Shown here: positions 1 to 64,000 of the stretch, one piece after another | Position numbering within the stretch: position 1 is the first letter of the stretch | Layout of the letters: each line of letters begins with the position of its first letter | Assembly: GCA_016219425.1 (NCBI GenBank) | Contig: JACRNB010000005.1 | Location: 62,001 to 126,000, forward strand | DNA length: 64,000 nucleotides | Direction: 5' to 3' | From: Betaproteobacteria bacterium | GTDB lineage: Bacteria; Pseudomonadota; Gammaproteobacteria; Burkholderiales; Thiobacillaceae | Position numbers and translations under genes: made by a program | Notes under the pieces: model-generated | What the model saw: the letters and a program-made list of their open reading frames with translations, nothing else | Database searches by the model: none | What the model was told of the DNA's origin: nothing

Positions 1-271
1 GGTCGGACAGGAGTTCAAAGGGGAACTGATGCTTGGCCTTGAAACCTTCGTGGGACTTCACGCTGTCGCGGGAAATCCCGAACACCTCCCAGCCCAGGGC
101 CTGGAATTCGGGGTGCAGGTCGCGGAATTCCAGGCCTTCCGTGGTGCAGCCCGGGGTGTTGTCCTTGGGGTAGAAGTACAGGACGATGCCGCGTCCTTTC
201 AGATTTGCCAGGCGGAGGGTCTTGCCGCCGGTGGCGGCCAATTCGAAATCCGGCGCGGGGTGTTGTTCCAT
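1..271 (-). CDS. bcp: Thioredoxin-dependent peroxiredoxin (Bcp/AhpC-TSA family), C-terminus outside window
   Basis: Minus-strand translation MEQHPAPDFELAATGGKTLRLANLKGRGIVLYFYPKDNTPGCTTEGLEFRDLHPEFQ... contains the peroxiredoxin YPKDNTPGCTTE active-site motif; runs off the window start. Confidence 0.9.
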   Translation of the reverse strand, partial: MEQHPAPDFELAATGGKTLRLANLKGRGIVLYFYPKDNTPGCTTEGLEFRDLHPEFQALGWEVFGISRDSVKSHEGFKAKHQFPFELLSD

Positions 272-428
272 GGCTAGCTCGGACGTGAAACTGCTCGGAT
301 TATCAACGAGCCTCGGAAAACCCATCAACCCGGATTGTGCATGAGTCGGCCCTTCAAGCCGCCGCGCAGTCCGGCGCGGGGCCGGGGCTAGAATGAGCCC
401 CGTCGCCGCGTTCTGACTTACCCAGGAG

Positions 429-965
429 ATGATCATGCTGGAATCCCTTGCTTTCGCCCTCGTCAAAACCCTGATCTCGTTCATGTTCCAGCAACACCTG
501 GAAGAGAGTCAGGCGGTGCGCATGGAAGGCGCCCCCGCCTGGTACTACCGCCAGGCGGAAAACCAGTTGTGCGAATCGGCCTTTGCCCAGGGCGGGCTGG
601 AGGCGGTGGAGGCTTCCAAATCCAATGCGCGGGCGCAACTGGTCACGCGCATCAATCGCGCCATGGATGTGGTGATCTACGACAACTTCCGCAATCGCCG
701 TGATCCGGCGGAACGGGATCTGATCGACCGCTTCCGTCTGGATGCGGACCTGCCCGTCTTTGTGGACGGCAGCGCCGTGGACGAGAACCTGGAATACCGG
801 GAGCAGCAACGTACCGCCTACGCCCGCGCCTGCCTGCCCAAGGAGAAGCTGGTTTCCTACCAGACCGAGCGCGTGGGAAAACTGCGGAAGTCCGTCACCC
901 TGCATCGCCGCGACCGCGGGTTTGAGGAGATGGATGCTGACGTGGGCAAGCCGGCGAAGAAGTGA
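429..965 (+). CDS. Conserved hypothetical protein (178 aa)
   Basis: Intact ORF MIMLESLAFALVKTLISFMFQQHLEESQAVRMEGAPAWYYRQ...; no family recognised. Confidence 0.6.
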   Translation: MIMLESLAFALVKTLISFMFQQHLEESQAVRMEGAPAWYYRQAENQLCESAFAQGGLEAVEASKSNARAQLVTRINRAMDVVIYDNFRNRRDPAERDLIDRFRLDADLPVFVDGSAVDENLEYREQQRTAYARACLPKEKLVSYQTERVGKLRKSVTLHRRDRGFEEMDADVGKPAKK

Positions 966-1011
966 CCGATTCACTGCGCCCGGGCCGCCCCCCGCTGCGG
1001 GGGCGAGTCGT

Positions 1012-1560
1012 TCAGCCCCGGGCCGGCTCCATCACCGCATCCAGGTTCAGGTTGTCGCAGTAATCAAAGAAATCGCCGCGCAGGGTGGGCAGATGCATGT
1101 TGGCGGGCACGCCGATGGTGATGTTGACCGAGAACATGGGGGTGCCGGTGTGGGGCGCGGGATAGGTCTCGGTGCCCAGTTCCTCGATGTTGATGCCCTG
1201 GCGTGAGAAGAACTCCGCCATCTTGTGCACGATGCCCGGATGGTCCATGGCCACCACGTTGACGCGGTAGGGCACCAGGGGCACGGGGCGTTCCTGGGGG
1301 CGGGTGCGCTTGTGCAGGATGGACAACCCCAGTTCCTCGCCGATGCCCGCCATGCGGTCCTCCAGCTTGGTCAGGGCGTGCCAGGGGCCGGAGATCAGCA
1401 TGAGGATGGCGAACTGGCCGCCCAGTACGGCCATGCGGGATTCCTCGATATTGCCGCCGGCATCCAGAACCCGGCTGGTAAAGCGTTCCACCAGACCCAC
1501 CCGGTCGTCGCCGGAGGCGGTAATGGCGAGATAGTCGATGTTGCTCATGGCGTGCTCCAA
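1012..1560 (-). CDS. ACT-domain glycine cleavage system transcriptional repressor-like protein (GcvR family)
   Basis: MSNIDYLAITASGDDRVGLVERFTSRVLDAGGNIEESRMAVLGGQFAILMLISG..., tandem ACT-like domains; start may be the internal Met. Confidence 0.8.
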   Translation of the reverse strand: MEHAMSNIDYLAITASGDDRVGLVERFTSRVLDAGGNIEESRMAVLGGQFAILMLISGPWHALTKLEDRMAGIGEELGLSILHKRTRPQERPVPLVPYRVNVVAMDHPGIVHKMAEFFSRQGINIEELGTETYPAPHTGTPMFSVNITIGVPANMHLPTLRGDFFDYCDNLNLDAVMEPARG

Positions 1561-1576
1561 AGGGGATGCGCGGATT

Positions 1577-2233
1577 CTACCCGGCGACCGGGCATTGGGC
1601 GTTCAGAGGGCAAGCGCCGCAACGAGGGCGGGGGCGGCAGAATTCCTTGCCCAGATGCACGATCAGCGCGTGGTACTCGTTGTACAGCGCCCGATCCGGC
1701 GGCAGATGCGCGGTGAAGGCGGCCTGGATCTCGCTATAGCGCTCATCGCCCCGCAGCCGCCCCAGGCGGGTGAAGAGGCGACGGGTATAGGCATCCACCA
1801 CGAACACCTGCAGGTCCAGGGCGTAGAGCAGGATGGAATCCGCCGTTTCCTCCCCCACCCCATTCACCGCCAGCAGGCGGCGGCGCAACTCCGGCAGGGG
1901 GGCGGCCTGCGCCAGCAGCACCGGGTCGTCGAGCGCGCCTTCCTGCTCCAGATACGCGCACAGGGCCTTGAGACGGCGCGTCTTGACGTTGAAATAGCCC
2001 GCCGGACGGATCAGATCGGCCAGCGTCGCCGGTTCCAGATCGAGCAGGGCGCGGCCCGACAGGGCGTTGGCGGCCTTGAGCCGGGCGATGGCCTTCTCCA
2101 CGTTGCCCCAGGCCGTGTTCTGGGTCAGCACCGCCCCCGTCATCACCTCGAAGGGGGTGTCGCCCGGCCACCAGTGTTGCGGGCCGAAGGCGGCCAGGAG
2201 GCGGTCGTGGATGTGGAGCCAGGCGGGGTTCAT
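1577..2233 (-). CDS. Endonuclease III-related HhH-GPD DNA glycosylase with C-terminal Fe-S cluster
   Basis: TPFEVMTGAVLTQNTAWGNVEKA, LLAVNGVGEETADSILLYAL (HhH-GPD), C-terminal CRPRPRCGACPLNAQC cluster. Confidence 0.85.
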   Translation of the reverse strand: MNPAWLHIHDRLLAAFGPQHWWPGDTPFEVMTGAVLTQNTAWGNVEKAIARLKAANALSGRALLDLEPATLADLIRPAGYFNVKTRRLKALCAYLEQEGALDDPVLLAQAAPLPELRRRLLAVNGVGEETADSILLYALDLQVFVVDAYTRRLFTRLGRLRGDERYSEIQAAFTAHLPPDRALYNEYHALIVHLGKEFCRPRPRCGACPLNAQCPVAG

Positions 2234-2250
2234 CTCGCTATGATCGCCGC

Positions 2251-2640
2251 ATGACACAAGAACCCCCAACCGTCCGCCTCGACAAATGGCTCTGGGCCGC
2301 CCGCTTCTTCAAGACTCGCAATCTGGCGCAGGACGCCATCGAGGCCGGCCACGTCCAGCTCAACGGCGCGCGCGCCAAATCCAGCCGGGACGTGCGCGCG
2401 GGCGACCGCCTGGAACTGCGGGCGGGCAACCAGAAGTGGTTGCTCACTGTGCGCGCCGTATCGACCCGGCGCGGCCCGGCTCCGGTAGCCCAGGCTCTGT
2501 ACGAAGAGGATGCCTGCGGGCGTGAAGCGCGTCTGCTTCAGATCGAAGCGGCGCATCAGGCGGCGGACCCCGGCGCCGTCCTGCGGGGCCGGCCCACCAA
2601 GCGCGACCGGCGCATGATTCATCGTTTTACGGATTCCTGA
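2251..2640 (+). CDS. hslR: S4-domain RNA-binding protein, Hsp15 family
   Basis: TVRLDKWLWAARFFKTRNLAQDAIEAGHVQLNGARAKSSRDVRAGDRLELRAG is a classic S4/Hsp15 sequence. Confidence 0.9.
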   Translation: MTQEPPTVRLDKWLWAARFFKTRNLAQDAIEAGHVQLNGARAKSSRDVRAGDRLELRAGNQKWLLTVRAVSTRRGPAPVAQALYEEDACGREARLLQIEAAHQAADPGAVLRGRPTKRDRRMIHRFTDS

Positions 2641-2759
2641 GCGCCGCCTGCGGTTCTGCGCGAACGAGGTTATCCCCTGCTTGCTGCGCCTCGTTGCGTG
2701 CAATTGACACATATTTATGTGTTATTTTTCTGGTGTGCCCGTCAGATAAAGGAAAGACC

Positions 2760-3107
2760 ATGTCTGCTACCGTCAACTTCACCGGTTCAGTCGATCGCGA
2801 TCTGCTCAAGCGCGCCAAGGTGGTGGCGGCGAAGGCGGATACCTCGATCAATGCCTTGTTCAATTCGGAACTGCGTCACCTGGTGGAGACCTTTGAGGCG
2901 GCGGAGATGAGCGGAAACCAGAATTTCCGCGTCTTGCTGGATTTTTCCCTGGGCCGTGCGGATGACCGGGCGACCCTGGCGCGACTGGGAATAGGCAGCG
3001 AGGAAGATTTGTTTTTGCTGATGGCCCAGGCGCATCTGCCCATGCCGCGTCTGCCGGAAGGGGTTACCCGAGCGATGGCGGACAGCCTCGACGCCCTGGC
3101 GGGTTGA
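2760..3107 (+). CDS. Putative antitoxin of a PIN-like toxin-antitoxin pair
   Basis: MSATVNFTGSVDRDLLKRAKVVAAKADTSINALFNSELRHLVETFE (RHH/CopG-like N-terminus); 4 bp upstream of a PIN-like ORF. Confidence 0.6.
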   Translation: MSATVNFTGSVDRDLLKRAKVVAAKADTSINALFNSELRHLVETFEAAEMSGNQNFRVLLDFSLGRADDRATLARLGIGSEEDLFLLMAQAHLPMPRLPEGVTRAMADSLDALAG

Positions 3108-3111
3108 GCGG

Positions 3112-3636
3112 ATGGCCGCCGACATCACCTTGCTGCCCGATGCCGGGCCGCTGATCACCCTGGCCTATGCGGAGGCGCTGGATCTGTTGTTGAAACCGGG
3201 GTGGCAGGTGGAAATCGTGGATATGGTGTTGCACGAAGTCACCCGAAATGAGACGCCGACCAGTCGCGCCATTGGCGAGTGGGTAGCGGCCCGGCAATTG
3301 CCTGTCCGCGCCACGCAGTTGTTCCGGCAATACCAGAGGGCGCAGGCCGAGGCGGCGACACCGCCCGGCAAGGCCAATCTGGGCGAATTCGCCATTCAGG
3401 AGGCCATGAGCCAGTTTGCCCTGCTGGACCCGCCGCGCGCCGGGGTATTTCTGTTTGAAGACCACAAGATCGCGCGCGCAGGTTTTCTCTTGCCGGAGAA
3501 CGCACGCAAGGTAAGCACCCGCGCCTTTCTGCTGTTTCTGGAACGGCGCGGGTGGTTGGAATCTGCCGCCGAGGTTGAGCTTTGCGCCGTGCGCAACGGG
3601 CGGCGTTTCTCGCAATTGCGATTTCCACCCGGGTAA
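3112..3636 (+). CDS. Putative PIN-like domain toxin/ribonuclease
   Basis: ITLLPDAGPLITLAYAEALDLLLKPGWQVEIVDMVLHEVTRN...LFEDHKIAR; acidic residues placed as in PIN-like folds; paired with the preceding ORF. Confidence 0.55.
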   Translation: MAADITLLPDAGPLITLAYAEALDLLLKPGWQVEIVDMVLHEVTRNETPTSRAIGEWVAARQLPVRATQLFRQYQRAQAEAATPPGKANLGEFAIQEAMSQFALLDPPRAGVFLFEDHKIARAGFLLPENARKVSTRAFLLFLERRGWLESAAEVELCAVRNGRRFSQLRFPPG

Positions 3637-3661
3637 CCCACATCCACGTTTTGAGGCGGCC

Positions 3662-4855
3662 ATGAATCCCTACGACTGCATCGTCATCGGCGGCGGCGCC
3701 AGCGGCCTGGTGAGCGCATCCCTTCTGGCCGAGGCCGGACGTCGGGTGCTGCTGCTGGAGGCCTCCGGGCGTCTGGGCGGCTGCGTCCACACCTGGCGGC
3801 CTGCGCCGGATTTCTGGCTCGAACTGGGCGCGCACACCGCTTACAACTCCTACGGTCCCCTGCTGGAGGCCCTGGCGCGGCGGGGCCGCCTGGGCGAACT
3901 GCTGACGCGGGAGAAGATGGGCTATCAGTTCGCGGATGAGGAAGGCCGCCTGCAATCGCCCCTGGCGCGGCTGAGTTTTCTGGAGGCGGCGTTGCGCGTC
4001 CCCTTCGGGCTCACCCGGCCCAAGGCGGGGCGCACGGTGCAGGAGTGGTTCGGCGGCCTGCTCGGTTCGGGCAATTACCAGCGCCTGCTGGGGCCGGCCT
4101 TTGCCGCCGTGCTGTCCCAGTCGGCGGACAACTTCCCGGCGGAGTGGTTGTTCCGGCCCAAGCCGCGCATGAAGGCCGCGCCGCGCAAGTTCACCTTCCC
4201 CGGCGGTTTGCAGGGGCTGCTGGAGGCGCTGGCGCAGGATGCGCCCTTCACGACCCGCACCGGTGTGCGGGTGGATGCGGTGCAACGCGAGGCCGGCGGT
4301 TTTGCCGTGACGGCGGCGGGGGAACGTCTGACGGCGCGGCAACTGGTGCTGGCCACGCCGGTGGATGTGGCTGCGGCGTTGCTTGCGGAGTCGTATCCCG
4401 AGGCCGCCCGGCGCTTGCACGATTACCCCATGTCTACCAGCGAGGCCCTGGGGGTGGTGTTGCCCGCCGCCAGGACATCCTTGCGCAAGGTGGCGGGGCT
4501 GATCGGCGCGGAGGAACCGTTCTGGTCCGTGGTGACGCGAGACCCCGTGCCCCATGCCGAATACCGCGGTTTCACCTTCCATTTCCGCCCCGGCCTGCTG
4601 GGGCAGGAGGCCAAGCTGGCCCGCATCGCCCGCCTGCTGGGGGTGACGCCGGGGGATTTTCTGCATGTCGAGTCGGCGGTGAACCGCCTGCCTGCGCCGG
4701 GGGTGGCCCATCTGGCGCGCATGGCGGAACTGGATGCGCAGTGGACCGGCGAGCCAGTCGCACTGGTCGGCAATTACCTCACCGGCCTGTCCATCGGCGA
4801 CTGCGCCGAGCGCGCAGCGGCGGAGGTGCAGCGGCTGCTTTCCCTGCCGCACTAG
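3662..4855 (+). CDS. FAD-dependent oxidoreductase, protoporphyrinogen oxidase/amine oxidase-like
   Basis: MNPYDCIVIGGGASGLVSASLLAEAGRRVLLLEASGRLGGCVHT (Rossmann GxGxxG FAD motif); C-terminal VALVGNYLTGLSIGDCAERA. Confidence 0.8.
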   Translation: MNPYDCIVIGGGASGLVSASLLAEAGRRVLLLEASGRLGGCVHTWRPAPDFWLELGAHTAYNSYGPLLEALARRGRLGELLTREKMGYQFADEEGRLQSPLARLSFLEAALRVPFGLTRPKAGRTVQEWFGGLLGSGNYQRLLGPAFAAVLSQSADNFPAEWLFRPKPRMKAAPRKFTFPGGLQGLLEALAQDAPFTTRTGVRVDAVQREAGGFAVTAAGERLTARQLVLATPVDVAAALLAESYPEAARRLHDYPMSTSEALGVVLPAARTSLRKVAGLIGAEEPFWSVVTRDPVPHAEYRGFTFHFRPGLLGQEAKLARIARLLGVTPGDFLHVESAVNRLPAPGVAHLARMAELDAQWTGEPVALVGNYLTGLSIGDCAERAAAEVQRLLSLPH

Positions 4856-4899
4856 GATTTGCGCCGATACAATCCGCGCGTTGCCCGAACCGAACCGCC

Positions 4900-5142
4900 G
4901 TGCGCTCCCTCTCCCTGATCCTGAAAGTTCTCCTGTTCCTGCTGCTGCTGGGGTTTGCGGCCAAGAACAGCGATGCGGTCCGGTTGCGCTATTTCCTCGG
5001 GCTGGAGTGGCAGGCGCCGCTTTCTTTGGTGATCCTGGCGGCCTTCGCCATCGGGCTTTTCCTCGGGCTTCTGGCCTGTTCCCTGCGCCTGCTGCGCGCC
5101 CATCGCGAGTTGCGCACCCTGCGCGCCGCCTCCCGTGAGTGA
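4900..5142 (+). CDS. lapA: LapA family membrane protein (LPS assembly protein A domain)
   Basis: VRSLSLILKVLLFLLLLGFAAKNSDAVRLRYFLGLEWQAPLSLVILAAFAIGLFLGLLA; directly upstream of lapB; GTG start inferred. Confidence 0.8.
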   Translation: MRSLSLILKVLLFLLLLGFAAKNSDAVRLRYFLGLEWQAPLSLVILAAFAIGLFLGLLACSLRLLRAHRELRTLRAASRE

Positions 5143-6301
5143 TATGGAACTCGAAGCCTGGCATTTACTGATTCTTCCCCTGTTCTTCGCCCTGGGCTGG
5201 GCGGCGGCGCGGGTGGATATCCGCCATGTGGTGCGCGAGTCGCGCGCGGTGCCACAGTCCTACTTCAAGGGGCTGAACTACCTGCTCAACGAGCAGCCGG
5301 ACAAGGCCATCGAGGCCTTTCTGGAAGTGGCGCGCATGGACCCGGATACGCTGGAGCTGCACTTTGCCCTGGGCGCGCTGTTCCGTCGCCGCGGCGAGCT
5401 GGACCGCGCCATCCGCATCCACCAGAACCTGGTGGACCGCGCCGATCTGCCCCAGGACACGCGCATGAAGGCGATGTACGAGTTGGGCGAGGACTATTTC
5501 AAGGCGGGCCTGCTGGACCGCGCCGAGACGGTGTTTCGTCGCCTGGAGTCCGGCAGTCTGGCGCTGGACGCTTTGCGCAACATCCTCAATATCCAGGTGC
5601 TGACCAAGGACTGGAATGCGGCGATCCAGACCGCGGATCGGCTGGAACGCCTGGGCAGCCCCGCGCAGCAGACCGATGCAGCCCACTATCACTGCGAGCT
5701 GGCTGCCGCGGCCATGCTGAAGAACGATGCCGGGGCCGCACGGGAGGAACTGGGCCGGGCGCTGGAGCGCAACCCGCGCGCCGCCCGCGCCTGGCTCCTG
5801 CTGGGCGATCTGGAGGCGGGGCTGGGGCGCGATGAGGCGGCGATCGAGGCCTGGCGCAAGGTGGAGGGCATGAACCCGACCTATCTGCCGTTGCTGGCGG
5901 AACGTCTGGTGCAGGCGTTCTCCCGGCTGGGGCGGCAGGAGGATGCCGTGCGCCTGCTGCGCGCCTACCTGGAGCGGCAGCCCAGCGCGGACCTGACCCA
6001 CACCCTGTTCCAGACCGTGGCGCAACAGCAGGGCTGGCCCGCCGCGCGCCAACTGGCGGCGGAGGAGTTGAGGCGGCGGCCTCATCTGCGCGCGCTGGAT
6101 GACTATCTCCAGGCGGGCAACTCGGTCAACCCGGATGCGGTGGAAGACCGTCTGGCCCAGGATCTGGTGCATCGCCAGGTCAGCCTGAATTCTTTTTACC
6201 AATGCGTGGAATGCGGCTTCAAGGCGCGCCAGCACTTCTGGCAGTGCCCGGCCTGCGCACGCTGGGAAAGCATTCCGCCGGAACGGACCCAACATGACTG
6301 A
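5135..6301 (+). CDS. lapB: Lipopolysaccharide assembly protein B (TPR protein with C-terminal rubredoxin-like zinc/iron site)
   Basis: N-terminal TM, TPRs, C-terminal [29 protein letters not shown]. Confidence 0.9.
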
Positions 6302-7067
6302 TCCCCATAAACACGCAGGGCCGTCCCAAGGGTTTATTGCCCCCTCGGGGGGGGGGGGGAGTCGCATCGTGGTGGCCCTGGACTACGCCGATGCAGCGTC
6401 GGCGCGGGCCTTCGTCGCGCGGGTGCGGCCCGAACTGTGCCGCCTCAAGGTGGGCAAGGAACTGTTCGTGAGCGCCGGCCCGGCCTTCGTGGAGGAACTG
6501 GCGGCCCAGGGCTACGCCGTGTTTCTGGATCTGAAGTTCCACGACATCCCCAACACCGTGGCGCAGGCGTGCAAGGCCGCCGCGCGCCTGGGGGTGTGGA
6601 TGATGAATGTGCATGCCAGCGGTGGTCCGCGCATGCTGGCGGCGGCGCGCGAGGCGCTGGAGGGGGTGGCGTCCCGCCCCAGGCTCATCGCCGTGACCGT
6701 GTTGACCAGCATGGGGGCGGAGGAACTCGCCGCCATTGGCGTCGCCGCCAGCCCGGAGGCGCAGGTGCAGCGGCTGGCGGCGTTGACGCAGGAGGCGGGA
6801 CTGGATGGCGTGGTGTGCTCGGCGCGCGAAGCGCCCCTGCTGCGCCAACACGCCGGCCCCGGTTTTCTGTTGGTGACGCCGGGCATCCGCCCCGCCGGTG
6901 CCGACGCGGGCGACCAGACCCGCATCCTGACGCCGGCCCAGGCGCTCGCGGCAGGCGCCGATTATCTGGTGATCGGTCGCCCCATCACCCAGGCGGTCGA
7001 CCCCATTCTTGCGCTGCAACTGATTTCCGCTGAAACAGCGCCGTTCACCCAAGGGCCCACCCCATGA
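6294..7067 (+). CDS. pyrF: Orotidine 5'-phosphate decarboxylase (with unusual N-terminal extension)
   Basis: [21 protein letters not shown]...[41 protein letters not shown]-terminal [14 protein letters not shown]. Confidence 0.93.
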
Positions 7068-8230
7068 AAATCGCCATCGCCGGCACCGGCTACGTCGGCC
7101 TTTCCAACGCCGTTCTGCTTGCGCAGCACAACGAGGTGGTCGCGCTCGACATCGTCCCCGAGAAGATCGAGATGCTGAACCGCAAGATCTCGCCCATCGT
7201 CGATGCCGAGCTTGAGGACTATCTGGCTCACAAGCCGCTCAACCTGCGCGCCACGCTCGACAAGCAGGAGGCCTACGCCGGGGCCGAATTCGTGGTCATC
7301 GCTACGCCCACGGATTACGACCCGGAGACCAACTACTTCAACACCAGCACGGTCGAGTCGGTGATCCGGGATGTGAAGGCGATCAACCCCAACGCGGTGA
7401 TGATCCTCAAGTCCACCGTGCCGGTGGGCTACACCGCCAAGCTGAAGGCGCAATACCACTGCAAGAACCTGATTTTCTCGCCCGAGTTCCTGCGCGAGGG
7501 CAAGGCGCTGTACGACAACCTGCACCCCTCCCGCATCATCATCGGCGAGCAGTCGGAACGCGGCGCCACCTTCGCCAACCTGCTCAGGCAGGGAGCCATC
7601 AGGCAGGACGTCCCGGTGCTGTTCACCGACTCCACCGAGGCGGAGGCGATCAAGCTGTTCGCCAACACCTACCTGGCCATGCGCGTGGCGTACTTCAACG
7701 AGCTGGATTCCTACGCCGCCACGCATGGGCTGGACACCAAGCACATCATCGACGGCGTGTGCCTGGACCCCCGCATCGGGTCTCACTACAACAACCCCTC
7801 CTTCGGCTACGGCGGCTACTGTCTGCCCAAGGACACCAAGCAGTTGCTGGCGAATTACCAGGACGTGCCGCAGAACCTGATGCGCGCCATCGTCGATTCG
7901 AACACCACGCGCAAGGACTTCGTCGCCGACAGCATCCTCAAGCGCAAGCCCAAGGTGGTGGGGGTGCACCGCCTGATCATGAAGAGCGGCTCGGACAATT
8001 TCCGCGCCTCCAGCATCCAGGGGATCATGAAGCGCATCAAGGCCAAGGGCATCGAGGTCATCGTCTACGAGCCGGTGCTGAAAGAGGCGGAGTTCTTCCA
8101 CTCCCGCGTGGTCAACGATCTGGCGGAGTTCAAGCGGCAATCCGACGTCATCGTCGCCAACCGCATCACCGACGACCTGCTGGACGTGGCGGACAAGGTC
8201 TACAGCCGAGATCTGTTCGGCAAGGATTGA
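7064..8230 (+). CDS. ugd: UDP-glucose 6-dehydrogenase
   Basis: [30 protein letters not shown]...[24 protein letters not shown]...[16 protein letters not shown]. Confidence 0.93.
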
Positions 8231-8235
8231 GGCGC

Positions 8236-9123
8236 ATGTACAAGACCCTCGAAGACTGCGTCGGCAACACCCCCCTGGTGTGCCTGAAGAAATTGCCGGG
8301 GGCGACCACCAACACCATCCTGGTGAAGCTGGAAGGCAACAACCCGGCGGGGTCCGTGAAGGACCGCCCGGCCCTGTCCATGATTCGCCGCGCCGAGGCG
8401 CGCGGCGAGATCCGCCCCGGCGACACCCTGATCGAGGCCACCAGCGGCAACACCGGCATCGCGCTCGCCATGGTCGCCGCCATGAAGGGCTACCGCATGG
8501 TGCTGGTGATGCCGGAGCACCTCTCCATCGAACGCCGCCAGAGCATGAAGGCCTACGGCGCCGACCTGGTGCTGGTGAGCAAAGAGGCGGGCATGGAAGG
8601 CGCGCGCGACCTGGCGGAGCAGATGCAGCAGGAAGGCCGCGGCAAGATCCTGGACCAGTTCTCCAACCCGGATAACCCCGTCGCACATTACGAAGGCACC
8701 GGCCCGGAGATCTGGCGCGACACCGCAGGGCGCATCACCCACTTCGTCTCCAGCATGGGCACCACCGGCACCATCATGGGCTGCTCGCGCTACCTCAAGG
8801 AACAGAACCCGAACGTGCAGGTGGTGGGCGTACAGCCGGAAGAGGGCGCGCAAATTCCCGGCATCCGCAAATGGCCGGCGGAATACGTCCCCAGCATCTG
8901 CGATTACGAACGGGTGGATCGCATGATCTATGTGGGGCAGCAGGCGGCGGAGGACACCACGCGGCGGCTGGCCAGCGAAGAAGGCATCTTTGCCGGCATT
9001 TCCTCCGGCGGCGCGCTGTACGCCGCCTTGCAGTTGTCGCGCGAGGTGGAGAACGCGGTCATCGTCTCCATCGTTTGCGACCGGGGAGATCGCTACCTCT
9101 CCACCGGCGTGTTCCCGGCATAA
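8236..9123 (+). CDS. cysM: Cysteine synthase B
   Basis: MYKTLEDCVGNTPLVCLKKLPG...KLEGNNPAGSVKDRPALSMI...ATSGNTGIALAMVAAMKGY. Confidence 0.95.
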   Translation: MYKTLEDCVGNTPLVCLKKLPGATTNTILVKLEGNNPAGSVKDRPALSMIRRAEARGEIRPGDTLIEATSGNTGIALAMVAAMKGYRMVLVMPEHLSIERRQSMKAYGADLVLVSKEAGMEGARDLAEQMQQEGRGKILDQFSNPDNPVAHYEGTGPEIWRDTAGRITHFVSSMGTTGTIMGCSRYLKEQNPNVQVVGVQPEEGAQIPGIRKWPAEYVPSICDYERVDRMIYVGQQAAEDTTRRLASEEGIFAGISSGGALYAALQLSREVENAVIVSIVCDRGDRYLSTGVFPA

Positions 9124-9163
9124 TCCGCCGCGGCGGCAGAGCCGCCTGGATGGAGGAGACTCA

Positions 9164-9931
9164 ATGCCCCGAGTGGCGGTATTCAATTGCAAGGGCGGCG
9201 TGGGCAAGACCACGACCGTGCTCAACCTCGCCGCGGCGACCGCGCGGGCGGGGCAGAGCCCGTTGCTGATGGACCTGGACCCCCAGGCCCACCTCACGCG
9301 CATCTGGAAAGAACCGCCGCAGGACGCCTCGTACAGCTTGTTCGGTTTCTATCAGGGCGCCCACACGCTCCTGAGCATCGAGCAGGAATGGCCGGAGTTG
9401 GGAGGCTTGATCCCGGCGCACGGACAATTGATGAAGGTGGATACCGTATTCGGCAAGGGGCCGGCCATCCTCAACAAATTGCGTAGCGGTCTGGACGCCC
9501 TCGACGGCCAGCGCAGCAAGCGCGATGTCCTGATCGACTGCTGCCCCTATCTCGGCGTGCTCTCCCTGAACGCCATCTTCGCCTGCGACTTCCTGCTGAT
9601 CCCGGTCTCCACCGACTACCTCTCGCTCGATGCCGCGCATCAGGTCACGCACGCCCTGCGCGCGCTCCAGCCGGTGCTCAAACGCCGCATCGAACGGCGG
9701 TATGTGCTGACGCGCTTTGATCGGCGTCGTCGCATGAGTTCCAACGTGCGGGAATTGCTGCTGGAGAAATACGGCGATGAGGTGTGCACCACCGTGATCT
9801 CGGAGAACGTGGCGGTGGCGGAAAGTCCGTTCCAGCGCAAGGATGTGTTCAGCCATCAGGCCACCAGCACCGGCGCCGCCGACTACACGGCCCTGTTCTG
9901 GGAACTGCGGCGCGCCGGTTTTCTGACCTGA
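9164..9931 (+). CDS. ParA-family ATPase (orphan, no ParB nearby)
   Basis: MPRVAVFNCKGGVGKTTTVLNLAAATARAGQSPLLMDLDPQAHLT, deviant Walker A KGGVGKTT. Confidence 0.88.
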   Translation: MPRVAVFNCKGGVGKTTTVLNLAAATARAGQSPLLMDLDPQAHLTRIWKEPPQDASYSLFGFYQGAHTLLSIEQEWPELGGLIPAHGQLMKVDTVFGKGPAILNKLRSGLDALDGQRSKRDVLIDCCPYLGVLSLNAIFACDFLLIPVSTDYLSLDAAHQVTHALRALQPVLKRRIERRYVLTRFDRRRRMSSNVRELLLEKYGDEVCTTVISENVAVAESPFQRKDVFSHQATSTGAADYTALFWELRRAGFLT

Positions 9932-9934
9932 CGG

Positions 9935-10168
9935 TCAGTGCGACAGCGTGATCAGGTCGATCACATCTTCCAGAGAAGAATCGCGCTGAACCCGAATGGG
10001 GTTGGACTCCCCGCTCCAGGTATCCAGCACCACGCACTCGGGGTAGACCTGCATCAGCCGGCGGTTGGCATCATCCGGGTTCTTGCCGGAGATGCTGACG
10101 CGATCCACCACAACCCCGGAGCGGGTGCGGATACGGAAGTTGTATTTCTCGACTTCGTACTGGATCAC
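9935..10168 (-). CDS. Small conserved hypothetical protein (77 aa)
   Basis: MIQYEVEKYNFRIRTRSGVVVDRVSISGKNPDDANRRLMQVYPECVVLDTWSGES; plausible compact coding ORF, convergent with the ParA ORF. Confidence 0.65.
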   Translation of the reverse strand: MIQYEVEKYNFRIRTRSGVVVDRVSISGKNPDDANRRLMQVYPECVVLDTWSGESNPIRVQRDSSLEDVIDLITLSH

Positions 10169-10238
10169 GAGGACGCCTGATGAATCAATGGGATGCCGTG
10201 AGTGTATGAAGTCGTTTGTGACAAATCAAACCTAATCT

Positions 10239-10964
10239 TCATTTATTTCGTCCCCCACCGCCGAGGGCCTGGAGCAGGAAAACGCAGGGTCTCCGGTGGA
10301 TTTCCGGGCGCGACTTGCGCCAATCCGAGACGCGCCTCGTCACCAGCGTTTCCGAACCCAGGGTCAGGTCACAGGCCAGGGTGAGCAGGGTGTTCTCGTG
10401 ACACGTCGCCACCAGGGCATCGAACAGGGCGTCATTGCGATAGGGCGTCTCGATGAAGGCCTGGGCGGCATCCTCGCGCCTGGACCGGGCCTCCAGTTCG
10501 CGCAGGGCCTGGACGCGTTCTTCCGGCTTGGCCGGCAGATAGCCGTGAAAGGCGAAACGCTGGCCCACCAGCCCCGAGCCCATCAGGGCCAGGAGGATGG
10601 AAGAGGGGCCCACCAGGGGCCGCACACGGATACCGTGCTGATGCGCCAGCCGAGCCAGTTCCGCGCCGGGGTCGGCGATGGCCGGGCAGCCCGCCTCGGA
10701 GATCACCCCCACATCCTCCCCCGCCAGCAGCGGCGCGAGCAGCGCCGCCATCTCGTTGGCGCGGGTGTGCTCATTGAGTTCCAGCAGGGTGAGTTGTTGC
10801 AGCGGCAGCGCCGTACCCACCTGCTTGAGAAAGGCGCGCGCGCTCTTGGCGTTCTCCACCACAAAAGTGGCGAGCCCCGCAGCGATGCGCCGGGTTTCTT
10901 CCGGCAGGACATGATCCAGCGGGGTCAGGCCGAGGGGGCAGGGAATGAGATAAAGGGTAGGCAT
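10239..10964 (-). CDS. SAM-dependent tetrapyrrole-methylase-fold methyltransferase (RsmI-like)
   Basis: MPTLYLIPCPLGLTPLDHVLPEETRRIAAGLATFVVENAKSARAFL...GVISEAGCPAIADPGAELARLAHQHGIRVRPLVGPSSILLALMGSG. Confidence 0.88.
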   Translation of the reverse strand: MPTLYLIPCPLGLTPLDHVLPEETRRIAAGLATFVVENAKSARAFLKQVGTALPLQQLTLLELNEHTRANEMAALLAPLLAGEDVGVISEAGCPAIADPGAELARLAHQHGIRVRPLVGPSSILLALMGSGLVGQRFAFHGYLPAKPEERVQALRELEARSRREDAAQAFIETPYRNDALFDALVATCHENTLLTLACDLTLGSETLVTRRVSDWRKSRPEIHRRPCVFLLQALGGGGRNK

Positions 10965-11042
10965 ACGGAGCCGGAGGGAGAAAGACGTGAATGTAGCTGT
11001 AGATGCGGTTCGCTGCGCTCACCGCATCCTACGGGCTACGGG

Positions 11043-11219
11043 CTACCTGCACGAAGTCCCGCTGCCGCAGCTCCCGGAACAGCAGCCGCACCCCTTTTCG
11101 CTGGACCGGAACGGTCCCAGTTGCGGGTTGCACCGGGCGAAGCGGCGGTAGAGCCGGTCCACGGCGATGCCGATGAGGCCGATGCCGAGAATCACCGCAA
11201 TGGTGACGAGATAAATCAT
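11043..11219 (-). CDS. Small Cys-rich membrane protein, NqrM/FeoB-associated-like
   Basis: MIYLVTIAVILGIGLIGIAVDRLYRRFARCNPQLGPFRSSEKGCGCCSGSCGSGTSCR: one TM segment and a Cys cluster; last gene of the rnf cluster. Confidence 0.6.
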   Translation of the reverse strand: MIYLVTIAVILGIGLIGIAVDRLYRRFARCNPQLGPFRSSEKGCGCCSGSCGSGTSCR

Positions 11220-11220
11220 G

Positions 11221-11321
11221 TGATTTCGGATTGCGGATTTCGGATTGCGGATTTGGGGGAGATAGGGCGCGGCGCAGCCACAGGCCACACCCGAAATCCG
11301 AAATCCGAAATCCGCAATCCC
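11221..11321. repeat. Direct and inverted repeat of GATTTCGGATTGCGG / CCGAAATCCGAAATCC
   Basis: tgatttcggattgcggatttcggattgcggatttggg...cacccgaaatccgaaatccgaaatccgcaatccc. Confidence 0.9.
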
Positions 11322-11322
11322 C

Positions 11323-11907
11323 TCATTCCCCCGCCCCCAGCCCGGCGAAGCCCATGAAGGCCAGGGACAGTAGGCCCGCCAGCATCAGCGACAGCGCCGT
11401 GCCCTGCACCACCTTGGGCACGGTGGAGAAGTTGAGGCGTTCGCGCAGGCCCGCCATCAGCAGCAGGGCCAGGGTGAAGCCCGCGCCGCCGGCGGTGGCG
11501 AAGGTGAGGGCCTGGAGGAAGTTGTATTCCCGCGCGGTCTGGAACAGGGCCACGCCCAGCACCGCGCAGTTGGTGGTGATGAGGGGCAGGTAGATCCCCA
11601 AGGCGCGGAACAGGGTCGGGCTGTTCTTCTTCAGGAACATCTCCACCAGTTGCACCGCCGAGGCGATGATGACGATGTAGGAGATCAGGCGCAGGAACTC
11701 CATGTGGAACTGGGTCACCAGCCAGTTCAGCGCAAAGGCGCACAGGGAGGCCACGACCATGACGAAGGTGGTGGCCGCGCCCATGGGCAAGGCGGTGTTG
11801 AGGCGCGCCGACACTCCCAGGAAGGGGCACAGGCCCAGGAACATGGCCAGCACGAAGTTGTTGGCCAGCAGGGTGCCGACGAAGATGGAGGACAGGGATT
11901 CAGACAT
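11323..11907 (-). CDS. rnfA: Electron transport complex subunit RnfA
   Basis: MSESLSSIFVGTLLANNFVLAMFLGLCPFLGVSARLNTALPMGAATTFVM...YLPLITTNCAVLGVALF. Confidence 0.95.
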   Translation of the reverse strand: MSESLSSIFVGTLLANNFVLAMFLGLCPFLGVSARLNTALPMGAATTFVMVVASLCAFALNWLVTQFHMEFLRLISYIVIIASAVQLVEMFLKKNSPTLFRALGIYLPLITTNCAVLGVALFQTAREYNFLQALTFATAGGAGFTLALLLMAGLRERLNFSTVPKVVQGTALSLMLAGLLSLAFMGFAGLGAGE

Positions 11908-11919
11908 GGGGGACTCCTA

Positions 11920-12020
11920 CCCCCCTCCCCCCCCGGGGGAGGGGATGGGGGTGAGGGAAGGGCGTTGGCAAGTTCACAGGTTGCTCCCTCACCCTAGCCC
12001 TCTCCCAGAGGGAGAGGGGA
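11920..12020. repeat. GC-rich palindromic repeat (two hairpins with GGGTGAGGGA/TCCCTCACCC stem)
   Basis: ccccctccccccccgggggaggggatgggggtgagggaagggcgttggcaagttcacaggttgctccctcaccctagccctctcccagagggagaggg; overlaps the 3' end of rnfE. Confidence 0.88.
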
Positions 12021-12638
12021 CTTCACGGCCTTGCGGCTATCGATCCAGTTGAACAGCAGCAGCCACGCGCCCAGCACGAAGAAGCCGCCGGGGGGTAGCA
12101 CCATCACCACCCAGGGCTGGAAGTCGGGGCCGAACAGGCTGAAACCGAACAGCTTGCCGGCGCCGAAGATCTCGCGCACCCCGCCCAGGGCCAAGAGGCC
12201 GATGGTGAAGCCCAGCCCCATGCCCACGGCGTTGATCACGGCTTTCACGGGCGGGGTCTTGGAGGCGTGCGCCTCGGCCCGGCCCAGGATGATGCAGTTC
12301 ACCACGATGAGCTGGATGAAGGCCCCGAGGGCGTCGTACACCGCCAGGGAGATGGCCTGGATCAGGTAGTCCACCACGGTGACGAAGGTGGCGATGATGA
12401 GGATGTAGGTGGCGATGCGGACCTCCTTGGGGATGATGTTCCGCATCAGGGAGATGAGCAGGCAGGAGGCCACCAGCACGAAGGTGGTGGCCAGGCCCAT
12501 GGAGACGGCGTTCATGGCGGAGACCGTCACCGCCAGGGTGGGGCACATGCCCAGCACCATGACGAACACCGGGTTCTGTTTCCAGATGCCTTCCAGAAAC
12601 TCTTCCATGTTGGTGGGGTTTTTTTGGCCGGGGATCAT
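11994..12638 (-). CDS. rnfE: Electron transport complex subunit RnfE
   Basis: LEGIWKQNPVFVMVLGMCPTLAVTVSAMNAVSMGLATTFVLVASCLLISLMRNIIPKEVRIATYILIIATFVTVVD; C-terminus KSPLPLGEG encoded by a repeat. Confidence 0.94.
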   Translation of the reverse strand: MIPGQKNPTNMEEFLEGIWKQNPVFVMVLGMCPTLAVTVSAMNAVSMGLATTFVLVASCLLISLMRNIIPKEVRIATYILIIATFVTVVDYLIQAISLAVYDALGAFIQLIVVNCIILGRAEAHASKTPPVKAVINAVGMGLGFTIGLLALGGVREIFGAGKLFGFSLFGPDFQPWVVMVLPPGGFFVLGAWLLLFNWIDSRKAVKSPLPLGEG

Positions 12639-12659
12639 GGGGCCTCCTGCGGGCTGGGC

Positions 12660-12748
12660 AAGCGTTGCTCCCTCACCCCCGGGGGAGGGGTGGTGAGAAC
12701 CCTCTCCCCCCGGGAGAGGGCAGGGTGAGGGAACGAACGGTGAATTTC
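12660..12748. repeat. GC-rich palindromic repeat (two hairpins enclosed by GCTCCCTCACCC...GGGTGAGGGA)
   Basis: gcgttgctccctcacccccgggggaggggtggtgagaaccctctccccccgggagagggcagggtgagggaacgaacggtgaa. Confidence 0.88.
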
Positions 12749-12762
12749 GTTCAGGGCTGACG

Positions 12763-13437
12763 TCATTTCCCTTCCTTCAGCGTGTCCAGATGCGGCGCCA
12801 GCAGCGGCAACAGCCGCTGCGCGCTCTCGTTGATGCCCCGGCCCACCGCCTTGGTGGTGACGGTGGCGCCGGCGATGGCGTCGATCTCCCAGGGGTTCTG
12901 CTTGGTCCCGTGCTTCACCACCTTGACCGCGTGGGCCAGGGCCTTGCCGTCGGCGGCCAGCTTCACGTCCAGGGCCTCGAAGTTCTTCAGGAAGGCCTGG
13001 TCGGTGTAGATCTTGTCGCCGATACCGGGGGTCTCGCGCATGGACACCACGCCCAGGCCGGTGACCGCCTGTTTCGCCGGGTCGTAGGCGTACATCACGC
13101 GCACCACGTCGGCGTAGCCCTTGGCCGCGCCTTCGGCGGCGATGCCCTTGAGCGCGCCGGTCGGGTCGTAGGCGGCGTAGAGCTTGACGCCGCCTTCGGA
13201 GGCCGCGCCGGCGGCGGGCTGGAGGCCGGCGGGAGAGGCCCAAAACTCGCTCACCCGTGCGGCGCCGGGGATCACCTTGAACACGGCGCGTTCCAGGGCG
13301 AGTTTCTTGTTCGCCTGCACGGCGTCAAAGGTGCCCTGGTAGGCGGAGACGATGAGGATGCCGCAGATGGTGGCGACCAGCGCCAGGGTGCGGATCATGG
13401 CGGCGCTGGGGGTGATGGGGGCGGGCGCGTCACTCAT
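12763..13437 (-). CDS. rnfG: Electron transport complex subunit RnfG (FMN-binding)
   Basis: MSDAPAPITPSAAMIRTLALVATICGILIVSAYQGTFDAVQANKKLALERAVFKVIPGAA...VVSMRETPGIGDKIYTDQAFLKNF...INEDAIAGATVTTKAV-type FMN motif (DAIAGATVTTKAVGRGI). Confidence 0.92.
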   Translation of the reverse strand: MSDAPAPITPSAAMIRTLALVATICGILIVSAYQGTFDAVQANKKLALERAVFKVIPGAARVSEFWASPAGLQPAAGAASEGGVKLYAAYDPTGALKGIAAEGAAKGYADVVRVMYAYDPAKQAVTGLGVVSMRETPGIGDKIYTDQAFLKNFEALDVKLAADGKALAHAVKVVKHGTKQNPWEIDAIAGATVTTKAVGRGINESAQRLLPLLAPHLDTLKEGK

Positions 13438-13448
13438 GGCGGGCCCCC

Positions 13449-13540
13449 GTAGCCTGGATGAAGGCGTAGCCGGAATCCGGGGCGTGACGGTGACTCTTGG
13501 CGCTGATTCCCGGATTCCGCTGCGCTTCATCCGGGCTACG
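13449..13540. repeat. Inverted repeat GTAGCCTGGATGAAG...CTTCATCCGGGCTACG
   Basis: gtagcctggatgaaggcgtagccggaatccggg...cccggattccgctgcgcttcatccgggctacg. Confidence 0.92.
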
Positions 13541-13551
13541 TACTTGCAGGT

Positions 13552-14586
13552 TCATGCCTTCTTCTCCTTCACCGCGCCGAACACGCGCGGCTGCGTCACC
13601 TGGTCGATCAGCGGGCTCAGGGCGTTGGCGATGAGGATGGCGTACATGACGCCCTCGGTGAGGCCGCCGAAGTACCGGATCATCACCGTCAGCACGCCGA
13701 TGATCGCCCCGTAGATCCACACGCCGCGCGGCGTTACCGGCGAGGTGGCCATGTCGGTGGCCATGAACACCGCGCCCAACATGAGGCCGCCGGAGAGCAG
13801 CACGAACAGCGGGCCGGGGTAGCGCGCCGCGTCATAGAGCTGGAAGCCCCAGGCGGTGAGGGCGGCGCTGACCAGCACGGCGGCGGTGATGCGCCAGTCC
13901 ATGAAGCCGCGCAGGGCCAGGTACAGGCCGCACAGCAGGATCAGCACGGCGGAGGTCTCGCCGGCGGAGGCGGTGGCCGCGCCGGTGAGGAAGTCCTGCG
14001 CCGGGGTGAAGAAGGTTTCGAACTTCCAGCGCGCCAGCGGCGTCGCCCCGGTAAAGCCGTCCAGGGCGTGTTTGGCCCAGACGGCGATGTCCGGCGGCGT
14101 CATCAAGGGCGTGGTGAATGTGGTGGGGATGAATTCGCCGAAACGCCCCGGCGCAAAGGCGGGAACCCAGGTGGTGATGGCTACCGGGAAGGCGGCCTGG
14201 ACGAAGGCGCGCCCGACCAGGGCGGGGTTGAGCACGTTGAAGCCGAGGCCGCCGAACAGGGCCTTGCCCAGGGCGATGGCGGCAAAACCCGCCACCGCGC
14301 CCATCCACAGCGGAAAACTGGGCGGCAGGGTGAGGGCCAGGAGCAGGCCGGTGATGGTGGCGGACCAGTCGGACAGGGTATTCCCCGCGCGACCGAACAG
14401 GCGCTCCGTGCCCAGGCAGGCGGCGGTGACGGTGACGATCAGCGCCAGGGCGGAGAGGCCGTACTGCCAGACGGAAAAGGCGCAGAGAGGCAGCAGGGCG
14501 AGCACCACATGGAACATGATGCGTTCCACGCTGGCGCCCTTCACCAGATGGGGAGCGGCGCGAAGTTCGATGCGGGGCGTGGTCAT
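13552..14586 (-). CDS. rnfD: Electron transport complex subunit RnfD
   Basis: RIELRAAPHLVKGASVERIMFHVVLALLPLCAFSVWQYG...TPLARWKFE...GGLTEGVMYAILIANALSPLIDQ. Confidence 0.94.
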   Translation of the reverse strand: MTTPRIELRAAPHLVKGASVERIMFHVVLALLPLCAFSVWQYGLSALALIVTVTAACLGTERLFGRAGNTLSDWSATITGLLLALTLPPSFPLWMGAVAGFAAIALGKALFGGLGFNVLNPALVGRAFVQAAFPVAITTWVPAFAPGRFGEFIPTTFTTPLMTPPDIAVWAKHALDGFTGATPLARWKFETFFTPAQDFLTGAATASAGETSAVLILLCGLYLALRGFMDWRITAAVLVSAALTAWGFQLYDAARYPGPLFVLLSGGLMLGAVFMATDMATSPVTPRGVWIYGAIIGVLTVMIRYFGGLTEGVMYAILIANALSPLIDQVTQPRVFGAVKEKKA

Positions 14587-15251
14587 GAATAGGCTTGGGT
14601 CGAGTGGGTGGGATGCGGTGAGGTACGAATCGCATCGCCGCTGATGCGGTTCGCAGGCTCATCGCATCCTACGGAATCCATCCACGCACGCAACACGCGA
14701 TCCAGCTCGCGCGGGCTCAAGCGGCGGCCCACCTCCGGGATCAGGCGCTCCGCCAATTTGCGGCAGCAGGCGTGGAAGCGTCCGTAGGCCGGGTCGAATT
14801 CGGCCAGGGAGAGAAAACCGCAGTCGCCCCCCACGATCTCGCGAGCCAGGCGTTCCACCTCGGGGTCGTACACGTAGAACAACTCGGGAAAGTGGAAGTG
14901 CAGGTACTTCGAGGCGAGCGAGCGGCTGCGTTCCTCGCCCTGGTCGGCGAACAGGTCCATGACCCGCTTGTGCGCTTCCAGCAGCAGGCTGGCTTCCAGT
15001 TCCTCGGCGGTGGCGAGGCTGCCGAACCAGTGGTCCACGGCGGAGCGGGCCAGGCGATGGGCGGCGTATTCGGGGGATTGCAAGGGGTCTTGATACAGGC
15101 GCGCGATCAGACGCAGCTTGTCGGCAATGATTTCGTCCTTGTAGTGCCCCCGGTGCATGAAGCAGAGGTCGTACAGGGCGCGCTGACGCGGATCGCGGAT
15201 GGAGGCGGCCAGGGCGTCGGTGATGAATTCGCGGGTGAGGAAGGGTTTCAT
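14583..15251 (-). CDS. Hypothetical protein inserted in the rnf cluster between rnfD and rnfC
   Basis: MKPFLTREFITDALAASIRDPRQRALYDLCFMHRGHYKDEIIADKLRLIARLYQDP...; C-terminal GCDEPANRISGDAIRTSPHPTHSTQAYS read from repeat sequence. Confidence 0.7.
   Translation of the reverse strand: MKPFLTREFITDALAASIRDPRQRALYDLCFMHRGHYKDEIIADKLRLIARLYQDPLQSPEYAAHRLARSAVDHWFGSLATAEELEASLLLEAHKRVMDLFADQGEERSRSLASKYLHFHFPELFYVYDPEVERLAREIVGGDCGFLSLAEFDPAYGRFHACCRKLAERLIPEVGRRLSPRELDRVLRAWMDSVGCDEPANRISGDAIRTSPHPTHSTQAYS
14622..14676. repeat. GATGCGGT-type short palindromic repeat, overlapping the 3' end of the hypothetical ORF
   Basis: ggtacgaatcgcatcgccgctgatgcggttcgcaggctcatcgcatcctacgg; similar motif at 11001-11037 (gatgcggttcgctgcgctcaccgcatcctacgg). 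Confidence 0.7.
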
Positions 15252-15293
15252 GGCGTGGGATTCAGTGGGAATTCAACGGATAGGTGGAATGCG

Positions 15294-15392
15294 GGCGTTG
15301 CTCCCTCACCCCCGGCCCCTCCCCCGGCGGGGGAGGGGGGCAAGGAACCCTCTCCCTCCGGGAGAGGGCAGGGTGAGGGAGCGGCAGTGAAC
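15294..15392. repeat. GC-rich palindromic repeat, full-length two-hairpin copy
   Basis: gcgttgctccctcacccccggcccctcccccggcgggggaggggggcaaggaaccctctccctccgggagagggcagggtgagggagcggcagtgaac. Confidence 0.92.
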
Positions 15393-15400
15393 GAAGGGAT

Positions 15401-16732
15401 TCATCCCGCCGCCCTTTCGCGCAACACGCCCTTGGCGATGCGGAACTGCTGCACCAGGGGGATGTGGGAGGGGCAGACGTAGGAGCAGCAGCCGCATTCG
15501 AAGCATTCGCCCAGGGCGTACTGCTCGCCCATGGTTTCGTATTCGCGCCGGCCCGCCAGCATGCCCAGCATGGAGGGGTTGAGGCCCTTGGGGCAGACGT
15601 TCACGCACTCGCCGCACTTGATGCAGGGGTAGATGCGATGGTTGCGGGCCAATTCCTGCTCCGGCATCACCAGCACGCCGGAGGCGCCCTTGACGATGGG
15701 TACGTCGAGCGAGGCGACCGCTTCGCCCATCATCGGGCCGCCCAGGATGATCTGGCGCTCGCTGGTGGCGCTGCGCGCGCCGGCGTATTCCAGCAGGTAG
15801 CGCATGGGGGTGCCGATGGGCACGAGGTAGTTGCCGGGGCGTTCCACATCCGGGCCGGCCACCGTCACCACGCGCTCGATCACGCCTTCACCCGCGGGCA
15901 CCAGACGCCCGATGTAGGCCATGGTCTGGACGTTGTTCATGAGCACGCCGACCGAGGAACTGCGCTTGCCGATGGGCACTTCGCGCCCGGTGAGGGCGTA
16001 GATCAGGGTCTCGGCGGCGCCCTGGGGGTACTTGGTCTGCACCGCCTGGGCGCGGATGCTGCCGTCTTCGGGGGCGTGCCGGTTGAGCATCTCCACCGCG
16101 TCCAGCTTGTTGTCTTCGATGCCGATGAGGGCGCGCGGTGCGCCGCAGGCGCGCAGGGCGAGCTGGATGCCGCGAATCACGTCCTGGGGGTATTCCAGCA
16201 TTACGCGGTGGTCGCAGGTGAGGTAGGGCTCGCACTCCGCGCCGTTGATGATGAGGGTGTCGATCACCGCGCCCTTGGGCGGGGTGAGCTTGACGTGGGC
16301 GGGGAAGGCCGCGCCGCCCATGCCGGCGATGCCGGCGTCCTGGATCGCCTTGGCGATCTCCTGAGGCGTGAGACGGTCCACATCGGGCGGCAGCCCCCAG
16401 CGCACCTCCTGGGTGGAGGCCTCGTACACCCGCAGGACGATGGATTCCACCCAGGGGCCGCGGGCGCTGGGTTTGAGTTCGATGGACTCGACCACCCCGT
16501 CCGCCGGGGCGTGCAGGGGCAGCGACATGAGCCCGTCGGCTCGGGCGATGGGTTGCCCGCGAACGACCTCCTCGCCGGCCCGAACCAGGGGCACTGCCGG
16601 CTTACCAATGTGCTGCGCAAGGGGGAGGATCATGCGCGGCGCAAACGGCATCCGACGAATCGGCATGCCGGCAGTGCTCTTGTGGCCCTCGGGGTGAATG
16701 CCGCGGGCGAAGGTGTGTTTGCGCCAGAACAT
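15401..16732 (-). CDS. rnfC: Electron transport complex subunit RnfC
   Basis: HTFARGIHPEGHKSTAGMPIRRMPFAPRMILPLAQHIGKPAVPLVRAGEEVVRGQPIARADG...CIKCGECVNVCPKGLNP...CFECGCCSYVCPSHIPLVQQFRIAK. Confidence 0.95.
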   Translation of the reverse strand: MFWRKHTFARGIHPEGHKSTAGMPIRRMPFAPRMILPLAQHIGKPAVPLVRAGEEVVRGQPIARADGLMSLPLHAPADGVVESIELKPSARGPWVESIVLRVYEASTQEVRWGLPPDVDRLTPQEIAKAIQDAGIAGMGGAAFPAHVKLTPPKGAVIDTLIINGAECEPYLTCDHRVMLEYPQDVIRGIQLALRACGAPRALIGIEDNKLDAVEMLNRHAPEDGSIRAQAVQTKYPQGAAETLIYALTGREVPIGKRSSSVGVLMNNVQTMAYIGRLVPAGEGVIERVVTVAGPDVERPGNYLVPIGTPMRYLLEYAGARSATSERQIILGGPMMGEAVASLDVPIVKGASGVLVMPEQELARNHRIYPCIKCGECVNVCPKGLNPSMLGMLAGRREYETMGEQYALGECFECGCCSYVCPSHIPLVQQFRIAKGVLRERAAG

Positions 16733-16757
16733 AAGGTTTGGGGCCTGGGTCAGAGTC

Positions 16758-16834
16758 GTAGCCTGGATGGAGCCGCAGGCGGAATCCGGGAAGCCATCCC
16801 GCCCCGGATTCCGCTGCGCTCCATCCAGGCTACG
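16758..16834. repeat. Inverted repeat GTAGCCTGGATGGAG...CTCCATCCAGGCTACG
   Basis: gtagcctggatggagccgcaggcggaatccgggaagccatcccgccccggattccgctgcgctccatccaggctacg. Confidence 0.93.
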
Positions 16835-16844
16835 GAGTCCTTCA

Positions 16845-21800
<4,956 letters not shown>

Positions 21801-21813
21801 GGGTGTTTCCTCT

Positions 21814-22698
21814 TCAGACTACGTGCGCGCTCACGGGCAGCGCCTGCGTACGGATGATCTTCTTGGCCTCGCGCCCTTTCTCGATCCGGCCCTCGTTCAG
21901 CCAGACGATGGCCCCGGTGGGGCAGCGCTCGATTGCAGTGTGGGACGCCAAGGTGTTGTTGGCGTAGTCGATCACGGCCAGGTTGTTGTCCAGGCGGATC
22001 AGTCCGGGGGCGGCGTCCACGGTGCACTTGCCGCAGGCGGTACAGGCCACCTCGCATTGCGCTTCCGCGGTATCGCCGTCCGCACGGTTCTTGCAGGCCA
22101 CCCAGAGCTTGTGACTCACGGACTGCAAGGAAAACAGGTCTTTCGGGCACACGTCCACGCAGTCGCCGCAGGCGGTGCACAGGCTGTCGATGACCACGGG
22201 CAGGCCGTTGTCATCCATATAGATGGCGTCGAATTCGCACACGGATTCGCAGTCGCCCAGGCCCAGACAGCCCCAGGCGCAGGCCTTGCCGCCCCCCGAT
22301 ACCAGCGCCGCCGCGCGGCAGGTTCCCAGGCCCTGGTAGCTGGCGCGCTGCCAGGCGACGTGACGCCCCCCGGCGCAGGCCAGGCGGGCGATCTGCTTGT
22401 CCGCCTCGCCCATGGAGACGCCCAGGAATTTGGCGATGTAGGCGTTCTGCTCGGGGCTGTTGACGGTGCACTTGGCAGGGACGATGCCGCCCGCCACCAC
22501 CAGTTCGGCGAAGTTGCGGCAGCCGGCAGTGCCGCAAGCGCCGCAGTTGGAATGGGGCAGCAGCTCTTCGACCTCGTTGATGCGCGGGTCTTCGTAGACG
22601 TAGAGCCGCTTGTTGGCGACCACCAGCAGAAGCGCCAATACCCCGCCCAGGGCCGCCATGAAGGCGCCAGCCAGGGCGATGTTGGTCAATGCTTCCAT
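21814..22698 (-). CDS. rnfB: RnfB-like Fe-S electron transport subunit (long form)
   Basis: MEALTNIALAGAFMAALGGVLALLLVVANKRLYVYEDPRINEVEELLPHSNCGACGTAGCRNFAELVVAGG... CTACGDCVDVCPKDLF; C-terminal extra Cys region. Confidence 0.92.
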   Translation of the reverse strand: MEALTNIALAGAFMAALGGVLALLLVVANKRLYVYEDPRINEVEELLPHSNCGACGTAGCRNFAELVVAGGIVPAKCTVNSPEQNAYIAKFLGVSMGEADKQIARLACAGGRHVAWQRASYQGLGTCRAAALVSGGGKACAWGCLGLGDCESVCEFDAIYMDDNGLPVVIDSLCTACGDCVDVCPKDLFSLQSVSHKLWVACKNRADGDTAEAQCEVACTACGKCTVDAAPGLIRLDNNLAVIDYANNTLASHTAIERCPTGAIVWLNEGRIEKGREAKKIIRTQALPVSAHVV

Positions 22699-22811
22699 CT
22701 GGGCACCGTATGGTTGAGTGAAACTGTCAACACCGTCGGAACAAAATTGTTGCAGTGCACAGTTTATGGAGTTGCACCCCCGTGACGGGGCAATTATTTC
22801 AATCGTAGGTA

Positions 22812-23828
22812 TTGGCTGAACCAATGATGCATCGCACAATCCTGCCTGAACCCGCAACGGACGCTCACTCCGACATGGCTACCGACTCTCCTCTTTACTA
22901 CAAGAACAACCGCCTCAAGCAGTTACGCGCCTTCTACCAGGTGGTGCGGTGCGGCAGCATCTCCAAGGCGGCGGAGAAGCTGTTCCTGTCGCAGCCCTCG
23001 GTGTCCTTGCAGATCCAGGCGCTGGAGCGGGAACTGGACATCGTCCTGTTCGAGCGGCGCGGGCCGCACCTCAAGCTTACCCCCGAGGGCGAGGTGATGT
23101 ACCAGCTCGCCGAACCGCTGGTGGACGGCATCGACTCGTTGCAGGAGACCTTCGCCGCGCACTTCGGCAAGCTCGATTCGGGCGATCTCAACATCGGCGC
23201 GGGCGAGTCCACCATCCTCTACATCCTGCCCGAGCCCATGCGCCGCTTCGTCACCCTGTACCCCAGGGTGCGCATGAAGCTGCATAACGTCACCGGGCGC
23301 GATGGTCTGAAGATGTTGCGCGCGGACGAGATCGACTTCGCCGTGGGTTCGATGCTGGAGGTGCCGGAGGACATCGAGTACGAGCCGGTGGTGAACTACG
23401 ACCCCATGCTCATCACGCCGTTGGATCACCCCCTGGCGCGCAAGTTCGCCGCGGGCGGCGAGGTGACGCTGGAAGATGTCAGCGGCTACGGCCTGATCCT
23501 GCCGCCGTCGCACCTATCCACCTGGCGCATCGTCAAATATGTATTCCAGCAGCACAACCTGACCTTCAAGGTGACGATGGAAGCGGGGGGATGGGAAGTG
23601 ATCAAGAAGTACGTCGGCCTGGGGATGGGCATTTCCATCGTCACCGACATCTGCCTGGAAGGCAGCGAGCCGCTGGCCCGCATCCCCCTGACAAAGTATT
23701 TCCCGCAGCGCAGCTACGGGCTGGTATCGCGTCGCGGACGCTTCTTGTCGCCGCAGGCGCGGCGCTTTATCGAGATACTGGCGGAGGAGTACCGCAGTTC
23801 CGTCGCCGGATTGCCCGGCGTGGAGTGA
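22812..23828 (+). CDS. LysR-family transcriptional regulator, divergent from rnfB-nifJ-rnf
   Basis: LKQLRAFYQVVRCGSISKAAEKLFLSQPSVSLQIQALERELDIVLFERRGPHLKLTPEG HTH and effector domain. Confidence 0.92.
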   Translation: MAEPMMHRTILPEPATDAHSDMATDSPLYYKNNRLKQLRAFYQVVRCGSISKAAEKLFLSQPSVSLQIQALERELDIVLFERRGPHLKLTPEGEVMYQLAEPLVDGIDSLQETFAAHFGKLDSGDLNIGAGESTILYILPEPMRRFVTLYPRVRMKLHNVTGRDGLKMLRADEIDFAVGSMLEVPEDIEYEPVVNYDPMLITPLDHPLARKFAAGGEVTLEDVSGYGLILPPSHLSTWRIVKYVFQQHNLTFKVTMEAGGWEVIKKYVGLGMGISIVTDICLEGSEPLARIPLTKYFPQRSYGLVSRRGRFLSPQARRFIEILAEEYRSSVAGLPGVE

Positions 23829-23933
23829 TCAGAGCACGGAGCCCACGATGACCGAGAAGAGGCTGAGCCAGGCCCAGGCAAGCAGGGAAACGACGATGGT
23901 CAGAGGCAGATTGGCTTTGCTGAAGAGTTCCAT
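23829..23933 (-). CDS. Predicted 34-aa single-pass membrane microprotein
   Basis: Minus strand AAAGGAAGCTGTC-ATG then MELFSKANLPLTIVVSLLAWAWLSLFSVIVGSVL*; good Shine-Dalgarno and one hydrophobic helix; below the ORF-track length limit. Confidence 0.55.
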   Translation of the reverse strand: MELFSKANLPLTIVVSLLAWAWLSLFSVIVGSVL

Positions 23934-24016
23934 GACAGCTTCCTTTTGAAAATTTCGGCGAGATTCTAATGCGTCCGGCTAAACTGCCGCGCCATTTTTT
24001 CCACGGGAATCCCGCC

Positions 24017-24334
24017 ATGTCCAGCTTCGATCAAGTCAGAGTCAACAAGAAGGCCAACGTCTATTTCGATGGCCGTTGCGTCTCCCACACCATCACGTTC
24101 GAGGATGGCGTGAAGAAGTCCGTGGGGGTGATCCTGCCTGCCACCCTGACCTTCAACACCGGCGCGCCGGAGATCATGGAGACCGTGGCGGGCCGCTGCC
24201 AGGTGCGTCAGGCCGGCGAGACGGAGTGGAAGAGCTACGGCGAGGGCGAGTCCTTCGCGGCGCCCGCCAATTCCAGCTTCGAGATCCGGGTGGCGGAAGG
24301 CGAGGCCTATCACTACGTCTGCCATTTCGGCTGA
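24017..24334 (+). CDS. ppnP: Pyrimidine/purine nucleoside phosphorylase (DUF1255/PpnP)
   Basis: FDQVRVNKKANVYFDGRCVSHTITFEDGVKKSVGVILPATLTFNTGAPEIMETVAGRCQVR...FEIRVAEGEAYHYVCHFG. Confidence 0.92.
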   Translation: MSSFDQVRVNKKANVYFDGRCVSHTITFEDGVKKSVGVILPATLTFNTGAPEIMETVAGRCQVRQAGETEWKSYGEGESFAAPANSSFEIRVAEGEAYHYVCHFG

Positions 24335-24346
24335 CGCGGCGAACGT

Positions 24347-25771
24347 TCAGCGCCGTTCCAGCGCCTCCCGGTACAGCGCCGCATAGCCTTTGGCGCTGTG
24401 CTCCCAACTGAAGTCCTCCGCCATGCCGGCGCGCATCATGGCCTTCCAGGCGGTTGCATCGGCGTAGCGGGTCAGGGCGCGTTCCACCGCCAGCCACAGG
24501 CTGTGTGCGGTGGGTTCAGCGAACACGAATCCGGTCACTCCCTCCCGCACGGTGTCGCGCAGGCCGCCGGTGGCGTGGACGATGGGGACCGCGCCATAAC
24601 GCAGGCTGTACATCTGGTTCAGGCCGCAGGGCTCGAAGCGCGAGGGCATCAGGAACAGGTCGGATCCCGCCTCGATGCGGTGGGACAGGGCCTCGTCATA
24701 GCCGATGAAACAGGCCGCCTGGCCCGGATAGCGTAGCGCCATGTCGCGCACGGCATGCTCGATGGCCTTGTCGCCAGTGCCCAGCATCACCAGTTGCGCG
24801 CCGCGGGCGATGAGGCCATCGGCCACCGACAGCACCAGATCCAGCCCCTTCTGATGGGTCATGCGGGCGATCAGCCCGAACAAGGGCGCGTCGGCCTTTT
24901 CCGTCAGCCCCATCTCTTTTTGCAGGGCGCGCTTGCATTTCTTTTTGCCGGACGGCGCCCGCTGGGAATATTCCGCGTTCAGAAACAGGTCGGAAGAAGG
25001 GTTCCACTCGGCGGCGTCGATGCCGTTGAGGATGCCCGTGAGCCGGTCCTTGCGCGTCGCCAGCAGCCCCTGCATGCCCATGCCCAGGGGTTCGTGCTGG
25101 ATCTCCTGGGCGTAGCTTGGGGACACGGTGGTGAGCCGGTCGGCATAGAACAGACCGGCCTTGAGGAAGGAGAGGTTGCCGTAGTACTCCACCCCTTCCA
25201 CATCGAAGCACCATGCCGGCAGGTCCAGGTCATGCAGCATGTCGGGCGGGAAGATGCCCTGGTAGGCCAGGTTGTGCACGGTCATCAGGCTGGGAACGGC
25301 GGCGCCCATGAAGTTCAGATAGGCCGGGGCCAGGCCAGACTGCCAGTCGTTGCAGTGCAGCACCTCGGGACGCCATTCCAGCGGCGATGCCGGGCTGGCC
25401 AGGATGGCCGCCGCCTTGGACAGCAGGGCGAAACGCCAGGCGTTGTCGGGGTGGTCCTGGCCGTGGAGATCCTGATAGGGGCCGCCGGGTCGCTGGTATG
25501 CGGCGGGCGCATCCAGGACATAGAGCGGCGTCCCGCTTTTCGGGCTGGTTCCTTGCAGCAATTGCGCGGTGAAGCCGCGCGGCAGGCCCGTGAGTTCGGC
25601 CACCGGGGTCAGGTCGGTCACGGCGGCAAGGACTTGCGGGTAGCCGGGCAACAGCATCCGGCAGTCGATGCCGATCTCGCGCAATGCACCGGGCAGCGCG
25701 CCGGACACATCGGCCAGGCCGCCGGTCTTGATGAGCGGTACGGCCTCGGAAGTTACAAAAAGCGCACGCAT
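24347..25771 (-). CDS. glgA: Glycogen synthase
   Basis: MRALFVTSEAVPLIKTGGLADVSGALPGALREIG...LMTVHNLAYQGIFP...MPSRFEPCGLNQMYSLRYGAVPIVHATGGLRDTV. Confidence 0.95.
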   Translation of the reverse strand: MRALFVTSEAVPLIKTGGLADVSGALPGALREIGIDCRMLLPGYPQVLAAVTDLTPVAELTGLPRGFTAQLLQGTSPKSGTPLYVLDAPAAYQRPGGPYQDLHGQDHPDNAWRFALLSKAAAILASPASPLEWRPEVLHCNDWQSGLAPAYLNFMGAAVPSLMTVHNLAYQGIFPPDMLHDLDLPAWCFDVEGVEYYGNLSFLKAGLFYADRLTTVSPSYAQEIQHEPLGMGMQGLLATRKDRLTGILNGIDAAEWNPSSDLFLNAEYSQRAPSGKKKCKRALQKEMGLTEKADAPLFGLIARMTHQKGLDLVLSVADGLIARGAQLVMLGTGDKAIEHAVRDMALRYPGQAACFIGYDEALSHRIEAGSDLFLMPSRFEPCGLNQMYSLRYGAVPIVHATGGLRDTVREGVTGFVFAEPTAHSLWLAVERALTRYADATAWKAMMRAGMAEDFSWEHSAKGYAALYREALERR

Positions 25772-25910
25772 GAAAAGAGTTCCTCTGTCAGGCCCGCACC
25801 GCAGGGGCGGTGCAGGTCGGGATGGCGGGGCGGAGGCATATTAGAACTGGCTAAAGTCTCCCTGATTATTGCCGATATGCCTGTCACGAAACCTACCTGG
25901 AGTGCGTTCC

Positions 25911-27137
25911 ATGGACGTGAAGCTGTCGTTAAAACTCTGGCTTTCCACTGTGGCCTCGATGGCAGCTTTGTTGGTGTGCGTGCTGGTGGGCTGGGCTGCG
26001 GTGGATATCGCGCAGGAGGCCATGGCCGCGGCTCCGGGGAAATCCGCGCTGAATGCCAGCCGGCTGGAGACCTTGAACATGATTTTGTGGGGGGTGGCTT
26101 TTATGGCGCTGGTGGCCTGGCCCGCCGTTGCCGCCGTGGTGGTGCGCTCTTTTGTCGGGCCCTTGAACGAGGCGGTGGCGGCCTCCAGGGCCATTGCCGC
26201 GTTCGATCTTTCCTACCCCATCCCCCAGGGCGGGCGCGACGAGGTGGGTGAACTGCTTATCCAGTTCGCCATCATGCGCGACAGTCTCAAAAGCGCTGCG
26301 GCCAGCATCCAGCAGGACACCCGACGTCTGGATCAGGTTTCCAACACCCTGGCCGGCGCCAGCCGGAACGCCGCCCAGGCCAGCGAACAGCAATCCGAAG
26401 CGACGGCGGGCATGGCCGCTTCCGTGGAACAGCTCTCGGTTTCCATTGACCAGGTGAAGGAGCACGCCGACGACGCCGACCGGGTGGCCCGCGCCTCGGG
26501 AGAGGCGTCCAGGGAAGGGGGCGAGGTCATTCACCACGCGGCGGACGAGATTGGCCGCATCGCGGAGGCGGTCAACGGTTCCGCCAGCGTGATTCGTGAG
26601 CTGGAGGGCTATTCCAACGAGATCAGCGCCATCGTCAACGTGATCAAGGAGATCGCGGACCAGACCAACCTGCTGGCGCTGAATGCGGCGATCGAGGCCG
26701 CCCGAGCCGGGGAGGCGGGACGTGGGTTCGCGGTGGTGGCGGACGAGGTGCGCAAGCTGGCGGAACGCACCGCCAACTCCACCCAGCAGATCACCGGCAT
26801 GATCGAGAAGGTGCAACAGGGAGCGCGCCGCGCGGTGACCGAGATGGAATCCGGTGTGCGACGGGTGGCGGACGGGGTAAAGCTTGCCCACCAGGCCGGC
26901 GATTCCATTTCCGCCATACAGAGCGCCTCGGCGCGGGTGCTGCATGCGGTAGCCGACATCAATCAGGCGCTACAGGAACAGAGCGCCGCCGCGCGTCAGA
27001 TCGCCCAGAACGTGGAACGTGTGGCGCGCATGACGGAGCAGGGTGCGAATTCCAGCCAGCAGGCTGAAACGGTGGCGGGAGAGGTGGATCGCCTCTCCGC
27101 TGAACTGAAGGCCTTGGGCGAACGCTTCAAGGTTTGA
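25911..27137 (+). CDS. Methyl-accepting chemotaxis protein
   Basis: TM N-terminus, HAMP-like region, hallmark [40 protein letters not shown]. Confidence 0.93.
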
Positions 27138-27570
27138 GGTAGACGAACCCTTCCCTGGCCTGGAGCTTGCCCACCTCGGCCACGCCCGAGGGCACCACCT
27201 GGGCCTCCATGATGACTGCGTCGTCATCCAGCTTGCGGCCCTTCAGGGTGTTGCGGCAGACGCGGAATTCCACGCCCTTTTCCTTCAGGCCGGCCACCTG
27301 GGCCTGGTAGGAGCCTTTGTCATCCTTGGCGTCGTTGAGCAGGAAGTCGATGCCCTTGCCATGGGTCACCACTACGATCTTGGCCTCGGGACTGGCGCCG
27401 AGGTGGTTCTCGATGTTGCGCATGGCCATGCGGGCGATGCTGGTGTCGGTGACGTGATAGAGCACCTTTTCCTGCACGGCCTGCTCGACGGCGGGCTGGG
27501 TTTTGGCGGCGAAGACGGGGGAAGCGGCGAGCAGGGCCGCGAGGAGCAGACTCGATACAGCGTATTTCAT
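27127..27570 (-). CDS. Secreted DsrE-family protein
   Basis: Signal peptide [22 protein letters not shown]; DsrE-like [43 protein letters not shown]. Confidence 0.8.
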
Positions 27571-27676
27571 GGCGGATTCCTCTCTCAAAACAAGCTCAGG
27601 GTTGAGAGGAGGAGTGTGACGCCTGACCATGCGCCCCCGGCTGGTACATCCCGGCCAGGGGCGAGACTCAATCGGA

Positions 27677-28909
27677 CTACTTCCCGCGCGCCGCCTCGCG
27701 TTTCGCCGCAATGCGCATGCGCAGGGCGTTCAACTTGATGAAGCCGCCCGCGTCCTTCTGGTCGTAGGCGCCGGCGTCGTCTTCGAAGGTGGCGATGGTG
27801 GAATCGAACAGGGAGTCCGATTTGGAATCGCGCCCGACGACGATGACGTTGCCCTTGTAGAGCTTGAGCCGCACCACGCCGTTGACGTTGGCCTGGGTGT
27901 GGTCGATCAGCACTTGCAGTGCGCGCCGCTCCGGGCTCCACCAGTAGCCGTTGTAGATCAGGCTGGCGTAGCGCGGCATGAGGTCGTCCTTGAGGTGGGC
28001 GACCTCGCGGTCCAGGGTGATGGATTCGATGGCGCGATGGCCCTTGAGCAGGATCGTGCCGCCGGGGGTTTCGTAGCAGCCGCGCGACTTCATGCCGACG
28101 TAGCGGTTTTCCACCAGATCCAGTCTGCCGATGCCGTGTTTGCCGCCCAGTTCGTTGAGCTTCGCCAGCACCTCATGCGCCTTCATGGCCACGCCGTTGA
28201 TGGCGGTCACGTCACCCTGCACATAGTCCAGGGTGAGGTATTCGGCCTGATCCGGCGCCTGTTCCGGCGACACGGTCCAGCGCCACATGTCTTCTTCCGC
28301 CTCGGCGTTGGGGTCTTCCAGGTGGCGGCCTTCGTAGCTGATATGCAGCAGGTTGGCGTCCATGGAATAGGGCGAACCGCCCTGGCGGTGCTTCATGTCG
28401 ATGGGGATGGCGTGGGTCTCGGCGTAGGCGAGCAGCTTCTCGCGCGAGAGCAGATCCCACTCGCGCCAGGGGGCGATGACCTTGACGTCCGGTTTGAGCG
28501 CGTAGGCGCCCAGCTCGAAACGCACTTGATCGTTGCCCTTGCCGGTGGCCCCGTGACAGATGGCGTCGGCGCCGGTGGCGTTGACGATCTCGATCAGGCG
28601 CTTGGCGATGAGCGGGCGGGCGATGGAGGTGCCCAGCAGGTACTCGCCCTCATACACCGTGTTGGCGCGGAACATGGGGAACACGAAGTCGCGCACGAAC
28701 TCTTCGCGCAGGTCGTCGATGTAGATCTGTTCAGGCCGGATGCCGAATTGCAGCGCCTTGGCGCGCGCGGGTTCCAGTTCCTCGCCCTGGCCCAGGTCGG
28801 CGGTGAAGGTCACCACCTCGCACTGGTAGGTGTCTTGCAGCCACTTGAGGATGACCGAGGTATCCAGACCGCCGGAGTAGGCGAGCACTACTTTTTTGAT
28901 GTCACTCAT
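27677..28909 (-). CDS. argG: Argininosuccinate synthase
   Basis: [53 protein letters not shown]. Confidence 0.96.
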
Positions 28910-28960
28910 GATGCGTTGTCCAATTTACGGAAATTTCATACCGGCACGAGTGGGATGGGC

Positions 28961-29881
28961 TCATGCCTCGGTCTTGCCCAACAACAAATATTCCATCAGC
29001 GCCTTCTGCACATGCAGCCGGTTTTCCGCCTCGTCCCACACTACCGATTGCGGTCCGTCGATCACCTCGGCGCTGACCTCTTCGCCCCGGTGTGCGGGCA
29101 GGCAGTGCATGAACAGGGCGTCGGGACGCGCCACGCGCATCATGTCGGCGTCCACCATCCAGTCGGCGAAATCCTTCTGGCGCTCTTCGTTCTCGGCCTC
29201 GAAGCCCATGCTGGTCCACACGTCGGTGGTCACCAGGTCGGCGTCGCGGCAGGCCTCCATGGGATCGGCGAAGGATTCGAAATGGTCGGTGCCGAACAGA
29301 TTGGCGCGCTCCGGCTCCACCTCGTAGCCGGGCGGGGTGGAGACGTGGACGTTGAAATCCAGGATCTCGGCGGCCTGCAACCAGGTGTTGCACATGTTGT
29401 TGGAGTCGCCCACCCAGGCCACGGTCTTGCCCCGGATGTCGCCGCGATGCTCGATGAAGGTGAACAGGTCCGCGAGGATCTGGCAGGGGTGGTACTCGTT
29501 GGTCAGGCCATTGATCACCGGCACGCGGGAGTGGGCGGCGAAGCGCTCGATGATCTCCTGCTCGAAGGTGCGGATCATGACGATGTCCACCATGCGCGAG
29601 ATCACCTCGGCGGCGTCTTCCACCGGCTCGCCGCGGCCCAACTGGGTGTCGCGCGTGTTGAGGTAGATCGCCGAACCGCCCAACTGGTGCATGCCCGCTT
29701 CAAAGCTCAGGCGGGTGCGGGTGGAACTCTTCTCGAAGATCATCGCCAGGGTGCGGTCCGCCAGAGGGTGATAGGGCTGGTAGCGCTTGAAGCGCTCCTT
29801 GATCACCCGGCTGCGCGCAAATACATGGGTCAGCTCGTCCACGGACAGATCGCGGAATTGCAGGAAGTGCTTCACGGCCAT
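28961..29881 (-). CDS. argF: Ornithine carbamoyltransferase
   Basis: KHFLQFRDLSVDELTHVFARS...IFEKSSTRTRLSFEAGMHQLGG...FMHCLPAHRGEEV. Confidence 0.96.
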   Translation of the reverse strand: MAVKHFLQFRDLSVDELTHVFARSRVIKERFKRYQPYHPLADRTLAMIFEKSSTRTRLSFEAGMHQLGGSAIYLNTRDTQLGRGEPVEDAAEVISRMVDIVMIRTFEQEIIERFAAHSRVPVINGLTNEYHPCQILADLFTFIEHRGDIRGKTVAWVGDSNNMCNTWLQAAEILDFNVHVSTPPGYEVEPERANLFGTDHFESFADPMEACRDADLVTTDVWTSMGFEAENEERQKDFADWMVDADMMRVARPDALFMHCLPAHRGEEVSAEVIDGPQSVVWDEAENRLHVQKALMEYLLLGKTEA

Positions 29882-29891
29882 GATGCGCACC

Positions 29892-31061
<1,170 letters not shown>

Positions 31062-31230
31062 GGTTTCAATCCAGAAAAAAACTACGGCGGCCAAGGCCGC
31101 CGTGGGAGGTGCGAACATACCAAAAATCAATGGCTTCCGTAAGTTCTCCCATGCGGTGGAAGGGGATTGCGACAGGGCGCGCGCGCAACTCGTTCCTGGG
31201 GCGGCTCGGGGGGCGAGCCGGGGGTACGGC

Positions 31231-31629
31231 TCATTCCCCGTCCGGATAAGGGAAGCGGCAATGCCCGTAACGCACCGCAAGCACCCCCAGGGTGAGCAGC
31301 AGGATGGAGCCCGCCACGGTCAGCATCTGCCACATGTCCAGATTCTTCATATCCAGCACCAGATAGCGCGCCAGGGCGACGATGGCGATGTAGATGGGAA
31401 AACGCACGGGAAGCCGCCCGGACTGGAAGTACAGGCTCACCATGGCGAGGATCTCCAGGTACAGGAACATCAAGAGCAGGTCGGCCAGGGTCACCACGCC
31501 GGCGCGGGTCATGGTCATCACCTCGCCGAATCCGGCCAGGGTGGTGGCGATGGTGATGACCACCAGGCCGATGAATTCGACGAAGCCCAGCATGGACTCG
31601 GCGCGGCGGGTGAACTGGTTCTGGCGCAT
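31231..31629 (-). CDS. PsiE-like membrane protein
   Basis: Four TM segments; LADLLLMFLYLEILAMVSLYFQSGRLPVRFPIYIAIVALARYLVLDMK resembles the phosphate-starvation-inducible E family. Confidence 0.75.
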   Translation of the reverse strand: MRQNQFTRRAESMLGFVEFIGLVVITIATTLAGFGEVMTMTRAGVVTLADLLLMFLYLEILAMVSLYFQSGRLPVRFPIYIAIVALARYLVLDMKNLDMWQMLTVAGSILLLTLGVLAVRYGHCRFPYPDGE

Positions 31630-31714
31630 GGCTCTCTCCTTGGACGGGCGGGATTATGGCGGTGATGGCTGTTGGGGGCAGCCATAATGCGTTCCATTTT
31701 CCCGCCGATCCCCC

Positions 31715-32326
31715 ATGCCCCCCGAACTCCTGATCCGTCGCCTGGGCCGCGTCGAGTACGAGCCCGCCTGGCGCGCCATGCAGACCTTCACCGCCGAGCG
31801 CACGGCGGACACCCCGGACGAGATCTGGCTGGTGGAGCACCCGCCCGTCTTCACCCTGGGGCAGGCCGGCAGGCGGGAACATGTGTTGACGGACATCGGC
31901 ATCCCCATCGTCCCCATCGACCGGGGCGGCCAGGTCACCTACCACGGCCCCGGCCAGGTGGTGATCTACCTGCTGCTGGATTTGCGCCGGCGCGGCTATG
32001 GGGTCAAGGAGTTGGTGCGGCGCATGGAGCAGGCGGTGATCGACTGCCTGGCGGGCGAGGGCATCGCCGCGCAGCGCCAGGAGGGCGCGCCGGGCGTCTA
32101 TGTGGCCGGGGCCAAGATCGCCGCCCTCGGGCTGCGCGTGCGCGGCGGGTGCAGCTACCACGGCCTGGCGTTGAATGTGGACATGGACCTGACGCCGTTC
32201 CGGGCCATCAATCCGTGCGGCTACGCGGGCATGGCGGTGACGCAGATGCGGGATCTGGGCGCATCCCCCACGCCTGCGGAGGCGGGCGACGCCCTGTTGA
32301 CCCTTCTGGAACAAGGCCTGAAATAG
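31715..32326 (+). CDS. lipB: Octanoyltransferase
   Basis: [22 protein letters not shown]...[14 protein letters not shown]-type motif ([26 protein letters not shown]), [26 protein letters not shown]. Confidence 0.95.
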
Positions 32327-32354
32327 AAAAAGGCGGGGAAATCCCCGCCTTTTT
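32327..32354. terminator. Bidirectional intrinsic terminator between lipB and the lipoprotein operon
   Basis: aaaaaggcggggaaatccccgccttttt: perfect stem with A-tract and T-tract between convergent genes. Confidence 0.93.
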
Positions 32355-32371
32355 CGTTCCCGAAGCGCCGC

Positions 32372-32977
32372 TTAACGCTTGGCTTCGATGTTGGCGATCT
32401 CAGCAGCCAGCTCGTCCTGACCCTGCTTGGCCTTGAATTGCTGCCACAGGGCCTGGTCGTTGCGCATGCTGGTCTTGAGGGCTTCCTGGGCTTTTTGCTT
32501 GGTCTGCATGGGGTCCAGGCCCACCAGGACGTACATGGAGCCCTTGGAACTGGTGACGCTACGGAAGACGCGGGAACCTTCGATGGTCTCGGTGGTGATC
32601 AGCTTGGACACGCTGGTGTTGACCTTGTCCACCGTCTCGGAGGCGGCGGCGCCGGTGGTCTCCACGTACTGCTTGACCATGTTGGTCACCTTCACCTTCA
32701 TCTGCTGCGCCAGGGTGACGCGGGCGGCGGCGGCGGCCTGATCCTTCATGAACTGGGGACCGGCGCCGGACTTCTCATGCATGCCCACGGCGGAAACGCT
32801 GACGCCTTCCACGGGCGCATCGCACACCCAGGCGGGCGCGGCTTCGCTCGGGCTGTCCGGGAAGGTGCAGTCCGGACGCGGTGCGGCGGCTTCCTTGGTG
32901 GACTTGCCGCCCCCCAGACAACCGCCCAGGGCCACGGCCAGCAGGGACATCAACAATGCGGTGCGAATCTTGGTCAT
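32372..32977 (-). CDS. LPP20-like lipoprotein
   Basis: Lipobox LAVALGGCLGG; SAVGMHEKSGAGPQFMKDQAAAAARVTLAQQMKVKVTNMVKQYVETTG is LPP20-like. Confidence 0.75.
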   Translation of the reverse strand: MTKIRTALLMSLLAVALGGCLGGGKSTKEAAAPRPDCTFPDSPSEAAPAWVCDAPVEGVSVSAVGMHEKSGAGPQFMKDQAAAAARVTLAQQMKVKVTNMVKQYVETTGAAASETVDKVNTSVSKLITTETIEGSRVFRSVTSSKGSMYVLVGLDPMQTKQKAQEALKTSMRNDQALWQQFKAKQGQDELAAEIANIEAKR

Positions 32978-33071
32978 GTGCTTCTCCTAGAAAAAACTGG
33001 AACTACGAATACCGCCCCCTTAGTGCGGGGCCTCCGATTAACTGTCCGGTCGGCTGACCGGAACGCCACGA

Positions 33072-33476
33072 TTACTCCTTGCTGGGCGTGACCCAGACCC
33101 ACAACACGCCGGTATCCGGGTCTGTCCACTTGGCGCGCAACGCCGCCTTTACATCCTGCTGCTTCACTTCCTCACGGATGTTCTTGTCCGACACGGTGGC
33201 GCTACGCCCGTCCGCCACGGTCTGCTGTACCAGATGCTCGCTGCTGATGGTCACCCCGTAACGCTTGGCGTATTCCTCCCGTGCACGGGTGATGGCCAGT
33301 TCCTCCTGGGCCTGACGTCCGCGCACATGAAAACCGGCGGAGGCGGAAACGCCGTCGCCGGGGTTGTCGATCCAGGCTGGACGCGCAACGGCCTTGGCCG
33401 CTTCCGGGCGGGTTCCTCCGTCCAGCGCGCATCCCGCAAGCAGGGCGGCGAACAGCAGGGCGATGATGGATTTCAT
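33072..33476 (-). CDS. Small lipoprotein (LPP20-related?)
   Basis: MKSIIALLFAALLAGCALDGGTRPEAAKAVARPAWIDNPGDGVSASAGFHVRGRQAQEELAITRAREEYAKRYG; lipobox LLAGC. Confidence 0.7.
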   Translation of the reverse strand: MKSIIALLFAALLAGCALDGGTRPEAAKAVARPAWIDNPGDGVSASAGFHVRGRQAQEELAITRAREEYAKRYGVTISSEHLVQQTVADGRSATVSDKNIREEVKQQDVKAALRAKWTDPDTGVLWVWVTPSKE

Positions 33477-33488
33477 GATGGCTTCCGC

Positions 33489-34499
33489 CTACTTGAGTTT
33501 GCGCATGAGGCCTTCAAACAGGCCCATCTCATGCTTCAGTTTCACCACGTCGCCCAGTCGCACCTGACGCGCCTTGGGGTCGTCCCCCGCCGAGACCCAG
33601 GACTCGTTCTCGGTGATGTGGCCGGTGATGGCGGCGTCCATGATCGGGACATCCTCGCTGGATACCTTTCCGGAAAGCGGGTTGGTGTGCTGGCGCACCG
33701 TGAAAATGCCCACCTTGGCGCCCGCCTGCGCGCCCTGGCGGCTGCCCAGCATGACCTTGAAGATGGTCTTGGCCCCGTCCACCTTCTTTTCGATCACATA
33801 GCCCTTGATGGTGAACTGGTTCAACAAGGCGGTGCGAGCGCCGCGCACGGCGTCCTCCGCCGCCCGGCGCACCATGGTCACGCCCTTGTCGTGGTTGCCG
33901 CCCTGGCTCGCGCCGGTGTCGCTGTCGCTGCCTTTGGCCGGCACGGTGGCGATCAGCACCAGGCTGGGAATCTGATAGATCTGGATGTTGGCGTTCACCT
34001 TGGCGCGGTGGGTGTAGGACGCGGGGATGGTGTAGACCTTGCCGTCCTTGCCCTTGTACTCGGTGGCAGGCACATATTCCGCCCCGTACTCGGCGTTGGT
34101 GATGGTGGAGCGGATGGCGTAGTTGGCCACCGCCGGGCCGCTGTATGTGCCTTCGCCCTTGGCGTCGGCCAGCATCACCTCATCCTTCAGGCGGCTGGCC
34201 AGAGTGCGATCCACGATCTCCGTGGCGCCGCCGCTCAGCAGGGTCTCGATGGTGCGCGAGAGGACGATGCCGGCCTGGGCCTGCCGCGCCAGATGCAGGT
34301 TGCCGTCATCCCCTTCAAAGACGATGACCTTGTTGGTCTGTTGGGCCAGGCTTTCCTTGGAAGGCAGCACATCCGCCTCCAGCAGGGAGGCATTCTTGTA
34401 CTTGCCCAGATCCAGATCGTTGCTGGCGCACCCCGCCAGGGCCAAGGCGGCGCAGAGTGCTGCGATGCCCGAAATCCGTTCCATCATGAATCGCTCCAT
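33489..34499 (-). CDS. CsgG-like outer-membrane lipoprotein
   Basis: Lipobox LALAGCASN; VIVFEGDDGNLHLARQAQAGIVLSRTIETLLSGGATEIVDRTLASRLKDE...VRRAAEDAVRGARTALLNQF; arrangement similar to CsgG-type proteins. Confidence 0.6.
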   Translation of the reverse strand: MERFMMERISGIAALCAALALAGCASNDLDLGKYKNASLLEADVLPSKESLAQQTNKVIVFEGDDGNLHLARQAQAGIVLSRTIETLLSGGATEIVDRTLASRLKDEVMLADAKGEGTYSGPAVANYAIRSTITNAEYGAEYVPATEYKGKDGKVYTIPASYTHRAKVNANIQIYQIPSLVLIATVPAKGSDSDTGASQGGNHDKGVTMVRRAAEDAVRGARTALLNQFTIKGYVIEKKVDGAKTIFKVMLGSRQGAQAGAKVGIFTVRQHTNPLSGKVSSEDVPIMDAAITGHITENESWVSAGDDPKARQVRLGDVVKLKHEMGLFEGLMRKLK

Positions 34500-34514
34500 C
34501 TGTCCGTTACGGAC

Positions 34515-35507
34515 TCAATCCCTGAAACCCAGTCCCGCCACCGGCCCCGCCTCGCGCAGGGCCTCCAGCAGTTTCTGCACCGCCCCCTGGCGCGCGGCCC
34601 GGTGGTCCTTCACCGAGGCCCCGGACACCGCATAGGTCCGGCTTGCCAGGGTGCGTTCCTGCCCATCCCGCACGGTCAGGGCCACATTCAGCTTCACGAT
34701 CTTGCTGCCGAACAGGTCTTCGGCGCGCTGGGAAGCGCTTACTTCGACGCTCGCACCGCCCGGTGCGCGCCCGGTGCGCATGCCGCTGTCGTTCACGAAC
34801 TGGCCCACCGCCGCGGCCAGATCGCCGTCGTCGTAGCCGGAGCGGAGGTCGAACACCAGATTGCGCCCCGCCTGGACGCCCTGCTCCAGATATCCCTCAT
34901 ACCGGCGCAGGCGGTCTGCGCCCTTGAAGCCGGCGTCTGCGCCGGACAGCAACTGGGTGTAGCCGATGGCCTTTTCCAGGCCGGGCTGGGCGCGGCGCAG
35001 GGCGAGAAAGGCCTCAATCGGGGATTTGGCCTCCAGGCCCGCCACGGCGGCGTTCACGGCGGCGTCGGCATTGTCCAGCTTGGCCTGGGTGTCGCGCAGG
35101 AAGGCCAGACGGTCCACCTTCACCAGCGCGTAGAAGCCCTGCGGCGAGGGGGCGGTCTTGTCCACGGCGAAGTGGCTGAACTCGGTTTTCTGCACCTCTT
35201 CCGAGACCCGCGACCGGGCCTGACGATCCACCGTGTCGTTGCGCACGGAGACCTTGTTCTCCAGGCTGCCGGAGATGCTGACGCGGAGTTTTGCGGCCAC
35301 ATCCTTGAGGGCGGCGCGGCGCGCGGCGTCCAGCTCCGGACCCTCACCCACGCCCCAGTACCACTCGGAACTGTCCTTGGGCGGCGAGAGCACCCAGGAA
35401 GGCGCGGCAGCCACGGGCTCCGCTGACTTCTTGGACAGGGTCAGACAGCCTGAGAGGGAAAGGAGAAGCAGGAGCGCCAGCAGTATTGGTTTACGCATGT
35501 TCGTCAT
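34515..35507 (-). CDS. LPP20-like lipoprotein (long)
   Basis: Lipobox LLSLSGCLTL; APSWVLSPPKDSSEWYWGVGEGPELDAARRAALKDVAAKLRVSISGSLENKVSVRND. Confidence 0.72.
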   Translation of the reverse strand: MTNMRKPILLALLLLLSLSGCLTLSKKSAEPVAAAPSWVLSPPKDSSEWYWGVGEGPELDAARRAALKDVAAKLRVSISGSLENKVSVRNDTVDRQARSRVSEEVQKTEFSHFAVDKTAPSPQGFYALVKVDRLAFLRDTQAKLDNADAAVNAAVAGLEAKSPIEAFLALRRAQPGLEKAIGYTQLLSGADAGFKGADRLRRYEGYLEQGVQAGRNLVFDLRSGYDDGDLAAAVGQFVNDSGMRTGRAPGGASVEVSASQRAEDLFGSKIVKLNVALTVRDGQERTLASRTYAVSGASVKDHRAARQGAVQKLLEALREAGPVAGLGFRD

Positions 35508-37447
35508 GTTCGTGGCCCGGGGCCGGGATTATCACAGTCTTGCCAACACAATTCGTACACCGTTTGCGGCTGCTCCTTGCCGGCGACCTGTATTTCTCCA
35601 AGCGGGCGGCAGGGCAGCGCATCCTTGACCTGTCGCCAGGTCGATTCGCCGATCACCACATCCACCCCAAGCTTCTTGGTGGCGCTTTCGAAGCGGGATG
35701 CCAAGTTCACAACATCCCCTATCGCAGTGTAGTTAAAGCGTATGGAGGAACCAAGGTTGCCGACGATGGCCGGGCCGGTGTTGATGCCGATGCCGGTGCG
35801 CAGCGCAGGGCCGCCGATGCGCGCCAGATCCGCGTTGATGGCTCGTTGCGCGTACTGCATGGCGACGGCGGCGCGGCAGGCGGCCAGCGCATGGTCGGGC
35901 TGGTCCAGGGGGGCGTTGAACAGGGCCATGATGGCGTCGCCGATGTACTTGTCCAGGGCGCCGCCCTGCGCGAACACCGCCTCGGTCATGGGCTGGAAAT
36001 AGCGCGCCATGATCTCGGCCAGGCGCTCCGGCGCCACCCCCTCGGACATGGAGGTGAAGCCGCGGATGTCCGAGAACAGCACGGAGATCTCCTTCTTCTC
36101 CCCGCCCAGACGGAGTTGTTCCGGGTTTTCCACGATGCGGCTCACCAGCCCCGGCGGCAGGTAGGTGGAGAAGGCCAGCCGCAGCTTTTCCGTGTGCTGG
36201 CGCGAATGCGACAACAGGGCGGTCTCCAGCAGCAACGCCGAGAGGCCGATGGCCGCCAGGAGATACGCACTCTCCAGCCACACCCCGGCCAGGAGATAAA
36301 GCAGCAGGCCCGCCCCCCAGGCAGCCCCCGCCAGCGCCAGGTACAGCCCCGCCCGCACCAGGATGTTGCGCACCCAGGCCATGGGCGCCACCAGAGTCAG
36401 CACCAGCGCCAGCGCCCCGGCCATGGCGACGGGGCCGATCTCCCGCAGGGTGTGGCCGTCCAGCACGTTGGCCATGAAGGTGGCGTGCAGCAGCGCCCCC
36501 GGATACTGGCCCAGCGGCGTGGCGCGGATGTCGGTGACGCCCGCCTCGGTCACGCCCAGCAGCACGATCTTGCCGACCAGGGAGGCAGGGTCGAAACCCG
36601 GTGCGAACAGGTCGGCGAAGGACATCAGCCGAAAGCGGGTCTCAGGGTAGAAGTTGAGGCGGGTGAAGCCGCGTTCGTCCAGGCGCACCCTGCGCTCGGC
36701 AAAGTTGAGCGTGTGCGCATTCAGGTCCGCCTCGGTATCCAGAAACACCTGTAGCGACTGCACCCCCAGGCTGGGCTGCACCATGCCCAGCAGCAGGAAG
36801 GCGGCGGGGTAGTGGCGGAAGCGTTCGTCGTGGTCCGGCAGGGTGTTGAGCGAGGCCAGGGCCGCCTGCCCCGCCAGAATCTCCGGAATCGACAGTTCCA
36901 CCACGCGGCTTTCCACCAGACGGGCGTCCTGCACCCGGGTCAGGGCGGAATTGGCCAGCCGGTCCAGCTCCGCAGCGCCGGGCTGGCTGGGGCGCACGCC
37001 ATTGAGCAGAAAGCCGCCCACCGCCGTGGTGCGTCCAAACGAGGCCGCCAGGGCGCGGTCTTTTGCCGCTTCGGTCGGTTCCGAGAACACCATGTCCAGG
37101 GCGATCACGCGCGCCTGGGCCAGACGATCCATGCCTTGGGCGATCACATCACGCGGCCACGGCCAGCGCCCAAAGCGCTTCACCGCGTCGTGATCCACCG
37201 CGATGAACACGATGTCCTGGCTGGGGGTATGGGGGTTGAAACGGTAGTAGGTATCGCTCACCGCGCTGGACAGGCTGCCGACGGGGCCGGGCTGCCAGTG
37301 AAACAAGGCCGTCAGCGCGGCGCACAACAAGGCCAGCAGACCGCCCAGGCGCAAGGCTTCCGGGCGGGTCAGGGGAAGGTTCAATGCCGATCCTTCAATG
37401 CAGATCCAGCCAGACGCGCAGGTCTTCCAGTTGGCGGGCCGATTCAC
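35504..37447 (-). CDS. CHASE2-domain membrane adenylate/guanylate cyclase (class III); start uncertain
   Basis: CHASE2 VSDTYYRFNPHTPSQDIVFIAVDHDAVKRFGRWPWPRDVIAQ; 3 TM; cyclase EISVLFSDIRGFTSMSEG...LDKYIGDAIMALFNAP...FNYTAIGDVVNLASR. Stop overlaps next start (ATGA). Confidence 0.9.
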   Translation of the reverse strand: MNRPANWKTCASGWICIEGSALNLPLTRPEALRLGGLLALLCAALTALFHWQPGPVGSLSSAVSDTYYRFNPHTPSQDIVFIAVDHDAVKRFGRWPWPRDVIAQGMDRLAQARVIALDMVFSEPTEAAKDRALAASFGRTTAVGGFLLNGVRPSQPGAAELDRLANSALTRVQDARLVESRVVELSIPEILAGQAALASLNTLPDHDERFRHYPAAFLLLGMVQPSLGVQSLQVFLDTEADLNAHTLNFAERRVRLDERGFTRLNFYPETRFRLMSFADLFAPGFDPASLVGKIVLLGVTEAGVTDIRATPLGQYPGALLHATFMANVLDGHTLREIGPVAMAGALALVLTLVAPMAWVRNILVRAGLYLALAGAAWGAGLLLYLLAGVWLESAYLLAAIGLSALLLETALLSHSRQHTEKLRLAFSTYLPPGLVSRIVENPEQLRLGGEKKEISVLFSDIRGFTSMSEGVAPERLAEIMARYFQPMTEAVFAQGGALDKYIGDAIMALFNAPLDQPDHALAACRAAVAMQYAQRAINADLARIGGPALRTGIGINTGPAIVGNLGSSIRFNYTAIGDVVNLASRFESATKKLGVDVVIGESTWRQVKDALPCRPLGEIQVAGKEQPQTVYELCWQDCDNPGPGPRT

Positions 37448-38153
37448 CCGCGATGGCGCGTTCCACGGCGATATGGCCGCTGATGGCCAACTCCCTGCCG
37501 GCCTGGAGGGTCATGTTCTCCACATAGGCGACGAATTCCCGCTCGGTCTGGGCCTTGTAGGCCTCAAAGGCGGCCTTTTCACGTTCCACGCCTTCCTGGG
37601 CCTGGCGCTTGTAGGCCTCGAAATCATTTTCCTGCGCGCGCGCCGCCGCCTTCTCGCGGTACAGGCCCAGCGGCCCCTGGGTGCTGCGCACGTCCACCAC
37701 GCCCTGATCCAGCACCACGCTCACGCCCTCGGCCTGGTCGCGCACCAGAAAGCGGGTGCCCTTCACGCCGATCACCGAGAGCCGCGTCGCCACATGCACC
37801 GACTGACCGGCGCGGCGCTTCTGCACCTCGTACAGGGCCTGGCCCTTGGCCAGCCCGGCCAGCCCCGCACCCTTGAACAGGGCCACGCTGTCCCGATCCA
37901 CCGCCACGCTGAAGCGGCCATTGGCGATCAACGCCCGTCCGGCAAAGGTGTGCACTTCATCCCCCGCGCACAGCGGGCTGGGCGCCTGGCCGGGGCTGCG
38001 TTTCAACACCCCGCGCGCGGGCTTGATGCTGACCTGGCCTTCGTAACTGGTGATGCTCGCCACCACGTCGCAGGCGGGTTGGGCCGCGGCGGAGGCGGCG
38101 AACAGGCAAAGCGCCGCCAGGAAAACGGAACGGAATCGTTGGGTCATCTGCAA
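37395..38153 (-). CDS. Secreted FecR-domain protein with C-terminal coiled-coil
   Basis: Signal peptide; ITSYEGQVSIKPARGVLKRSPGQAPSPLCAGDEVHTFAGRALIANGRFSVAVDRDS...TRLSVIGVKGTRFLVRD. Confidence 0.82.
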   Translation of the reverse strand: MQMTQRFRSVFLAALCLFAASAAAQPACDVVASITSYEGQVSIKPARGVLKRSPGQAPSPLCAGDEVHTFAGRALIANGRFSVAVDRDSVALFKGAGLAGLAKGQALYEVQKRRAGQSVHVATRLSVIGVKGTRFLVRDQAEGVSVVLDQGVVDVRSTQGPLGLYREKAAARAQENDFEAYKRQAQEGVEREKAAFEAYKAQTEREFVAYVENMTLQAGRELAISGHIAVERAIAGESARQLEDLRVWLDLH

Positions 38154-38169
38154 GCTCCCCTGTGCTTCA

Positions 38170-38748
38170 TCAATGGCCGTTGGTCCTTACCCCAGCCGGA
38201 GGCGCAGGCTCGACCGGGGGCGTCAGCTTTTCTTTCAGGCTGCGCTTCAGGTCTTCCTCCAACTGGCGGATCAGCTTGTCCATGTACACCGCGCTCTCGC
38301 GCTTCATGCGCGCCAGCACCACTTCCAGCTTGAACGCCAGGTCCGGCGGCAGGATCACCTCATCCCCCTTGAAGGAGGCCACCACGGAATCCTTCATGTA
38401 CTGGAACAGCAGGTCGAGTTCCTCTTCCGTGAAGGTGTTGCGCAGGCTCTTGCCCAGGTCGGACAAGGTCGGGCCCGCAGGCGCCTGGGGCGCGGCGGCA
38501 GGCGGCGGCGCAACCACGGCGGGAGGTTTTGCCGGCGTCTGGCCCTGTAGCAGCGGGGGCGAGGGGGGCGTTGGCAGGTACGGGTTCTGGGCCTGGGCGG
38601 GCGGTTGCAGCACGGGCGCCTGGAGGCTGGGCTGATAACCCTGTTGCACCGGCTGCGGCGTCAGCAGGTAGTACGGCCAGTACTGCTGCGCCTGGGCCGG
38701 GAGGGCCAGGGGGATGAACAGGAGAAGGGACAGGCGCACGCGCTTCAT
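38170..38748 (-). CDS. Secreted Pro/Gln-rich protein, unknown function
   Basis: MKRVRLSLLLFIPLALPAQAQQYWPYYLLTPQPVQQGYQPSLQAPVLQPPAQAQNPYLPTPP...; signal peptide, low complexity then helical C-terminus. Confidence 0.65.
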   Translation of the reverse strand: MKRVRLSLLLFIPLALPAQAQQYWPYYLLTPQPVQQGYQPSLQAPVLQPPAQAQNPYLPTPPSPPLLQGQTPAKPPAVVAPPPAAAPQAPAGPTLSDLGKSLRNTFTEEELDLLFQYMKDSVVASFKGDEVILPPDLAFKLEVVLARMKRESAVYMDKLIRQLEEDLKRSLKEKLTPPVEPAPPAGVRTNGH

Positions 38749-38914
38749 GGACAACCTCAAACCTAGTGATAGACCCGATCACTCCAGGGCGACAACCGTA
38801 ACCCCGGTCTTGAAGGGAAACAGCGCCTGGGGTCGGATGGGGCCGGGCCAACTATAACAAAGCCCCAAAACGCCCAAGTTTCGTACCAAAGTTTGCTACG
38901 AATGGCGTCGGTCA

Positions 38915-40390
38915 TCAGGTGCCGCAGAAGGTGCGGAATTCCGCCATGAATGCGCCCGATGCGGGCTCGGCGTAACGGGCCAGGGCCGGGTCTTCGTCAA
39001 AGGGCTGCCGCAGGGCGTGCAGCAATTGCTCGAAGAGCGTCAGGTCGCCCTCGTCCGAAGCGGCGGCCAGGGCCTCTTCCACGCGATGGTTGCGCGGGAT
39101 CAGCCAGGGGTTCGTCCGGCGCATGCGCGCAGCGCGATCCTGCACGGCAGGTTCAGCGGCGCAGCGCTCGCGCCAGCGTTGCAGCCAGCGCTCCAGCCCC
39201 GGCTGGCCGGCGAACAGGGCGCGCAGAGGGGCTTCATTCCCCTCCGCCGCATCCGCCAGCCGCCGCCAGGCCAGGGTGAAATCCACCTGCTGGGCGTGCA
39301 GCAGGTCCAGCCAGCTTTCCCCCAGGGCGGCATCGTCGTCCCCTGGGCCGGACAGCCCCAGCTTGGCGCGCAACCCGGCCAGCCAGTGGTGCTGGTAGCG
39401 CGCCGGGAAGGCGTCGATGACCTCTGTGGCCAGCTCGATGGCCTGGCCCTCAGCCTCGGCCAACAGGGGCAACAGGGTCTCGGCCAGACGGGCCAGATTC
39501 CAGCGGGCGATGCGCGGCTGCGCCTGGTAGGCGTAGCGACCCATCTCGTCGATGGAACTGAACACCGCGCCGGGGTCGTAGGCCTCCATGAAGGCGCAGG
39601 GGCCGTAGTCGATGGTCTCGCCGGGGATGCCCATGTTGTCGGTGTTCATCACGCCATGGATGAAACCCACATGCATCCACCGTGCGATGAGCGCGGCCTG
39701 CCGCTCCGCCACGGCGCGGAGAAAGCCCAGGTAGCGGTTCGCGGCCTCCTGGCATTCCGGCTCATGGCGGGCGATGGCGTAATCCGCCAGTTGCCGCACC
39801 TGCTCCAGGGAACCATGGGCAGAGATGTACTGAAACGTGCCCACCCGCAGATGGCTGGCGGCCACCCGGGTCAGGACCGCGCCGGGCAGCGTGCGCTCGC
39901 GGAACACCGCCTCGCCGGTGGCCACCACCGCCAGGGCGCGAGTGGTGGGAATGTCCAGGGCGTGCATGGCCTCGCCCATCAACACCTCCCGCAGCATCGG
40001 CCCCACCGCCGCCTTGCCGTCGCCATTGCGGGAAAAGGGCGTGCGCCCCGAGCCCTTCAACGCGATGTCGCGGCGCAGGCCGTGGCGGTCGATCACCTCC
40101 CCGATCAGTAGCGCCCGACCATCCCCCAACTGGGGCGAGAAATGCCCGAACTGGTGTCCCGAATAGGCCTGGGCGATGGGCTGCGCGCCAGCGGGCAGGG
40201 CGTTGCCGGAAAACAGGGCCGCCAGGGCGGCGTCATCCTGGCCGGCAAGGCCCAGCCGTAATTCCTCGGACAGGCTGTGGTTGAAGAACAGCAGCAGCGG
40301 CGCGCGCACAGATGCGGGCTGGCACGGCGCGTAGAAACCGGGCAGCTCGCGGGCGTAGGTGTGGTCGAAGGGGAGGGAAGTAATCGGCAT
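38915..40390 (-). CDS. selO: SelO/YdiU family protein adenylyltransferase
   Basis: AQAYSGHQFGHFSPQLGDGRALLIGEVIDRHGLRRDIALKGSGRTPFSRNGDGKAAVGPMLREVLMGEAMHALDIPTTRALAVV...GFIHGVMNTDNMGIPGETIDYGPCAFMEAYDP. Confidence 0.95.
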   Translation of the reverse strand: MPITSLPFDHTYARELPGFYAPCQPASVRAPLLLFFNHSLSEELRLGLAGQDDAALAALFSGNALPAGAQPIAQAYSGHQFGHFSPQLGDGRALLIGEVIDRHGLRRDIALKGSGRTPFSRNGDGKAAVGPMLREVLMGEAMHALDIPTTRALAVVATGEAVFRERTLPGAVLTRVAASHLRVGTFQYISAHGSLEQVRQLADYAIARHEPECQEAANRYLGFLRAVAERQAALIARWMHVGFIHGVMNTDNMGIPGETIDYGPCAFMEAYDPGAVFSSIDEMGRYAYQAQPRIARWNLARLAETLLPLLAEAEGQAIELATEVIDAFPARYQHHWLAGLRAKLGLSGPGDDDAALGESWLDLLHAQQVDFTLAWRRLADAAEGNEAPLRALFAGQPGLERWLQRWRERCAAEPAVQDRAARMRRTNPWLIPRNHRVEEALAAASDEGDLTLFEQLLHALRQPFDEDPALARYAEPASGAFMAEFRTFCGT

Positions 40391-40555
40391 CGGCGAGGCC
40401 GCACTTCAGGCGCGGACAGTGGACGGATGGGGAAGAGCTTGGGGCCGACAGGGCAGGAATTCCACCCCAAGGCGAGTGGGGAAACCCTACAGACCGATAC
40501 GCGCCAATCTGAAGCGGAAGAGGCTGCCGTGGTCTGAACTCGCGCGCAAGTACAA

Positions 40556-40587
40556 ACGGCCCGGCTGCCTGTGGGCAACCGGGCCGT
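40556..40587 (-). terminator. GC-rich hairpin downstream of thiC
   Basis: acggcccggctgcctgtgggcaaccgggccgt, just after the thiC stop; lacks a strong T tail. Confidence 0.6.
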
Positions 40588-40604
40588 GCTGGCGGGCGTG
40601 TCTG

Positions 40605-42660
<2,056 letters not shown>

Positions 42661-42884
42661 GGGGCCGGAAACTAGCCCAAACGGGGGGGCATTACAAGCG
42701 CGGCGGCGGCAGGGTTTAGCCCCAAACCCAGGACCATGGTCAGCTCCCAATTCCTTCGCCATCCGCCTGCGCCCTGACGAACTAAAGAAAGCCCGTAACG
42801 TGTCGATAAGAATTTGCTGATATACGAAACAGCCAGGCCGGCTTGTCTTGCCTGGTCATGTTTTTCTCACTCCTGGGGGTCATC

Positions 42885-44534
42885 ATGTTCGACAACTTCA
42901 CGATCACTGCGCGCCTGTGGCTGGTGTCGTTCCTGGCTGGGGCGCTGTTCTTCATTTCCATCCTTTCCGGCTGGGCCGGCTTGCAGATGGCGCGGGATTC
43001 CCTCAAGGCCGTGTATGAAGACCGCGCCGTATCCCTGCACCACCTCAGCCTCATCCAGCAGCTCATCGACGCCAACTACGCGCATGTCCTGAGCGGATTT
43101 CAGCACGACCCCTCCGGCGCCCTGCATGGCGTGCATGACCACCCCCTCAGCCTGCACACCAACGCGGTTCACGCCAGCAAGCAGAGGATTGATGACGTCT
43201 GGAAGAAGTACATGGAGCGCCGCCTGAACGATGAAGAGACGCGCCTGGCGACGGATTTCATCGAAAAGCGCAAGGCATGGGTCGCGCCGATGTTGCAAGC
43301 GGTGGCCGCCCTGGAGCGGGGCGACTACCGTCCTGACACGGTGGCCGCCTTCCTGAAGGCCGGACGCGAGCAACGCATGGCCGCCGCCGAGGCCCTGGAG
43401 GCCCTGATGCGCCTGCAGGAACGCGCGGCCAAGGAGGAATACCTGGCCGCGGAGCGGCGCTTCGACCTGAACCGCATCCTGTTTGGCGTACTGGTGCTGA
43501 TTGGCGTGGCGGGCGTGCTGGGGATCACCTGGCTCACCATCCGGCGCATCACCACCTCCCTGCGCGAGGCCGGCGCCTTCGTGGAGGCCATCGCCTCCGG
43601 CGATCTGACGCGCGAGGCGCGCATTCACGGGCGGGATGAACTGGGCCGGATGATGGAACAGCTTGGCGGCATGCGCGCCAGCCTGCGCGACCTCATCGGC
43701 GCCCTGCACGGCAAGGTGGAGCGGCTCAACCGTTCGGCGGGCGATCTCACGGACGCCGCCCGGCGCAGCGCCCAGGCCAGCGAAAACCAGTCCGAGGCGG
43801 CATCCAGCATGGCGGCCTCGGTGGAACAGCTTTCCGTCTCCGTGGATCAGGTGGAGGAACACGCGCGGGACGCACGCGGCATCACCGCCCAGTCCAGCGG
43901 GCAGTCGGAAGAGGGCGGACGCATCATTCACGAGGCGGCGGGCGAGATGCGGCGCATCGCCGACGCGGTGAACGCCACCGCCGTCACCATCCGCGAGCTG
44001 GAGGGCTTCTCCGGCCAGATCTCCGGCATCGTCAAGGTGATTCGCGACATCGCCGACCAGACCAACCTGCTTGCCCTCAACGCCGCCATCGAGGCCGCCC
44101 GCGCGGGGGAACAGGGGCGCGGCTTTGCCGTGGTGGCGGACGAGGTGCGCAAGCTGGCCGAGCGCACCGGCAAATCCACGCAGGAGATCACGGAGATGAT
44201 CGGCAAGATCCAGCAGGGCACCCAGCGCGCGGCGCAGGAAATGGAGGCGGGCGTGGGGCGGGTCAACGAAGGCGTCACCCTGGCGCAGCGCGCGGGGGAT
44301 TCGGTCATCAGCATCCGCGGCAGCGGAGAGCAGGTATTGCAGGCGGTGGACGACATCACCCTGGCCCTGCGCGAGCAGTCCGTGGCGGCGCGGGACATCG
44401 CCCAGAAGGTGGAGCGCATCGCCCAGGGCGCCGAGTCGAACAGCGCCAGCGTGGCCCAGACCGCCGCCGCCGCGCATGACCTGGAGGCGCTGGCGAGTGA
44501 ACTGCAAACCCTGGCGGGGCGCTTCCGGGTGTAG
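42885..44534 (+). CDS. Methyl-accepting chemotaxis protein with periplasmic 4HB-type sensor
   Basis: [65 protein letters not shown]...; [47 protein letters not shown]. Confidence 0.94.
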
Positions 44535-44583
44535 TCCGCGGCGGGGTTTATGATGCGTCGCACCACCTCTGCCGACGTCCGTC

Positions 44584-45657
44584 ATGAAACCGTATATAGC
44601 GCTGAGTCTTTTGCCGTTGCTGGCCGCCTGTGGAGACAAACCCGCCCCGCCGTCGCCCCAGCCCCGCGTCGTCCTCGCCTTTGAGGTCCGGGCCGGGGCG
44701 GGCGCCACCGTATCCGAGTATTCCGGCGAGGTGCGCGCCCGGCACGAGGCGGCCCTGGGCTTCCGGGTTGGCGGCAAGCTGGTGGAACGGCGCGTGGAGG
44801 TGGGCGACCGCGTTGCCGCCGGGCAGGTGCTGGCGCGGCTGGATGCCGGCGATTTGAGCCAATCCCAGCGCGGGGCCGAGGCCCAGCAGGCGGCGGCGGA
44901 GGCGGAAGTGCGCTTCGCCCGCGCCGAGTTGGAGCGCTATCGCGGCCTGCATACCCAGAAGTTCGTCAGCCAGGCCGCCCTGGAGGCCAAGGAGACCGCA
45001 CTCAAGGCCGCCGAGGAAAAGCTTCGCGCCGCCGGCGCCCAGGGCGTCATCGCCCGCAACCAGACCACCTATGCCGACCTGTCCAGCGACCGGCCCGGCG
45101 TGGTGGCCGCCGTGTTGGCGGAGGCGGGCCAGGTGGTGGCGGCGGGCCAGCCGGTGCTGCGGGTGGCCCAGGGCGGGGAACGGGAGGTGGTGATCGCCCT
45201 GCCGGAGAACCGGGTGGCGGAGGCGGCCCCAGGCGTTGCGGCCCGGGTGACCCTGTGGGCGTTGCCGGACAAGGCGTACCAGGGACGGGTGCGGGAGGTT
45301 GCACCCCAGGCGGACGCCATCACCCGCACCTATGCGGCGCGGGTCGCCATTACCAATGCCGATGCCCAGGTGCGTCTGGGCCAGACCGCGCGGGTGCTGT
45401 TCCAGGGCGGCAAGCCGGAGGGCAAAACCACCCTGCTGCCATCCGGGGCCGTATTCCAGAAGGACAAGCAGGCGGCGGTGTGGGTCATCGCCGCCGATGG
45501 CCGGGTGCATCTGCGCCCGGTGCAGGTGTCGGCCTGGCGCGAGGACGGCGCGGCGGTGAGCGCGGGTGTGAGCGAAGGCGAACGCATCGTCGCCGCCGGG
45601 GCCTACAAGCTGATGGAAGGCGAGACGGTGCGGGTGGCGGACGGGAGGCGGCCATGA
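44584..45657 (+). CDS. RND efflux periplasmic adaptor (HlyD/AcrA family)
   Basis: Lipoprotein-like MKPYIALSLLPLLAACGDKPAPPS; GFRVGGKLVERRVEVGDRVAAGQVLARLDAGDL. Confidence 0.92.
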   Translation: MKPYIALSLLPLLAACGDKPAPPSPQPRVVLAFEVRAGAGATVSEYSGEVRARHEAALGFRVGGKLVERRVEVGDRVAAGQVLARLDAGDLSQSQRGAEAQQAAAEAEVRFARAELERYRGLHTQKFVSQAALEAKETALKAAEEKLRAAGAQGVIARNQTTYADLSSDRPGVVAAVLAEAGQVVAAGQPVLRVAQGGEREVVIALPENRVAEAAPGVAARVTLWALPDKAYQGRVREVAPQADAITRTYAARVAITNADAQVRLGQTARVLFQGGKPEGKTTLLPSGAVFQKDKQAAVWVIAADGRVHLRPVQVSAWREDGAAVSAGVSEGERIVAAGAYKLMEGETVRVADGRRP

Positions 45658-45670
45658 CCGCCGCCGCCTT

Positions 45671-45860
45671 TCCCCCTCTCCCTCCGGGAGAGGGCCGGGG
45701 TGAGGGAGCGGCGGTGAATGAGCGGTGTGGGCCGGGCGGGCGTTGCTCCGTCATCGCTACCTGGGACGGCGAGGGCGATGCCGCGGTGAATTGGCGGAGT
45801 GGGTCGGGCGGGCGTTGCTCCCTCACCCCCCCGCCCCTCCCCCGGCGGGGGAGGGGAGCT
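45671..45860. repeat. GC-rich palindromic repeat with internal ~72-bp direct duplication between adaptor and RND pump genes
   Basis: ccccctctccctccgggagagggccggggtgagggagcggcggtgaatgagcggtgtgggccgggcgggcgttgctcc...gcggtgaattggcggagtgggtcgggcgggcgttgctccctcacccccccgcccctcccccggcgggggagggga. Confidence 0.9.
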
Positions 45861-45865
45861 AAACC

Positions 45866-48800
45866 ATGAGCGGCTTCAACCTCTCCGCCTGGTCTTTGCG
45901 CCATGGCAGCCTCATGGCCTACCTCATGGTGGTGCTGTCCATCGCCGGGGTGCTCGCTTACTTCAACCTGGGGCGTTCCGAAGACCCGGATTTCACCGTC
46001 AAGACCATGGTGATTCGTTCCTTCTGGCCCGGCGCTTCCGCCACCGAGGTGGAGCAGCAACTGACCGACCGCATCGAAAAAAAGCTCCAGGAACTGCCGT
46101 ATCTCGACTATCTGCGCAGCTACTCGAAACCCGGCGAATCCATGGTGTTCGTGGAGGTCATTGATTCCACCCCGCCCAAGGTGGTGCCGGAGATGTGGTA
46201 CCAGGTGCGCAAGAAGCTCAACGACATCCGCCACACCCTGCCCGCCGGGGTGCAGGGGCCGTTCCCCAACGACGAGTTCGGCGACACCTTCGGCAACATC
46301 TACGCCCTTACGGGAACCGGCTACCCCCTGGCGGAACTGCGGCGTCAGGCGGATCGCATGGCGCTCACCCTGCACCACGTCCCCGGCGTGGCCAAGGTGG
46401 ACCTGCTGGGGGTGCAGGACGAGCGCATCTGGGTCGAGATGTCCGCCGCCAAGCTGGCCAGCCTGGGCCTGGACCCGCGCCTGATCCAGCAGACCCTGGC
46501 GGCCCAGAACGCCATGACCCCCTCCGGCTATGTGGAGACGGGCGCTGACCGGGTGCGCATTGAGGTCACCGGCAGCTTCGACTCGGTAGAGGCCATCCGC
46601 GCCATCGGCATCCGCGCCGGCGAGCGGCTGTTCAAGTTGGGGGACGTGGCCAGGGTCTGGCGCGGCTATGCCGATCCGCCCCAGCCCCGCTTCCGCTGGC
46701 AGGGTCAGGAGGGCATCGGTATCGCCGTTTCGATGAAACGGGGCGGCAATGTGCTGGATCTGGGCCGGGGCCTGGCCGAAGCCACAGCGCGGATGCGCGC
46801 CGAACTGCCGGTGGGGCTGGAACTGCATCAGGTGGCGAACCAGCCGGAGGTGGTGCAACGGGCCACCAAGGAGTTCATGAGCAGCCTGCTGGAGGCCGTC
46901 GCCATCGTCCTGGCGGTGAGCTTTTTGTTCCTGGGCTGGCGCACCGGGCTGGTGGTGGCCTTGTCCATCCCCCTGGTGCTGGCGCTCACCTTCTTGTTCA
47001 TGAAGCCCGCCGGCATCGACCTGCAACGCATCTCCCTGGGCGCGCTCATCATTGCCCTGGGGTTGCTGGTGGACGACGCCATCATCGCGGTGGAGATGAT
47101 GGTGGTGAAGATGGAACAAGGCTGGGAGAAGGTAAATGCGGCCACGTTCGCATACACCTCTACTGCCTTCCCCATGCTCACCGGCACCCTCATCACCGCC
47201 GCCGGCTTTCTGCCCGTGGGCTTCGCCAAGAGCGCGGCGGGGGAATACACCTTCTCCATCTTCGCCGTGGTGGGCATCGCGCTGCTCACCTCCTGGGTGG
47301 TGGCGGTGCTGTTCACGCCTCTGCTGGGGGCGAAGCTGCTGAATCGGGAAAAGCTCATGGCCATCGCCGCCAAACACGGCGGCGACCCCTACGACGCCCC
47401 CTTCTACCGTCGCTTCCGGGCCGTGGTGACCTGGTGCGTGAACCGGCGCTGGACCGTCATCGGCCTCACCCTGGGCGCCTTCGTGCTGGCCATCGTCGCC
47501 TTCAAGCACGGCGTCGAAAAGCAGTTCTTCCCCACCACCAACCGACCCGAACTGCTGGTGGACCTGCGCCTGCCCGAGGGCAGCTCCCTCAAGGCCACCG
47601 AGGCGGAGGTGAAGCGCCTGGAGGCCATCCTCCTGAACGACCCGCAGGTGAAGTCGGGGTTGAGCCACTTCGTGGCCTATGTGGGCAGCGGCAGCGCCCG
47701 TTTCTTCCTGCCCCTGGACCAGGTGCTGCCCAGCGAGAACTTCGCCCAGTTCGTGCTCATGACCACCGGCATTGCCGAGCGGGAGGTGGTGAAGGCGCGT
47801 CTGGAGGCCCGGCTGACGGCGGAGTTCAGCGGCCTGCACGGGCGCGTGCTGCGGCTGGAGAACGGCCCGCCGGTGGGCTTCCCCATCCAGTTCCGGGTCA
47901 GCGGCGAAGACCCGGAGAAGGTGCGGGCCTATGCCAACGAAGTGCTGGCCGTGCTGCGCGCCCACCCCCACGCCAAGGAGCCGGTGCTGGACTGGAACGA
48001 GCGCATCAAACAGGTGCGCCTGGAGGTGGACCAGGACAAGGCCCGCGCCCTGGGGGTGAGTTCCCAGGAGTTGTCGCTCTCTCTGAGCACCCTGCTCAAC
48101 GGTCTGGCCGTGACCCAATACCGGGAGGGTGACCAGTTGATTGACGTGGTGGGCCGCGCCGAGGCGCGCGACCGGGACCGCCTCTCCGCCCTGGCGGACT
48201 TGCAGGTGCACCTGCGGGATGGTCGTTTCGTGCCTTTGTCGCAACTGGTGAAGATCACCCCGGAACTGGCGGAAGGGCTGATCTGGCGGCGCGATCGCCT
48301 GCCCGCCATCACCGTGCGCAGCGACGTGAAGCCGGGCATGCAGGCCCCCACCCTGAGCGCCGAGATCAACCCGAAGCTGGACCCCATCCGCGCCAAACTG
48401 CCGCCCGGCTACCACATCGAACTAGGCGGCACGGCGGAGAAATCGAGCCATGCGGAGGGCTCCATCCGCGCCGTCTTCCCCGCCGCCCTCATCGTCATGG
48501 TCACCTTGTTGATGATCCAGTTGCAGAGCTTCCAGCGCACGGTGCTGGTCGTGCTTACCGCGCCTCTGGGGATGATCGGCGTCACCGCCTCGCTGCTGCT
48601 GCTGAACGCCCCCTTCGGCTTCGTCGCGCAACTGGGGGTGATCGCCCTGTTCGGCATGATCATGCGCAACTCGGTGATCCTGGTGGACCAGATCGAGCGC
48701 GATATCAAGGAAGGAATCGCCGCCTTTGACGCCATCATCGGCGCCACGGTGCGGCGCTTCCGCCCCATCCTGCTCACCGCTCTGGCCGCCATCCTGGCCA

Positions 48801-48973
48801 TGATCCCACTGTCTCGCAGCGTGTTCTGGGGCCCCATGGCGGTGGCCATCATGGGCGGTCTGGCCATCGCCACCGTGCTCACCCTGCTGTTCCTGCCGGC
48901 CCTGTACGCGGCGTGGTTCCGGGTCAGAGGGCCGGCGGGCGCGGGTTACAATCCGCCCCCTCCAAGTCATTGA
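45866..48973 (+). CDS. RND efflux transporter permease (AcrB/AcrD/AcrF family)
   Basis: FNLSAWSLRHGSLMAYLMVVLSIAGVLAYFNLGRSEDPDFTVKTMVIRSFWPGASATEVEQQLTDRIEKKLQELPYLD...GLLVDDAIIAVEMMVVKMEQG. Confidence 0.95.
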   Translation: MSGFNLSAWSLRHGSLMAYLMVVLSIAGVLAYFNLGRSEDPDFTVKTMVIRSFWPGASATEVEQQLTDRIEKKLQELPYLDYLRSYSKPGESMVFVEVIDSTPPKVVPEMWYQVRKKLNDIRHTLPAGVQGPFPNDEFGDTFGNIYALTGTGYPLAELRRQADRMALTLHHVPGVAKVDLLGVQDERIWVEMSAAKLASLGLDPRLIQQTLAAQNAMTPSGYVETGADRVRIEVTGSFDSVEAIRAIGIRAGERLFKLGDVARVWRGYADPPQPRFRWQGQEGIGIAVSMKRGGNVLDLGRGLAEATARMRAELPVGLELHQVANQPEVVQRATKEFMSSLLEAVAIVLAVSFLFLGWRTGLVVALSIPLVLALTFLFMKPAGIDLQRISLGALIIALGLLVDDAIIAVEMMVVKMEQGWEKVNAATFAYTSTAFPMLTGTLITAAGFLPVGFAKSAAGEYTFSIFAVVGIALLTSWVVAVLFTPLLGAKLLNREKLMAIAAKHGGDPYDAPFYRRFRAVVTWCVNRRWTVIGLTLGAFVLAIVAFKHGVEKQFFPTTNRPELLVDLRLPEGSSLKATEAEVKRLEAILLNDPQVKSGLSHFVAYVGSGSARFFLPLDQVLPSENFAQFVLMTTGIAEREVVKARLEARLTAEFSGLHGRVLRLENGPPVGFPIQFRVSGEDPEKVRAYANEVLAVLRAHPHAKEPVLDWNERIKQVRLEVDQDKARALGVSSQELSLSLSTLLNGLAVTQYREGDQLIDVVGRAEARDRDRLSALADLQVHLRDGRFVPLSQLVKITPELAEGLIWRRDRLPAITVRSDVKPGMQAPTLSAEINPKLDPIRAKLPPGYHIELGGTAEKSSHAEGSIRAVFPAALIVMVTLLMIQLQSFQRTVLVVLTAPLGMIGVTASLLLLNAPFGFVAQLGVIALFGMIMRNSVILVDQIERDIKEGIAAFDAIIGATVRRFRPILLTALAAILAMIPLSRSVFWGPMAVAIMGGLAIATVLTLLFLPALYAAWFRVRGPAGAGYNPPPPSH

Positions 48974-48989
48974 AATCGCCGGAGTTGTC

Positions 48990-49640
48990 ATGGATTACGA
49001 ACAAACCCGATTCAACATGGTGGAACAGCAGATCCGCCCCTGGGAGGTGCTCGATCTCAAGGTGCTGGACCTGCTGTTCCAGATCAAGCGGGAGGACTAC
49101 GTCCCTGCCGTGTACCAATCCCTCGCCTTTGTCGATATGGAGATCCCGCTTGGCCACGGCGAGTCCATGTGGGCGCCCAAGATCGAGGCGCGCGCCCTCC
49201 AGGCCGTCCAGATCCAGCCCAACGAACGGGTGCTGGAAGTGGGCACGGGCAGCGGCTACCTCACCGCCCTGCTGGCGGCCCAGGCCCTGATGGTGGTGAC
49301 GGTGGAACTCCACGTCGACCTCAAGGAAGAAGCGGAACGCCGCTTCAAGGCCCACGGTCTCGGCAACGTGCAGACCCGCCAGGGCGACGCCGCGCGCGAT
49401 TGGGACCAGGACGGCGCCTTTGACGTCATCGTCGTCACCGGCAGCCTGGCCCTGGCACCGGAACAACTGCTCCAGCGCCTCAACCCCAATGGCCGCCTGT
49501 TCGCCGTGGTGGGGGAGGGCGTCATCATGTCGGCGCGCCTCTACACCAATGTCGGCGGCGGCTTCCGCATGGACAGCCTGTTCGAAACCCGCATCAAGGC
49601 CCTGGAAAACGCCCCCGTGCCGGAGCGGTTCGAGTTCTGA
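48990..49640 (+). CDS. pcm: Protein-L-isoaspartate O-methyltransferase family
   Basis: MVEQQIRPWEVLDLKVLDLLFQIKREDYVPAVYQSLAFVDMEIPLGHGESMWAPKIEARALQAVQIQPNERVLEVGTGSGYLTALLA. Confidence 0.88.
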   Translation: MDYEQTRFNMVEQQIRPWEVLDLKVLDLLFQIKREDYVPAVYQSLAFVDMEIPLGHGESMWAPKIEARALQAVQIQPNERVLEVGTGSGYLTALLAAQALMVVTVELHVDLKEEAERRFKAHGLGNVQTRQGDAARDWDQDGAFDVIVVTGSLALAPEQLLQRLNPNGRLFAVVGEGVIMSARLYTNVGGGFRMDSLFETRIKALENAPVPERFEF

Positions 49641-49963
49641 TGCAGCAACTACGCCCTGCGGAACTCAAGGCCTGGCTGGATGATCCGCAACGCCCCCGGC
49701 CCCTCCTGCTGGACGTGCGCGAAGAATGGGAATTCGAGCGCTGCCGCATCGCAGGTTCCCGGCTCCTGCCCATGCGCGAGATCGCCGCGCGCCTGAGCGA
49801 ACTGGAGCCGGAGCGCGAGATCGTGGTCATCTGTCACCACGGCGTGCGCAGCTTTCATACCGCGCGCTTCCTCGAAAACAACGGCTTTGCCAACGTGATC
49901 AACCTCGCCGGCGGCGTGGATGCCTGGGCCAAAGAGGCCGACCCCGCCATGCCCACCTACTGA
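49640..49963 (+). CDS. Rhodanese-like domain protein
   Basis: LLLDVREEWEFERCRIAGSRLLPMREIAARLSELEPEREIVVICHHGVRSFHTARFLENNGFANVINLAGGVDAWA. Confidence 0.93.
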   Translation: MQQLRPAELKAWLDDPQRPRPLLLDVREEWEFERCRIAGSRLLPMREIAARLSELEPEREIVVICHHGVRSFHTARFLENNGFANVINLAGGVDAWAKEADPAMPTY

Positions 49964-49973
49964 GCCTTTGACC

Positions 49974-51293
49974 ATGCCCCTCCGTCCCACCCTGCTCACC
50001 GCCGCCCTGCTTCTCGCCCTGCCCCCCGCCTGGGGCGCCAACCTGGGCGGCCTCTACCAGCAGGCCCTGGAGCAGGACGCCCAGTACGCCGCCGCGCGCG
50101 AGACCTACAAGGCCGGGCTGGAAAAGCTGCCCCAGGCCCAGGCCGCGCAGCGCCCCACCGTACAGGTCAGCGGCAACGCCCGCCTCGCCAACAGCCGCAC
50201 CGAAATCAGCGGCGCCGCCACCACGCTCAACTACCAGCCCCACGGCTTCACACTCTCCCTCAGCCAGTCCCTCTACAACCAGCAGAACATCGAGAACGTG
50301 GAGATCGGCAAGCTTCAGGTCGCCCTGGCGGAGCAACAGCTCAAGCTGGCGGAACAGGAGTTGCTGCTGCGCGTGGCCAAGGCCTACTTCGAAACGCTCC
50401 AGGCCCAGGACGCCCTGGAGACCGCCAACGCCCAGAAGCAGGCCATCGGCGAACAACTCGCCCTGGCAAAAAAGAGTTTCGAAGTGGGCAACGCCACCAT
50501 TACCGACGCCCACGAGGCCCAGGCCCGCTACGACCTGACCGAGGCGCAGGAGATTGCCGCGCGCAACGATCTGGACGTGAAGCGCCGCGCTTTGGAAAAG
50601 ATCATCAACCAGGAAACGCCGCGCCTCGCCCTGCTGGCGGACGCGATCCAGGCGCCCCTGCCCCAGCCCAACGACATGAACGCCTGGGTGCGCCAGGCCG
50701 AAGCCGGCAGTCTCAGCGTCAGCCTGGCCCAGTCTGCGCTGGAGGTGTCCCGGCGGCAGGTGCAGGTGCAGCGCGCCGGCAACAAGCCCACCCTGAGTCT
50801 GGGCGCCAGCTACAGCGACAACCGCGATCAGGCCCAGAGCACCATCAAGGGGGTGGACAGTCGCAGCGCCCTCATCGGCGTGGAACTGGCCTGGACCCCG
50901 TATCAGGGCGGCGTGGTGGATTCCCGCGTGAAAGAGGCCATCGCCAACCAGGAAAAGGCCCGTTTCGACCTCGACCACGCCCGCCGCCAGGCTGTGCTCG
51001 ACGCGCGCCAGGGTTTCCTGGGCGTGCTCTCCGGCGACGCCCGCATCAAGGCGCTGGACCAGGCCCTGATTTCCAGCGAGGCGCAGCTCAAATCCACCAA
51101 ACTCGGCCTGGAAGTCGGGGTGCGCACCCGTGTGGACGTGCTCAACGCCCAGCAGCAGGTCTTCAGCACCAAACGCGACCTCGCCGCAGCGCGCTACCAG
51201 ACCCTGATCTCCGGTCTGCAACTCAAGGCCGCCGCCGGCAGCGTGGGCGAGGCCGACCTCAAGGCCATCGACCAACTGCTGCGCGAGCCGTAA
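49974..51293 (+). CDS. tolC: TolC-family outer membrane efflux protein
   Basis: Signal peptide; NLGGLYQQALEQDAQYAAARETYKAGLEKLPQAQAAQRPTVQVSGNARL...RTRVDVLNAQQQVFSTKRDLAAARYQTLISGLQLKAAAG. Confidence 0.93.
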   Translation: MPLRPTLLTAALLLALPPAWGANLGGLYQQALEQDAQYAAARETYKAGLEKLPQAQAAQRPTVQVSGNARLANSRTEISGAATTLNYQPHGFTLSLSQSLYNQQNIENVEIGKLQVALAEQQLKLAEQELLLRVAKAYFETLQAQDALETANAQKQAIGEQLALAKKSFEVGNATITDAHEAQARYDLTEAQEIAARNDLDVKRRALEKIINQETPRLALLADAIQAPLPQPNDMNAWVRQAEAGSLSVSLAQSALEVSRRQVQVQRAGNKPTLSLGASYSDNRDQAQSTIKGVDSRSALIGVELAWTPYQGGVVDSRVKEAIANQEKARFDLDHARRQAVLDARQGFLGVLSGDARIKALDQALISSEAQLKSTKLGLEVGVRTRVDVLNAQQQVFSTKRDLAAARYQTLISGLQLKAAAGSVGEADLKAIDQLLREP

Positions 51294-51300
51294 CCGCTCC

Positions 51301-52095
51301 TCAGTCCCGATACAGCGCCCGCACCCTCTCCAGGTCTTCCGCCGTATCCACCCCCGGCGGCAGGGGCTGCGGGATGGTGAGCACGATGATGCGGTGGCCG
51401 TGCCAGAGGGCGCGCAACTGTTCCAGCGATTCAAACGCCTCCAGCGGCGGACGTTCCAGGCCGGGGTAGGCCTTGAGAAAACCGACGCGGTAAGCGTAAA
51501 GGCCGATATGGCGGTGGAAGGTCAAACCGGATGGAATCGTCGCTCCCTCACCCCCGGCCCCTCCCCCGGCGGGGGAGGGGAGTAAAGCCCACGCATCGCG
51601 CGCCCAGGGGATGGGCGCGCGCGAGAAGGTGAGGGCGTAGCCGTTTCGGTCCATCACCACCTTGACCACGTTGGGGTTGAAGACCTCCGCCGGATCGTGG
51701 ATGGGGTGGCACAGGGTAGCCATGGCGGCGTCCGGATGGTCGTACAGGGCCTGGGCCGTGGCGCGGATCAGGGCGGGGTCGATCAGAGGCTCGTCCCCCT
51801 GCACGTTCACCACCACCGCATCGTCCGCCCAGCCCAGCCTGCCCGCCACCTCGGCCAGACGGTCGGTGCCGGAGGCGCAGTCGGGCGAGGTCATGACGGC
51901 GCGATGGCCATGCGCCTCCACCGCCGCCGCCACCTCGGCATGGTCCGTGGCGGCCCATACCTGCGCCGCCCCCGAGGCCGCCGCGCGCTCCAGCACCCGC
52001 ACCACCATGGGCTTGCCGGCGATATCGGCCAGGGGTTTGGCGGGCAGGCGGGTAGAGGCGTAGCGGGCGGGGATGACGGCGTAAAAGGCGGACAT
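51301..52095 (-). CDS. kdsB: 3-deoxy-manno-octulosonate cytidylyltransferase with in-frame repeat-derived insertion
   Basis: [38 protein letters not shown]...[16 protein letters not shown]...; [15 protein letters not shown] inserted before [15 protein letters not shown]. Confidence 0.94.
51541..51586. repeat. GC-rich palindromic repeat (half copy) inside kdsB
   Basis: gctccctcacccccggcccctcccccggcgggggaggggag. Confidence 0.9.
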
Positions 52096-52219
52096 GGCGG
52101 CTCCTGGCAGGGGGCAAATTATCGGCCCCCGGATTCGGGGCATGGTTGACAATTTCGTTAAAGATCAAGAGTCTTTTGTCCGATAAGGGCTTGTCCCAAG
52201 GAATACGTCGGAGCGTGCA

Positions 52220-53452
52220 GTGTCCATACAGAGCTTCTCTCAGGAGGGTTCGAAATCGTTGTCCACGATGCTGGGCGCGGGATTCGCCTTGCTCCTCCTG
52301 ATCATGGCGGCGCTGATCGGACACGCGGTCTGGAGCATCCACAACCTGGAAACGCGCATGGGCGAGATCGTCGATGTGCGCAATCGCAAGATCCAGTTGG
52401 CCACCGACCTGCAAGAGGCGGCCCACAACCGCCACAGCGCCCTGGGCTACCAGGCCATCGCCAAAGACCCGTTCGAGCGGGACGAGAATTTCCAGCAATT
52501 CACCAAATGGGGTTTCCGGGTAGGTCAGGCGCGCAACGACCTCAAGGCCATGACCCTGGATTCGTTCGAAAAGGTGAACCTGGCGCAGCAGGATCTGCTG
52601 GTGGTGAAGATCACCGCCCTGCACGATGAAATCAGCGACCTGGCGGCGCGCGACCATGCCGGACAGGCGCTGGACCTGATCGCCGTGGAGTTGCGTCCGC
52701 TCAACATGCAATTCACCGAGACGGTGGAGCGCTTGCGCCACTACGAGCGCGACAAGATCAAGCAATCGCTGCTGGAAACCCAGGCCGCCACGGGAACGGC
52801 GATCCGTTTGCACCTTGCGGCGGGGGCCGTGGCGCTACTCCTGGCCGCTGCCGTGGGCGGACTCACGCGCCGCCTGCTGCGTCGGCAGATGGGCCAGATC
52901 TTCGAACACATGTCCGCCCTGCGGGAGGCGGGCGAACAACTGCATCATCAGGCCACGCACGACCCGCTCACCGGGTTGGCGAATCGATCCCTGTTCTACC
53001 AGCGCCTGTACGAGGCCATGGCCCATGCGCGGGAGGAAAACCTCAAGGTGGGGGTGCTGTACCTGGATCTGGATGACTTCAAGCCGGTCAACGACCTGTA
53101 CGGCCACGCGGCGGGCGACAAATTGCTGGAGGAGGTCGCGGTGCGCCTGAAAGGCCTGGTGCGCATCACCGACACCGTGGCGCGTCTGGGCGGGGACGAA
53201 TTCGCCCTGGTCATGCTGGGTCTGGAAGGGGTGGAACAGCGCGATACCCTGTATCGCCATCTCGCCGAGGCCATGGCGCAGCCGGTACGGATAGGCGACC
53301 TGGAATTGAAGACGGGGTGCAGCATCGGCTGCGCCATCTTCCCCGCAGACGGCGAGCGCATGGACGAGCTGCTGTGCGCCGCCGACTCCCGCATGTACGA
53401 ACACAAACGCCTGCGCAAGGAAGCGCGCGGGCATAAATCAGTGGTTCGTTAG
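52220..53452 (+). CDS. Membrane GGDEF diguanylate cyclase
   Basis: Two TM flanking a helical sensor; THDPLTGLANRSLFYQRLYEAMAHAREENLKVGVLYLDLDDFKPVNDLYGHAAGDKLLEEVAVRLKGLVRITDTVARLGGDEFALVML. Confidence 0.94.
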   Translation: MSIQSFSQEGSKSLSTMLGAGFALLLLIMAALIGHAVWSIHNLETRMGEIVDVRNRKIQLATDLQEAAHNRHSALGYQAIAKDPFERDENFQQFTKWGFRVGQARNDLKAMTLDSFEKVNLAQQDLLVVKITALHDEISDLAARDHAGQALDLIAVELRPLNMQFTETVERLRHYERDKIKQSLLETQAATGTAIRLHLAAGAVALLLAAAVGGLTRRLLRRQMGQIFEHMSALREAGEQLHHQATHDPLTGLANRSLFYQRLYEAMAHAREENLKVGVLYLDLDDFKPVNDLYGHAAGDKLLEEVAVRLKGLVRITDTVARLGGDEFALVMLGLEGVEQRDTLYRHLAEAMAQPVRIGDLELKTGCSIGCAIFPADGERMDELLCAADSRMYEHKRLRKEARGHKSVVR

Positions 53453-53532
53453 CAGAGTCCCCGGCTCGGGAAAAGCGCCCGCGCCGCTTGCCGTGTTTGT
53501 ATGCGCGTATCCGACCGGATACCATTGACACC

Positions 53533-53832
53533 ATGAACACCTTTCACCGCTCCGATGAATTCGACTCTTGGCTCGCAGCATTGAAAGACAAGATGGGCCG
53601 TGGTCGCATCGTTCACCGTATCCGGTCAGCCGAGCATGGCAACTTCGGCGACTGCGAGCCCGTGGGCGCAGGGGTCTCAGAAATGCGCATTCATTTCGGC
53701 CCCGGTTATCGGGTCTATTTCACCCGTCGCGGCGAGGTGATCTATCTGCTTCTGTTGGGTGGCGACAAGTCCTCACAGAAGCGTGACATTAAGCGCGCCA
53801 TTGATATGGCGCGGGCTTTGGAAAAGGAGTGA
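53533..53832 (+). CDS. RelE/HigB-family toxin-like protein
   Basis: SDEFDSWLAALKDKMGRGRIVHRIRSAEHGNFGDCEPVGAGVSEMRIHFGPGYRVYFTRRGEVIYLLLLGGDKSSQKRDIKRAIDMAR. Confidence 0.9.
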   Translation: MNTFHRSDEFDSWLAALKDKMGRGRIVHRIRSAEHGNFGDCEPVGAGVSEMRIHFGPGYRVYFTRRGEVIYLLLLGGDKSSQKRDIKRAIDMARALEKE

Positions 53833-53836
53833 CGCC

Positions 53837-54124
53837 ATGGCCAAATTCGCCCCCTTCGACGCTGCCGATTACCTTGATGATGAAGAAACCATCGCGGAAT
53901 ACATAACCGCTGCGCTGGAAGATCCTAATCCCGATGTATTCCTAACCGCAGTGCGTGATGTGGCTCGCGCCCGCGGTATGGCGCAACTTGCAAAAGATGC
54001 CGGCCTCGGTCGCGAGAGCCTATACAAGGCGCTTACGCCCGGCGCCAAGCCACGCTACGACACGATGCTCAAGCTACTTCATGCCCTCGGCATCAAGCTC
54101 TCAGCTTCTCCAGTCCATCTGTGA
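53837..54124 (+). CDS. HTH addiction-module antidote protein (HigA-like)
   Basis: FAPFDAADYLDDEETIAEYITAALEDPNPDVFLTAVRDVARARGMAQLAKDAGLGRESLYKALTPGAKPRYDTMLKLLHALGIKL. Confidence 0.9.
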   Translation: MAKFAPFDAADYLDDEETIAEYITAALEDPNPDVFLTAVRDVARARGMAQLAKDAGLGRESLYKALTPGAKPRYDTMLKLLHALGIKLSASPVHL

Positions 54125-54255
54125 CGATTCACGGTTCCTCACCGTGAGGCCCAATCCGGCGTTGCAGGGGGGGCGCTACGCTCAAAAGCCGCGCAGCGCT
54201 GGTTGGATTTTTCGAGGCCCCCATAGGTGAAAGCCCTATGGCCAGGTTTGCATTG

Positions 54256-54972
54256 TTAGCGCATCCCGAACGCCAGCGCCGCCAGCAGCAGGGTTTCATT
54301 CCATTCCACCCCTGCGCCGAGGGCATCGCCGGTCATGCCTCCCAGTTTCCGGCGCAGGTATATGAACCAGCCCGTCGCTGCGAGCGGGGCGATCAGCAGC
54401 GCCGGTGCGAGTGCGGCGCTGGTCAGGCCCAGCAGCGCGCCCCACAGTAGCGTGACCGGGGCGGCGGCGCGCCAGCCGAAGCGTTCACCCAGGCCCGGTT
54501 TGATCGAAGGCAGACGGGTCCAGATCAGCACCCCCCAACGTCCCCAGGCCGCGATCAGCGGCACGGCCCAGAACGCCCCCGCGCGCGCCAGCAGCATGAG
54601 CAGCACCAGCTTGGCGAGAAGTTGCATGAACAAGGCTACGGCCCCGAACACGCCCAGGTGCGGGTCGGCCAGCACGGCCAGAAGGCGTTCCCGGTCGCGG
54701 TGGGCCGCCCCCAGGGCATCGGCCAGGTCGGCCAGGCCGTCCAGGTGCAGCGCCCCCGTCACCCCCACCCAGACCGCCAGCCCCAACAGCGCGCCCAGCC
54801 AGGGGTCGATCTGCGCGCCCAGCGCCATTGCCGCGGCGACGAGCGCGCCGACGAGCAGGCCGACCAGGGGAAACCAGACCACGCACCCGGCCTGCTCTTC
54901 GGCGCGAAAGTCCTTGAGCGGCGGCGTCGGCAGCCGGGTCAGGAACTGGAGGGCGAGGATCAGGCTGCGCAT
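54256..54972 (-). CDS. cobS: Adenosylcobinamide-GDP ribazoletransferase
   Basis: [22 protein letters not shown]...WFPLVGLLVGALVAAA...TGALHLDGLADLADALGAAHRDRERLLAVLADPHLGVFG. Confidence 0.95.
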   Translation of the reverse strand: MRSLILALQFLTRLPTPPLKDFRAEEQAGCVVWFPLVGLLVGALVAAAMALGAQIDPWLGALLGLAVWVGVTGALHLDGLADLADALGAAHRDRERLLAVLADPHLGVFGAVALFMQLLAKLVLLMLLARAGAFWAVPLIAAWGRWGVLIWTRLPSIKPGLGERFGWRAAAPVTLLWGALLGLTSAALAPALLIAPLAATGWFIYLRRKLGGMTGDALGAGVEWNETLLLAALAFGMR

Positions 54973-55565
54973 GCGTTCAGGTGCAGCAGCACGGGGGCAT
55001 GGCCCGCCAGATGGGAGATGCGGAAGTGGCCGCATTCCGGCAGGGCGATGCGCCAGACGTGGCCTTCCGGCAGGCCGATCAGGTCCATGAGCAGGGCGCG
55101 CATCACCCCAGCATGGGTGACGAGCAGGCGATGACCGCCGTCGGCATCCGCCAGCCAGTCCTGCCATGCGGTTGCAACGCGCGCGCGCAGGCCCGCGAGC
55201 GATTCGCCCCCTGGCGCGGCGCAGGCATGGTCGCGGAAGCGGGCGTATAGCTCCGGGTCGCGCAGGGCGGCCTCGTCCGGGGTAAGCCCTTCCCAGGCGC
55301 CGAACGCCATTTCGCGGAACCCTTCCAGCAGCGTCAGCGGTACGCCGCGCGTTTGGGCATGGTGCGCGGCAGCCTCGCGGCAACGGGTCCGGGGCGAAGC
55401 GGCAATCCGGTCGCATGGCGGCGCATCCAGCCGCGTCAGCGCCGCTGCCATGGCGGCGCGGCCCGCGTCCGACAGCGGATCATCCTGTGCGCCCCGGAAC
55501 ACATGGGCGCGGCCCGCCGTCTGGCCGTGGCGCAGCACGGTCACCAGGGTGGGTTCAGGGGGCAT
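54960..55565 (-). CDS. cobC: Histidine phosphatase, alpha-ribazole phosphatase-like
   Basis: [36 protein letters not shown]...[22 protein letters not shown], in the cob cluster. Confidence 0.88.
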
Positions 55566-56856
55566 TGCTGATATTGGCCTCGGCGAAGGTGGCCATGCCC
55601 TTGTGCAGGGCGCAGGCCAGGCGCAACAGGGGCAGGGCGACGGCGGCGCCGCTGCCTTCACCCAGGCGCAGGTCGAGTTGCAGCAGGGGCTTCGCCTCCA
55701 GCGCCGCCAGCAGGCGCGCATGTCCCGGCTCGGACCCGGCGTGGGAGAACAGCAGCCAGTCGCGCACGCCGGGGTGGATGCGGCAGGCCGCGAGCGCGGC
55801 AGCGGTGGTGATGAAGCCGTCCACCAGGGCGGGCAGCCCGGCCTGGGCGCAGGCGATGTAAGCGCCCGCCAACGCGGCGATCTCGAAACCGCCCAGGCAG
55901 CGCAACGCCCTGCTCCCTTCTCCCTCCGGGAGAAGGGCTGGGGATGAGGGAGCCGCGGTGGCGTGAGCGAAGCTTGCTCCCTCACCCCGGCCCTCCCCCG
56001 GGGGGGGAGGGAGAAAACCGTGGCGCGTCGGTCCCTGGTCGATCACCGCCGCCTGGCGCGCCGCAGGTGTGGCGTCCAACGCCCGGCTCCCTTCTCCCTC
56101 CGGGAGAAGGGCTGGGGATGAGGGAACCGCGGCGGCGTGAGCGAAGGTTGCTCCCTCACCCCGGCCCTCCCCCGGCGGGGGAGGGAGAAAACCATGCAGC
56201 GCGAGCCCGCGGTCGATCACCGCCGCCTTGTGCGCCACGCCTTCAGCGGTCAGCCCCGTGCCGGGGCCGGCCAGGGCCGCGCCGGGCAGGCCGAGCAGGG
56301 CGCAGCCCAGGGCGGCGGCGGCGGTGGTGTTGCCGATGCCCATCTCGCCGCCAATGAAAATGTCCGTCCCCGCCGCGCGCGCGCGTTCCACGGCGCGCCG
56401 TCCCGCGCTCAGGGCGTGTTCCAGTTGCCCCGGCGTCATGGCCGGCCCCTGCGTGAAATTGGCCGTGCCCGCGCCGGCCTGGTCCCACACCACGCCGGGC
56501 AGGGGGGCGGCGGCCAGGGTGCCCGCGTCCACCACCTCCAGGGTCGCGCCGTTCTCGCGCGCCAGCACGGCGATGGCTGCGCCGCCGGCGACGAAGTTGG
56601 CCAGCATCTGTTGCGTCACCACCTGCGGAAAGGCGGCCACGCCTTCCGCCACCACGCCGTGGTCGCCGGCAAAGACGGTGATCCAGGGGCGGGCGAGGGC
56701 GGGCCGTTCGCGTCCCTGCATCGCCGCCAGCGCGACGGCGACCTCTTCCAGCCGCCCCAGGCTGCCGGGCGGCTTGGTCAGGGTGCTCTGGCGCGCCAGG
56801 GCGGCCTGACGGGCAGTCTGGTCGAGGGCGGCGGCGGGGGCGTGGGTCCAGTTCAT
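55555..56856 (-). CDS. cobT: Nicotinate-nucleotide--dimethylbenzimidazole phosphoribosyltransferase with repeat-derived insertion
   Basis: [27 protein letters not shown]...[35 protein letters not shown]...[15 protein letters not shown]...[18 protein letters not shown]; contains two copies of [37 protein letters not shown]. Confidence 0.94.
55912..56227. repeat. 174-bp tandem repeat with GC-rich palindromes inside cobT
   Basis: gctcccttctccctccgggagaagggctggggatgaggga... starts at 55912 and again at 56086; gatcaccgccgcc at 56041 and 56215; exact 174-bp offset (58 codons). Confidence 0.95.
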
Positions 56857-57368
56857 GTCGATTCCGGGCGGGGTTTGAGGGCGAGGGGCAGACCGGCGGC
56901 GATGAACGTCACCTCGTCCGCGATGCGGGCGACGGCCTGGTTGAGATGGCCCGCTTCATCGACGTAGCGGCGCGTGAGTTCGCCCAGGGGGATGACCCCC
57001 AGACCGACCTCGTTGGCCACCAGGATGACGCGGCCCGGATGCCGGGGCAGGGCGTCCAGCAGGAGTGCGCGCTCACGTTCGAACACCGTCTCGCCCGCCT
57101 CCAGCAGGTTGAGCAGCCAGAGCGTGAGGCAGTCGATGAGGACGCAGCCCGGCGCGGCATCCAGGGCGGCGGCGAGGTGGAGAGGTTCTTCCCGCGTGCG
57201 CCAGGCGGCGGGGCGTTCGGCCTGGTGGCGGGCGATGCGCGCCGCCATTTCGGGGTCGCGCGCCTGGCCGGTGGCGATGAAGGTGACCGGCAGGCCGCTG
57301 GCGGCGGCGAGCGCCTGGGCGTGGCGGCTCTTGCCGGAACGTGCGCCGCCGAGGATCAGGGTGCGCAT
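56853..57368 (-). CDS. cobU: Adenosylcobinamide kinase/adenosylcobinamide-phosphate guanylyltransferase
   Basis: [62 protein letters not shown]. Confidence 0.95.
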
Positions 57369-57370
57369 TG

Positions 57371-57451
57371 GTAGGAGCCCGGCTGTGCCGGGCGATCCGG
57401 GGGCGCGGGCCGGATTCCGTACGCTATCGCCCGGCGCAGCCGGGCTCCTAC
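57371..57451. repeat. Inverted repeat GTAGGAGCCCGGCTGTGCCGGGCGAT...ATCGCCCGGCGCAGCCGGGCTCCTAC (REP/BIME-like)
   Basis: Nearly perfect 26-bp arms between cobU and the SNF2 gene. Confidence 0.94.
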
Positions 57452-57469
57452 AGGGAGGGGTGGCGGGCA

Positions 57470-60400
57470 TCATTTCTCCGGCAGCGGCGCGAGCAACGCG
57501 CGCAGGTCGTCTTCGCCGAACTTGGCGAGCGCGCCGGCGTCTTCGCAGAGCACGCCTTCGGCCAGGGCCGCCTTGCGTTCCTGCAGGGCGACGATGCGTT
57601 CTTCGATGCTGCCCGCCACCACCAGCTTGTAGACGAACACCTTGTTCTTCTGGCCGATGCGGTGGGCGCGGTCGGTGGCCTGGTTTTCCACCGCCGGGTT
57701 CCACCAGGGGTCGTAGTGGATCACCGTGTCCGCCGCCGTGAGGTTGAGGCCGACGCCGCCCGCCTTGAGGCTGATGAGGAACACCGGCACGTCGCCTTCC
57801 TGAAACTCGCCGATCACCTGCTCGCGCGCCGTGGTCTGGCCGGTGAGGGTGACGTAGGCGATGCCGGCCTTATCCAGCGCGGCGGCGATCAGGTCGAGCA
57901 TGCTGGTGAACTGCGAGAACACCAGCACGCGCCGGCCTTCTTCCACCAGTTCCGGCAGCATGTCCATGAGCAGGTCGAGCTTGGCGCGCTCCTTCACCTT
58001 CTCTGCGGCGCGCACGGTCTTCAGCAGGCGCGGGTCACAGCACACCTGGCGCAGCTTCAACAGGGCGTCGAGGATGACGATCTGGCTGCGGCTGAAGCCC
58101 TTGCTCGCGATCTCGTCGCGCACGCGCGCGTCCATCGCCACGCGCACGGTCTCGTACAGGTCGCGCTGGCCGCCTTCCAGTTCCACCGTGCGCACGATCA
58201 CGGTCTTCTCGGGCAGTTCCTTGGCCACGTCCTGCTTCTTGCGCCGCAGGATGAAGGGGGCGATGCGGCGCGCCAGGAGGTCGCGCCGGAGCTGGTCGCC
58301 GCGTTTTTCTATCGGGCTGCGCCAGGTCTTGGTGAACTGTTTGCTGTCGCCCAGAAAACCGGGCAGGAGAAAGTCGAACTGCGCCCACAGCTCGCCCAGG
58401 TGGTTTTCCAGCGGCGTGCCGGTGAGGCACAGGCGATGCCGCGCCTTGAGCTTGCGCACCACCGCCGCCGCGCGCGCCTGCACGTTCTTCACCGTCTGCG
58501 CCTCGTCCAGGATCAGGCTGGCGTATTCGTATTTGGCCAGTTCCTCCTCGTCGCGCCACAGCAGCGGGTAGGTGGTGAGGCAGATGTCGTGCTGCGGGAT
58601 CTGCGCGAAGGCGTCGAAGCGGTCCTTGCCGTGCAGGCTGAGCACGGAGAGGGCCGGGGCGCAGCGTTCCGCTTCGCGCTTCCAGTTGAAGATGAGCGAG
58701 GTGGGCAGCACCACCAGCGCGGGCCGGTCCAGGCGCCCGGCCTGCTTTTCCGTGAGCAGGTGCGCCAGGGCCTGCGCGGTCTTGCCCAGGCCCATGTCGT
58801 CGGCAAGGATGCCGCCCAGTTCGTGCGCGCGCAGGTATTGCAGCCAGGCCAGGCCTTCCTGTTGGTATGGGCGCAGTTCCAGGGCGAAGCCGGGCGGGGC
58901 GGGAATGGCCTGCACCCCCTGGCTCTGCTTCAGGCGCTGCGCCAGACGGGCGACGGCGTCCGCGCCCTTGAACTGCCAGCGCGCGGTGTCGGCGAATTCG
59001 GCCAGACGCGGCGCGTCGAGCGCGGAGATACGCAGTTCGCCGCTTGCGGGCGGGGCGTCGAACAGGTCGATCAAGGTGGCGGCGAGCGGCTTGATGCGCC
59101 CGGCGGGGACGCGCACGCGCTTGCCGTCCGGGGTGTTGAGGATCACCGGCGCATCGTCGGCGATCTGTTTCAGCCGGCCCAGATCGAGCCAGCGCGCTTC
59201 ACGCTGGAACAAGTCATGCAGCAGCGGCGCGAGCGGCAGGCGCTGGCCTTCGACCACGATGCCCATGCTCAGGCTGAACCAGCCGCCGTCCTGTTCCTCC
59301 AGTTCGGCGTCCCAGGCATCGGCCTCCAGGACGTAGTGACGGAAACCCTCCGGCACGGCGATGACCCAGCCCAAATCTTTCAGGCGCGGCGCCAGATCGG
59401 CGAAGAAGCGCACCCACGCCGCCTCGCTCTCCAGGCCCAACATGCCGGATGGAGGCTCGCCATAGAAGATGCGGCGCGCGGTGGGGGCGAAGCCCAGACC
59501 CGCCAGTTCCGCCATGCGCGCCTTCTCTTCCGGCTCGTCGCGCTGGATGTGCGCGGCGCGCCCGTCGGGTAGCGTGAGGTAGTGCAGCTCGTCGCCCAGG
59601 GTGACCTCGGCCTGACGCGCGTCGCCGTACCAGAAACGCACCGTGGCGTAGTCGTAGAACGCCTCGCCGTAGGCCACGGCGGGATAGCCGCGATGCGGGT
59701 TCATGCCCCAGGTGCGCAGGGTGTTGAGGTCCAGCACCGGCCTCGGCGGGCCGGCCAGTTCAACCAGCGGCGGCGCTTCTTCCTGGTCCGGCGGCGGCAG
59801 GTCCGGCGCAATCTCGGCCATCAGATTCGCCACCACCGGGATGTCCGCCTCGGACAGCGGCGGCAGGCTGATCAGGCGGCGCAGCACCGCGTCGCGCCCG
59901 CCGCAATCGAGCGGCCCGGCCTGGCCGTTGGCGGCGTCCACATACCAGGGCGGCTCGGTCCCCAGTGTGAGGCCGGCGGGCGGGTCGCAGGTGAGCGCGG
60001 CGTGGATGTAGCCCGCGTCCAGCGCGCGCCACTCCAGCCGCGCCGGGCGCGCACCGCCGTCCTGCAAGGCGGTGAAGCGCCAGAATTTGGGCTGATAGGG
60101 GGTATTGCCCACCTCCGCCAGCCAGGTGCGCCCGGTGGCGACGATGCGCGCCAGGGCCTGGGCGGCGGGGGCGTCGTGCAGGGGCAGATCGTTCCAGTAC
60201 TCGCCCTTGCCCGCGATGCGGCGCAGGAAACGGAAGATGTCCAGGTCCGCCTCGTCCACAAACTGGGGCGGCTGCACCAGGGCGCGCTCGATGTTGTTCC
60301 AGTGCGCCACGCTGGCCCGCCCGGCGTCGTCGATGCGCCCCTTGAGCAGCGCCAGACGGCCTTGCAGGCTGGGGTTGCCGGTGAGCAGGACGTACTGGAT

Positions 60401-60817
60401 GGTGGATTGCGGCGCGGGCCTGGGTTTCTTCGCCGGGGCGGGCTTGAGTTCCTTGAGCGTGCGCTCGGCCCATTCCAGCACCTCGGGGTTGATGCTGCGC
60501 GCCGGAGCGCCCTGCGCCGCCTGCCCGCGCTGCGCGACGCTGGCCACCAGCACGGCGACGCAGTGCTTGCACTGCGCCCCCACCGGGCAGGAGCAGGAGG
60601 CGTCGATCTCCAGCCGTCCGTCTTCCTCGAAGAACTCGATTTCCACCCAATACGGCTCGCGCGCCGTGCCCTGCACCTGGGCGCTGATGCGATGGTCCCT
60701 GACCATCAGGCTGCGCACCTGTTTGCCGTAGTTCCGGGCCTTCTCGATGGTGCGGGGGGTGAACCATCGCACCATGTCGGGGACGGTGAAGATGGAGGCG
60801 GGGCGGGAGGGGGTCAT
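57470..60817 (-). CDS. SWI2/SNF2 family helicase with SWIM-type zinc finger
   Basis: SWIM CSCPVGAQCKHCVAVL; helicase LADDMGLGKTAQALAHLLTEKQAGRLDRPALVVLPTSLIFNWKREAERC...LILDEAQTVKN...VYKLVVAGSIEERIVALQERK. Confidence 0.94.
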   Translation of the reverse strand: MTPSRPASIFTVPDMVRWFTPRTIEKARNYGKQVRSLMVRDHRISAQVQGTAREPYWVEIEFFEEDGRLEIDASCSCPVGAQCKHCVAVLVASVAQRGQAAQGAPARSINPEVLEWAERTLKELKPAPAKKPRPAPQSTIQYVLLTGNPSLQGRLALLKGRIDDAGRASVAHWNNIERALVQPPQFVDEADLDIFRFLRRIAGKGEYWNDLPLHDAPAAQALARIVATGRTWLAEVGNTPYQPKFWRFTALQDGGARPARLEWRALDAGYIHAALTCDPPAGLTLGTEPPWYVDAANGQAGPLDCGGRDAVLRRLISLPPLSEADIPVVANLMAEIAPDLPPPDQEEAPPLVELAGPPRPVLDLNTLRTWGMNPHRGYPAVAYGEAFYDYATVRFWYGDARQAEVTLGDELHYLTLPDGRAAHIQRDEPEEKARMAELAGLGFAPTARRIFYGEPPSGMLGLESEAAWVRFFADLAPRLKDLGWVIAVPEGFRHYVLEADAWDAELEEQDGGWFSLSMGIVVEGQRLPLAPLLHDLFQREARWLDLGRLKQIADDAPVILNTPDGKRVRVPAGRIKPLAATLIDLFDAPPASGELRISALDAPRLAEFADTARWQFKGADAVARLAQRLKQSQGVQAIPAPPGFALELRPYQQEGLAWLQYLRAHELGGILADDMGLGKTAQALAHLLTEKQAGRLDRPALVVLPTSLIFNWKREAERCAPALSVLSLHGKDRFDAFAQIPQHDICLTTYPLLWRDEEELAKYEYASLILDEAQTVKNVQARAAAVVRKLKARHRLCLTGTPLENHLGELWAQFDFLLPGFLGDSKQFTKTWRSPIEKRGDQLRRDLLARRIAPFILRRKKQDVAKELPEKTVIVRTVELEGGQRDLYETVRVAMDARVRDEIASKGFSRSQIVILDALLKLRQVCCDPRLLKTVRAAEKVKERAKLDLLMDMLPELVEEGRRVLVFSQFTSMLDLIAAALDKAGIAYVTLTGQTTAREQVIGEFQEGDVPVFLISLKAGGVGLNLTAADTVIHYDPWWNPAVENQATDRAHRIGQKNKVFVYKLVVAGSIEERIVALQERKAALAEGVLCEDAGALAKFGEDDLRALLAPLPEK

Positions 60818-60925
60818 GATGAAAAAAACATGCGTGTTATCTATTCCGAGACGCTGGTCCAGGGGAGGCTCAGGTCTGGTTGCCTTTCCTTGTCTTGTTC
60901 TCAATGTAAGGGAATTGCGTTTTCA

Positions 60926-62059
60926 TTACATTAGAAACAGTTGGAGGTAACGTTCGAAGCCAAATTGCCGGTGTCGTTCCGCGCCGGTCAATTCCCGCAG
61001 GATGCCCAGTCGGGTCAGGTCGCGCAGCAGTGCGTTTGCTGTCGGGTGGCTGATGTCCAGGCCGCGTACCAGGTCCGCCGCCGTGACCACCGGGCGGCGA
61101 TACAGCAGATTCAGGGCCAGGCGCGCATTGGGTGCGCGCTTGCCCAGGGTCAGCACCGCCTGTTCCACTTCCTGGCGCAAGGTCAGGATCTGCCGGAATA
61201 CCTCGCGCCCCTTGGTCGCCGTCTCGGCCACCCCGGCGAGAAAGAAACGGACCCAGTGGATGAGGTCATGGCTCACCCGCACCCTCATGAGGGCGTCGTA
61301 ATAGCTCGCCCGGTTGCGTTCGAAAAAATCCGACAGATACAGCGAAGGCTTGGCGAGCAGGCCGTGTCCCACCAGATAGAGCGGGATCATCAGGCGACCG
61401 ATGCGGCCATTGCCGTCGAGAAACGGGTGGATGGTCTCGAACTGGTAATGGCTGATCGCCACCCGGACCAGATGCGGCACGGTCACCGCCTGGTTGTGCC
61501 AGAACCGTTCCAGATCGCTCATCAGTTCCGGCACGTTGTCCGGATGCGGCGGGATGAACGCCGCATCCAGCAGGCTGGAGCCGCCGATCCAGTTCTGGCT
61601 GTTGCGAAATTCGCCCGGCTGTTTGTGCTCGCCGCGCACGCCGCGCATCAGGATGGCGTGGGTCTGGCGCAACAGCCGACTGGAGAGCGGCAACCGTTCC
61701 AGTTCGTCGATGGCGGTATTGACTGCGTCGATGTAGTTGCGCACCTCGCGCCAGTCATCGCGCTTCTCTGGGCGAATCTGCTCCTCGCCCATCAGGGCCT
61801 CGTCGATGCCGGTCTGGGTTCCTTCGATGCGGCTGGAGGTCTGCGCCTCCTTGACGACGTGCATTTCGATGAACAGGTCGATATCCGGCACGATCAGGGA
61901 AAACGCGTTCAACTCCCCCAACGCCCGGTTGGCCTGTTCCAGCAAGGCATTGATGGTTGGGTCTTCCCAGGTCCATTCGTGGTTGACCGGAACCGGCTCG
62001 AAGCTCTTGTACTCGTAGCGCGGCTGCCAGACGCCCGCCTGGAAGGTTTCGAACTTCAT
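60926..62059 (-). CDS. Fic-domain protein (Fic/DOC) with N-terminal and C-terminal wHTH regions
   Basis: [15 protein letters not shown] inhibitory-helix-like motif; [19 protein letters not shown] Fic motif; C-terminal [21 protein letters not shown] wHTH-like. Confidence 0.94.
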
Positions 62060-63522
62060 TTCAGCAGTTCCAGCAGGTGGTGGATATCCAGATGATTTTC
62101 CACGGCATCCGCAAGGCGGTCGATGGCTGATTCGCGTAATTGGGAGATGTCCGGCGCGCGGGCGCCGCTGAGGCCCGCCCAGGCCAGCACGGCGTTGGCG
62201 CCGGCGGGGGTGTCGAACAGGCCGTGCAGATAGGTTCCGGCGATGTCGGGGGTGAGCGCACCGTCCGGGCGGCCATCGAGCCAGACCAGGGGGCGCTCCA
62301 GCGCCGCGCCGGAGGTGACGCCGGCGTGGATCTCGTAACCGCGGACGGGGGCATCGCCCAGGGCCAGATGGCCGCTCACGTTGCGCAACTGTTTTTCCGC
62401 CGCCAGCGTGGTCTCCAGCTCCAGCCAACCCAGGCCGGGGCTGGAACCGGGCGCGCCTTCGATGCCGAGCGGATCGTGCAGCGCGCGCCCCAGCATCTGA
62501 AAACCGCCGCACACGCCCAGCACCTTGCCGCCGTAACGCAGGTGACGTTGCAGATGCGCCTCCCAGCCGGATTGGCGCAGCGCGGCCAGGTCGGCGCGCA
62601 CCGATTTGGAACCGGGCAGAAGGATGAGATCGCAGGGCGGCGGCGCGGCGTCCAGGCCGACGAAGCGGAAATCCACGTCGGGATGCAGGCGCAGCGGGTC
62701 GAAGTCGGTGTGGTTGGAAATGCGCGGCAGGACCGGGACGAGGACACGAAAACGCCTCCCCTCCCCCCCCGGGGGAGGGGGCAAGGCATCCTCCGCCTCC
62801 AGGTTTAGCCCGTGCAGATAGGGCAGCACCCCCAGCACCGGCTTGCCGGTCTCCCGCTCCAGCCAGTCCAGCCCCGGTTGCAACAGGGCCAGATCGCCGC
62901 GAAAACGGTTGATGACGAAGCCCTTTACCCGCGCCCGTTCGCTCTCGGATAGCAGCGCCAGGGTGCCGACGATATGGGCGAACACGCCGCCGCGGTCGAT
63001 GTCCGCCACCAGGATCACCGGGCAATCCACCGCCTCGGCGAAGCCCATGTTGGCGATGTCGCCCTCGCGCAGGTTGATCTCCGCCGGGCTGCCTGCGCCC
63101 TCCACCACGATGGCCTCGTACTGCCCGGCCAGACGCGCATAGGACTCCAGCACCGCCGCCCGCGCCCTGGGTTTGTAGTCGTGGTAGGCCTGCGCCTCCA
63201 TATTGGTAAGCGCCCGCCCCTGCAGGATGACCTGGCAGCCGGTGTCGGAGTTGGGCTTGAGCAGCACCGGGTTCATGTCGGAGTGCGGCGCCAGACCACA
63301 GGCTTGCGCCTGCACCGCCTGCGCCCGCCCGATCTCGCCGCCGTCTGCCGTTACCGCGCTGTTGAGCGCCATGTTCTGCGGCTTGAACGGCGCAACGCGC
63401 ACCCCGCGCCGATGCAGCCAGCGGCCCAGGGCCGTCACCAGCGCGCTCTTGCCCGCGTCCGAGGTGCAGCCCTGGACCATGAGGGTGGGGGTGTTCGTAC
63501 GCGTAGAATCGGGTGTAAACAT
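62056..63522 (-). CDS. cobQ: Cobyric acid synthase
   Basis: [62 protein letters not shown]...[19 protein letters not shown]. Confidence 0.95.
62757..62780. repeat. GC-rich palindromic core inside cobQ
   Basis: cccctcccccccccgggggagggg hairpin, translated as PPPPGGEG. Confidence 0.75.
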
Positions 63523-63551
63523 TTATCTATTCCTGACTACAGGGGCTTGCC

Positions 63552-63824
63552 ATGACCCAGACCGTATCCATCCGACTCGAAGACGACGTGATCGCCCGAA
63601 TCGACGCCCTGACGCGGGCGACCGAGCGCTCCCGCGCCTGGCTCATGGCGCAGGCGGTGACGCAGTATGTGGAGCACGAGTCCTGGCAGATCGAGGCGAT
63701 CCAGTCCACCCTGGAGTCGATGCGCCGGGGCGACGCCTGCTTCGCCAGCGGCGAGGCGGTGGACGCCTGGCTGGCGAGCTGGGGCGCGGCGGAAGAGGGC
63801 GCTGCGCCGCCGGTACGCAAATGA
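63552..63824 (+). CDS. RHH (CopG/ParD-like) antitoxin
   Basis: MTQTVSIRLEDDVIARIDALTRATERSRAWLMAQAVTQYVEHESWQIEAIQ. Confidence 0.87.
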   Translation: MTQTVSIRLEDDVIARIDALTRATERSRAWLMAQAVTQYVEHESWQIEAIQSTLESMRRGDACFASGEAVDAWLASWGAAEEGAAPPVRK

Positions 63825-64000
63825 GCGCGCAAATCAGGTGGCATGAAGCGGCGGTGCGCGACCTGATCGCCTTGCGCGCCTACATCGCCCAGGACAATCC
63901 GCCCGCCGCCGCGCGCATCGCCCAGGCCATTCGTGAGCGCGTGGCGCTGTTGCAGGCGCATCCCATGCTGGGCCGTGCGGGCCGTCTCCATGGCACGCGC
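63821..64000 (+). CDS. ParE/RelE-family toxin, truncated by window end
   Basis: MSAQIRWHEAAVRDLIALRAYIAQDNPPAAARIAQAIRERVALLQAHPMLGRAGRLHGTR; ATGA overlap with the antitoxin. Confidence 0.88.
   Translation, partial: MSAQIRWHEAAVRDLIALRAYIAQDNPPAAARIAQAIRERVALLQAHPMLGRAGRLHGTR

Follow-up and report, generated by a model that had tools for sequence, protein, structure and literature searches.

Few of the signals to which CHASE2 receptors respond are known, and outside flagella no role has been assigned to LPP20 lipoproteins. The locus described here joins a CHASE2 receptor, LPP20 lipoproteins and, as a third partner, a conserved enzyme, and so offers a concrete test of both. The question it raises is whether its signalling genes and its lipoprotein genes belong to one system and, if so, what that system does.

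Organization of the locus

The window (the whole 64,000-nucleotide stretch of DNA that was analysed) carries a run of seven ORFs on its minus strand, from 38748 to 32372. Their places and order had been proposed by a sequence-only reading and were all confirmed. The features are as follows:

38170..38748, minus strand: ORF1, Pro/Gln-rich secreted protein, 192 aa, with a Sec signal; first gene of the presumed transcript
37395..38147, minus strand: ORF2, periplasmic FecR-domain protein (PF04773)
35504..37384, minus strand: ORF3, CHASE2 receptor adenylate cyclase (PF05226 and PF00211, catalytic residues)
34515..35507, minus strand: ORF4 (LPP20a), lipoprotein with an N-terminal LPP20 domain (PF02169, profile comparison)
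33489..34499, minus strand: ORF5, lipoprotein with a CsgG/TolB-N-type domain and a C-terminal beta domain (fold of the model)
33072..33476, minus strand: ORF6, small lipoprotein with a degenerate LPP20 domain (profile comparison, synteny)
32372..32977, minus strand: ORF7 (LPP20b), lipoprotein (PF02169)
32327..32354, minus strand: intrinsic terminator, 13-bp stem and U-run (folding against shuffles)
429..965, plus strand: stray component, 178-aa protein with an N-terminal hydrophobic stretch (orthologue at the operon end in congeners)

The overlap of the cyclase stop with the next start (ATGA, at the ORF3-ORF4 junction) and the mostly short intergenic gaps were also found as described: about 20 bp between ORF1 and ORF2, about 10 bp between ORF2 and ORF3, 15 bp between ORF4 and ORF5, and 12 bp between ORF5 and ORF6. 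The widest gap, 94 bp between ORF6 and ORF7, folds hardly better than shuffles (z -1.3), and no conserved RNA besides the ribosome-binding site was found in it. The terminator is indeed strong (-24 to -26 kcal/mol, z -4.0 against shuffles), and as it sits between convergent genes (the convergent gene being 31715-32326) it may serve both transcription units. A search of Rfam gave no match and one of PHROGs no useful match. One gene boundary was revised: the cyclase had been placed at 35504-37447, and TTG 37384 is a better start than GTG 37447, as congener proteins align from there (with ATG in L019) and GTG 37447 falls within the FecR gene.

ORF1 belongs to no Pfam or NCBIfam family above cut-off, and its counterpart was not found in any other locus examined. 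Its C-terminal ~80 residues (within 38170-38748) look helical and are matched by no family searched.

The FecR protein and the CHASE2 cyclase

HMM searches confirmed both predicted signalling domains, FecR on ORF2 (PF04773, 5e-6) and CHASE2-cyclase on ORF3 (PF05226, 3e-43; Guanylate_cyc PF00211, 4e-21). ORF3 consists of an N-terminal membrane helix, the CHASE2 domain, a cluster of membrane helices and a class III cyclase. Its two metal Asp (D439 and D483), the adenine-selecting K479 and T553, and the transition-state residues N560 and R564 are invariant in six orthologues. Judged by its sequence, with every residue for class III adenylate cyclase chemistry intact, ORF3 should make cAMP.

The FecR-domain gene lies directly upstream of the CHASE2 receptor gene, an arrangement kept in five congeners. 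That such pairs are known was confirmed from the consulted passages of PMC5192318, according to which FecR-CHASE2 operons occur without LPP20/ORF5-type lipoproteins. At its C-terminus the FecR protein carries an F..YK..EF..Y coil module, which is common to the N-terminus of a transglutaminase-like protein considered below. The two modules match at E 4.8e-7 for the window protein, while 0/1800 shuffled sequences were listed at E<=10; a generic coiled coil could be an alternative explanation of the sharing.

Three LPP20-type lipoproteins and a FlgT/CsgG-like fold

The two LPP20-like lipoproteins that had been proposed, ORF4 and ORF7, match PF02169 (1.8e-7 and 2e-8, respectively). Both lie above the family cut-off, possess a lipobox, and are the only genes in their genome to exceed that cut-off. 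ORF6, labelled a small lipoprotein, is one, and more precisely a third LPP20-type protein: it matches no Pfam or NCBIfam family above cut-off and scores 90-95% with LPP20a and LPP20b in profile comparison. Over its full length LPP20a is homologous to the LPP20 of LpoB-TPR-LPP20 clusters (profile comparisons: L089, 98% over 311 columns; L082, 85% over 287). LPP20b, the most widely conserved lipoprotein of the locus, is related to H. pylori Lpp20 (5ok8, 5e-10) and carries two invariant extra cysteines, C37 and C52. The lipoboxes of the four lipoproteins are clear in this genome and their +2 residues are L, A, A and L, which we take to agree with outer-membrane sorting under E. coli rules. The membrane of LPP20a is uncertain, since in some relatives the +2 residue of its lipobox is Asp, Asn or Glu.

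The description of ORF5 as CsgG-like holds for its fold and fails for its sequence. ORF5 has no match to PF03783 at E<=0.1, whereas other genes of the genome do match; it reaches the cut-off of no Pfam or NCBIfam family, and a sequence search against the PDB gave no meaningful match. Foldseek matched its AlphaFold2 model (pLDDT 78) best to FlgT (3w1e, E 9e-13) and the LPHT ring structure (8z5n), then to a second group formed by CsgG chains (E 1e-5 to 2e-4), and further to LptE, HpaA and PelC. TM-scores are low (0.27-0.31 to FlgT, 0.2-0.3 on the query overall), so the likeness to FlgT is one of domains and not of the whole protein. From the model, we infer that ORF5 would correspond to the middle and C domains of FlgT. 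A viral fold search returned weak CsgG/FlgT_C matches only. When genome contigs were searched for exact patterns with the single ORF5 protein no relative was found, and an alignment including distant members held no usable stretch for a pattern, whereas closer sequences did work. ORF5 (33489-34499) also changes fastest, with 41-44% identity to congeners vs about 70% for the cyclase and LPP20b; this fast divergence could reflect adaptation to a variable partner, or paralogue replacement.

Conservation within the genus

Among 61 sampled relatives, the own genome included, ORF5 is present in 7, LPP20b in 8, the transglutaminase-like protein in 7 and a close cyclase orthologue in 6, the sets of genomes being nearly identical. 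All 7 genomes with ORF5 belong to the same genus, and Hydrogenophilales bacterium 28-61-23 is a named organism among the copies, which places the window in the same part of the betaproteobacteria. Close cyclase orthologues show 68-71% identity, the next best about 42% or less. The order FecR, CHASE2 cyclase, LPP20a, ORF5, small lipoprotein, LPP20b, transglutaminase-like protein and ~175-aa protein is kept in four congeners (G375, G376, G380 and G381, the last with a longer cyclase-LPP20a gap than the other syntenic ones). In a fifth, G377, all parts are present and split over two contigs, with a contig end before LPP20b. That congeners retain this gene order while their proteins are 41-72% identical goes beyond chance. 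The upstream flanks vary, with a response regulator in G377, an LpoB-TPR-LPP20 set in G375, and WD40-caspase and DUF4384 genes in G376.

Close cyclase orthologues are confined to genomes that carry the lipoproteins, and congeners without the lipoproteins lack them. The proposal that an outer-membrane lipoprotein set is linked to an adenylate cyclase is thus supported by the genomes shared between the close cyclase and ORF5 among the 61 relatives, with the exception of G389. There, LPP20a, ORF5 and LPP20b lie on a short contig and a close cyclase orthologue is absent, indicating that the lipoproteins can exist without the FecR/cyclase pair.

A transglutaminase-like companion and scattered parts

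The gene after LPP20b in congeners encodes a secreted 500-580-aa transglutaminase-like protein, and that of the ~175-aa protein comes next. The former has a signal peptide followed by the coil module and a proline-rich linker; in its C-terminal domain C447, H474 and D507, an ordered Cys-His-Asp set, are invariant in 18 divergent sequences. Family matches are weak: 3/18 members match DUF553 (best 0.0029, sub-threshold), others are to Transglut_core and LapG, and the one match to NCBIfam LapG (0.0037; 16.5 of 320 bits) is far under the cut-off. A sequence search with the family against the PDB gave no meaningful match, and the structure model (pLDDT 41) is too poor for a fold search. These weak matches and the invariant Cys, His and Asp fit a putative transglutaminase-like cysteine enzyme.

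In the genome studied here the transglutaminase-like orthologue (64%) is encoded on another contig, C2, behind a DUF4384/LPP20-type gene, and the orthologue of the ~175-aa protein lies at window positions 429-965; hence the system is scattered in this genome. A homologue of the C2 DUF4384-type gene is found directly before FecR in G376 and upstream of FecR in G381. At L019:1172-5598 a WD40-caspase (Peptidase_C14) gene, then a gene for a DUF4384 protein with an LPP20-like N-terminus, stand directly upstream of the congener FecR.

Conservation beyond the genus

In a class sample of 369 genomes, the transglutaminase-like protein occurs in 16 (G056 being marginal), LPP20b in 14 and both in 12 (hypergeometric P 1.5e-17, ignoring relatedness, with families f80 and f139 giving three genomes each), while ORF5 occurs in only 4. 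Both members of the pair are present yet unlinked in G000, G003, G047 and G052. We conclude that LPP20b and the transglutaminase-like protein are the core of the system. Another LPP20 and a lipoprotein of the CsgG or LpoB type often stand beside this core. Members of the LpoB-TPR-LPP20 set accompany LPP20b, the transglutaminase-like gene or both in L082, L084, L086 and L089 (LpoB itself in L082 and L089), and an MltC-like lytic transglycosylase does so in L082, L087 and L089. At L085 a true CsgG, a GNA1162-like protein, an LPP20 and a FecR stand beside the transglutaminase-like gene, and L092 is another lineage in which, as in L085, a FecR-domain gene adjoins it.

The co-occurrence of the lipoproteins with the FecR/cyclase pair holds in congeners other than G389 and not in most loci beyond the genus. 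The pair is a lineage-specific addition, and the lipoproteins do not need it, being found without it in most homologous loci there. The seven-gene run as a natural unit was accordingly not borne out: ORF1 is missing from all other loci, the conserved core also includes the transglutaminase-like protein encoded on another contig, and most homologous lipoprotein loci beyond the genus lack the FecR/cyclase pair.

In Bacteroides finegoldii (NZ_OY725910.1, L105, 93830-101055) a weakly ORF5-like gene, DUF6175, two LPP20 genes, a gene for a 335-aa protein and a transglutaminase-like gene follow one another in that order; the second LPP20 is LPP20b by profile, and the ORF5 link is weak (22% probability). 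L105 resembles a cyclase-free counterpart in another phylum, and its "plasmid" record bears chromosomal-type genes (dprA, peptidase U32). Plasmid records held no LPP20b and, for the transglutaminase-like protein, one Bacteroides record; with this near-absence, known plasmids do not explain the patchy distribution. A search of 399 phylum genomes, a sample that differs from the class draw, gave three matches only.

A proposed mechanism and its alternatives

We suggest, at roughly an even chance, that the locus is one half of an envelope machine in which scaffold lipoproteins and the transglutaminase-like enzyme are read out by the FecR-CHASE2 cyclase via cAMP. On the periplasmic face, the four lipoproteins would assemble an outer-membrane-anchored scaffold for the enzyme. 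The transglutaminase-like protein would extend into or across the peptidoglycan via its coil and proline-rich linker, and would cleave or rejoin an envelope substrate, either a peptidoglycan peptide or a surface protein. In this genus, FecR, bearing the same coil module, might dock to the partner of the transglutaminase-like protein and inform the CHASE2 domain whether that partner is occupied or under strain; CHASE2 would then set cAMP output and, through it, CRP-type gene regulation. We infer this direction, from state to cAMP and not from cAMP to machine, from CHASE2 being a sensory domain. With the FecR/cyclase pair missing in G389 and in most loci beyond the genus, the coupling of lipoproteins to cyclase is read from adjacency. 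Upkeep of the peptidoglycan or outer membrane is suggested by the partners elsewhere, namely an LpoB-type PBP activator, TPR, an MltC-like lytic transglycosylase, and true CsgG with GNA1162; our best guess at function is an outer-membrane/peptidoglycan maintenance machine that reports through cAMP. More tentatively, and with rather less confidence, this may be a new type of envelope machine that spans Bacteroidota to Pseudomonadota, in which LPP20 and CsgG/FlgT/LpoB-type lipoproteins hold a transglutaminase-like enzyme acting on cell wall or surface, and of which one lineage reads the envelope state by FecR-CHASE2 cyclase cAMP.

A rival account, which we consider unlikely, is that a FecR-CHASE2 pair of known type and an unrelated lipoprotein cluster are independent neighbours that came by chance to share a transcript in a single lineage. 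Operons with FecR and CHASE2 but no such lipoproteins are on record (consulted passages of PMC5192318), lipoprotein/transglutaminase loci beyond the genus mostly lack the pair, and so does G389. However, five congeners preserve the order and, for the most part, the tight spacing although their upstream flanks differ, and congeners without the lipoproteins are also without the close cyclase orthologue. The FecR-domain genes beside the transglutaminase-like gene in L085 and L092, and the coil module common to the two proteins, likewise argue against chance. Of the more specific functions, we consider improbable a curli-type or other secretion channel, in which ORF5 would form a CsgG-like pore exporting a substrate (perhaps ORF1) under control of the cyclase. 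Two things speak for it: CsgG structures are the second group of fold matches, and at L085 a true CsgG and GNA1162 accompany LPP20, FecR and the transglutaminase-like gene. Against it stand the lack of a PF03783 match, the absence of a conserved secreted-substrate gene at the loci, and the occupation of the ORF5 place in other loci by LpoB, a non-pore relative; the segment matching the second CsgG membrane hairpin also looks, on reading the sequence, short and Gly/Ser/Asp-rich. Curli-like secretion finds no support in sequence.

Slightly less probable still is surface-adhesin release by an analogue of LapD-LapG working with cAMP, the transglutaminase-like protein being a LapG-like periplasmic protease. 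The invariant Cys-His-Asp and the weak LapG match of one family member would fit, and both systems would, by hypothesis, be envelope proteases under second-messenger control. However, that match falls far short of the cut-off, no conserved adhesin or LapD-like gene was recognised at the loci, and the transglutaminase-like protein carries a coil and a Pro-rich linker in addition. Very unlikely, in our estimate, is a flagellar H-ring or basal-disk accessory of FlgO/FlgP/FlgT type whose genes lie apart from the flagellar cluster, even though FlgT and the LPHT ring are the top PDB matches of the ORF5 model, FlgP, Lpp20 and part of FlgT adopt the LPP20 fold (PMC12222027), and the genome encodes flagellar FlhA on contig C5. 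As had been noted for the immediate surroundings, no flagellar genes were recognised by eye in the operon or beside homologous loci; the distribution is patchy (7/61 relatives), the constant partner is the transglutaminase-like protein, and the low TM-scores of ORF5 to FlgT indicate matched domains rather than a whole-protein match. Furthermore, a similar operon occurs in Bacteroides, which are not known to have flagella. The earlier idea of an H-ring-like assembly consequently survives at the level of fold (ORF5 resembling FlgT, with LPP20/FlgP-type partners) and not as a flagellar role.

Relation to known systems

Each family of the proposed envelope machine is already known, as are FecR-CHASE2 pairs, and the whole arrangement looks undescribed: in the open-access literature (subscription literature being outside the scope of the search) no paper was found uniting any two of CHASE2, LPP20 and CsgG. 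As in the Burkholderia biofilm-regulating operon (PMC5192318) and the Magnetospirillum MtxA-CHASE2 cyclase (PMC4439547), a gene for a periplasmic protein (FecR in Burkholderia) adjoins the CHASE2 receptor gene. A DUF4136 lipoprotein may follow in operons of this type; in the consulted passages, however, they are without LPP20, ORF5 or transglutaminase-like genes, and the output in Burkholderia is a histidine kinase and response regulator. The CHASE2 adenylate cyclases CyaD1/CyaD2/CyaK of S. meliloti are activated through an outer-membrane component, NsrA, and provide a precedent for signalling from the outer membrane to a cyclase (PMC13001267), but NsrA is a beta-barrel and not a lipoprotein set, and the signal there is a plant protein.

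Similarly to the LpoB-TPR-LPP20 clusters (L082, L089), comparable to H. pylori HP1457 LpoB and HP1456 Lpp20 (PMC11394524, PMC11756786), a CsgG-superfamily lipoprotein stands here next to LPP20 lipoproteins, but ORF5 replaces LpoB, a TPR protein is absent, and cyclase and FecR are added. A FlgT-like fold with LPP20/FlgP-type lipoproteins is shared with the FlgO/FlgP/FlgT rings, from which the locus differs in that ORF5, a lipoprotein, lacks the N domain of FlgT, has no flagellar linkage and has other partners. With the curli channel CsgG, ORF5 shares the core fold, but it lacks a sequence-family match and has a C-terminal beta domain as in FlgT, and curli genes were not recognised. In G000, contig C1:9242-17257 (L026) bears, by eye, FHA, PP2C-type phosphatase, FHA and Ser/Thr kinase genes, followed by genes for two PF03783-matching proteins, possibly another locus linking signalling to envelope lipoproteins.

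Follow-up and report, generated by a model that had tools for sequence, protein, structure and literature searches.

In-frame palindromic elements in cobT and other genes of a betaproteobacterial genome, and their linkage to DUF559 nuclease genes

The cobT gene described here contains, in frame, two tandem copies of a palindromic element. This element belongs to a dispersed family whose members have common ends and reside in frame within unrelated genes. Longer versions of the element carry a gene for a DUF559 (PF04480) nuclease, and the type of nuclease and the type of hairpin co-occur. We consider it fairly probable that the family represents a palindrome-ended, homing-like element, and that the cobT insert is a non-autonomous, MITE-like copy that was later duplicated together with adjoining cobT sequence. 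Coordinates refer to the window, that is, to the whole 64-kb stretch of DNA that was analysed, unless a contig is named.

The duplicated palindromic element in cobT

The cobT open reading frame (56856-55555, minus strand) is uninterrupted and encodes a protein of 433 amino acids, in agreement with an earlier, sequence-only reading of this DNA. Its product, nicotinate-nucleotide--dimethylbenzimidazole phosphoribosyltransferase, matches Pfam PF02277 and NCBIfam TIGR03160/NF000996, and these profile matches are split into two stretches that flank the insert. Tandem Repeats Finder reported an array at 55903-56236 (period 174, 1.9 copies, 90% matches, score 561), by far the highest-scoring tandem array of the window, and a repeat search resolved two units, 55903-56062 and 56077-56236, that align in register over 160 nt with 90% identity at a spacing of 174 nt, or 58 codons. 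The sequence-only reading had described an in-frame 174-bp tandem duplication of a palindrome plus flanking cobT sequence, with units 58 codons apart, and both statements are confirmed by the period, identity and spacing. The starts that it gave, 55912 and 56086, belong to a real repeat; however, the true limits lie a few bases outside them, and the duplicated stretch is longer on both sides. The features of the gene are as follows.

55555..56856, minus strand: cobT, with in-frame interruption (ORF; PF02277, TIGR03160)
56077..56236, minus strand: tandem unit 1 in coding-strand order, consisting of a 12-residue cobT flank, the palindromic element and RAL
56084..56192, minus strand (contig C8:118084-118192): palindromic element, copy 1 (genome search)
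56165..56185, minus strand: hairpin of half-unit 1a, CCCTCCCCC-GCC-GGGGGAGGG on the coding strand
56089..56111, minus strand: hairpin of half-unit 1b, CCCTTCTCCC/GGGAGAAGGG
56063..56076, minus strand: 14-nt stretch separating the two 160-nt repeat units (from the unit coordinates)
55903..56062, minus strand: tandem unit 2, consisting of a 12-residue cobT flank, the palindromic element and RAL, followed by the native RCLGGFEIA
55912..56018, minus strand (contig C8:117912-118018): palindromic element, copy 2, 96% identical to copy 1 (genome search)
55991..56011, minus strand: hairpin of half-unit 2a
55915..55937, minus strand: hairpin of half-unit 2b
55928-55950, 55979-55999, 56102-56124 and 56153-56173: G-quadruplex motifs of the cobT half-units

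The element is approximately 107 bp in length and is composed of two facing (inverted) half-units with a variable, copy-specific spacer between them. Each half-unit has a C/G hairpin of 9-10 bp, next to which, on the inner side, lies GGGGxTGAGGGAGCAACG. Compensatory changes in the stems of 49 half-units (position 4: C-G in 36, T-A in 11, broken in 2; position 7: C-G in 43, T-A in 6) indicate that the palindromic hairpin structure is under constraint. TGA is present in one of the three reading frames of the half-unit, which limits the frames that survive inside genes. Each of the 49 half-units also has a G-quadruplex motif of four tracts (G3+, loops of 1-7) that begins within the 3′ arm of its hairpin.

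How might two copies have come to lie side by side? The duplicated cobT sequence comprises, on the coding strand, approximately 45 nt upstream of the element and approximately 9 nt downstream of it. Because both copies have this 45-nt flank and the spacer in common, and because they are 96% identical to each other and at most 86% identical to any other full-length copy in the genome, insertion followed by tandem duplication is the simplest order of events. The sequence-only reading had proposed this same order, which the common host flank (AAVID...HG) and the near-identical spacer support; two independent insertions into this cobT gene were rejected on the grounds of the same flank and spacer. 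Both the insertion and the duplication are well supported. The two units differ at 16 of 160 positions, and nine of these mismatches are clustered in 17 nt of the duplicated cobT flank (56194-56210 and its unit 2 counterpart). The flank has diverged more than the element (11/45 vs 4/106 positions, p = 3e-4), a pattern that does not fit simple drift after duplication. This unevenness would be accounted for by gene conversion between the two elements or by a second, clustered change in the flank, both of them candidate causes.

The sequence-only reading regarded the segment as an insertion. In CobT orthologues from outside the genus, the loop before LGGFEIA is only 13-15 residues long; therefore, the insert segment is not ancestral. 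Within the genus, this loop contains type A hairpins in the genome under study and in relatives G007 and G012, type B hairpins in G019, G006 and G016, or short sequences, which may be relics. These differing contents imply at least two insertions into the same CobT loop. The sequence-only reading had noticed neither these hits on the loop in several relatives nor the membership of the insert in a genome-wide family with links to DUF559. In the structure model of the 433-residue protein, the core has pLDDT values mostly above 90 and insert residues 239-306 have values below 50, so that the insert is predicted to be disordered, in support of the earlier guess that it forms a surface loop. On the basis of this model, the best explanation would be that the element is tolerated in a disordered surface loop, and CobT may still be functional despite the insert.

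Other copies and the DUF559-bearing long form

A search of the genome with the element returned 76 matches; since both strands of the inverted structure are matched, these correspond to approximately 40 distinct places. A search with the hairpin pattern found 150 hairpins, compared with none for a reversed control pattern. About 20 of the retrieved copies sit within long open frames, and at least 13 copies besides that in cobT lie in frame inside named housekeeping genes (NCBIfam models, one genome). The hosts are AcnA (aconitase), valyl-tRNA synthetase (valS), DNA polymerase I (polA), an ABC-F ATPase, MurD, PurL, Mfd, an RND permease, Mpl, MetH, an oligopeptide ABC ATPase, dihydrolipoyl dehydrogenase (lpdA) and SMC. 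Elsewhere in the window, the following members of the family were found.

51545..51580, minus strand: single half-unit in kdsB, read as 14 residues
11922..12019, plus strand (contig C8:73922-74018): complete hairpin pair, outside any confirmed gene
45673..45856, plus strand: hairpin pair with a longer spacer

Three further family hairpins (12700-12720, 15316-15368 and 62758-62781) lie, like the two pairs listed above, outside confirmed genes so far as checked. Type B hairpins occur in short arrays with a spacing of approximately 135 bp on contigs C5, C6, C9 and C12 of the same genome (for example, C9:3-23, 138-158 and 273-293), some of them at contig ends.

The same genome also contains a longer version of the element, located in frame inside recG, which carries a DUF559 gene and has ends as in the short copies. 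It has 18-nt inverted arms (GGGGGTGAGGGAGCAACG), and the hairpin plus GGGGxTGAGGGAGCAACG is common to both ends of the short copies and of this long form. DUF559 was absent from the recG loop in the other genus members with a readable recG junction, several of which have other short palindromic inserts in the loop. A third, unrelated palindrome type (GCGAGTSGCGAGT...ACTCGCSACTCGC) is present in the recG loop of other species of the genus. In relative G012, cobT itself holds a full in-frame DUF559 element between hairpins, at the very site of insertion seen in the window. Further in-frame DUF559 fusions involve HsdM, HsdS, HsdR, a DNA methylase, a BioF-like class II aminotransferase-fold enzyme and YgiQ; the ygiQ fusion, like that of cobT, occurs in relatives, and the fusions to restriction-modification genes occur elsewhere. 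Restriction-modification genes (HsdM, HsdS, HsdR, Mod, PglX-like) account for approximately 8 of the 13 in-frame DUF559 hosts.

A Pfam search of the DUF559-fused ORFs identified just the host domains, DUF559 and the nuclease relative MTES_1575, with no splicing domain, and the possibility of an intein was rejected for this reason; neither an intron nor an intein was found around DUF559. Because no splicing domain was seen, the host proteins probably retain the insert peptide. Neither a clean target-site duplication nor a shared target motif came to light; at the cobT and recG loops, divergence among the relatives was too great to give base-exact empty sites.

What kind of protein is DUF559? 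Residues E14, D43, E54, H60 and D67 are invariant in the DUF559 (PF04480) alignment. The best match to the predicted fold (pLDDT 90) is 3hrl, followed by the homing endonuclease I-Bth0305I (3r3p) and then by Vsr. The match to I-Bth0305I was obtained both by structure (Foldseek E 4e-4, TM ~0.7) and by sequence profile (E 3e-4), and the profile also matches 3hrl. By its fold, DUF559 is related to Vsr and to I-Bth0305I, an EDxHD homing endonuclease. VsrA, a DUF559 protein of Caulobacter, triggers the SOS response in vivo on loss of a cytosine methyltransferase or of cytosine methylation, and the authors of that study interpreted it as a Vsr-type mismatch-repair nuclease (PMC12907096). This SOS response indicates that at least one DUF559 member damages DNA in vivo.

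Association of hairpins with DUF559 and a possible mode of spread

At 20 of 26 class-wide loci, DUF559 had a perfect stem of at least 8 bp on each side, no more than 250 bp away, compared with 0 of 26 at distant positions of the same loci. In a sample of 296 Gammaproteobacteria genomes, three or more hairpins were present in 42 of the 64 that carry a strong DUF559 gene, compared with 30 of the 232 that do not (OR 12.9, p = 4e-16), such p-values being approximate and inflated because the genomes are related. Mobile DNA of other sorts could likewise be more abundant in DUF559-bearing genomes. Sixteen genomes have at least 10 hairpins and no strong DUF559 match, for which loss of the nuclease or another mover are suggested readings; in 16 genomes, DUF559 is present and this hairpin pattern absent. 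Within the genus, each hairpin type goes with its own nuclease type: the pairings of A with A (p = 7e-4) and of B with B (p = 1.5e-4) are significant, whereas those of hairpin type A with nuclease type B (p = 0.10) and of hairpin type B with nuclease type A (p = 0.20) are not. Nuclease type B forms one clade (support 98/94).

How might such an element spread? We infer that the DUF559 nuclease, encoded in full-length versions between the hairpin ends, would cleave either empty sites or DNA at, or close to, such hairpins, and that repair after cutting would copy the element in. The nuclease would also work in trans on the short copies and thereby mobilise them. Copies surviving in genes would be those that entered an open frame and a surface loop. 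One such short copy entered the cobT loop that precedes LGGFEIA, and the tandem duplication that followed captured the element with approximately 54 nt of cobT. A broader proposal, to which we give about an even chance, is that DUF559 (PF04480) drives a widespread and so far unnamed class of splice-less homing-like elements, in which a nuclease of the Vsr/EDxHD fold lies between inverted hairpins, insertion into host proteins occurs in frame, and the hairpin ends spread through the genomes of bacteria as non-autonomous copies, the cobT insert among them.

Other movers can be considered. Host replication or repair, through template switching at hairpins, or a mover that has since vanished, might have spread the palindromes, DUF559 being a Vsr-like repair nuclease or a passenger that lies between such hairpins by chance. 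The hairpin-rich genomes with no strong DUF559 match, the interpretation of the Caulobacter protein as a Vsr-type repair enzyme (PMC12907096) and the failure to see a target-site duplication are all consistent with such a process; however, we regard it as rather unlikely, given that DUF559 is flanked by hairpins on either side in many families, that the nuclease clade matches the hairpin type, and that intact DUF559 elements with shared ends are found in frame in unrelated genes. Alternatively, the hairpins might belong to the REP/BIME sequences, which RAYT (Y1) transposases mobilise in E. coli and Pseudomonas, considering that inverted hairpin dimers, some of them within ORFs, resemble REP dimers (PMC3733652) and that RAYT-type genes (PF01797) are present in 17 of 23 genomes of the genus. 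Nevertheless, no family hairpin was found in the retrieved flanks of the eight best RAYT-type (PF01797) loci of the genus, the GTAG/CTAC tag occurs in only 2 of the 49 half-units with flanks, and G017 and G022 have 3-4 PF01797 matches yet modest hairpin counts, all of which makes mobilisation by RAYT improbable. A role as transcription terminators was set aside, in that the hairpins flank DUF559 on both sides and occur within coding sequence.

It might also be asked whether the insert is an addition to CobT selected for its function, such as a linker or a regulatory or localisation segment. The frame is preserved in both cobT copies, and several relatives retain inserts in the CobT loop, as this explanation would predict. 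It is nonetheless very improbable, because the inserts of the relatives are entirely different (hairpin type A, type B, nuclease or short relics), identical peptides recur in many unrelated proteins, and the CobT insert is disordered in the model. Finally, the 174-bp duplication could in principle be an assembly or chimerism artefact, which we find scarcely credible: the mismatches at 16 of 160 positions make a simple assembly duplication unlikely, and the gene lies on a 166-kb contig of a 16-contig assembly rated as 100% complete, with 0.06% contamination.

Relation to known systems and significance

Rickettsia palindromic elements (RPE) are short palindromic repeats that have entered many unrelated protein-coding genes without breaking the frame and persist as extra, probably surface, peptides. 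The present element resembles them in being in frame in several unrelated conserved protein genes (the 13 named hosts and cobT). Unlike RPE, which belong to an intracellular symbiont, it is found in a betaproteobacterial lineage, apparently has a different sequence, and has longer versions that carry a nuclease gene; we know of no nuclease linked to RPE.

Intragenic GTAG and CGTC REPs, described by Di Nocera et al. (2013, PMC3733652), are inverted dimers of hairpins of ~20-40 bp, some of which lie in ORFs and code for 20-30 amino acids. Many are in repair genes, and some recur at one site in a pair of species, as with recB in two Xanthomonas. The CGTC REPs have no dedicated transposase, and DUF559 is not mentioned in that paper. 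The present element likewise forms inverted hairpin dimers, some within ORFs. It differs from GTAG REPs in that its half-units have no consistent GTAG tag, are not adjacent to RAYT and are linked to DUF559, and from CGTC REPs in that CGTC/GACG occurs anywhere in the half-unit or its flanks in 11 of 49 cases, with no fixed terminal tag. Similarly, DUF559 has the same predicted fold as I-Bth0305I, an EDxHD enzyme of a phage group I intron, and both are nucleases embedded in a host gene; in contrast to I-Bth0305I, the DUF559 nuclease is fused in frame and has palindromes at the ends of its element, with no intron or intein found. The QMITE1 and QMITE2 elements of Coxiella are, in the part of PMC5896051 covered here, multi-copy palindromic MITEs of 150-400 bp with short direct repeats that overlap ORFs, occasionally in frame (hypothetical ORFs). 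The present element is also multi-copy and palindromic and overlaps ORFs, but it is linked to DUF559, a link not described for QMITEs in that part of the paper. Our literature search, which covered few subscription journals, found no paper tying DUF559/PF04480 to palindromes. In-frame palindromes were already known from the Rickettsia elements and the intragenic REPs, and the linkage to DUF559 appears to be the new part.

The spread of protein-coding palindromes, and of REPs that lack a RAYT gene, has been an open question. DUF559, which is annotated as being of unknown function, provides a candidate enzyme for this process, the hairpin ends provide a recognisable substrate, and cobT and recG offer natural empty and filled sites; therefore, the question becomes directly testable. 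These findings also carry a warning for genome annotation, in that a disordered Pro/Gly/Glu-rich insert in an essential enzyme of a bacterium can consist of mobile DNA and not be a functional domain.
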